The notes beneath the pieces were generated by a model, which worked only from the letters and a program-made list of their open reading frames with translations, had not been told where the DNA came from and ran no database searches. DNA of 32,494 bases, from positions 1 through 32,494 of the forward strand of contig NZ_JAENYR010000040.1 of the NCBI RefSeq assembly GCF_016841685.1. Direction: 5' to 3'. Shown piece after piece: positions 1 through 32,494 of the stretch (position 1 is the first letter of the stretch; each line of letters opens with the position of its first letter). The DNA is from Thiohalomonas denitrificans (GTDB taxonomy: Bacteria; Pseudomonadota; Gammaproteobacteria; Thiohalomonadales; Thiohalomonadaceae). Both the position numbers and the translations under genes were made by a program.

Positions 1-498
1 TGGGGACTGGGCCGCTCCGAGGACCTACTCGCCGCACTCGCTCTCGAGTTGGGTGCCGATGTCCCCGTTTTTGTCCGCGGCCGGGCCGCGTGGGCGGAAG
101 GGGTCGGTGAACGACTCACTCCGGTGGAGCTGTCCGAGCCCTGGTTCGTGGTCATCGTGCCGCCGGCAAAGGTCTCGACAGCCGAGCTTTTCAGCGCTGC
201 GGAATTGACACGCGACTGTGCGCCAATCACAATAGCCGACTTCCTGTCGGGCACAGGTTCGAATGTTTTCGAGCCGGTGGTCCGGGCCCGTTATTCGGCC
301 GTAGCCGAGGCACTGGACTGGTTGGCGAACCGCGGTGCGGCCCGTCTGACTGGCAGCGGGGGCTGCATTTTCGCACCCTTTTCTGACCAGCGGCAGGCGC
401 GCAAGGTTCTGGCGGAGCTGCCGGAGGGCTGGCGGGGATTCGTCGCTCAGGGCAGGAACCGATCGCCGTTGCCGACGCATGTGGCGCTGCAAGGCTGA
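1..498 (+). CDS. ispE: 4-diphosphocytidyl-2-C-methyl-D-erythritol kinase, 3' part
   Basis: The reading frame is open from base 1 and ends in TGA at 496-498, giving the last 165 residues of a protein whose start lies outside the window. IspE is the ATP-dependent GHMP-family kinase that phosphorylates CDP-methylerythritol in the cytoplasmic MEP pathway for isoprenoid precursors. The visible part has the LGADVPVF motif near residue 17 of the fragment and the C-terminal glycine-rich LTGSGGCIF motif typical of GHMP kinases. The last residues follow the IspE pattern. The neighbours tRNA-Gln and prs follow ispE in many gammaproteobacteria, which supports the call. No terminator separates it from the tRNA, so they may be co-transcribed. 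Confidence 0.93.
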   Translation, partial: WGLGRSEDLLAALALELGADVPVFVRGRAAWAEGVGERLTPVELSEPWFVVIVPPAKVSTAELFSAAELTRDCAPITIADFLSGTGSNVFEPVVRARYSAVAEALDWLANRGAARLTGSGGCIFAPFSDQRQARKVLAELPEGWRGFVAQGRNRSPLPTHVALQG

Positions 499-511
499 TC
501 GAAAAAACAGT

Positions 512-586
512 TGGGGCGTCGCCAAGCGGTAAGGCACTGGCTTTTGATGCCAGCATGCGCAGGTTCGAATCCTGCCGCCCCAGCCA
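512..586 (+). tRNA. tRNA-Gln (anticodon TTG)
   Basis: A cloverleaf can be drawn by eye. The acceptor stem pairs 512-518 with 576-582, G583 is the discriminator and CCA is encoded at 584-586. The anticodon stem CTGGC/GCCAG (537-541/549-553) encloses a seven-base loop with anticodon TTG at 544-546. The T loop carries the usual TTCGAAT. It lies 13 bases after ispE, between ispE and prs, the usual place for a glutamine tRNA in gammaproteobacteria. Confidence 0.97.
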
Positions 587-691
587 TATTCGGTTGTGTC
601 GCCCCTTCGGGTGGCGCACAAGCTCGTAAGCAGCGGCAGCCTTCCGACCTGTTTGTTCTGTCGCACCAACTGCTTTTGGGATGAGGTATCC

Positions 692-1672
692 ATGCCCTTC
701 CGGCATCCGTTCAGAGGATCCACCGTTTCCGACATGATGGTGTTTGCGGGTAACGCGAACCCGAAACTGGCGCAGGACATCGCCGCCTACCTCAGCATTC
801 CACTGGGTAAATCCATTGTCGGCAAGTTCAGCGATGGCGAAGTCATGGTGGAGATCCTGGAGAACGTGCGCGGTAAACACGTCTTCATCGTCCAGCCCAC
901 CTGCGTCCCCACCAACGACAACCTGATGGAGCTGCTGGTGATGGTGGATGCCGTGCGGCGCGCCGCCGCGGGCCGCATCACCGCCGTCATGCCCTATTTC
1001 GGCTATGCCCGTCAGGACCGGCGCCCGCGCTCCGCACGCGTGCCCATCACCGCCAAGGTGATTGCCAACATGATCACCACCGTCGGCGTCGACAAGCTGC
1101 TGACGGTCGACCTGCATGCCGACCAAATCCAGGGCTTTTTCGATATTCCGGTCGACAATGTCTACGCCTCGCCCATCCTGCTGGGTGAAATCTGGCGCAA
1201 CCGGGACCCGAACATGATGGTGGTCTCGCCCGATGTGGGGGGCGTGGTGCGTGCCCGTGCCCTGGCCAAACGGCTGGATGATGCCGACCTCGCGATTATC
1301 GACAAGCGCCGGCCCAAGGCCAATGTCTCGCAGGTGATGCACATTATCGGTGATGTGGAGGGGCGCCACTGTGTGCTTGTCGACGACCTGGTGGATACCG
1401 CGGGCACCCTTTGCCAGGCGGCCGAAGCGCTCAAGGAGCATGGCGCCTCCAAGGTCTCGGCCTACATCACGCATCCGGTGCTCTCCGGCTCGGCAACCGA
1501 CAAGCTGGACCAGTCGGCCCTGGACGAATTGGTAGTCACGGATACCATTCCTCTGGCACCCGATGCGCGGGCCTGCAAGACTGTCCGCCAGGTCTCCATC
1601 GCCGAACTGTTGGCGGAGACCATGCGCCGCATCAACAACGACGAATCGGTCAGTTCACTCTATATGGACTGA
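692..1672 (+). CDS. prs: ribose-phosphate pyrophosphokinase (PRPP synthetase)
   Basis: Makes 5-phosphoribosyl 1-diphosphate from ribose 5-phosphate and ATP, the cytoplasmic entry to nucleotide, histidine and tryptophan synthesis. Family signatures in order are FAGNANP at the N terminus, FSDGE, the TNDNLMEL segment, [23 protein letters not shown], the [11 protein letters not shown] segment and the PRPP-binding loop [12 protein letters not shown] near residues 228-239. Starting at ATG 692 gives 326 residues and uses TGAGG at 682-686, five bases upstream. Starting at ATG 734 or 737 gives 311-312 residues, closer to the 315 of E. coli, but with a poorly spaced AGAGG. I prefer 692, and the extra 14 residues are not conserved. 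The next gene is rplY, as in many relatives. Confidence 0.95.
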
Positions 1673-1726
1673 CCTGAATAGCTGTTCCGAAATCGTGTCC
1701 AAAATGCTCCTTTGGTACCATACATC

Positions 1727-1781
1727 TGTAGGAGCGGCGGAAGCCGCGATTCGATATATCGCGGCTTCCGTCGCTCCTACA
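1727..1781. repeat. GTAG-headed REP pair, GTAGGAGCGGC family
   Basis: An almost perfect 55-bp palindrome. Its left arm begins TGTAGGAGCGGCGGAAGCCG and its right arm ends CGGCTTCCGTCGCTCCTACA. Each arm holds a small hairpin (GCGGC ggaa GCCGC) after a GTAG tetranucleotide, the architecture described for REP sequences linked to RAYT transposases. It lies just after prs. It differs in sequence from the other repeat family in this window and is seen only here. Confidence 0.8.
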
Positions 1782-1878
1782 TGCATGGACACCAATTTGG
1801 AACATGAATTTTAAAGGAGCGTCCTCTTTCCCAAAGGGATAGGGAGTAAAACGCCACCGCAAACGCATGAAGAATTCG

Positions 1879-1907
1879 GGCCGCCGGCTTTTTGCCGGCG
1901 GCCTTTT
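1879..1907 (+). terminator. rho-independent terminator-like hairpin between prs and rplY
   Basis: A perfect 10-bp GC-rich stem GGCCGCCGGC (1879-1888) / GCCGGCGGCC (1894-1903) with a five-T loop is followed by TTTT. It lies 206 bases after the prs stop and 137 bases before rplY, so it could end the prs transcript or act as an attenuator in the rplY leader. Confidence 0.7.
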
Positions 1908-1993
1908 AGCCCGTATGTTTTCACGGGATAACTGCCGACCCTGGTCGCGGGGAAGGCGGAGCAAGCGCATCCATGGGGGATGAGCTGCTCACG

Positions 1994-2017
1994 GGTTCCC
2001 GCCCATGGACGGGAACC
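1994..2017 (+). promoter_or_regulatory. leader hairpin upstream of rplY
   Basis: A perfect 8-bp stem GGTTCCCG / CGGGAACC with an 8-base loop ends 12 bases before the rplY ribosome-binding site (GGAG at 2030-2033). Autogenous control of L25 through its mRNA leader is reported in gammaproteobacteria. That this hairpin takes part is inference from its position. Confidence 0.4.
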
Positions 2018-2043
2018 ATCAAAACCATTGGAGTGAAAGAGCC

Positions 2044-2682
2044 ATGAGTGAAGTTAATTTCAATCTGACTGCTGAAGTTCGCAGCGACAAGGGGAAGGGT
2101 GCGAGCCGCCGCCTTCGTCGCGCGGGCAAAATGCCGGCCATCCTGTACGGCACCGGCCAGGAGCCGACGTCAATCCTCCTCGACCATGACAGCCTGATGC
2201 ACAACCTGGAGCACGAAGCTTTCTACTCCCACATCCTCACCATCACTGTCGATGGCAAGGAAGAGAGCGCGGTACTCAAGGACCTGCAGCGCCATCCCGC
2301 CAAGAACCAGCTGATTCACGCCGATTTCCAGCGTGTGGCGGCCAACGAGACGATTCGTATGCACGTTCCGCTGCACTTCATCGGCGAAGACATCGCCCCG
2401 GGAGTGAAGATCGGCAGTGGTCTGGTCACCCACACCATGACCGATGCCGAGGTTCTGTGTCTGCCGAAGGACCTCCCGGAATACCTGGAAGCCGACCTCT
2501 CGAAGCTGGAGCTGGGCCAGTCCCTGCACCTGTCGGAAATCACTGTGCCTGAAGGCGTTGAACTGGTCGAGCTGATGCACGGCGCCGGCCACGACCTGCC
2601 CGTTGCGCAGATTCAGGTCACTCGTGCCTCCGTCAAGGGCGGTGCCGGCGAAGAGGCCGAGGGCGAAGAAGCCGCCGAATAG
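2044..2682 (+). CDS. rplY: large-subunit ribosomal protein L25, long CTC (general stress) type
   Basis: Binds 5S rRNA in the large ribosomal subunit. The 212-residue product has the N-terminal L25/TL5 domain (about residues 1-95, with the RRLRRAGKMPAILYG segment) followed by the C-terminal beta domain found only in the long CTC form. E. coli L25 is 94 residues and lacks that second domain. The C terminus is very acidic, with repeated Glu and Ala. The start at ATG 2044 follows GGAG at 2030-2033 and begins with the family's MSEVNFNL. An in-frame ATG at 2005 lies in the leader hairpin and is unlikely. It forms the usual rplY-pth pair with a 15-base gap. Confidence 0.95.
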   Translation: MSEVNFNLTAEVRSDKGKGASRRLRRAGKMPAILYGTGQEPTSILLDHDSLMHNLEHEAFYSHILTITVDGKEESAVLKDLQRHPAKNQLIHADFQRVAANETIRMHVPLHFIGEDIAPGVKIGSGLVTHTMTDAEVLCLPKDLPEYLEADLSKLELGQSLHLSEITVPEGVELVELMHGAGHDLPVAQIQVTRASVKGGAGEEAEGEEAAE

Positions 2683-2697
2683 GCCAGGAGCCCGGCA

Positions 2698-3279
2698 TTG
2701 ACCTCACCGATTCAGCTCATCGTGGGCCTGGGCAATCCCGGAGCCAAGTACGAGTCGACCCGACACAATGCCGGCTTCTGGTTCGTGGACGAACTGGCGC
2801 GCCGCCACGGTGGCGCGCTGCGTTCGGAGAATAAATTTCACGGTGAGGTGGGCCGCATCTCCATCGCCGGCCAGGATGTGTGGCTGTTGAAGCCCATGAT
2901 CTACATGAATCGCAGCGGCCAGTCCGTGGCTGCCATTGCCCACTTCTACAAGATCTCCGTCGAAGCCGTCCTGGTCGCCCACGACGAACTCGATTTACCC
3001 CCGGGCGGCGTCAAGCTCAAGCAGGGGGGAGGCCATGCCGGCCACAACGGCCTGCGCGATATCTGCGCCCAACTCGGCCGCGACTTTCTACGCCTGCGCA
3101 TCGGCATAGGTCATCCCGGCCACGCCAGCGAGGTCACCGGCTACGTCCTCGGTAAACCATCACCCGAAGAGCGTGGTCTAATGGAGCGCGCCATCGACGA
3201 ATGCGTGGATACCGTCCCCGACATCGTCGCCGGCGAACTGCAAAAGGCGATGCACCGACTGCATACATCAGGGGGCTAA
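2698..3279 (+). CDS. pth: peptidyl-tRNA hydrolase
   Basis: Releases tRNA from peptidyl-tRNA that drops off stalled ribosomes. The 193-residue protein matches the family length (194 in E. coli). The catalytic set is visible: Asn13 in GLGNPG, His23 in RHNAGF, Asn71 in MNRSG, Asp96 in AHDELDLP, and Asn117 in GGHAGHNGLRDI. The start is TTG at 2698 with a clear CAGGAG at 2685-2690, seven bases upstream; no ATG is closer to the family start. The stop codon TAA (3277-3279) falls inside the left inverted repeat of the cassette that follows, so that element inserted exactly at the end of this gene. Confidence 0.95.
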   Translation: MTSPIQLIVGLGNPGAKYESTRHNAGFWFVDELARRHGGALRSENKFHGEVGRISIAGQDVWLLKPMIYMNRSGQSVAAIAHFYKISVEAVLVAHDELDLPPGGVKLKQGGGHAGHNGLRDICAQLGRDFLRLRIGIGHPGHASEVTGYVLGKPSPEERGLMERAIDECVDTVPDIVAGELQKAMHRLHTSGG

Positions 3280-3819
3280 CCACGGGGTACACGGAGAACA
3301 CGGGGTAAGACAGATAGTGATACATGCTCAAGGATTGTGAAGAACGGATTATCGCACAGACATAGACCGCAGCGACCTGCGTGCATAGCGCCATCGGCCC
3401 CGGGTTACTTGAGTCGATTTACGAGAAGGCGCTGGCCCTGGAGCTGACTGAACGGGGGCTAAGAGCTGAAACCCAGGTGCCGATTCCCGCCAGTTACCGG
3501 GGACAGGATTTAGGCATGGCTTTCAGGGCGGACCTGATCGTCGAACAGAGTCTGCTACTGGAGCTGAAATGCGTGGAGACATTAATCTATGAACTCCCTG
3601 CATGTGGCCTAGGATCACCTATTTACGGCTCTTGGGTCTAAAGCGAGGCTACTTACTCAATTTCAATACGCGGCTTTTAAAGCACGGGATCAGGCGGATT
3701 TCTATATAACACCGTGCTCGCCGTGGCCAGGCACAAGTCTTGGGAAGCTATTTACAATTTCAATACACGGCGACTGAAGTGCGGCATCAAGCGGAATTCC
3801 CCGTGCTCCCCGTGGTTAG
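3276..3819. mobile_element. inverted-repeat cassette with a decayed GxxExxY gene
   Basis: The interval between pth and ychF is bounded by an imperfect inverted repeat. The left end (3276-3299) begins CTAACCACGGGG. The reverse complement of the right end (3796-3819) begins with the same 12 bases and then differs at about four of the next 12. A related internal copy of the right end (ACCGTGCTCGCCGTGG) occurs near 3710. Such CCACGG-type repeats often surround GxxExxY genes (general knowledge). No transposase is present. Confidence 0.55.
3324..3709 (+). pseudogene. GxxExxY protein (PD-(D/E)XK nuclease-like), inactivated
   Basis: The frame opens at ATG 3324 and meets an in-frame TAG at 3363-3365. 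It then continues with the family's HSAIGPGLLESIYEKAL segment (the GxxExxY signature) and the VEQSLLLELKCVE nuclease-like segment. Near 3590-3612 the frame shifts: the expected C-terminal piece (TYLRLLGLKRGYLLNFNTRL) continues in another frame and stops near 3709. A second, diverged copy of this C-terminal coding tail follows at about 3750-3800. There are therefore at least one nonsense and one frameshift lesion. Family function is not established. The gene is flanked by an inverted repeat and separates pth from ychF, which are otherwise neighbours. Confidence 0.75.
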
Positions 3820-3831
3820 ACGAGAAAACAA

Positions 3832-4923
3832 ATGGGATTTAAATGCGGTATCGTCGGACTGCCCAATGTCGGCAAGTCCACACTTTTCAATGCGCTGACC
3901 AAGGCGGGGATTCAGGCGGAGAATTATCCGTTCTGTACGATTGAGCCCAATGTCGGTGTCGTGCCGGTGCCGGATCCGCGCATGGACAAGCTGTCGGAGA
4001 TCGTCAAGCCGCAGCGCGAGCTGCCGACGACGATGGAGTTCGTCGATATCGCCGGGCTGGTGGCGGGCGCCTCCAAGGGTGAGGGGCTCGGCAACAAGTT
4101 CCTGGCCAATATCCGCGAGACGGACGCCATCGCCCATGTGGTGCGCTGCTTTGAGGATGACAATGTCGTGCACGTGTCGGGCAGGATCGACCCGGTCTCC
4201 GATATCGAGATCATCAACACCGAGCTGGCCCTCGCCGACATGGAGACGGTGGAAAAGGGCATTGCCCGCGCCGAAAAGGCCGCCAAGAGCGGCGACAAGG
4301 AGGCCAAGGCCAAGCTGGCGCTGTTTCAGCGGCTGCAGGCCCACCTGGACGAAGGCAAGGCGGTACGCGCCCTGGACCTCACGGACGATGAGCGCAACCT
4401 CACCCATGAGCTGCACCTGCTCACCGTCAAGCCGACGATGTACATCGCCAACGTTGCCGATGATGGTTTCAAAAACAACCCGGCCCTGGACGCCGTGCGC
4501 CGGTTTGCCGAGGAAGAGGGTTCCGAAGTGGTGCCGGTGTGCGCCGCCATTGAAATGGAGCTGGTCGAACTTGAAGAGGACGAGAAAGTCGCCTTCCTCG
4601 AGGAGATGGGGCTCGAAGAGCCAGGCCTGAACCGCGTCATCCGCGCCGGCTACCAGCTGCTCGGCCTGCAGACCTACTTCACCGCCGGCGTAAAAGAGGT
4701 CCGCGCCTGGACCATACCGGTAGGTGCCACCGCCCCGCAGGCCGCCGGCGTCATTCACACCGACTTCGAGAAGGGCTTCATCCGCGCCGAAGTGACCGCC
4801 TACGAAGACTTCGTCGCCCTCGGCGGCGAACAGGGCGCCAAAGAAGCCGGAAAGCTGCGCCTGGAAGGCAAGGAATACGTTGTCCAGGACGGCGACGTCA
4901 TGCACTTCCGCTTCAACGTCTGA
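3832..4923 (+). CDS. ychF: redox-regulated ATPase/GTPase YchF (Obg family)
   Basis: A translation-associated P-loop NTPase of the Obg family that binds ribosomes and hydrolyses ATP in studied members. The 363-residue length equals that of E. coli YchF. Visible motifs are the P loop GLPNVGKST (residues 9-17), the [10 protein letters not shown] switch I region, [14 protein letters not shown] (switch II) and the NVAD segment that replaces the guanine-specific NKxD, consistent with ATP preference. A helical-arm region follows, then a C-terminal TGS domain with [10 protein letters not shown] and [16 protein letters not shown] 3832 has only a weak purine stretch (GACGAGAA) upstream. The pth-ychF order is widely conserved. 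Confidence 0.96.
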
Positions 4924-4932
4924 GACGGCTCA

Positions 4933-4987
4933 ACCACAGAGCACGCCGAGCGCATTCTTCTCCTACATCCTTGGTGGGCTCTGTGGT
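4933..4987. repeat. inverted repeat after ychF
   Basis: A perfect 10-bp inverted repeat, ACCACAGAGC (4933-4942) and GCTCTGTGGT (4978-4987), with a 35-base loop starts nine bases after the ychF stop. There is no T run, so it is not a standard intrinsic terminator. The ACCACAGAGCAC text resembles the CCACGG-type ends of the cassette upstream of ychF. Confidence 0.45.
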
Positions 4988-5098
4988 CACCCTCAGGGTA
5001 TGCGCATACTAACAAGCTTGGTGCTTGGCGAGCGATGCAGGTGCTGGATATCAGGTCGACGGCAGCACGATTGTATGGGCGCAGGAGGTAGAACAACG

Positions 5099-5159
5099 CA
5101 GGAGCCGTTGCGAGGGATGTTGCCGTCGAGCCTACAGGGATGACAGGTGACGGCTCCTG
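5099..5159. repeat. inverted repeat upstream of tRNA-Met
   Basis: A perfect 10-bp inverted repeat, CAGGAGCCGT (5099-5108) and ACGGCTCCTG (5150-5159), with a 41-base GC-rich loop. A TATAAT hexamer (5160-5165) follows directly, but I see no well-spaced -35 for it. I see no gene in 4988-5270. Confidence 0.4.
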
Positions 5160-5270
5160 TATAATCTTCACTCCCTATTTTCCTTTAGGCGTATTCACGG
5201 ATACCTGATCTCAAGCACTCCATCACTGTTTCAAAGTATGCAGTTGCCTTGGTGGTCACCCCCGATCGGC

Positions 5271-5298
5271 TTGACATACAATGGGCAGTCCTTACAAT
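5271..5298 (+). promoter_or_regulatory. sigma-70 promoter of tRNA-Met
   Basis: A consensus -35 TTGACA (5271-5276), a 16-base spacer and -10 TACAAT (5293-5298) are followed by the GC-rich discriminator GCCCG, typical of stable-RNA promoters under stringent control. The predicted start near 5305 lies about 11 bases before the mature tRNA. Confidence 0.75.
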
Positions 5299-5315
5299 GC
5301 CCGTCTCACCGCAAA

Positions 5316-5392
5316 GGCTACGTAGCTCAGCTGGTTAGAGCACATCACTCATAATGATGGGGTCCCCTGTTCGAATCAGGGCGTAGCCACCA
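5316..5392 (+). tRNA. tRNA-Met (anticodon CAT, elongator type)
   Basis: The acceptor stem pairs GGCTACG (5316-5322) with CGTAGCC (5382-5388), A5389 is the discriminator and CCA is encoded at 5390-5392. The anticodon loop is CTCATAA between CATCA and TGATG. The T stem CCCTG/CAGGG encloses TTCGAAT. The sequence closely follows elongator tRNA-Met. The 5' G-C acceptor pair argues against the initiator tRNA; a tRNA-Ile2 with modified CAT is less likely. Confidence 0.95.
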
Positions 5393-5406
5393 AATCCCAG
5401 CAGTAA

Positions 5407-5436
5407 CAAAAAAGCCGGCCGGAGCCGGCTTTTTTG
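5407..5436 (+). terminator. rho-independent terminator of tRNA-Met
   Basis: A perfect 13-bp stem CAAAAAAGCCGGC / GCCGGCTTTTTTG with the tetraloop CGGA begins 15 bases after the tRNA, giving a T6 tract on the plus strand. Confidence 0.93.
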
Positions 5437-5573
5437 TGTCCGAGAGCAAAAAGCCATAAGGCTTGCCCTCGTCACCAGCCCGCTTACGCCGGCAACCCCG
5501 GGGCGCGCTTTAAGGGTGGGCACTGCCCGCCCTGTTGAGGCCCCAGCTCCCGTTATTCCGAACAGCCATAGAC

Positions 5574-5711
5574 CCTGGTGTCCTGTCACCACCGTCTAAT
5601 GGCGCCTCCAGCGCTTGACAAGGAGAATGCATTGCCTGCGCGCTGCGCGCCTTGCCCTGACGCCGCTCGGGGGCTCTGAAGGCGCCATTAGACGTGTGAC
5701 AGGACACTAGG
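5574..5711. mobile_element. MITE-like inverted-repeat element (138 bp)
   Basis: About 33-bp terminal inverted repeats bound a 138-bp block in a gene-free interval. The left end contains GTGTCCTGTCAC (5578-5589) and CGTCTAATGGCGCCT (5593-5607). The right end contains AGGCGCCATTAGACG (5680-5694) and GTGACAGGACAC (5696-5707). The two ends differ by a two-base indel and one substitution. The core has the small palindrome GCGC-GCT-GCGC and no open frame. No transposase is nearby. I could not identify a target duplication with confidence. Apart from this element I see no feature in 5437-5865. Confidence 0.7.
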
Positions 5712-5865
5712 ACGACGAAGGCTACTTTCGTTTGCCGCACACATCCCGTTGAGTGTACTGTACCCCGGGGTGGGCATGAGAATATGGAATAAACTACGCG
5801 AAGAAGCCGGACAATAATCGGCCGTACCGATTACCCGCCGGTTTCAGGCGCGTAGTGAAACAAAC

Positions 5866-7656
5866 ATGACGATACCACTGAGTAAAGCAGGCGGCGTGGG
5901 CATGTTACGTTACTTGGTCGCTGTATCGCTCTTCGCTGTTGCCTACTTCATAACCGGCCAATTGGGTCTGATCATCCAAACCGGGCACGCAGGGGTCACA
6001 CTGTTGTGGCCGGCTTCGGGTGTGGCCCTGGTCGTATGCCTGCTGTTCGGGCCCACACTTTGGCCGGGCATTCTCATAGCGGTGATCGCGCTGGCTCTGG
6101 TCAACGGAGTTCCGTTGCCCGCCGCGCTTGGCGCTTCGGTAGGTAATATCCTGGAACCGTTATTGGGTGCCCGTTGGCTAAGCCGTTTTCGGGTGCGAGA
6201 GGACTTCGGGCGGTTTCAGGACGTAATTGCCTTCAGTTTTCGGGGTGCGCTTGCCCCCACTTTCATTGCGGCTGCCATCGGTGCCTTCGCGATGGTGCTG
6301 CAAGGGGCTGTCCAATGGAACGAAGTGGGCTTGGTGGGGCTGATGTGGTGGCTGGGCAATGCCACCGGCGTGATAGTGATCGCCCCTTTGCTACTCAGCT
6401 GGCGGCGCTGGCCTGCCGAACGCTTGCGCGGTTGGCGCGGGGCCGAGCTGCTGTTGCTGTTAGCGGGCCAATCGTTGTTGGTTTGGTTGAGCTTCGGCTA
6501 CTTCAGCGAGCAGACCCTGGCCACCGCCCCCCTCTTCTATTTGATCATCCCCTTTACGGTCTGGGCGGCAGTCCGGTTCCGCATTCACGGGGCTACTCTC
6601 TCCTCATTTGTGGTTGCCGCAGGCGTTCTATGGTGGGCGTACCGGGAAAGCGGGCTGTTCGCCAGCCCCGCCGGACTGACGACAATCTCGTTCGAGATAG
6701 CCTTGATCCTGGTCACCACGTGCACCGGCTTGATTGTCGCCGCGCTGTTCTGCGAACGCACGCATGCCGAGGCACGACTACGCCGGTCGCACCGGGAATT
6801 GGAGCAACGGGTGCATGATCGGACCCGGGAGCTGGAGTACGCCACTGAACAGTTGAAAGCGGAAATCGACGAACGCAAACAGGCGGAGGGGGCGCTGCGC
6901 CGTGAGAGCGAGGAGCTACATAGAGTTAATGCCGACCTTGAGGAGTTCACGGCCGTCGCCTCCCACGACCTCAAGGCACCCCTTAGGGGAGTAGCCAATC
7001 TCGCCTACCTAATCGAAGATGAGCTGACCGAAGGAGTGGACAGCGAAAGCAGAAAGCGGCTCCGACTCCTTAACGAACGGGTTCAGCGGATGAGCGATCT
7101 GATTGATGGACTACTCCGCTACGCCCGTGTTGGCCGAGTGCAGGGTGACCGGGTGCCGATTCCGCTCGATGCGTTTCTTGACGAGTTGCTCGTGCACCTG
7201 GACTTGAGCAAACGCTTTTCAATAAAGCGGAAGACGCCATTGCCGACAATCATCGCCGATCCGCTTCATTTGGAGCAGATATTCCAAAACCTTATCGTCA
7301 ACGCAGTACACCACCACGACCACGACACGGGCACGATCTCATTCAGTGCTAAAGATAAGGGGGGTGCCTGGCTGTTGGAGGTGGCTGATGACGGGCCCGG
7401 AATCCCGCAGTGGTCGCGTGAACAGGTGTTCCGCATGTTCTCCAGCGGCGGGAACAGAGGACACACCGGGATCGGCCTGGCCGTGGTGCGTAAGCTCGTG
7501 GTCGCCAACGGCGGGGATATCGATGTCATCGATAACCTGCCCCGCGGCACACGATTCCGGATCCGGTGGCCGAAACAATCGATTCTGCTTTTTGAGGAGT
7601 CAGATTCCTTTAACCGGGAACCGCTTGACAGTGGACCTCAGCAGAGACGCGCCTGA
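5866..7656 (+). CDS. MASE1-domain membrane sensor histidine kinase
   Basis: A 596-residue inner-membrane sensor kinase. Residues 14-296 form a MASE1-like integral-membrane sensor with about eight hydrophobic segments and the TLLWPASGVAL and WWLGNATGVIVIAPL signatures. A coiled-coil linker follows (about 298-360). The HisKA domain has H-box SHDLKAPLRG with His367. The ATPase domain has N-box FQNLIVNAVHHHD (473-485), G1 ADDGPGIP (507-514) and G2 GHTGIGLAVV (532-541). No response regulator lies nearby, so it is an orphan and its partner and signal are unknown. ATG 5866 lacks a strong ribosome-binding site. ATG 5902 (MLRYLVAV) would start directly at the first membrane helix and is a fair alternative. 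Confidence 0.88.
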   Translation: MTIPLSKAGGVGMLRYLVAVSLFAVAYFITGQLGLIIQTGHAGVTLLWPASGVALVVCLLFGPTLWPGILIAVIALALVNGVPLPAALGASVGNILEPLLGARWLSRFRVREDFGRFQDVIAFSFRGALAPTFIAAAIGAFAMVLQGAVQWNEVGLVGLMWWLGNATGVIVIAPLLLSWRRWPAERLRGWRGAELLLLLAGQSLLVWLSFGYFSEQTLATAPLFYLIIPFTVWAAVRFRIHGATLSSFVVAAGVLWWAYRESGLFASPAGLTTISFEIALILVTTCTGLIVAALFCERTHAEARLRRSHRELEQRVHDRTRELEYATEQLKAEIDERKQAEGALRRESEELHRVNADLEEFTAVASHDLKAPLRGVANLAYLIEDELTEGVDSESRKRLRLLNERVQRMSDLIDGLLRYARVGRVQGDRVPIPLDAFLDELLVHLDLSKRFSIKRKTPLPTIIADPLHLEQIFQNLIVNAVHHHDHDTGTISFSAKDKGGAWLLEVADDGPGIPQWSREQVFRMFSSGGNRGHTGIGLAVVRKLVVANGGDIDVIDNLPRGTRFRIRWPKQSILLFEESDSFNREPLDSGPQQRRA

Positions 7657-7765
7657 ATGGATAACCGAATAGATGTAACGAGCAGTGGCGCCAATGCTTA
7701 ATCCAGCAGATTGTTGTTTTAACGCATGGAATTGACTGCATCCTTGAATAGCGCATTGAATGGCA

Positions 7766-7813
7766 GGCACGGCCCACCCTAATCGGTAAGAGGGAACTCA
7801 TAGGGGCCGTGCC
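7766..7813. repeat. inverted repeat after the MASE1 kinase
   Basis: A 10-bp perfect inverted repeat GGCACGGCCC (7766-7775) / GGGCCGTGCC (7804-7813) with a 28-base loop lies 109 bases after the kinase stop. It lacks a T tract, so a role in termination is uncertain. I see nothing else in the 7657-7985 interval. Confidence 0.4.
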
Positions 7814-7985
7814 CGCCGTCTACTGCCCGTATATTTCGGGGAAAATCCCTTTACACAATGCGTTGCTTTCTCAGGCACCTGACCTATAGGTATTATTACT
7901 AGCTCGAAATCGCTCAGGAGGGAGCGGGGTACCGGGATCATCATCCCCCCGGCAATCGGAGCCGGCTACACAAGGAGCGTGTGCC

Positions 7986-8429
7986 ATGCGGTTCGCGACC
8001 GGTTTTGTCGCTGCAGTAGCCTTATCAGGGTGTGCATCCATCGACGTCACCTCGATGGATGAGCAGCGAGATGTCCGCCTGATCACCTACAAGTCCACTC
8101 AGCAGGTGGACGCGGCTTGCCGAAGCGCAGGCTACAAGGCCCTGCCTTTTCCAGTCTCCATCGTGCAGGGATGTGCCGTCTATACCAGCAACAGCTGTAC
8201 CGTCTACGCCCGAACACCGAGCAACGACGGGGACGAAGACGCCTTCAGGCTTCTGGGCCATGAGGCGTTCCACTGCTTCGCCGGGGACTGGCACCGCGAC
8301 CGGCAAAAGGCCACGGTACGTATTCAACACTCCAGAAGAACCGAAACACGAGCGGACGCGACAATCGCCGCCTCCATCAAAACCGAACCCGTAGTCCAGC
8401 AACCATTTAACGGAACAGATCCCTTTTAG
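7986..8429 (+). CDS. putative HExxH-motif lipoprotein, function unknown
   Basis: The 147-residue product begins with a lipoprotein signal whose lipobox is LSGC (residues 13-16), so it is probably anchored in the outer or inner membrane facing the periplasm. Residues 91-101 read LGHEAFHCFAG, an HExxH zinc-binding motif, followed by GDWHRD, as in small metallopeptidase-like lipoproteins. Five further cysteines could form disulfides. The last 40 residues look low in structure. The start is ATG 7986 with an excellent AAGGAG at 7972-7977. It stands alone: the gene before it is the kinase and a long repeat begins 12 bases after its stop. Catalytic activity is unproven. Confidence 0.7.
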   Translation: MRFATGFVAAVALSGCASIDVTSMDEQRDVRLITYKSTQQVDAACRSAGYKALPFPVSIVQGCAVYTSNSCTVYARTPSNDGDEDAFRLLGHEAFHCFAGDWHRDRQKATVRIQHSRRTETRADATIAASIKTEPVVQQPFNGTDPF

Positions 8430-8440
8430 CCACCCAATAC

Positions 8441-8755
8441 GTAGGGCGCATTCTTGATGCGTTACATTCGTCCCATAGAGCCGATTGATTTTCAGAACGC
8501 ACCGACCATCGCATGGGCTACATCCAAATGCGCCAGCTCCGAGAGACGACTACAAGAATGTAGGAGATAAAATAGTGCCTGGAGCAATTATCGATGGTTT
8601 AGGGTGAAGGCCATAAGAAGGATCACGACTTGATTTGATCTCCTTAATCCTTTCCTTCTCCCGGGGGAGAAGGAAAGGCTTCGTTGGGCGCCGGGCATTT
8701 TGGGAGCCGGAGCAGCATCAACGCCGGAGCGGTGCATTTGAAGAATGCACCCTAC
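8441..8755. repeat. GTAG-headed inverted REP element, long form (315 bp)
   Basis: Begins GTAGGGCGCATTCTTGATGC and ends TTTGAAGAATGCACCCTAC. The right end is a textbook REP on the minus strand: GTAG, then GGTGCATT, a short loop and AATGCACC. The middle contains a perfect 14-bp hairpin (CCTTTCCTTCTCCC 8649-8662 / GGGAGAAGGAAAGG 8665-8678). The same 315-bp layout occurs at 17562-17876. There is no gene; short open frames across it are chance. Confidence 0.85.
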
Positions 8756-8794
8756 GACGCCCGGACGACTCACGGCTTCCATGCGCATACCGAC

Positions 8795-9037
8795 TTAGTT
8801 GCTGGGATTATGGGTAACGGCGAAGTCGCTGGTGGCGGAACCGTCTGACTGCGAAGCAACCGCGGCAATGGCCGCGGCAAACAAGGCGCCGGCGGAGATC
8901 ACAGCGCCGGAGATCACGGGGGCCTCTGCCGTTTCATTATAGTTTGCAGGCACTTCGCCGGCCGGCTGTGCTTCCTGGGCCAGCAACGGTGAGGAGAAGC
9001 CAAACAGGCAAACTGTGGCCAATGTCAGTTTCTTCAT
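8795..9037 (-). CDS. small secreted GfcA-like protein
   Basis: An 80-residue product with a clear Sec signal (MKKLTLATVCLFGFSSPLLA, cleavage expected near LLAQE). A short acidic linker follows, then a hydrophobic glycine/alanine stretch (ISGAVISAGALFAAAIAAVA, about residues 42-61) and a polar Ser/Thr-rich tail. This plan matches the small threonine-rich GfcA/YmcE type encoded with group 4 capsule genes in E. coli, though the tail is shorter and less Thr-rich. It lies 197 bases after the tyrosine kinase gene on the same strand, with an AAGGGGACG ribosome-binding region. The family role is unknown. The call rests on architecture and neighbours, not on strong sequence identity. Confidence 0.6.
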   Translation of the reverse strand: MKKLTLATVCLFGFSSPLLAQEAQPAGEVPANYNETAEAPVISGAVISAGALFAAAIAAVASQSDGSATSDFAVTHNPSN

Positions 9038-9234
9038 TATTCACGTCCCCTTTTTGCGTTAACGCCGTCACAAAACGCTACCATCCTTTAGCGACGGCAG
9101 TAAACCAGCAGTATATGTAGAAATCACAGGGTTTGCCCACACAAACCAACTTCTACGCCGCCTGGTCATAGCGCATAGCGCTCTTTCGTAATAGCCATCC
9201 ACTTGGGCGAGCGGCGAGGCGGGTATGCGCGGAT

Positions 9235-11466
9235 CTAATGATACGAATACTGGTAGTGGTAGCCATAATGACCGCCGTAGCCGTATCTGCAGCTCTTCAG
9301 CGGTACATCGTTGAAGATGAAGCCATTGACATCGACGCCGCTCTGCTGGAGACGCTTGACCGTCAATTCGAGTTCGCGCATCGGGTGCCAACCGAAGCGG
9401 ACCACTATGAAAGTCATCCCGCCCAGGCGGCCGACGATACTGGCGTCGGTGACCGCGAGGACGGGCGGTGTGTCGACGATGATGCTGTCGTAGTCGTTTT
9501 TAAACTCCTCCATCAGTGCCTGGAAACGGGGAGTCATGAGCAGCTCGGCCGGGTTCGGGGGCACGATACCGCTGGGTATTAAGTCGAGGTTGGTTTGATC
9601 GGTAGACCGTACAGCCTCCTCCCTGGTGAGTTCACCGCTGATCAGCCCGGAGAGTCCGTGGCTGCGCCGGGTGCCGAAGTATTCGTGCAGATGCCCCTTG
9701 CGCATGTCGGCATCGATAAGCAGCGTGCGCTTGCCGGCGTCCGCGATGGTGGCGGCCAGATTACCGGATATAAAGGACTTGCCGATCTCGGGACTGGGAC
9801 CGGTGATGGTGATGATGGCGTTATCCGTGTCCATGGCGGCAAACTGAAGACTGGTTCTAAGGCTTCGCAGAGCCTCGATGGCCAAGTCGTCGCGATCGGC
9901 GAACGCCAGTAGCGGTCTCGCCTTTTTCGCTTTGCCCCTTCTGACGACAAGCTGCTCTTCCCGAGAGCTGTGCAGGATCGAAGCGAAGGTTGGTAGCCCC
10001 AACTGCTGCTCCAGGGCATCCGGGTCCTCCACGCCCCTGTTCAGGGCGAGGCGCAGCAGGGCGGCCGCAACGCCGGCGCCTATACCCAGTATCAGGCCCA
10101 ACATCAGTATCATGGCTTTCTTCGGCTTGACCGGTTGGGACGGCCGATAGGCGGGATCGATGATGCGAGCGTTGCCAACCGTGCCGGCCTTGACGACGCG
10201 CATCTCCTGGGATTTGTTCAGGAGCAGCATGTAGAGCTCATTGGCCACCCGGGTGTCGCGGGTGAGTTGCAGAGAGTGTTGCTGCTCTTCCGGGAGCTGG
10301 CGGATCTGCGCTTCCAACGCCGCCCGCTCTGCCCTGAGCTGCTCGGTCTTTTGGTCCAGCGAGGTGATGACCGGATGGTTGGAGGTGAACTTTTCGATGA
10401 GTTCGGTGCGTCTCAGGCGCAGCTCGGAGAGGGCCTTTTCGAACTCGGCCGCCTGTTGCAGAAAGGTCTGGGCCTCCAGGGTGAGATCGACGCTGCCGAC
10501 TTCCGAGCGGTAGTCGTTGAGGCGGGATTCGGCCGTGGTCAGTTCCGCCTTGAGGGTCGGTAGCTGCTCGTTTAGGAACTCCAGCGTCTTTTCGGCCTCG
10601 CGGGAGCGCCGCTCTACGTTCTGCCGCAGGTAGGCGTTGGTGACGCTGTTCAGGATCTGTTCCAGCCGCTGGGGGTCGGAGTGTTCCAGGCCCACCTTGA
10701 TGATCCCGGTGCCTCTGCCCTGCTCCCCTACTGTCAACTGGCCTTTGAGATCCTGCACCACCTGCCAGCGGGGGCGCTTGACTACCCGGAAGGTGGTGCC
10801 TGGACGCGCCTCCAGCCGGGAGACGAAGATGCCGATGCGCTCGCTGCCTGCGCTCTGCGCCTCGGCCGGCTTGTCGACGCTGCCGGCCAGCAACTCACGG
10901 CCCTCTTCATCCAGAAGGCGGTAGGCGCCGCTATCCCCGGCCACCAGCGACAGGGGCTGATTGATCAGGCGCGGCGGCAGTTCCAGCCGGTCCAGGCCCA
11001 GGGTGTCTCCGCCCCAGGCATAGCTGTCCAGGCCGAACAGCGAGCCAGCGATGCCTTTGCCCTGGCCATGAAGCCGTGCCGCAGCGGCGCCGATCAGCGG
11101 GAAGTAGCGTGGCCGCACGGCAATGTCCAGGCCCAGATCATCGACCGCATGGCCGACGATAGTGCGCGATTTGATGATCTCGATCTCGGCCTCGGCCGGG
11201 CTCTCGGTACCGAACATGGAGGAGAATTCGTCCAGACCGCCGACCGAAGCGCTCTGCTGCTCGACCTGCAGGAGAACATCGCTCTGGTAAATGGGGGTGG
11301 CAAGTACGGCGTAGGCGGCCGCCAGGGCGGTGATCACCACGACAATCGCAACGATGAGCCACTTGCCATCGGCCAGGTTGGCCAGGAGTTCCCCGAGATC
11401 GATTTCGTCGTCGGCGAATTTCGGTTCGCGAACCGCGCTTTCTCCCGTGTTGTTGCGCATATCCAT
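9235..11466 (-). CDS. wzc: polysaccharide co-polymerase with BY-kinase domain (Wzc/Etk)
   Basis: An inner-membrane tyrosine autokinase that controls chain length and export of exopolysaccharide or capsule together with the Wza channel and the Wzb phosphatase. The 743-residue protein (Wzc of E. coli is 720) has a Wzz domain with membrane helices at about 36-56 and 452-472 around a long periplasmic coiled coil. The cytoplasmic BY-kinase has Walker A GPSPEIGKS (556-564), Walker A' LLIDADMRK (582-590) and Walker B IIVDTPP (662-668). The C terminus is a tyrosine cluster with seven Tyr between 728 and 742. I chose ATG 11466, preceded by GCGGAAG. An earlier frame start at 11559 would overlap wza by 76 bases. 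Confidence 0.93.
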   Translation of the reverse strand: MDMRNNTGESAVREPKFADDEIDLGELLANLADGKWLIVAIVVVITALAAAYAVLATPIYQSDVLLQVEQQSASVGGLDEFSSMFGTESPAEAEIEIIKSRTIVGHAVDDLGLDIAVRPRYFPLIGAAAARLHGQGKGIAGSLFGLDSYAWGGDTLGLDRLELPPRLINQPLSLVAGDSGAYRLLDEEGRELLAGSVDKPAEAQSAGSERIGIFVSRLEARPGTTFRVVKRPRWQVVQDLKGQLTVGEQGRGTGIIKVGLEHSDPQRLEQILNSVTNAYLRQNVERRSREAEKTLEFLNEQLPTLKAELTTAESRLNDYRSEVGSVDLTLEAQTFLQQAAEFEKALSELRLRRTELIEKFTSNHPVITSLDQKTEQLRAERAALEAQIRQLPEEQQHSLQLTRDTRVANELYMLLLNKSQEMRVVKAGTVGNARIIDPAYRPSQPVKPKKAMILMLGLILGIGAGVAAALLRLALNRGVEDPDALEQQLGLPTFASILHSSREEQLVVRRGKAKKARPLLAFADRDDLAIEALRSLRTSLQFAAMDTDNAIITITGPSPEIGKSFISGNLAATIADAGKRTLLIDADMRKGHLHEYFGTRRSHGLSGLISGELTREEAVRSTDQTNLDLIPSGIVPPNPAELLMTPRFQALMEEFKNDYDSIIVDTPPVLAVTDASIVGRLGGMTFIVVRFGWHPMRELELTVKRLQQSGVDVNGFIFNDVPLKSCRYGYGGHYGYHYQYSYH

Positions 11467-11483
11467 TTCGATATCTTCCGCTG

Positions 11484-12572
11484 TTAGCGGTTTACGAGGT
11501 TGTCGGTCTGCCAGAGGGTCTGAATGGTCGGTAGAATCTGGCGGACGACCCGGTTCCATCGGGTGAGACCGGTGGGCGATACGTAGACCACGTCGTGTTT
11601 CTGCAACGGGAAGGCGGTTGCCAGCAGCATGGCGTCGGCCGAGGCGGCGTTCAGCTGATACACACTGGGCTGGTGGATATCGCCACGGATAACGAAGATC
11701 TGGCTGGCATCGGCGAGGTCCTCGTCCATGCCCCCGGCGGCACTGATGGCCTCGGCCAGGCTGAGCCGGCCGTGGCGCATTGCAGCCGTGGAGGGGTCAT
11801 TGACCTCGCCCATGACGTAGACCTGGTTGTCGCTGCGATCGGGGACGTAGATCTGATCGCCGTCGCGCAGCCTGAAGTTGCCTTCCGCGCCGGCGCTGTA
11901 GATGGAGAGCAGGTCGAGCTGATGCACCTGGTTCCCGCGGGTGACACGGACGTCGGTCAGGTCCGCCTCGGGGGTGGTGCCGCCCACGAGGTTGACGGCC
12001 TCGACAACCGTCAGGGGTCGGTCGTTGATGGGGACGACATTGGGTGTGCCCACCTGGCCGGCAACATACACCTTTTTACTGCGATAGGCGGCAACCCGCA
12101 CATCGATTTGCGGCTTCTGAATGTAGTGGCGCAGGCGTTCGGCAATCAGCTTTCGTATCTCGCCGGTGGTGAAGCCCGCCACCTCCAGGATACCGACGTA
12201 GGGATAAAAAATGGCACCGTCGGCATCGACCAGGTGGCCGGCGATTTCAGCGGAGCGAAATTCACCGGCCGGGATGGTGAGCTCGGGGTGGTCCCAGACC
12301 GTGACGGTGAGGACATCGCCGGGGCCGATGCGGTAGTCGCTGTTGTCGGGCGTTTCGGCTGTGGGACGGCTGCGTTTGGTCTTGGCTCTCGCCTGTTCGG
12401 CGATGAGCTGCGGGGTGATGGGGATCAGGCGCGGCTGGATCTGCGGCCCGGTCGGCTCGGGTGCGACCGGCGTCATGGAAGAGACGTCCATTTTCATGCC
12501 GGGCGTGGCGCAGCCGGCCAGCAGCGTGGCCAGGCCTGCCAGAATCATCAACGAAAATGACTTTCTTCTCAC
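11484..12572 (-). CDS. wza: outer-membrane polysaccharide export lipoprotein (Wza/GfcE)
   Basis: Forms the octameric channel that carries polysaccharide across the periplasm and outer membrane. The 362-residue product (379 in E. coli) has a lipobox LLAGC ending at Cys21. The Poly_export domain starts at DYRIGPGDVLTVTVWDHPEL (79-98), and two SLBB-type segments follow (VYVAGQVGTPNVVP and VYVMGEVNDPS). The C-terminal amphipathic helix (about 336-360, with RWNRVVRQILPTIQTLW) would form the pore rim. The start is GTG 12572 with GGAG five bases upstream. It overlaps the wzb stop by four bases (GTGA), so the two are translationally coupled. Seventeen bases separate it from wzc. Confidence 0.93.
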   Translation of the reverse strand: MRRKSFSLMILAGLATLLAGCATPGMKMDVSSMTPVAPEPTGPQIQPRLIPITPQLIAEQARAKTKRSRPTAETPDNSDYRIGPGDVLTVTVWDHPELTIPAGEFRSAEIAGHLVDADGAIFYPYVGILEVAGFTTGEIRKLIAERLRHYIQKPQIDVRVAAYRSKKVYVAGQVGTPNVVPINDRPLTVVEAVNLVGGTTPEADLTDVRVTRGNQVHQLDLLSIYSAGAEGNFRLRDGDQIYVPDRSDNQVYVMGEVNDPSTAAMRHGRLSLAEAISAAGGMDEDLADASQIFVIRGDIHQPSVYQLNAASADAMLLATAFPLQKHDVVYVSPTGLTRWNRVVRQILPTIQTLWQTDNLVNR

Positions 12573-13000
12573 AGTCGCTCCATCCAGGCTTCGACACCCT
12601 GTTCGATCGCCTTGAGCGCAAGCTCAAAGGCCTCTCTCGGCTTGCGGTAGGGATCGGGGATGTCGAATTGTTCCCAATGGCCCAGCGTGTAGACCCTGCC
12701 CCTCGCCATCGGGAAGTGCTGTTCGATTTCCTGTCGGTGCCAGGCTTCCATGACCAGGATGAGTTCGCTGCTGCGAACCTGCGCCCTATCCAGTTGCCGG
12801 GCGCGGTGGAAGGAGATGTCGATGCCTCGCTGTTCCATCAGTTCGACGGCGGTGGGGTCTGCTTCCTTTCCCACCAGCGCGCCAATGCCAGCCGATGATA
12901 CATCGATGCCGCGGCCGCCGAGTTTTGCCCGGAACAGGCCTTCGGCCATCGGACTGCGGCAGATGTTCCCGACGCAGACCACGAGGATGCTTTTGAACAT
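12569..13000 (-). CDS. wzb: low-molecular-weight protein-tyrosine phosphatase (Wzb/Etp)
   Basis: Dephosphorylates the tyrosine cluster of the Wzc/Etk kinase; cycling between the two states drives polysaccharide assembly and export. The 143-residue protein has the P loop VCVGNICRSP with nucleophile Cys9 and Arg15 (C-x5-R) near the N terminus, and the general-acid loop DIPDPYR near residue 114. It is the usual length (147 for E. coli Wzb). I chose ATG 13000 (MFKSILVV), which aligns with the family start. An in-frame ATG at 13027 would add nine poorly conserved residues. It lies between yjbH and wza and overlaps wza by four bases. Confidence 0.94.
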   Translation of the reverse strand: MFKSILVVCVGNICRSPMAEGLFRAKLGGRGIDVSSAGIGALVGKEADPTAVELMEQRGIDISFHRARQLDRAQVRSSELILVMEAWHRQEIEQHFPMARGRVYTLGHWEQFDIPDPYRKPREAFELALKAIEQGVEAWMERL

Positions 13001-13126
13001 CGTGTTGCCTAACCCCCCAATAGCCAACGATTGTAATGGAAACCCGGGGTCAAATACACCGGGGTTCAGCGGGTTTGCGGGTTTCGTGAGATTCGCTGCG
13101 GGGGGCGCGCCTCCTGCCGGTGAGCT

Positions 13127-15202
13127 CTACTCCCGCAGGCCGCTAAAGCCGGTATATTGGTCGGTGTTCAATAACAGCCGCTGCTCTACCAGGCCGTGGA
13201 GGTCGCCGGGTGAAGCGACGGTCTGGCCGACATCCCGCGTCCAGGGACGCAGGGCGATGGTGCCGCGGTTGCGGGTGTCTTTTGTGAGCAGGCTGGAGAT
13301 CGGGATCGAGACGAAGATGCCTTTATCGTGATACGGCTCGTCGGGCGAGCCCGGGCTGGTGATGTCGTCGCCGTCGGTGACGGTGTACCAGGCGCCGAGT
13401 TCGAAGCCGGAGGCGAAACGGCGCTTCAGCAGGATACGGACGCCGTCGTCCTTGGCCAAAAAACGGCCGCCGGTGGTGCTGATGGTGAGCCCGTGGGAGG
13501 GAATGCGGTAGTGCAGTGTGGCCAGGGCGGTTACGGTCGAGTAGTCGCGAAAGCCGGTCCCCTCGAAGTCCCGCTGTTTGAGCCAGTCGACGCTGAGGTC
13601 CGCCGCCCAGTTGCCGACTTCGGGAAGGTAGAGGGCCTGGCCGCCGAAACCGCCGTACATCTCCTCGTAGATGCCGGCCGATACGCGGGTGTAGACGCGT
13701 TGGGCCGGGTGGGCGTACTGGCTGAGCAGCGCGTGGTTGAGCTTGGCTTCCGCGCCCCGCTTGTATTCGGCCACGTCGGTGCGGACATGCGGCAGTTCGC
13801 TGTTGGACTCCTGGGTGACGTCGCTGACGTCCTCGATCAGGGTGACGCGGGCGCCGGCATCGAAAAAGAGTCCGCCCCCGAAGTCGTGGGTGAAGGTGCC
13901 GAGGGCGAAGATGTCGTAGTGGAAGGCGCCGCTGGGGTCGTTCAGGTAGGTGCCCAGATTGAAGGGTTTGATCTGCCAGCGGCTCAGGTTGCGCGACTCC
14001 TGTTCGAGGACGAGGGTCGCGTCCGCTTCGGAGTAGCCGAATTCGATGTCGTTGGGCGTCTCGTTCGGCTCGATTCGGATGTCTTTGGCGGCGAAGCGCT
14101 GACGATCTTCCGGGTCGGCGAACCGCACGCTCATGGTGGGCTCGAGTGCGGAATGGCTGAGTTCACCGGCGAAATAGCTACGCAGCGCGTCGGCGTCGGT
14201 AAAGGTATAGGTGAGCAGCGGCTGCTCTCGCTCGGTATAGAGGATCTGCAGCGTGCGCGTGTCGGCGGGCCCGCGCACCAGCAGTACTCTGGCCGCCCGG
14301 CCCACGGCACGGCCCACCAGGGTGATGCGGGAGTGGGTGAGCTCCGCCTGCAGGGTTCGGGAGCCGCGGTCGATGCGCACCTTGACCTTCTTGAAGCCGC
14401 GCGCCTCCAGAGTACGGACCAGATCCCGGGGATAGACAGGGTCGGCCTGCCACTCCTCGATCGACGCGGTTACCGGTTCACCTGTGAAAGGGGCTGGCTC
14501 GTGCATGTTGGGGATGAAGGTGGATCTGCCGAGCGGGATGTCGAAGTGCAGGTTGAAGCCGATCTCGTCGTCCTGCTCGCTGACCTGTGCGCCCAGCCAG
14601 CCCCACTGGTACTCCACTCCGTATTGCCAGCCGCCTTTGCGGTCGGCGGCGCCGGAGCGCTCTCCCCGGAAATCGTTTTGGTAATCGTTGGCGTCGTACT
14701 CCGCCACCAGGCGCCAGTTGTCTGTGAGGTGGTAGCGGAGGCCGCCGTAGACCCCGTCGATGCGATCCTCCCCATAGCCGATGGTGGCGTCGAGGTCCCC
14801 AAGTCGCTTGCTCGCGGCGATGAAGTTGGCCGGGAAGAGCTGCGTACCGAGGTAGTCCTGGGTGCCTACACTGAGTGCAGGAAGGAGATGCGATTCCTTG
14901 AGGAGATGGAGCTTGGCGTCAAAGGCCTTGTCTTTGTAGTCGCCGTAATCATCGCCAATGCCGGAAGGGGCACCACTGATTTCGGTATAGCGGGCAGTGA
15001 CCTCCAGGCGCGGGAAAAGGCTGACACTGGTCCAGAAGGCGGTATAGGGGTCGGAACGGCTGACGCCCATCCGCCACATGCCGTCCTCTTCGATCAAGCC
15101 GTCGGGCATGTTGATAAGCCCGGTTTGGCCGGTAGAACTCGGCGCGGCCCAAAGGAGGGGAGAGAGGGCAATCAATGCGGCAGTAGCGAGAAATCGGATC
15201 AC
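13127..15202 (-). CDS. YjbH/GfcD-family exopolysaccharide outer-membrane protein
   Basis: A 691-residue exported protein (YjbH and GfcD of E. coli are each 698). A Sec signal ends near LSPLLWAAPS. The N-terminal segment TGQTGLINMPDGLIEEDGMW is the family signature, followed by a predicted beta-rich body with many aromatic-ended strands, which suggests an outer-membrane beta-barrel. In E. coli, GfcD belongs to the group 4 capsule operon and YjbH to a related exopolysaccharide operon. The start is GTG 15202 with AGGAG well spaced upstream. It is the first gene of the export set, and 126 bases separate it from wzb. The missing gfcB and gfcC partners may lie elsewhere. The first repeat starts 72 bases upstream, so its promoter must be compact or lie within the repeats. 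Confidence 0.82.
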   Translation of the reverse strand: MIRFLATAALIALSPLLWAAPSSTGQTGLINMPDGLIEEDGMWRMGVSRSDPYTAFWTSVSLFPRLEVTARYTEISGAPSGIGDDYGDYKDKAFDAKLHLLKESHLLPALSVGTQDYLGTQLFPANFIAASKRLGDLDATIGYGEDRIDGVYGGLRYHLTDNWRLVAEYDANDYQNDFRGERSGAADRKGGWQYGVEYQWGWLGAQVSEQDDEIGFNLHFDIPLGRSTFIPNMHEPAPFTGEPVTASIEEWQADPVYPRDLVRTLEARGFKKVKVRIDRGSRTLQAELTHSRITLVGRAVGRAARVLLVRGPADTRTLQILYTEREQPLLTYTFTDADALRSYFAGELSHSALEPTMSVRFADPEDRQRFAAKDIRIEPNETPNDIEFGYSEADATLVLEQESRNLSRWQIKPFNLGTYLNDPSGAFHYDIFALGTFTHDFGGGLFFDAGARVTLIEDVSDVTQESNSELPHVRTDVAEYKRGAEAKLNHALLSQYAHPAQRVYTRVSAGIYEEMYGGFGGQALYLPEVGNWAADLSVDWLKQRDFEGTGFRDYSTVTALATLHYRIPSHGLTISTTGGRFLAKDDGVRILLKRRFASGFELGAWYTVTDGDDITSPGSPDEPYHDKGIFVSIPISSLLTKDTRNRGTIALRPWTRDVGQTVASPGDLHGLVEQRLLLNTDQYTGFSGLRE

Positions 15203-15274
15203 CGGAACTCCTGCGGAACAAAGGGCGGATCCGTATGGCCGTTAGTCTACCGGAGCCCATAAGAAAAGAAAGAC

Positions 15275-15395
15275 GTAGGGCGCATTCTTGGTGGGACGCC
15301 TCCATTTCCGGAAAGCCGATTACCGTGCGGAATGCTCCGTACCCGTGTGGGGGCATGTCCAAATGCGCCGGCTCCAAACATCGCCTAACGGTGCC
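15275..15395. repeat. half unit of the GTAGGGCGCATTC repeat family
   Basis: Begins GTAGGGCGCATTCTTGG and contains the central CAAATGCGCCGGCTCC segment, but is interrupted by the head of the next unit. It therefore represents one arm (121 bp). The same half-then-full arrangement occurs at 32154-32276. Confidence 0.75.
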
Positions 15396-15605
15396 GTAAG
15401 GCGCATTCTCGATGCGCCACCCCCATTTTCACAAAGCCGCCCGGTTATTCGGATGCCCCAACCGGTATGGAGGCAGATCCCAAATGCGCCGGCTCCGTTC
15501 GTCTCCGAAATGGTGCATTTGAAGGTGCCCCACAATTGGTTGGTGCACTCTGTGAATTGATCGGCTTTGTGAAAATGGGGGTGGCGCATCGAGAATGCAC
15601 CCTAC
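15396..15605. repeat. full inverted REP element (210 bp)
   Basis: The best-preserved long palindrome of the family. The first 44 bases (15396-15439, starting GTAAGGCGCATTCTCGATGC) match the reverse complement of the last 44 (15562-15605) at about 42 positions. The centre is a second hairpin formed by CAAATGCGCC and GGTGCATTTG. Each end is itself a GTAR-headed hairpin (GGCGCAT tctcg ATGCGCC). No coding potential is credible here. Confidence 0.88.
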
Positions 15606-15700
15606 AAGCCACCCTATTCACGAAGCCGATTATCCTGCCGAATGCCCCATACTTCGTGTGAAGCACGTCCAAATACGCCGGCTCCGCCCATCACCGAAAC

Positions 15701-16142
15701 GGTGCATTTGAATGCGCCCCTACAATGGTTGGTACGCTCTGTAAATCGATCGGCTCGATTGAAAGGCGGTGGCATATCAGAATGCACCCGACGTGGGTTC
15801 CGCGTAGGGCGCATTCTCAACGCGCCACCCCGGCCCCGCAAAGCCGATCAATTTCCGGAATCCACCAACCGATGTGCGGGCACTCCCCAAATGCGCCGCG
15901 ATTCCAACCGCTTGGAGAAACGGTGCATTTGAAAGCGCCCCTACAATGGTTGGTACGCTCTGTAAATCGATCGGCTCGATTGAAAGGCGGTGGCATATCA
16001 GAATGCACCCGACGTGGGTTCCGCGTAGGGCGCATTCTCAACGCGCCACCCCGGCCCCGCAAAGCCGATCAATTTCCGGAATCCACCAACCGATGTGCGG
16101 GCACTCCCCAAATGCGCCGCAATTCCAACGGCTTGGAGAAAC
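15701..16142. repeat. 221-bp tandem duplication in the REP cluster
   Basis: Two copies (about 15701-15921 and 15922-16142) follow each other with a fixed 221-base offset. They are almost identical over the whole length; the differences are near the ends (for example GCGATTCCAACC against GCAATTCCAACG). Each copy carries one head GTAGGGCGCATTCT (15804 and 16025). The near identity points to a recent duplication. Confidence 0.88.
15804..16014. repeat. inverted REP element, about 211 bp, altered right end
   Basis: The head GTAGGGCGCATTCTCAACGC is at 15804. The right end reads AGAATGCACCCGAC, with CTAC changed to CGAC. It is part of the tandem duplication. Confidence 0.75.
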
Positions 16143-16237
16143 GGTGCATTTGAATGTGCCCGAACCAATGGTTCGGTGCACTCTGTGAATTGATCGGCTC
16201 TGTTAAAAGACGGTGGGATATCAAGAATGCACCCTAC
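16025..16237. repeat. inverted REP element (213 bp) abutting the RAYT gene
   Basis: The head GTAGGGCGCATTCTCAACGC is at 16025 and the tail AGAATGCACCCTAC ends at 16237. The tail overlaps the last four bases of the transposase gene, which is on the minus strand. Confidence 0.85.
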
Positions 16238-16767
16238 GGTTCGCCGGCGATTATTTCGACGTCTGGAGCACCGGCCCAGTCGTTCGGATAAACCCCATCA
16301 GCCACCATTTTTGAAAACGTAGAGTACGGCCAATCCGATACGCGCTCCACATATCCGTGCTTCACCGGGTTGAAGTGGATGTAATCCATATGTACACCGT
16401 AATCGGTTTCATCCCGAATGCAGTGCTCCCAAAACCGGCGCTGCCAGATGCCTCGTTCGCTACGTGCCAAACGATTCGAAGTGCGGTATTCAGTGGAGGA
16501 AAGGTGCCTGGAAAAATAGGATTTGATAGAGCGCCAGCGGGTGGTGAAATCCATGTCCCCGGGCGGCAGTGTCCAGATGCAATGCATGTGATCAGGCAGG
16601 ATAACCCATGCGTCGATATGAAACGGACGCTTACGTCGGACCACTCTGACAGCGGTGCGCAGCAGCTGGATCCGATCCGTCAGCAAACTGTCTCCATGGC
16701 GGACAAGAAGGTTCACCGTAAAGAAATAGCAACCTCCCGGGACGCGATAACGGCGATAGTTTGGCAA
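16234..16767 (-). CDS. REP-associated tyrosine transposase (RAYT, Y1/HUH family)
   Basis: A 177-residue single-strand-type transposase of the IS200/IS605-related RAYT group, thought to spread REP sequences. The N terminus MPNYRRYRVPGGCYFFTVNL is a RAYT signature. The HUH metal-binding motif is DHMHC (His60, His62) inside WVILPDHMHCIWTLP. The probable catalytic tyrosine is Tyr129 in DYIHFNPVKHGYV, and GIWQRRFWEHCIRDE (106-120) is also conserved. The frame is intact. The start is TTG 16767 with a strong AAGGAG six bases upstream. The stop TAG (16236-16234) is built from the GTAG head of the adjacent repeat, so gene and repeat are joined. It sits alone inside the densest repeat cluster of the window. 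Confidence 0.92.
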   Translation of the reverse strand: MPNYRRYRVPGGCYFFTVNLLVRHGDSLLTDRIQLLRTAVRVVRRKRPFHIDAWVILPDHMHCIWTLPPGDMDFTTRWRSIKSYFSRHLSSTEYRTSNRLARSERGIWQRRFWEHCIRDETDYGVHMDYIHFNPVKHGYVERVSDWPYSTFSKMVADGVYPNDWAGAPDVEIIAGEP

Positions 16768-16873
16768 GGCTCGCTCCTTGTAGCGTCGGTGTGCATCGTT
16801 TTGATATCACATCGCGACATGTATTTGAAGCTTCCTTGCAATGCGGAGCTCCGTTCGGTCCGGAACGGTCCCC

Positions 16874-17080
16874 GTAAGGCGCATTCTCGATGCGCCACTC
16901 TCGTTTCCCCAAAGCCAATAACCTGCCGAATGCTCCATACCCGTGTGGAGGCAAATCCCAAATGCGCCGGCTTCGATAATCTCCGAAACGGTGCATTTGA
17001 ATGTGTCGCACCAATGGTTGGTGCACTCCGTAAATTGATCGGCTTTTAAAAGATGGTGGCGCATCAAGAATGCACCCTAC
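16874..17080. repeat. inverted REP element (207 bp) upstream of the RAYT gene
   Basis: The head GTAAGGCGCATTCTCGATGC is at 16874 and the tail AGAATGCACCCTAC ends at 17080, with central CAAATGCGCC and GGTGCATTTG arms. It begins 107 bases upstream of the RAYT start, so the transposase gene is bracketed by repeats on both sides. Confidence 0.85.
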
Positions 17081-17539
17081 AAGAGATAACCTCGCGCGCA
17101 TCGGGTAAATCCCAAATGCGCCGGCTCCGATAATCGCCGGAACGGTGCATTTGAATGTACCCCAACAGTGGTGGATGCACGCTGTAAATTGATCGGCTCG
17201 ATTAAAAGACGGTGGGATATCAAGAATGCACCCTACAAGCCATATCCCCGAAGCCGGTTGATTTTCGGAGCCCACAACCACCGCATCGGGCACATCCCAA
17301 ATGCGCCGGCTCCGATAATCTCCGGAACGATGCATTTGAATGTGCCCCAAAAATGGTGGGTGCACGCTGTAAATTGATCGGCTCGATTAAAAGACGGTGG
17401 GATATCAAGAATGCACCTTACAAGCCATATCCCCGAAGCCGGCTGATTTTCGTAGCCCACCAATCACCGCTTCGGGCACGTTCCAAATGCGCCGGCTCCG
17501 ATAATCGCCGGAACGGTGCAACTGAAGAATGCACCCTAC
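17081..17539. repeat. chain of three headless repeat arms
   Basis: Tails AGAATGCACC(C/T)TAC end at 17236, 17421 and 17539, without GTAGGGC heads between them. The blocks from 17181 and from 17366 are near-identical with a 185-base offset. Central hairpin segments (CAAATGCGCCGGCTCCGATA) recur in each. This looks like growth by tandem duplication of partial units. Confidence 0.8.
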
Positions 17540-17561
17540 GAGGAATGGAGCGATAGCCCGC

Positions 17562-17876
17562 GTAGGGCGCATTCTTGATATGCCAACCTCATCTTCAAAA
17601 AGCCGATTGACTTCCAGAGTACGCCAGTCATCGCATGGGGCACATCCAAATGCGCCGGCTCCGAAAGACGGCCACAGGGATGCAGGAGGCAAAATAACAC
17701 TTGGAGCAATTATCGATCGTTTGGGGTGAAGGCCATAAAAAGGCCACGGCCTAATTTGATCTCCCTCATCCTGGCCTTCTCCCGGGGGGAGAAGGAAAGG
17801 CTTCGTTCGGTGATGAGGCCTTTTGGGAGCGGAGGAGTATCAACGCCGAACGATGCACTTGAAGAATGCACCCTAC
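17562..17876. repeat. GTAG-headed inverted REP element, long form (315 bp)
   Basis: The head GTAGGGCGCATTCTTGATAT is at 17562 and the tail TTGAAGAATGCACCCTAC ends at 17876. Its length and layout are the same as the copy at 8441-8755, including GGAGCAATTATCGAT, GTGAAGGCCATAA and the internal CCTTCTCCC-type hairpin. The two copies differ at many scattered positions, so neither is a recent copy of the other. Confidence 0.85.
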
Positions 17877-17912
17877 GTGATGTTGAATTTGGCGGGACTG
17901 AACGAGGTGGGG

Positions 17913-17949
17913 AAGGCCCCTTCTCCCCGGAGGGGGAAGGAGCCTTTTT
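17913..17949. terminator. hairpin downstream of the cytochrome gene
   Basis: AAGGCCCCTTCTCCCC (17913-17928) pairs imperfectly with AGGGGGAAGGAGCCTT (17931-17946), and a T run follows on the plus strand. On the minus strand it lies directly after the cytochrome stop and could slow transcription, but it has no T tract in that direction. It resembles the internal hairpin of the 315-bp repeat. Confidence 0.45.
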
Positions 17950-17951
17950 GG

Positions 17952-18386
17952 TTAGTTGCCTTGGGCTGCGAATACGTGGGGGGCGTGGCAACTTAGGCAT
18001 TCACCCGGATTACTCGGATGGCTGCTTTGCGCGAGGGCTGCGGTGTGACAGGTGAGGCAGCGGTCTTTGCCGACGATGTAGCCGGTGGCGCCGATGCCGG
18101 GTTGGTACCCGGTGAGGTTGGGCTTCTCCTGCCCTACGGTATCGGCGGTATGGGTACCGTGACAGGCGTTACACTTGACCATGGTGTGGGTCATGTACGA
18201 CTGGCTGTACTCATCCACCAGTTGGGCGTCGTTCTCGTGACAGCCTCCCGTAAGACAGGAGTAGCTGTACTCCACCGCGAAGCTGGTGTCATACACCTCT
18301 TGGGCAGTGGCCAGCGTAGCCACGGTGAACATGAGCACGGCAGCCGCCGCCTGGCTGCTTCTGGAGAAGTGTTTTCTTTTCTGCAT
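17952..18386 (-). CDS. periplasmic tetraheme cytochrome c
   Basis: A 144-residue exported electron carrier. A Sec signal (cleavage expected near ATAQE, residue 29) is followed by four haem-binding motifs: C44-LTGG-C49-H50 (the unusual CX4CH), C72-NA-C75-H76, C110-LT-C113-H and C130-LS-C133-H. No membrane helix remains after cleavage, so it is probably soluble. Start ATG 18386 gives MQKRKHFSR; it follows the reductase stop by 11 bases, with AAGGTGA between, so the two form an operon. It likely exchanges electrons with the NapA-like enzyme in place of diheme NapB. Haem attachment would need the Ccm system encoded at 26.1-31.7 kb. It could also be related to small cytochromes of other molybdoenzyme complexes. 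Confidence 0.85.
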   Translation of the reverse strand: MQKRKHFSRSSQAAAAVLMFTVATLATAQEVYDTSFAVEYSYSCLTGGCHENDAQLVDEYSQSYMTHTMVKCNACHGTHTADTVGQEKPNLTGYQPGIGATGYIVGKDRCLTCHTAALAQSSHPSNPGECLSCHAPHVFAAQGN

Positions 18387-18397
18387 CGTTGTCACCT

Positions 18398-20896
18398 TTA
18401 TGCCTTGGCCAGTTTGACAGCACAGTGCTTGTAGATGGGCTGGCCGCAATCTTTATCGACGTAGTTCATGGTGAGACGGTTTACGGAAACCAGCCGGCCG
18501 TCGTTTTCCGCCACGTCGATGGGGTCGAGGTCGCCGAAATGCATCGGGATAAAGACCGCGCCGTTTCGCACCGTGTCGGTGATCATGGCCTTGACGACAA
18601 TCTCCCCGCGGCGGGAGGTGACCCGCACCAGGTCGCCGGCTGCTATGTTGAGTGACTGGGCATCTTCGGTACTGATCTCGACGTAATTCTCCGGCACCAT
18701 TTCGTGCAACTGCGCCACCCGTTTGGTCTTGGTGCGGCTGTGAAAGTGCTCGATGACCCGGCCGGTATTGAGCCAGAACGGATACTGACCGTCCGGTACT
18801 TCAGGCGGTGCCTCATAGTCGACTGCCCATAGGTAGGCGCGGGACTTGTTATCCGGATCGATCCAGGGTGCGTCGGGGCTCGTGCCATACTGTGCCCGAT
18901 CCCAGTTGGTATTGAAGAGGCCATCGGTATAGAGCCGTGCGCCACCGAGCATGTTATCGGGCGTGGAGGGCCAGGAGATACCATTATTGGTCTCCAGCGA
19001 GGCGTAGCTCATGCCGCTCATGTCGCAGATCTTTCCGGCCGATGCCTGCTTCCACTCCTCGAATGCCTCTTCGGCCGAGTTGAAGCCAACGAGCGAGTCG
19101 CCATTCTGATTGCGGAAGCGGGGATCCAGCGCCGCCATCTTGTCGGCCACCATTTTGATGATCTCCAGATCGGAGTAGGCGCCATAGCTGGGCCGCAGGT
19201 CATAACCCGGTGGGTTGACGGCCTTACGGCCGAGATTGACCCGGCGCTCGGCGCAGGTGTAAGTACCGGTCTTCTCGCCCCACTGCGCGGCGGGCAGGAA
19301 AAGGTCGGCAAAGTGGGCCGTCTCCATCGGTTCGTAGATATCCTGCACCACCACGAAGGGACGATCGGGGTTGCCGAAGTCGAGATAGGAGTAGAGTGCG
19401 TTCAGGTCGGGCAGGGTGACCGCCGGGTTGGTGCAGGCGTTCCAGAAGACCTTTAGCTCTCCCTTGCGCATCATCTCCACCATGGAGTTCTTTTCCGGCT
19501 GCAGTTCACTTTTGGAGCTGATCACGGTGGTTCCGTGCGCGGGGATGGTGCCGGGTGCAACGTTCCAGAGGTTCTCCAGTTCGGCGATATGGTCCGGGTT
19601 GTAATAGTTGCGGTAAGCGGCCAGCGCAGAGGAGCCGCCGGCCTCGCGGTTGCTCATGGCGGTGGCCTGACCGGTGATGGAAAACGGCGACGAACCGGGG
19701 CGGCCTATTTTGCCGGTGATGAGGTGCATGGCGCAGATCTGGCGCACGGTGTCGGTGCCGCCCATGGACTGATAGACGCCCTGGATGAACAGCGACCAGA
19801 CCTCTTTGGATCGGCCGATCCATTCCGCGGCCAGTGCGATATCCGCAGCCGGTATGCCGGTGATGCCGGAGACGTAGCTGGGCGTGTAGCTCGCCACCTT
19901 GGCGGCCAGGGCATCGTAGTTGCGCGTGTTGGCGTTGATGTAGCCGTTGTCGATCCAGTGGTTGGCGATGAGCTGCTGCAGCAGCCCGTTCATCAGCGCC
20001 ACATTGGTGCCGGGCTTCAGCTGCAGATGGAGGTCGGCACTGCGTGCGGTCGCGGTGCGGCGCGGGTCGACCACGATGAGCTTGGGGGCATTCCCATCAC
20101 GCTTGCGTGCATTGGCGATACGCCGCCATACCTGGGGGTGCATCTCCACCGGGTTGGTGCCGATCAGGAAGAAACAATCAGTGTTTTCAATGTCGTCGTA
20201 GCAGCCCGGCGGTCCGTCGGATCCAAAAGTCGACATGTAGCCGTAGACCGCCGCGGCCATGCACAGGCGGGTGTTGGAGTCCATGGTCGCGGTCTTGAGC
20301 GCACCCTTGCCCAACTTGCCCATCGCGTAGTATTCCTCGATGGTCCATTGTCCCGTGTTGTAGATGCCGACCGAATCGGGGCCGGCGGTGTCGATGGCCT
20401 CGATGATCTTCTGCGCCATCAGGGAGGTGGCGTTGTCCCAGGTGATCGGTTCCCAGCCGCCGGTGCTGCTGCGCCGCAGCGGGTACTTCCCTCGCTCGGC
20501 AACGCGGAGGTCGTTGTCGTCCAGTACCTTGTATTCGTAGAGGCCCTTTACGCAGACGCGGCCGGCGTTGGTGGGATGGGCATCGTTGCCGCGCACAGCC
20601 ACCGCCTCACCGGCGGCGTTCACGCCGATCTTGAGACCACAGCCTACCGAGCAGTAACCGCAGACGGAATGCACCCACTGCACCACGTTATCGAAGGTGT
20701 CGTCGGCGTGGGCCATCTTGCCGGTGAGCAGATTGAGTACGCCGCCACCGATGACTGCCTGTGAGGAAAGCAAGGCACCCCACTTGAGGAAGGTGCGTCG
20801 GTCGTGGTTACAAAGTTCGGGTTCCTGCTCGAGTTGCCTCAACTCTTTTCGGCTGAAGACTCTAACAGGGGATGATTTCTGGTTGTTATGAGACAT
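18398..20896 (-). CDS. NapA-like periplasmic molybdopterin oxidoreductase (probable nitrate reductase)
   Basis: An 832-residue bis-MGD enzyme exported folded through Tat: the twin-arginine motif DRRTFLKWG is at 32-40. A [4Fe-4S] site is formed by C79-x2-C82-x3-C86-x28-C115. The probable molybdenum ligand is Cys212 in RLCMAAAVYGYMSTFGSDGP, followed by GCYDDIE and GTNPVEMHPQVW, the pattern of nitrate reductases of the NapA/NasA group. The C-terminal molydop-binding domain has LNTGRVIEHFHSRTKT. The start is ATG 20896 with an AGGGGG ribosome-binding site. No napB, napC, napD or Fe-S subunit gene is adjacent; only the tetraheme cytochrome follows. Nitrate is the likeliest substrate, but another oxyanion cannot be excluded from sequence. 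Confidence 0.88.
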   Translation of the reverse strand: MSHNNQKSSPVRVFSRKELRQLEQEPELCNHDRRTFLKWGALLSSQAVIGGGVLNLLTGKMAHADDTFDNVVQWVHSVCGYCSVGCGLKIGVNAAGEAVAVRGNDAHPTNAGRVCVKGLYEYKVLDDNDLRVAERGKYPLRRSSTGGWEPITWDNATSLMAQKIIEAIDTAGPDSVGIYNTGQWTIEEYYAMGKLGKGALKTATMDSNTRLCMAAAVYGYMSTFGSDGPPGCYDDIENTDCFFLIGTNPVEMHPQVWRRIANARKRDGNAPKLIVVDPRRTATARSADLHLQLKPGTNVALMNGLLQQLIANHWIDNGYINANTRNYDALAAKVASYTPSYVSGITGIPAADIALAAEWIGRSKEVWSLFIQGVYQSMGGTDTVRQICAMHLITGKIGRPGSSPFSITGQATAMSNREAGGSSALAAYRNYYNPDHIAELENLWNVAPGTIPAHGTTVISSKSELQPEKNSMVEMMRKGELKVFWNACTNPAVTLPDLNALYSYLDFGNPDRPFVVVQDIYEPMETAHFADLFLPAAQWGEKTGTYTCAERRVNLGRKAVNPPGYDLRPSYGAYSDLEIIKMVADKMAALDPRFRNQNGDSLVGFNSAEEAFEEWKQASAGKICDMSGMSYASLETNNGISWPSTPDNMLGGARLYTDGLFNTNWDRAQYGTSPDAPWIDPDNKSRAYLWAVDYEAPPEVPDGQYPFWLNTGRVIEHFHSRTKTKRVAQLHEMVPENYVEISTEDAQSLNIAAGDLVRVTSRRGEIVVKAMITDTVRNGAVFIPMHFGDLDPIDVAENDGRLVSVNRLTMNYVDKDCGQPIYKHCAVKLAKA

Positions 20897-21007
20897 TAGA
20901 TCCCCCTCTTCGAAAAATTATGTTTTCTGCACCTTCCCTGGGGGCAAATCCTGGAATGTTTTTCCGGCGAGGATGATTGTTGAACGGGGGCGGGGCGACA
21001 AGGAAAT

Positions 21008-21020
21008 ATGTCAGTGACAT
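21008..21020. promoter_or_regulatory. short palindrome upstream of the NapA-like gene
   Basis: A perfect palindrome ATGTCA-G-TGACAT, eight bases downstream (towards the reductase) of the FNR-type box. It could be a second operator; the cognate regulator is unknown. Confidence 0.4.
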
Positions 21021-21025
21021 TTTTC

Positions 21026-21043
21026 ACTTGATAAACATCAAGT
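21026..21043. promoter_or_regulatory. FNR/ANR-type operator
   Basis: TTGAT-AAAC-ATCAA (21028-21041) is a perfect match to the FNR consensus TTGATnnnnATCAA, and the symmetry extends to ACTTGATAAACATCAAGT. Its centre lies about 138 bases upstream of the NapA-like start codon and just beyond the 3' end of the Crp/Fnr gene. It should give anaerobic control of the reductase-cytochrome operon. Confidence 0.75.
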
Positions 21044-21108
21044 TAACTTAACTCTGCGTGCCTGGAAGCGGACACTCAGAGGGATCGACGTGGGCTGAAA
21101 TCCGGGCG

Positions 21109-21855
21109 TTACTGTCCGGCGCTGAGGTCTTCGAGGGCGGAAAAGTCGAGGATGATGAAGCCGGCTTTATCGAGGGAAATAATGTTGCGCATCTCCAGCT
21201 CCTTGAGGCTGCGGATCAGTGTGCGTTGGGTGACGCCGATCATGTCGGCGAGCTCACTACGGGTCAGCGACTCGACCAGCACGTCACTGTGAAGGTTACG
21301 CTCCCGATGGGTTTCGTGGAGGAACACGATGTAGGAGGCGATTCGTTCCAGCGCGGACTTCTGGCCGAGGCTGGCGATGTGGTTGATGTAGGCGTTGAGG
21401 TTGCGGGCCATTGAATGGATCAGGGTATTGCTGATTTCCCTGTGGTGCTCCATCAAACCAAGCAGGTTTTTTTTGTGCAGAACGCAGACCTCAATCGGTG
21501 TAATGCTCTCAGCGGTGCTGGTGTAGTGTTCGAGATAGAGATCCTCGCAGGCGATGAGGTCGCCGGGGATCTGCGCCAGTTTATGGATCTGGTGGCGCCC
21601 GTTGGGTAGCGATTTGTAAAGCTTGACCTCGCCGCTGATCAGAACAAAGAGCTGTTCAGCCGGCGTATCGGCCCGGTAAAGGGAGGTGCGGCGAGCATAT
21701 TGCCTAAAGTGCAGCGACGGCTGCAGTGCACGTTTGGACGCGATGCTGAGTCCGGAGAAATAGTCGGATGCATCAAGTATGCACTCGGCACAGCGTTGTT
21801 TGATTGGTCGATGCTGGCAGGGTCCTGCAATATTCAGCTGAATCAATTCACTCAT
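21109..21855 (-). CDS. Crp/Fnr-family transcriptional regulator
   Basis: A 248-residue regulator with an N-terminal cyclic-nucleotide-binding-like beta roll (about 35-145), a long dimerisation helix (about 146-180) and a C-terminal winged helix-turn-helix with LTRSELADMIGVTQRTLIRSLKELE, over about 198-222. Cysteines at 13, 22, 25 and 124 could form an FNR-type [4Fe-4S] sensor; Cys124 aligns with FNR Cys122. The N-terminal spacing C-x8-C-x2-C is unlike FNR C-x2-C-x5-C. The recognition helix lacks the FNR ExxSR pattern (TQRTLIRS against TVETISRL). The start ATG 21855 has only a close AGGT upstream. It lies 212 bases upstream of the NapA-like gene on the same strand and probably controls it or a related respiratory pathway. 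Confidence 0.85.
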   Translation of the reverse strand: MSELIQLNIAGPCQHRPIKQRCAECILDASDYFSGLSIASKRALQPSLHFRQYARRTSLYRADTPAEQLFVLISGEVKLYKSLPNGRHQIHKLAQIPGDLIACEDLYLEHYTSTAESITPIEVCVLHKKNLLGLMEHHREISNTLIHSMARNLNAYINHIASLGQKSALERIASYIVFLHETHRERNLHSDVLVESLTRSELADMIGVTQRTLIRSLKELEMRNIISLDKAGFIILDFSALEDLSAGQ

Positions 21856-22143
21856 GACCTGGCATTGATTTTGGTCACCGGAAAGTCGGCAAACCCATCA
21901 ATTTTGTTGTCGTATCAGCGGACGCTCCACTCCCCCCCTTGAGAGTGGCACCTCCCGTCGGTCCATCCACATCCCGACGCCGAAAGCGGAAATGGAACGA
22001 TAACAAGGTGCAGGAACTCAGCTCTTCAAGAATACCCCGTCCGTGACGCAGTCCACGTTTTTTTTCGCCTTGAGCGACCAGCGCAATTTAACCACGGATT
22101 CGTGGGGAAATGATATGGGCGAGTCGTTGGTTTGGCGCGGCAG

Positions 22144-22665
22144 TTAATCGGGCTGAGGCGGACGACTCGTATCGACCAGAAGCACTTCGACCCGGCGGTT
22201 GCGGCTTCGGCCCCATTCAGTTTCGTTGGAAGCAATAGGAAGACTGTCTCCGAGCCCTTTGACGCTGATTCGGGTCGCTGCGATCCCCCGCTCTATCAAT
22301 GCAGCAGATACAGAGCGGGCGCGTTGCTCCGAAAGTTTTACGTTGTCGGCCTGGTGGCCCCGGCTGTCGGTGTGCCCCTCCACCACCACGTCCATAGCGG
22401 GGTGGGACTGTAGCGCCCGGGCGAGCCGGTCGAGCTCGATGGCGCTTGTTTTCCGAAGCGCCGCCTCGCCGATATCGAATTGCGTCTCTTTTAGGCGAAT
22501 GCGGATTCCCCGGGGGGTTTCGGTCGCTTTCAGATAGGCAAGGAGCAGTGGTGGCGGTATCCGGCTTGCATCCGTCGTTTCGGTCTGGCCGGGTTCGTCG
22601 ACCGTACAGCCGGCCAGCAGCAATGCCAGCATGGCGATCATCATGACATCCTTGTCGATCCGCAT
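22144..22665 (-). CDS. OmpA-domain lipoprotein (peptidoglycan-binding)
   Basis: A 173-residue lipoprotein with lipobox LLAGC ending at Cys20, a short linker and an OmpA/Pal C-terminal domain (about 55-165). The domain has VVVEGHTDSRG (93-103), LSEQRARSVSAALIERGI and NRRVEVLLV (156-164), whose Asp and Arg contact meso-diaminopimelate in peptidoglycan. It would tether the outer membrane to the wall. ATG 22665 has GGAG five bases upstream. It lies 126 bases after the HD-GYP gene on the same strand; a link between them is not shown. A similar OmpA-domain protein is encoded at 24.6-25.4 kb. Confidence 0.85.
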   Translation of the reverse strand: MRIDKDVMMIAMLALLLAGCTVDEPGQTETTDASRIPPPLLLAYLKATETPRGIRIRLKETQFDIGEAALRKTSAIELDRLARALQSHPAMDVVVEGHTDSRGHQADNVKLSEQRARSVSAALIERGIAATRISVKGLGDSLPIASNETEWGRSRNRRVEVLLVDTSRPPQPD

Positions 22666-22791
22666 GGAACTCCGTCACTCCTCGAGGTTGTTCGCCCAAA
22701 ATTGGGCCCTCGCCACGGTAACTTGTGGCGGGATCACGTCTCCGTCGTTACTGCATCGATAGTCGATGTGGATAGAAATGCAATTATCCGG

Positions 22792-24438
22792 TTAGTCGAG
22801 CAGTGTCTCCGGAGGCCTCCGAGGTTCGATGTCGATATCGATCTGTTCAGGGCTCAAGTACTCGCGAGAATAGCGGATGTAGACCCTCTCTCGCATGAAG
22901 ATATCGAAAAGATCGGGATCGATGTGACCCTCCTGGCTCATGGTCCCGAGGATATCGAGGCACTCGGAGAGTTTCTTGCGGGTTCGGTAGGGACGGTCCT
23001 GGGCACTAAGCGCTTCGAAGATGTCGGCAATGGCCATGATGCGTGCCTCTACGGACATTTCTTCACCCTTCAGACCTAGCGGATAACCGGTGCCATCGAC
23101 TCGCTCATGATGTCCGCCGGCATATTCGGGCACGTTGCGCAGCTCTTTGGGGAACTGCAGGCCTTTTAACAGGTAGAGGGTGGCCGTTACGTGAGCGTTG
23201 ACGGCCTCTTTCTCTTCTTCGGTCAAGGTTCCACGCACGATACAGAGTGTCTCCACCTCCTCAGAGGTAAGGAGAAAGCGGGTTTGGCCGTCGTGGTCCG
23301 TCCAGGTCCGTTCGGCAATCCGCCGTATCCGTCCGCGGGCGGACTCGGACATGGACTCGTTCCCTCGATTGCAGGTCCGCAGTAAGGCTTCTTCGGAATC
23401 GAGTGTTTCCAGTTCATCACGGTATTGCTCTTCCAGCTTCCCGGCCGGCCTCGAATCGCCTGTGCGCAATCGCTCCAGTTGCCCGCGCAGCAATTTCAGT
23501 TCGAGGTCCCGCCGCAGGATCTCGAAACGAGCATCGATGGTTTCCATGCGGTCACAGACCGTCTCCAGTTTCCTGCTTTTGTTGAGCAGGTGTTCCGGAG
23601 TGGTGATCTTTCCACAGTCGTGCAGCCAGGCGGCGACCTCGAGGGCGTAGCGGTTTTTATCGGTCAGACGAAAATCGGCAAAGGGTCCCTTACGGGCATG
23701 GTGAACCGCATCGGCAAACATCATGGTGATGACAGGTACCCGTCGGCAGTGCCCGGCGGTATGCGGTGATTTGGCATCGATCCCGACAGCGATGAGCTGG
23801 ATCAGGGAGTCAAAAAGCGTTCGCAATTCGCCAATCAGCCGGCGGTTGGTCAACGCCATGGCAGCCTGTGATGCGAAGGTTTGGGCAAGGCGTTCGGCAT
23901 CAGCACTGAAGGGAACGACCCGGCCGGTACGAGGCTCGATGGCATTCAGCAACTGCAGTACACCGATCACCTCCTCTTCGTGATTGGTCATGGGAACGAC
24001 CAGAAACGATTGGGAGCGATAGCCGGTTCGGGCGTCGAATTCCCGGGTTCCCAGAAAATCGAAACCCTCGGCCATATAGGCATCCCGTATGTTGACGGTA
24101 CGGTTCGCCAGTACGGCGTGGCTGACCACGTGCTGATGATTGGGCTGACCGTTTGCATGAGTCAGGGGAATGGCCGGGAAAGGCACCGTACGTCCTGTGG
24201 TTCCACCCATGGCGTAGTCGAGGGAATCACTTCGGACGATCTCCATGTAAAGGACTTTATCCCGCACCACGTACAACGTCCCGCCGTCGGCCCCGGTCAG
24301 GGCCTTGGCGCCGAGCACAATCATCTCGAGAAGGCGTGCCGTATCCCTTTCTGAAGAGAGTGCAATTCCGACTTCCGTCAGGTGTTCGACCGGACAGGGC
24401 CGCCCGTGAGCAAGTTCATCATCCGACCGCGACATCAC
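22792..24438 (-). CDS. GAF / HD-GYP cyclic-di-GMP phosphodiesterase-like protein
   Basis: A 548-residue cytoplasmic signalling protein. A GAF domain (about 17-200, with GADGGTLYVV and SFLVVPMTNHEEEVIGVLQL) senses an unknown ligand. The HD-GYP domain follows: SPHTAGHCRRV (224-234), the HD pair in WLHDCGKITTPEH (271-283, His273/Asp274) and HHERVDGTGYPLGL (443-456). HD-GYP proteins hydrolyse cyclic di-GMP. The HD and HHE motifs are about 170 residues apart, roughly 100 more than usual, because of a charged helical insert (about 290-400). Start is GTG 24438 or the next codon ATG 24435; neither has a clear ribosome-binding site. There is no receiver or membrane domain. The neighbours are OmpA-type lipoprotein genes. 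Confidence 0.88.
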   Translation of the reverse strand: MMSRSDDELAHGRPCPVEHLTEVGIALSSERDTARLLEMIVLGAKALTGADGGTLYVVRDKVLYMEIVRSDSLDYAMGGTTGRTVPFPAIPLTHANGQPNHQHVVSHAVLANRTVNIRDAYMAEGFDFLGTREFDARTGYRSQSFLVVPMTNHEEEVIGVLQLLNAIEPRTGRVVPFSADAERLAQTFASQAAMALTNRRLIGELRTLFDSLIQLIAVGIDAKSPHTAGHCRRVPVITMMFADAVHHARKGPFADFRLTDKNRYALEVAAWLHDCGKITTPEHLLNKSRKLETVCDRMETIDARFEILRRDLELKLLRGQLERLRTGDSRPAGKLEEQYRDELETLDSEEALLRTCNRGNESMSESARGRIRRIAERTWTDHDGQTRFLLTSEEVETLCIVRGTLTEEEKEAVNAHVTATLYLLKGLQFPKELRNVPEYAGGHHERVDGTGYPLGLKGEEMSVEARIMAIADIFEALSAQDRPYRTRKKLSECLDILGTMSQEGHIDPDLFDIFMRERVYIRYSREYLSPEQIDIDIEPRRPPETLLD

Positions 24439-24558
24439 TGAACCGGGGAAAAGAAAGGAATTTACATCCTATTCGTCCGTGGCTTGTCGAGGAATTGGCA
24501 ATCAATCGAGATGTGAAGTGATGCTCATTTTGTGAATTCAAAGACCCGTACAGCAAAA

Positions 24559-24581
24559 CCCGACCCCGAGGGGTCGGTTCG
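24559..24581 (-). terminator. rho-independent terminator of the DUF4398/OmpA operon
   Basis: On the minus strand CCGACCCC and GGGGTCGG (24577-24570 and 24567-24560) form a short-loop hairpin followed by GTTTTGC. It starts about 15 bases after the OmpA-domain gene stop at 24596. Confidence 0.8.
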
Positions 24582-24595
24582 CCGGCTGCCGAAGA

Positions 24596-25357
24596 TCAGG
24601 ATTCGCGGTACTCCGGGAATACAATCTCTACGCGCCGATTCAGCTGGCGACCGCCCGAGGTCCGGTTGCTGGCAATGGGGCGAGTTTCGCCGTAGCCGCG
24701 TGTCGTGATCCGGCCCACGTCAACGCCCCTGCGCTCCAGGGCATCCCGTACCGCTTCAGCACGACGCTCGGATAGACGTTGGTTGTACTCCTCCGGCCCC
24801 CGACTATCGGTATGCCCCTCGACGATGACGCGCTGACCGGGGTGTTTGCGCATGAACTCCGCCAATTGCTCCATCTTCGATGCGGCTCCCGGATTGAGGC
24901 TAGCCTGGTCGGTATCGAAGAAGACGTCGTTCAAAGTCACCAGCAGACCCCTCGCGGTCTGTTCGGCCTTCAGGGCCGCCAGCTCGGATTTTGCCGCCTC
25001 CAGTTCCCGTTCACGGGCCCGTAGCCTCAGTTCATCGGTCTGCTTGGCCATCGCCTGAATATTGCGCTCCAGCTGTTTACGCCTGGCGGTGGTTTCGGCG
25101 ATGTTCATGTGCTGTTCGGCGAGGTAGAGCTGGTGATCGCGGGACGCCCCGTCTTCGACCTGGGCTGCGCGTGCCAGTGCCTGCTGGGCATCGAACAGGG
25201 CGTCCGGCGCCGTGGACTGGACCTGCCGGTTGCTGGAGAGCTGGCTATGACGTTCAAGCGCATCCTGCAGGGCTGAATCCTCTGTAGGACTGGTGGCACA
25301 AGCGACCAACAGGAGTGCCAGAGGAGCGATTAGCAAGCTTCGGCTGATAGGTTTCAT
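24596..25357 (-). CDS. DUF4398 and OmpA-domain lipoprotein
   Basis: A 253-residue envelope lipoprotein: lipobox LLVAC (16-20), a helical DUF4398-like region (about 25-90), a coiled coil rich in Glu, Arg and Ala (about 90-135) and an OmpA domain (138-248) with FFDTDQASLNPGA, VIVEGHTDSRGPEEYN and LNRRVEIVFPE. It probably spans from the outer membrane to peptidoglycan. ATG 25357 overlaps the stop of the preceding DUF4398 gene by four bases (ATGA), so the pair is translationally coupled and likely works together. The molecular role is unknown. A terminator follows. Confidence 0.87.
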   Translation of the reverse strand: MKPISRSLLIAPLALLLVACATSPTEDSALQDALERHSQLSSNRQVQSTAPDALFDAQQALARAAQVEDGASRDHQLYLAEQHMNIAETTARRKQLERNIQAMAKQTDELRLRARERELEAAKSELAALKAEQTARGLLVTLNDVFFDTDQASLNPGAASKMEQLAEFMRKHPGQRVIVEGHTDSRGPEEYNQRLSERRAEAVRDALERRGVDVGRITTRGYGETRPIASNRTSGGRQLNRRVEIVFPEYRES

Positions 25358-25755
25358 TGCGTTTCCCCGCCATTGCCATTGGAAAGACCGGTCTCCTGCC
25401 GCAGGCCCTCCACCGTCTCCTGCAGTTGTTCATGAGTGTTTTTAGTGTCGGCCAGGCGTGCCCGGGCCTCGGCGAGCCGGGCATCAACCGCAGATTGTTC
25501 GGCAAGACGAAGGGCGTTCAGGCGCTCGGTTGCGGAGTCGGATCGGGCCAATTCCCTGGCCTGGTTCAGCTTTCGCTGGGCCTTGGTGAATTCGAACGCA
25601 GCCAATTGGCTGGCCTGCGCCTGTTGAGCCTGGTTGAGGGCTTGTTCGGCATCGCCGATCGCATTGGTAGGGGGTGGAATCGGAGTGGACGCGCAGGCAG
25701 TCAATAACAGACCCGCAGCGACCGCAGTGGCGGTGCGTGCCATTTTCCCTGACAT
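25354..25755 (-). CDS. DUF4398 lipoprotein
   Basis: A 133-residue lipoprotein with lipobox LLTAC (17-21). The rest is almost wholly alpha-helical, rich in Ala, Gln, Glu and Arg (QALNQAQQAQ, KAQRKLNQARELAR, LRLAEQSAVDARLAEARARL), the pattern of DUF4398. The paired gene product has a similar stretch ahead of its OmpA domain, so one may derive from the other. ATG 25755 has a strong GGAGG eight bases upstream; ATG at residue 5 is an alternative. It is the first gene of the pair. A repeat element lies about 120 bases upstream, so the promoter is expected within 25756-25873. Confidence 0.82.
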   Translation of the reverse strand: MSGKMARTATAVAAGLLLTACASTPIPPPTNAIGDAEQALNQAQQAQASQLAAFEFTKAQRKLNQARELARSDSATERLNALRLAEQSAVDARLAEARARLADTKNTHEQLQETVEGLRQETGLSNGNGGETQ

Positions 25756-25873
25756 GAGCCGTTCCTCCAGGCTGAAGTTTGGTTTTTTCTTACCTTATGA
25801 AACAGGGATTAGCTCAAAGCCCCGAAATTGCAATGCCTGCAGTGCAGAGAGGAGTGCAAATGCACCCCGGGAT

Positions 25874-26011
25874 GTAGGGCGCATTCTGAGGGGCCACTTC
25901 CTTTCATAAAGCTGACGAATTTTCAGAGCCCACCAATCATCGCCGGGGGCACACCCAAATGCGCCGGCTCCGACCATCACCGAAACGGTGCATTTGAAGA
26001 ATGCACCCTAC
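25874..26011. repeat. GTAG-headed inverted REP element, short form (138 bp)
   Basis: The head GTAGGGCGCATTCTGAGG is at 25874, the centre reads CAAATGCGCCGGCTCCGA, and the tail GGTGCATTTGAAGAATGCAC then CCTAC ends at 26011. It joins a full left arm directly to a minimal right REP, giving a third size class. Confidence 0.85.
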
Positions 26012-26090
26012 GGGGTGGTCGGTCATTGATGGGGCATTTTGGAATGTCGGAGGAGCATCAACCGCCCAATGGTGCATTTGGAGAATGCAC
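26012..26090. repeat. partial copy of the 315-bp repeat's right part
   Basis: GGGGCATTTTGGAATGTCGG, then AGGAGCATCAACCG and GGTGCATTTGGAGAATGCAC, correspond to the last 60 bases of the 315-bp elements. The terminal CCTAC has mutated to CGCAA. It lies between the 138-bp element and the end of ccmI. I see no gene in 25756-26141. Confidence 0.7.
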
Positions 26091-26141
26091 CGCAAAACCG
26101 GCTGGCACATTCATCATGCGCCGGCGCGGCTTTGGGCGGGA

Positions 26142-27350
26142 TCAGCGGATGACGCGGTCTATGGTGAGGGTGACCGGTTTGTCGGGGGCGGTGGTTACGA
26201 CGCCTTCGATATCACCGGGGTTGGCGCTGACGGAGCCGCTTTTGCTGATGCGGGCGACGATCTCGAGTTGCGGGAAACTGCCCAGGGGCCGGTTGGCCAT
26301 GGAGGCATCGTCGTTCAGGGTGATGCTCAACGGAAGCTCGCCGGCTTTGCGTCGTTCCGCTGCCACCGGCATGCGAGAACCGGGTTCACGGGCAAAGACG
26401 AACACAACGTCATCCGGCTCAATGCGATCGGCGAGTTCGGGGACAATGGCGACTTCAATCTGCAGCTCTGTCGTTGAGGCTGGAGCGGGTTCGCCGGCGC
26501 TGGCCGAGGGTTTGCCCTCGATGCGCGCACGGGCTTCGGCGATTGCGGAGTCCACTGTGCTACCCAGTTCACCCTGTTCGCCCAGCTGCGCCTTGACCTC
26601 CTGCCAGCGCTCGATGGCCTTCGGAAAGTCCCCCTGCTCGAAGGCATACATGCCGCTCAGCCACAGTGCCTCGGGATGGGAAGCGTCACGACCCAGCACG
26701 CGCCTTACCAGTTGGATGGGTTCACCGGACATCCGGTTTCCGGCGGCGAGCGCCAGCGCCTGGGCGCGGCCCAGTAGCAGCGAATTCTCTTCGCCGACCG
26801 CCTGGATGGCTTGCCTATAGGTGTCGGCGGCCTCCTCGTACCGGCCCATGGCGTTCAGCGTCCGGCCCAGCATCTCCCAGGAATCGAGATTGTCCGGGTT
26901 TTCCTTCAGGTGCTGCCGAAGTTCTGTAACGGCCCGTTCGAGATCCATCGCGCCGGACCGGGCCTGCTGCGCTGTCGGGGGCTTGGCACCGATCAGGTCG
27001 GTCGAACCCAGCGGCAGGTAAAAGGCAAGCGCGGTCACCGGTACCAGCAGCGCCACTACCCAGGGCAGCCAGCTGCCACCGGTCGTGTCCCGCTGTGCGG
27101 TTTCGGATTCGGGGTCGACGTTGACGAGCAGGTCGCGCTGCAGTTCGCTGAGGGCCTGTTCGAATTCGGCATCCGACAGAGTGCCATCATCGCGCTCCAG
27201 CTCCAGCTCTGATGAACGATCCTTGTAAAGAGCCACATTGAGGTCATCACGTTGGGCTCCGCGGGTCCGGGATTTTGCAAACAGGGGCCAGAGAACGATG
27301 GCGAGCGCCACCGCCAGCATCAGTACCACCAGCACGGCAAACAGCATCAT
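26142..27350 (-). CDS. ccmI: cytochrome c maturation protein CcmI (TPR)
   Basis: Presents apocytochrome c to the CcmFH haem lyase. The 402-residue protein has membrane helices at about 2-24 and 94-116 around a small cytoplasmic loop. A periplasmic TPR region follows (about 130-290, with NLDSWEMLGRTLNAMGRYEEAADTY), then a C-terminal beta domain that binds the C-terminal helix of the apocytochrome in studied homologues. In E. coli this part is fused to CcmH; here it is separate. ATG 27350 overlaps the ccmH stop by four bases; the next codon is also ATG. It is the last gene of the operon, and 51 bases separate it from a repeat remnant. Confidence 0.92.
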   Translation of the reverse strand: MMLFAVLVVLMLAVALAIVLWPLFAKSRTRGAQRDDLNVALYKDRSSELELERDDGTLSDAEFEQALSELQRDLLVNVDPESETAQRDTTGGSWLPWVVALLVPVTALAFYLPLGSTDLIGAKPPTAQQARSGAMDLERAVTELRQHLKENPDNLDSWEMLGRTLNAMGRYEEAADTYRQAIQAVGEENSLLLGRAQALALAAGNRMSGEPIQLVRRVLGRDASHPEALWLSGMYAFEQGDFPKAIERWQEVKAQLGEQGELGSTVDSAIAEARARIEGKPSASAGEPAPASTTELQIEVAIVPELADRIEPDDVVFVFAREPGSRMPVAAERRKAGELPLSITLNDDASMANRPLGSFPQLEIVARISKSGSVSANPGDIEGVVTTAPDKPVTLTIDRVIR

Positions 27351-27829
27351 CGTTGGCCTCCTTTTTTGCTATCTGCTCCCACGAGATGCTCCAGGCGCTG
27401 CCTCTCGTCGCTGCTCAGCTCATCACTGTCGGCAACGCTGACAGCCATGCGCCGGCGAATAAAGACGACCAGCGAGATACTGCCGATGAGAAGTAGAAGT
27501 GCCGGGCCGAACCACAGGAGATAGGTAGCCGGCTCCATTGGTGGCCGATAGAGCACGAAGTCGCCGTAGCGAGCCACCATGTAGTTGGTGATTTGGTCGT
27601 CGCTCTGCCCCTCCTGGACCATTTCATAGACCTTGCGCCGTAGGTCGACTGCCAGCTCGGCATTGGAGTCGGCCAGGTTCTGATTCTGGCAGACCGTGCA
27701 CCGCAGCTCCTCGGTCAATTGCCGGTAACGGTTTTCCTGTTCAGGGTCCTCAAAGGGGCGCGCATCGATCGCGGCTCCCGCCAGGGGCAGCCAAACGAGC
27801 AGTGCGAGTGCCGTCAGCCACTGTTTCAT
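27347..27829 (-). CDS. ccmH: cytochrome c maturation thiol-disulfide protein CcmH
   Basis: Part of the haem-lyase complex; keeps the CXXCH thiols of apocytochrome reduced. The 160-residue protein has a Sec signal (to about residue 20), the redox motif LRCTVCQNQ with Cys44 and Cys47, and a C-terminal membrane helix (about 103-124) followed by a basic stop-transfer RRR. ATG 27829 overlaps the ccmG stop by four bases. The frame also opens upstream, but that extension has no family match and overlaps ccmG. Confidence 0.94.
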   Translation of the reverse strand: MKQWLTALALLVWLPLAGAAIDARPFEDPEQENRYRQLTEELRCTVCQNQNLADSNAELAVDLRRKVYEMVQEGQSDDQITNYMVARYGDFVLYRPPMEPATYLLWFGPALLLLIGSISLVVFIRRRMAVSVADSDELSSDERQRLEHLVGADSKKGGQR

Positions 27830-28380
27830 GAACTTTCCGCCTTCAGTCGATCGATTACCGGCTTCATTTTCTTTTCCCACGACTCGGGGCCCAGCGGCCC
27901 AACGTGTTTGTAGCGAACCATCCCGTTGCCGTCGATGACAAAGGTCTCGGGTACGCCGTAAACACCCCAATCGATACCCACATCACCCCGGAGGTCGAAA
28001 CCACTGGTGACATAGGGATCGCCGTGACGATTCAACCACTGGATGGCATCGGCACGCTCATCCTTGTAATTGAGGCCGTAGATGGGCACCTCGCCGCGAC
28101 GGGCCAGGTCCATCAAAAAGGGGTGCTCCTGGCGACAGGCCACGCACCAGCTCGCCCAGACATTGAACAGACTGACCTGGTGTTGTGCGAACACCGCGCT
28201 GGACACCGATCCGTCACTGGTGACCGCAGGCAGGTCGAATGCCGGCGCAGCCTGATTGATCAGCGGTGAAGGGATATCACGCGGGTTGTAGTCGCCCTGC
28301 CCAATCTGCATCAGGGCAAAATAGAACAGCCCCACCATGGCGCCGAAGATCATCAGCGGCGCCAAAAAGCGCGTCTTCAT
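27826..28380 (-). CDS. ccmG: thioredoxin-like CcmG/DsbE
   Basis: A membrane-anchored periplasmic thioredoxin-fold reductant in cytochrome c maturation. The 184-residue protein (185 in E. coli) has an N-terminal anchor helix (about 5-26), the active site NVWASWCVACRQEHP with Cys79 and Cys82, and the cis-proline loop GVPETFVID. The acidic YGLNYKD segment is typical of CcmG rather than general thioredoxins. It overlaps ccmF and ccmH by four bases at each end. Confidence 0.95.
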   Translation of the reverse strand: MKTRFLAPLMIFGAMVGLFYFALMQIGQGDYNPRDIPSPLINQAAPAFDLPAVTSDGSVSSAVFAQHQVSLFNVWASWCVACRQEHPFLMDLARRGEVPIYGLNYKDERADAIQWLNRHGDPYVTSGFDLRGDVGIDWGVYGVPETFVIDGNGMVRYKHVGPLGPESWEKKMKPVIDRLKAESS

Positions 28381-30341
28381 GCGTTTTCTCCCCGCTCCGA
28401 GATTCCATGCCGCCCCAGCCGGTAGCGCCGATCCGACGCAGCCAGCAGACCGCCCAGCGCCATCAGCAACCCACCTAGCCAGATCCAGCGAACGAATGGC
28501 TTGTGGTAGATCCGCAGCGCCCAGGCGCCGCTATCGTCCAGTTGCTCACCCATCGCCACATAGAGATCACGGGTCAGACCGGCATCGATGCCCGCTTCGG
28601 TCATCGGCATCCCCTGGACGTTATAGACACGTTTTTCAGTCTCCATCAGGGCCACCTGGCGGTCACCATCAGTCACCCGAACCACGCCGGTATTGGCCAC
28701 GTAGTTCGGACCCCTGCGCTGGTCGACGCCTTCGAAGTTGAAGGCCAGGCCTGCTACCTCGACGCTGTCTCCCGGGGCCATACGCAAATCCCGCTCCTCC
28801 CCGAAGTAGGTGGAGAAGGTGACGCCGAGCACCGCGGCGGCCACCCCGAGGTGAGCCAGGTTCATCCCCCAGAAACTGAGTGTCAGCTTTCGCAGGCCCG
28901 CAACGGTCGATTCGGCATTACGCGTGCGGTGGTGAACATCAAGAAGCACAGTCAACAGCACCCAGAACGACAGCGCCGCTCCCACTGCCGCCATGGCCGG
29001 CACTTCGCCGTAAAGCCACCAGGGAAGCAGCGCCCCCAGTATGGCCGACACGATCAGCACCACCGAAAGGACCGGCAGCAGCCGGTTGACCCGGTCCCGC
29101 TTCCAGCGGGTCAGCGGGCCGATGCCCATGGCGAAGATTAGCGGGATCATCAGCGGCACGAATACCGCGTTGAAGTACGGCGGTCCCACCGAAATCTTGC
29201 CGACTCCCAGGGAATCCAGGACCAGCGGATAGAGCGTCCCCAGCAGAATGGTTCCCGCGGCTACCGCCAGCAACACATTGTTGCCCAGCAGCAGCGTCTC
29301 GCGGGAGAAGAGGGAAAAACGACCGGTACTTTTCACCGCCGGCGCACGCAGGGCGTAGATGAGCAGGGAACCGCCCACCACCGCTCCGAGCAGCATGAGG
29401 ATGAAGACCCCGCGGGCCGGGTCGTTGGCAAAGGCGTGCACCGACGTCAGCACCCCGGAACGCACCAGGAAAGTCCCCAACAGGCTCAGGGCGAAGGCGA
29501 AGATCGCCAGCAGGACGGTCCAGCTTTTGAAGGCGCCCCGCTTCTCCGACACGGCCAGCGAATGCATCAGCGCGATGCCCACCAGCCAGGGAATGAATGA
29601 GGCATTCTCAACCGGATCCCAGAACCACCAGCCACCCCAGCCGAGCTCGTAATAGGCCCACCAGCTGCCGAGGGCGATGCCCAGAGTCAGAAAGGCCCAC
29701 GCGATCGTGGTCCAGGGCCGCGACCAGCGGGCCCAGGCCGCGTCCAGCCTGCCGCCGAGCAGTGCCGCGACGGCGAACGCAAAAGCGACGGAGAAACCCA
29801 CATAGCCCATGTAAAGCATAGGCGGATGGATCACCAGCCCCGGGTCCTGCAGCAGCGGATTGAGGTCACGGCCATCCATCGGAGCCGGCCAGATGCGATC
29901 GAACGGATTGGAGGTCAGGAGCATGAACAGCAGGAAGCCGCTGCTCACCAACCCCATCACTCCTATGACGCGCGCGACCATCGCGACGGGCAGCCGGCGG
30001 CTGAACAGCCCGACCGCCACCGTCCACAGACCCATCATCGCCACCCACAGCAGCAGCGAACCTTCATGCCCGCCCCACACTGCCGAAATACGATAGATCA
30101 GCGGCAACTGGGAATTGGAGTTCTGAGCGGCATAGGTGACGGAGAAATCATTCGTGACAAAGGCGTAGGTCAGGCCGGCGTAGGCAAGAGCGAGAAAAAA
30201 GAATTGGCCCCACGCCGCCGGGCGCGCCACCGCCATCCAGTGAGTGCGGCCGGTGGCGGCTCCGGCCAGAGGTACAACGCCTTGTACCATGGCGAGCACA
30301 AGGGCGAGAATCAGTGCAAAATGTCCCAGCTCCGGAACCAT
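28377..30341 (-). CDS. ccmF: cytochrome c haem lyase subunit CcmF
   Basis: The polytopic inner-membrane core of the haem lyase that takes haem from holo-CcmE and attaches it to apocytochrome. The 654-residue protein (647 in E. coli) has about 15 hydrophobic segments. The periplasmic WWD domain reads WGGWWFWDPVENASFIPW (235-252), flanked by His173 (VIHPPMLYMGY) and His260 (IALMHS), the expected haem ligands. The C-terminal part has a large periplasmic loop (GDSVEVAGLAFNFEGVDQ) before the last helix. It starts two bases after the ccmE stop and overlaps ccmG by four bases. Confidence 0.96.
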   Translation of the reverse strand: MVPELGHFALILALVLAMVQGVVPLAGAATGRTHWMAVARPAAWGQFFFLALAYAGLTYAFVTNDFSVTYAAQNSNSQLPLIYRISAVWGGHEGSLLLWVAMMGLWTVAVGLFSRRLPVAMVARVIGVMGLVSSGFLLFMLLTSNPFDRIWPAPMDGRDLNPLLQDPGLVIHPPMLYMGYVGFSVAFAFAVAALLGGRLDAAWARWSRPWTTIAWAFLTLGIALGSWWAYYELGWGGWWFWDPVENASFIPWLVGIALMHSLAVSEKRGAFKSWTVLLAIFAFALSLLGTFLVRSGVLTSVHAFANDPARGVFILMLLGAVVGGSLLIYALRAPAVKSTGRFSLFSRETLLLGNNVLLAVAAGTILLGTLYPLVLDSLGVGKISVGPPYFNAVFVPLMIPLIFAMGIGPLTRWKRDRVNRLLPVLSVVLIVSAILGALLPWWLYGEVPAMAAVGAALSFWVLLTVLLDVHHRTRNAESTVAGLRKLTLSFWGMNLAHLGVAAAVLGVTFSTYFGEERDLRMAPGDSVEVAGLAFNFEGVDQRRGPNYVANTGVVRVTDGDRQVALMETEKRVYNVQGMPMTEAGIDAGLTRDLYVAMGEQLDDSGAWALRIYHKPFVRWIWLGGLLMALGGLLAASDRRYRLGRHGISERGENA

Positions 30342-30343
30342 AA

Positions 30344-30802
30344 TCAGCGCTCCGTCTTCTGGTCGGTAACCCCGAGGCTACGTGCGGTTTCCAAGGCGTG
30401 TTCCACTTCCGGGGGCATGTAGTTTTCATCGTGCTTGGCAAGTACTTCGTCCGCCATGAAGCGTCCGTCATCACCGATACGTCCCTGGGCAACAATGCCC
30501 TGCCCTTCACGGAACAGATCAGGAAGGATACCGCGATGATAAATAATCATGGACTCCGCACCGTCGGTCACGCCGAACTGGACTACCAGGCTGTCCGGGT
30601 CCCGGGATACGCTACCCTCTTCTACCAGCCCACCCAGCCGGAAGGTGTGGTCGCGGGGTGCTTCGCCGGCCACTACCTGGGAGGGGCTGTAGAAGAGATT
30701 GATATTCTCACTGAGGGCAACCAGCGCCAGTGCTGCAGCGATGCCGACACCGACCACAATAACACCCGCAAGGATCAGCCGGTTTTTCCGAATGGGGTTC
30801 AT
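30344..30802 (-). CDS. ccmE: haem chaperone CcmE
   Basis: Carries haem covalently from CcmC to the CcmF lyase. The 152-residue protein has an N-terminal membrane helix (about 9-30), an OB-fold periplasmic domain and the haem-attachment motif [12 protein letters not shown], with His124 and Tyr128. The length is close to E. coli (159). ATG 30802 overlaps the ccmD stop by four bases. Confidence 0.96.
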
Positions 30803-30957
30803 ACCTTTCTCCGCTGATTCTGCCGCCGAATACGCTCCAGCAAACGCTGTTCACAGCGCAACGGCACCCAAACATTCCACACCACGATTACGAAGGCAAG
30901 TGCGAACGACGACCACACGTAGAACGCATATCCCCCCATGGAAAACATGTTAGACAT
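30799..30957 (-). CDS. ccmD: haem exporter small subunit CcmD
   Basis: A 52-residue single-pass membrane protein that helps release holo-CcmE from CcmC and CcmAB. It shows the family plan: [19 protein letters not shown] forms the N-terminal periplasmic segment and the helix (about 7-30), followed by a strongly basic cytoplasmic tail ([14 protein letters not shown]). ATG 30957 shares one base with the ccmC stop (TGATG), and its own stop overlaps ccmE by four bases. It is easy to miss because the same frame stays open well upstream inside ccmC. Confidence 0.92.
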
Positions 30958-31694
30958 CAGCTTTTTCCCGCGAGTTCCCGAACCCAGCCACTGCGTTGTT
31001 CCCGATCGAGGATTTCGCAGCGGACCCGACGCAATACCACCGCCGCGTACAGGGCGGTGAAGGAGATCGCCATCATCAACAGTGGCACCAGCATGCTCCA
31101 GTGAATGGAGGGCCTGTCCAGCTTGGTAACGGTGGCGCCCTGGTGCAGCGTATTCCACCATTCGACCGAGTAATGAATGATAGGGATGTTCACCACCCCC
31201 ACCAGCGCCAGCACCGCCGTGGCACGAGCCGCAGTATCGCGATCCTCGATGGCGTTCTGGAGCGCGATGTATCCCAGATAGAGGAACAGCAGGATCAGCT
31301 CGGAGGTGAGACGCGCATCCCAGATCCACCAGGTGCCCCACATGGGCTTGCCCCAGAGAGAGCCGGTGACCAAGGCCAGGAAGGTGAACCAGGCCCCGAT
31401 GGGCGCGCTGGCATGGGCCACCGCCGAGGCGACCTTGATACGCCAGACCATCCCCACCGTGGCCGCCGCCGCCATGTTGACGTAGACGAACATCGACAGC
31501 CAGGCGGCCGGTACGTGCACGTACATGATGCGCACGCTCTCCCCCTGCTGGTAGTCGGGGGGTGAGTTGAATAGCGCCAGATAAAGACCCGGCAGGCCGA
31601 ACAGCAACGCGGCTATGCCGAACCAGCGCGAGGCGCTGCCCGCAAAGTGGTAAAAACGCTTCGGCGATGCAAGCCGATGTATCCAGTTCCACAT
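30957..31694 (-). CDS. ccmC: haem transporter / CcmE-haem ligation protein CcmC
   Basis: Delivers haem to CcmE at the periplasmic face. The 245-residue length equals that of E. coli. Six membrane segments can be seen. The WWD domain is WGKPMWGTWWIWDARLT (114-130), and the haem-ligand histidines are His60 (YVHVPAAW) and His184 (WNTLHQG), at the same numbers as in E. coli CcmC. It is the first ccm gene in the window; ccmA and ccmB do not precede it directly. ATG 31694 begins the family's MWNWIHRLASPKRFY; no strong ribosome-binding site is seen. Confidence 0.96.
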   Translation of the reverse strand: MWNWIHRLASPKRFYHFAGSASRWFGIAALLFGLPGLYLALFNSPPDYQQGESVRIMYVHVPAAWLSMFVYVNMAAAATVGMVWRIKVASAVAHASAPIGAWFTFLALVTGSLWGKPMWGTWWIWDARLTSELILLFLYLGYIALQNAIEDRDTAARATAVLALVGVVNIPIIHYSVEWWNTLHQGATVTKLDRPSIHWSMLVPLLMMAISFTALYAAVVLRRVRCEILDREQRSGWVRELAGKS

Positions 31695-31843
31695 AGTCAG
31701 ATGTCGTTCAGCTTATGGTTTATGAGCCACTGAAGAGGCAGAGAGTTCATTGGATTGAGACCCTCTGTATTCAGTGGTTGCCAGAACCTCAATTCAAATG
31801 CCGCAGTATCCGGTACCGCCTTTGGCGCCGGCAATGGTGCTAC

Positions 31844-32050
31844 GTAGGGCGCATTCTGACAGGCCACCCCATTCCCGCAAAGCCGATGACCTCGCGGAAA
31901 ACTCCCCACCCCGTGTGGGGCACATCCCAAATGCGCCGACTCCGACCACCACCGAACGGTGCATTTGAATGTGCCCCAACCATGGTGGGTGCAATCTGTA
32001 AATTGATCGGCACTATCAAAAGACCGAGGCCTATCAAGAATGCACCCTAC
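31844..32050. repeat. inverted REP element (207 bp) upstream of ccmC
   Basis: The head GTAGGGCGCATTCTGACAGG is at 31844, the centre has CAAATGCGCCGACTCCGA and GGTGCATTTGAATGTGCCCC, and the tail AGAATGCACCCTAC ends at 32050. It starts 149 bases upstream of ccmC. I see no gene or clear promoter in 31695-31843. Confidence 0.85.
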
Positions 32051-32276
32051 AGCCACCCCGTTCCCACAAAGCAATGACCTTGCGGAATGCTTCGTACCCC
32101 GTGTAGGCACTTCCCGAATGCGCCGACTCCGATCATCTGCGAACCGGTTTGACGTAGGGCGCATTCTCGATACGCCACCCCCATTTCCACAAAGCCGCCG
32201 GGTTATCCGATGCACCAACCGGTGTGGAGGCACCTCCCAAATGCGCCGGCTCCGATCATCGGCGAACCAGTTTGAC
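32051..32276. repeat. two left-arm half units in tandem
   Basis: A headless arm (32051-32153) is followed by a headed arm beginning GTAGGGCGCATTCTCGATAC at 32154. The headed arm repeats almost exactly with an offset of 123 bases (next head at 32277). Confidence 0.8.
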
Positions 32277-32484
32277 GTAGGGCGCATTCTCGATACGCCA
32301 CCCCCATTTCCACAAAGCCGCCGGGTTATCCGATGCACCAACCGGTGTGGAGGCACTTCCCAAATGCGCCGGCTCCGATAGTGGCCGAAACGGTGCATTT
32401 GAATGTGCCCCAACCATGGTGGGCGCAATCTGTAAATTGATCGGCGCTATCAAAAGACCGAGGCCTATCAAGAATGCACCCTAC
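32277..32484. repeat. full inverted REP element (208 bp)
   Basis: The head GTAGGGCGCATTCTCGATAC is at 32277, the central CAAATGCGCC and GGTGCATTTG arms are present, and the tail AGAATGCACCCTAC ends at 32484. Sequence after it (AGCCACCCCA) looks like the start of another arm running out of the window. Confidence 0.85.
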
Positions 32485-32494
32485 AGCCACCCCA

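Follow-up and report, generated by a model that had tools for sequence, protein, structure and literature searches.

The way in which REP sequences spread has yet to be proven, and a block of 2602 bp in the genome of Thiohalomonas denitrificans raises the question anew: there, a RAYT transposase gene lies among copies of a single repeat family, and one may ask whether the gene moved the repeats. We analyzed this block (positions 15275-17876) within a stretch of 32,494 nucleotides, henceforth the window, and compared it with the rest of the genome, with a sister species (G019) and with 18 other genomes of the family. Published work, cited here and below for the passages available to us, provides the scale. 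For the REPINs of P. fluorescens, in which two inverted REPs end one hairpin-forming unit, lengths peak at 71 bp and at 110 bp (PMC3116915), and the partners of most REP dimers lie 20-100 bp apart (PMC3733652). REPs gather near their own rayt, in regions of up to two hundred kilobases, in three marine gammaproteobacteria and in Thauera, and strains without a rayt hold on average a tenth of the REPs (PMC2817692).

The earlier note on this DNA had described an intact HUH/Y1 RAYT, which our searches confirm. The open reading frame is intact, and its product matches Pfam Y1_Tnp barely above the cut-off (24.4 bits, cut-off 23), the NCBIfam equivalog REP_Tyr_transpos well above it (208 bits, cut-off 80) and, as the sole PDB match at E<=1, the E. 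coli TnpA_REP structure 4er8 (TnpArep; E=5e-56, 90 of 151 aligned residues identical). The HUH motif reads HMH at residues 60-62, and the catalytic Tyr129 precedes an NP at 133-134, the Y---NP context given in PMC6006769. With residue roles taken from PMC8266576, Gln109 and Arg118, the counterparts of Gln95 and Arg104 in E. coli TnpA_REP, are kept, and a Ser takes the place of Lys82, the residue through which that enzyme touches the bulge of its REP. The same source describes a C-terminal extension of group-2 TnpA_REP with a Gly-Glu that contacts GTAG; a GE is present in the C-terminal tail here, outside the 4er8 alignment, which ends before it, and lies within the last 14 residues in 46 of 80 relatives. 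Judged by its sequence, the protein is a group-2 RAYT/TnpA_REP with conserved catalytic residues.

The gene is flanked on both sides by inverted GTAG REPs, belonging to the units at 16025-16237 and 16874-17080, and its 3' end reads GAA CCG TAG, the TAG belonging at the same time to the GTAG with which the adjoining unit is headed. Around the RAYTs of the 80 relatives, a strict hairpin finder, which overlooks some hairpins visible by eye, found a match downstream of 22, upstream of 33 and on both sides of 11. We rejected an IS200/IS605 element, whose gene moves with its ends in several copies: the gene is single among the matches, and the other three RAYTs of its group in this genome are 49-56% identical to it. 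A RAYT tree, in which 13 of 20 family-genome rows were missing and one row was in the wrong frame, yielded no firm sister (support 84/77 with Thiobaca trueperi). The G+C content of the gene is 54%, and 61% at third positions, compared with 62% and 82% in the nearby YchF, a compositional hint at foreign origin.

Around the gene, the described family of GTAG-headed REPs was borne out, and the block matches its description in outline: 1881 bp are unit sequence, 534 bp RAYT (4 bp are common to both) and 191 bp neither. The block contains four complete units of 207-213 bp, one of 315 bp and several part-units, and accounts for 15 of the 24 heads found in the window at <=2 mismatches (Table 1). Further units lie beyond it at 8441, 25874 and 31844-32484. 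A stretch of 221 bp has been duplicated in tandem (15696-15916 and 15917-16137, 99% identity). The cluster at the contig end (31844-32494) and a cluster at the start of contig C132 map to the same place in G019, so the assembly break probably falls inside one array.

Table 1. Units of the family, RAYT genes and associated repeats in T. denitrificans (Td) and G019; C numbers denote contigs.
Feature	Sequence	Positions	Strand	Details
Unit with insert	Td, window	8441-8755	+	315 bp; orthologous place in G019 is a 139-bp short unit
Part-unit	Td, window	15275-15394	+	left arm and beginning of centre, without right end; exact left head; profile 1-125, 68.9 bits
Complete class A unit	Td, window	15396-15605	+	210 bp; head GTAA
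Unit without left head	Td, window	15606-15792	+	profile 19-214, 94.6 bits
Complete class A unit	Td, window	15804-16013	+	210 bp
Complete class A unit	Td, window	16025-16237	+	213 bp; RAYT stop codon inside its right head
RAYT gene	Td, window	16234-16767	-	177 aa; TTG start; group 2 (E. coli TnpA_REP type)
Complete class A unit	Td, window	16874-17080	+	207 bp; head GTAA
Three part-units with right ends	Td, window	17104-17539	+	17104-17236, 17241-17421, 17426-17539; tandem period 185 bp
Unit with insert	Td, window	17562-17876	+	315 bp; insert in the middle carries a GGCCTTCTCCCGG-type stretch
Short unit	Td, window	25874-26011	+	138 bp
Contig-end cluster	Td, window	31844-32484	+	class A units 31844-32050 and 32277-32484 complete, part-units between
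Further RAYT of the group	Td, C47	16558-17067
Further RAYT of the group	Td, C101	28745-29245
Further RAYT of the group	Td, C139	14663-15142
Hybrid REP array	Td, C132	12852-13590
Hybrid REP array	G019, C4	242546-242836
Hybrid REP array	G019, C4	253693-253916
TATGTTCTGTTCCACAGCTCC	G019, C4	216428, 226381, 317222		beside right or left unit ends

The make-up of the units was read from 495 kb of T. denitrificans and 453 kb of G019, a non-random sample picked around heads (<=2 mismatches), which contains 42 and 17 complete units, respectively, counted from left head to right head. The left head is GTAGGGCGCATTCT and the right head, read inwards, GTAGGGTGCATTCT; left heads mostly carry GGC and right heads GGT, so the units are directional. 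In an alignment of 20 units (out of 22 non-redundant ones of 202-220 bp without N), all have the left arm in common, the central hairpin (AAATGCGCC...GGTGCATTT) barely varies and the right arms are of two unrelated kinds. The central hairpin is common to all complete units examined except a 67-bp remnant. What differs is the right half: absent in short units (127-143 bp in the two species together), a fold-back arm in class A (206-213 bp), an unrelated arm in class B (199-220 and 265 bp) and an insert in a fourth class (291-315 bp). Classes were assigned by length and short motifs, which leaves borderline units unsure; on this basis, T. denitrificans has 10 short units (129-143 bp), 9 of class A (206-213 bp), 20 of class B, two with the insert (both 315 bp) and the remnant, and G019 has eight short units, two of class A, five of class B and two with an insert (291 and 310 bp). 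Class B units of T. denitrificans measure 210-220 bp, with three 265-bp copies from one array and three N-containing units of 202, 202 and 278 bp. The unit classes are thus common to both species. Fold-back arms, which had been ascribed to each complete unit, hold for class A, that is, 9 of the 42 in T. denitrificans, and not for the other classes; likewise, the 207-213-bp units with paired 44-bp ends exist, but as just one class among several.

The strength of folding varies between examples. In class A, the arms 15396-15463 and 15538-15605 are 81% complementary across 68 nt, and the unit 16874-17080, folded as single-stranded DNA, scores better than 200 of 200 shuffles on each strand (z -5.3 and -6.05). 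The right head of a short-class example pairs with an arm of the central hairpin as an 8-bp stem, and the whole short unit folds moderately better than shuffles (z -2.5; 2/200 equally good). A GTAG head with its hairpin is clear in the class A example and at the short-class right end. Class B right ends alone fold weakly (mean -2.4 kcal/mol across 28 nt), so that not all ends resemble a good REP. Changes on both sides were seen in 2 of 25 consensus pairs of unit ends, and since the paired ends are nearly invariant, the alignment is no proof of a selected fold. Because a C precedes most units (39/42 in T. denitrificans, 15/17 in G019) and a G follows most (34 and 13), the palindrome may be one pair longer than drawn here. 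An Rfam search gave one match, below the gathering score, and no convincing RAYT pieces were seen inside units in the stretches examined.

The head is restricted to the genus, here represented by two species. The genome-wide search that the earlier note had proposed found 109 exact copies in T. denitrificans, 51 in G019 and 0 in the 18 other genomes of the 20 compared. At <=1 mismatch T. denitrificans has 122 copies in one search and 135 in another, and G019 has 68, with 0-4 in the 18 others, which is about chance level; the reversed pattern of GTAGGGCGCATTCT, used as a control at this threshold, returned 0 in T. denitrificans. Our catalogue of 128 T. denitrificans heads covers stretches around 100 of 122 head places and is incomplete, heads at C132:12916-13303 being left out.

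T. denitrificans has 13 Y1 loci at E<=0.01 and four RAYTs of the group studied here. A different GTAG REP adjoins each of the three further RAYTs, on C47, C101 and C139, and none of the three has a G019 match at E<=1e-20. Heads of the studied family (<=2 mismatches) are absent within the stretches examined, at most 1.5 kb on either side, around the 12 other Y1 loci of T. denitrificans and of 8 in G019; no second RAYT flanked by the same ends, which would have spoken against the pairing of this gene with these units, was thus found at these loci. The REP at C101 has three copies, every one beside its RAYT. That at C139 has 22 copies in T. denitrificans, 8 of them on the C139 contig, and five in G019, with none in the region of the RAYT locus. 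The C47 REP is dispersed, with 4 of 29 copies in G019 and 6 of 21 in T. denitrificans (<=1 mismatch) falling in that region, all within hybrid arrays that carry right ends of the studied family. With four RAYTs of one group in a single genome, each beside a different REP, specificity could be compared against one and the same background. The hybrid arrays, found in both species, alternate the C47-type REP (GTAGGATGGGGTGAGC) with those right ends. In addition, GTAGGTTGGGGTGAGT, dispersed in both genomes, turns up frequently when the C47 REP is matched at 2 mismatches; it is probably another repeat family.

The window aligns to 218-237 kb of contig C4 of G019, mostly at 82-91% identity. What G019 carries at the RAYT locus is a single short unit of 141 bp (C4:226241-226381) with a damaged right GTAG; G019 has no match to the RAYT studied here at E<=1e-20, and no convincing remnant of the gene was seen in the stretches examined. 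Units concentrate around the RAYT locus, and they do so in G019 as well. On C4 lie 34 of the 68 G019 heads (<=1 mismatch), all inside 159-317 kb. The 158 kb around the orthologous locus hold 19 of 39 clusters, with a maximum of 10 per equal-size window in 2000 random trials. With growing distance from the locus, clusters per 100 kb run from 20.0 (0-15 kb) through 10.0, 11.7 and 1.7 to 0 (100-178 kb), and other contigs have 0.63. Seven contigs of T. denitrificans are syntenic with C4:148-337 kb, and between them they hold 66 heads of the catalogue of 128 and 15 of 34 clusters. Units equally abundant in relatives without any RAYT of the subgroup had been named as evidence against its role, and the outcome is divided: G019, with no match to this RAYT, still has its 51 exact heads, though against 109 in T. 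denitrificans.

From the density peak at the orthologous locus we infer that the RAYT was lost in G019 rather than gained in T. denitrificans and that it probably stood there already before the two species parted. As a source of an outgroup, the 18 other family genomes gave no alignment spanning the empty site, and our searches of open-licence papers, broader than this topic, found no literature on a footprint left by a lost RAYT. Two sister species, with and without the gene, offer natural before-and-after sites, and their value lies in a density peak that they have in common and in several unit sites at which they differ. Of the differing sites, all seen except C124:18160-18374 are not clean. 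This one is a whole class B unit in T. denitrificans with none in G019, the flanks being 94-95% identical with a 7-bp repeat on both sides.

Across the left 125 nt, identity between units from different sites reaches no more than 92% in T. denitrificans and 90% in G019. Tandem arrays with a unit head number 13 and 5 in the stretches examined (leaving out C35:32670, a loose-pattern match, and counting C132:12852 once); their repeats range from 76 to 100% identity, and in several arrays from 92 to 100%. As no pair between sites exceeds 92%, dispersal appears to be old and tandem growth younger, and a recent look is limited to some tandem arrays. In each of the 25 clusters that hold several units the orientation is the same throughout, as would fit an origin by tandem duplication. 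The relation of similarity to distance is weak: unit similarity falls with distance in G019 (Mantel r -0.30, p 0.017) and less clearly in T. denitrificans (-0.14, p 0.12). Flanking direct repeats were rejected as target duplications, having no fixed length and mean lengths near chance: the longest word shared by the 40-nt flanks of isolated units averages 5.4 against 5.1 expected in T. denitrificans (n=13) and 5.4 against 4.9 in G019 (n=17), and words of at least 7 occur in 3 of the 13 (7% expected). Clusters run against co-directional genes in 21 cases and with them in 9; because loci are common to both species and gene calls rough, we do not claim a transcription-linked orientation rule.

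We consider it probable that the block constitutes a REPtron, in which a group-2 RAYT is accompanied by long REP dimers of modular build that spread locally, grew in tandem and outlasted the gene in G019, where it was lost. A unit end, as single-stranded DNA, would form a hairpin headed by GTAG, and the RAYT would bind this head and nick beside it. The segment between the inverted heads (~130-315 nt, with any middle) would be cut out or copied in single-stranded form and then inserted at another place, in most cases no farther than ~90 kb from the RAYT gene. Binding, cleavage and the single-stranded intermediate are taken by analogy from other TnpA_REP enzymes (PMC8266576); movement of the units would then be the work of the RAYT, and preferential local insertion may have caused the density peak. 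This spread would predate the split between the two species or roughly coincide with it, in-place tandem duplication would have turned single units into arrays, and the RAYT, at the locus in the common ancestor, would have been lost in G019, where one short unit and the peak are left. In its favour speak the identity of the RAYT and its kept residues, the stop codon within a GTAG head, the different REPs beside the three further RAYTs, the confinement of the head to two species, the peak around the locus in both genomes, the lack of C101 and C139 REPs in that region, the missing heads at the other Y1 loci examined and the lack of a fixed target duplication. Several findings count against this account: G019, without the RAYT, retains about half of the heads, Lys82 is replaced by Ser, class B right ends fold poorly and covariation is almost nil, while an identity of at most 92% between sites speaks against recent dispersal. 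More specifically, and with considerable doubt, the RAYT may move composite single-stranded units of ~130-315 nt, with exchangeable right half, middle and inserts, mainly within ~90 kb. If such local action is true, the unit peak still marks the address of the former gene after its loss.

On a reading that we find rather unlikely, the units now change by recombination, slippage and segmental duplication only, the RAYT is a domesticated or passive neighbour, and the peak goes back to an old array that duplicated locally. The tandem arrays in both genomes, the single orientation of multi-unit clusters, the ceiling on identity between sites and the persistence of units in G019 all suit it. It accounts poorly for the many units that sit between unrelated flanks and for the class B unit at C124 that is absent in G019, even if a G019 deletion via the 7-bp repeat is possible. 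That the region itself is permissive or selects for units, for example at transcript ends, with the RAYT there by chance, we regard as improbable. Clusters between divergent genes are indeed few (3/29 in T. denitrificans and 2/26 in G019, by a rough gene finder), but the REP families of C101 and C139 lack the peak, and the C47 copies found in the region are all at hybrid arrays. The long inverted arms of class A also recall the long terminal inverted repeats of MITEs mobilised by a DDE transposase. That the units are such MITEs we judge very improbable, given that the flanks of the 13 and 17 isolated units show no target duplication of fixed length and that in class B the right arm does not repeat the left one in inverted form.

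With the REPtron reading preferred, the kind of system is a known one; new are the unit length, the modular make-up and the peak in a genome that lacks the gene. The locus resembles the E. coli-type REPtron (PMC8266576) in its Y1 HUH family, the inverted GTAG hairpins at the gene borders and a RAYT-specific REP, and differs from it in having 127-315-bp units, exchangeable right halves and Ser for Lys82; its C-terminal GE lies beyond the alignment. As in a REP dimer, the inverted pair recurs as one dispersed unit (42 and 17 complete copies); its heads stand 127-315 bp apart and not ~20-100, and we therefore file the units as a variant of the REP/REPIN dimer. The earlier note's remark that they exceed known REP dimers holds against the lengths given in PMC3116915 and PMC3733652. 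Like REPINs (PMC3116915), the units end in two inverted REPs and their tandem arrays take in flanking DNA, but REPINs are dispersed, whereas these units cluster round the RAYT. The 24 GTAG REP families of PMC3733652, compared here by their description, likewise carry GTAG at the outer ends, have structured spacers, form hybrid dimers between families and lie between co-directional and convergent genes, with spacers mostly of 20-100 bp. Crowding near the gene matches the rayt-proximal accumulation described in PMC2817692; unlike there, the peak extends to a sister genome without the RAYT, which keeps about half the heads rather than an average tenth.

In Pseudomonas abyssi (L061), a second genome for locality, 7 of 9 heads are on two contigs, wherever these lie relative to the RAYT. 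A long stretch of T. denitrificans (C35:31951-36846) with repeats of 120- and 180-bp period and without a clear unit head is possibly a repetitive gene. Finally, TATGTTCTGTTCCACAGCTCC (<=2 mismatches) occurs three times in the G019 stretches and 0 times in those of T. denitrificans, adjoining unit ends, and is perhaps a small element that enters them.
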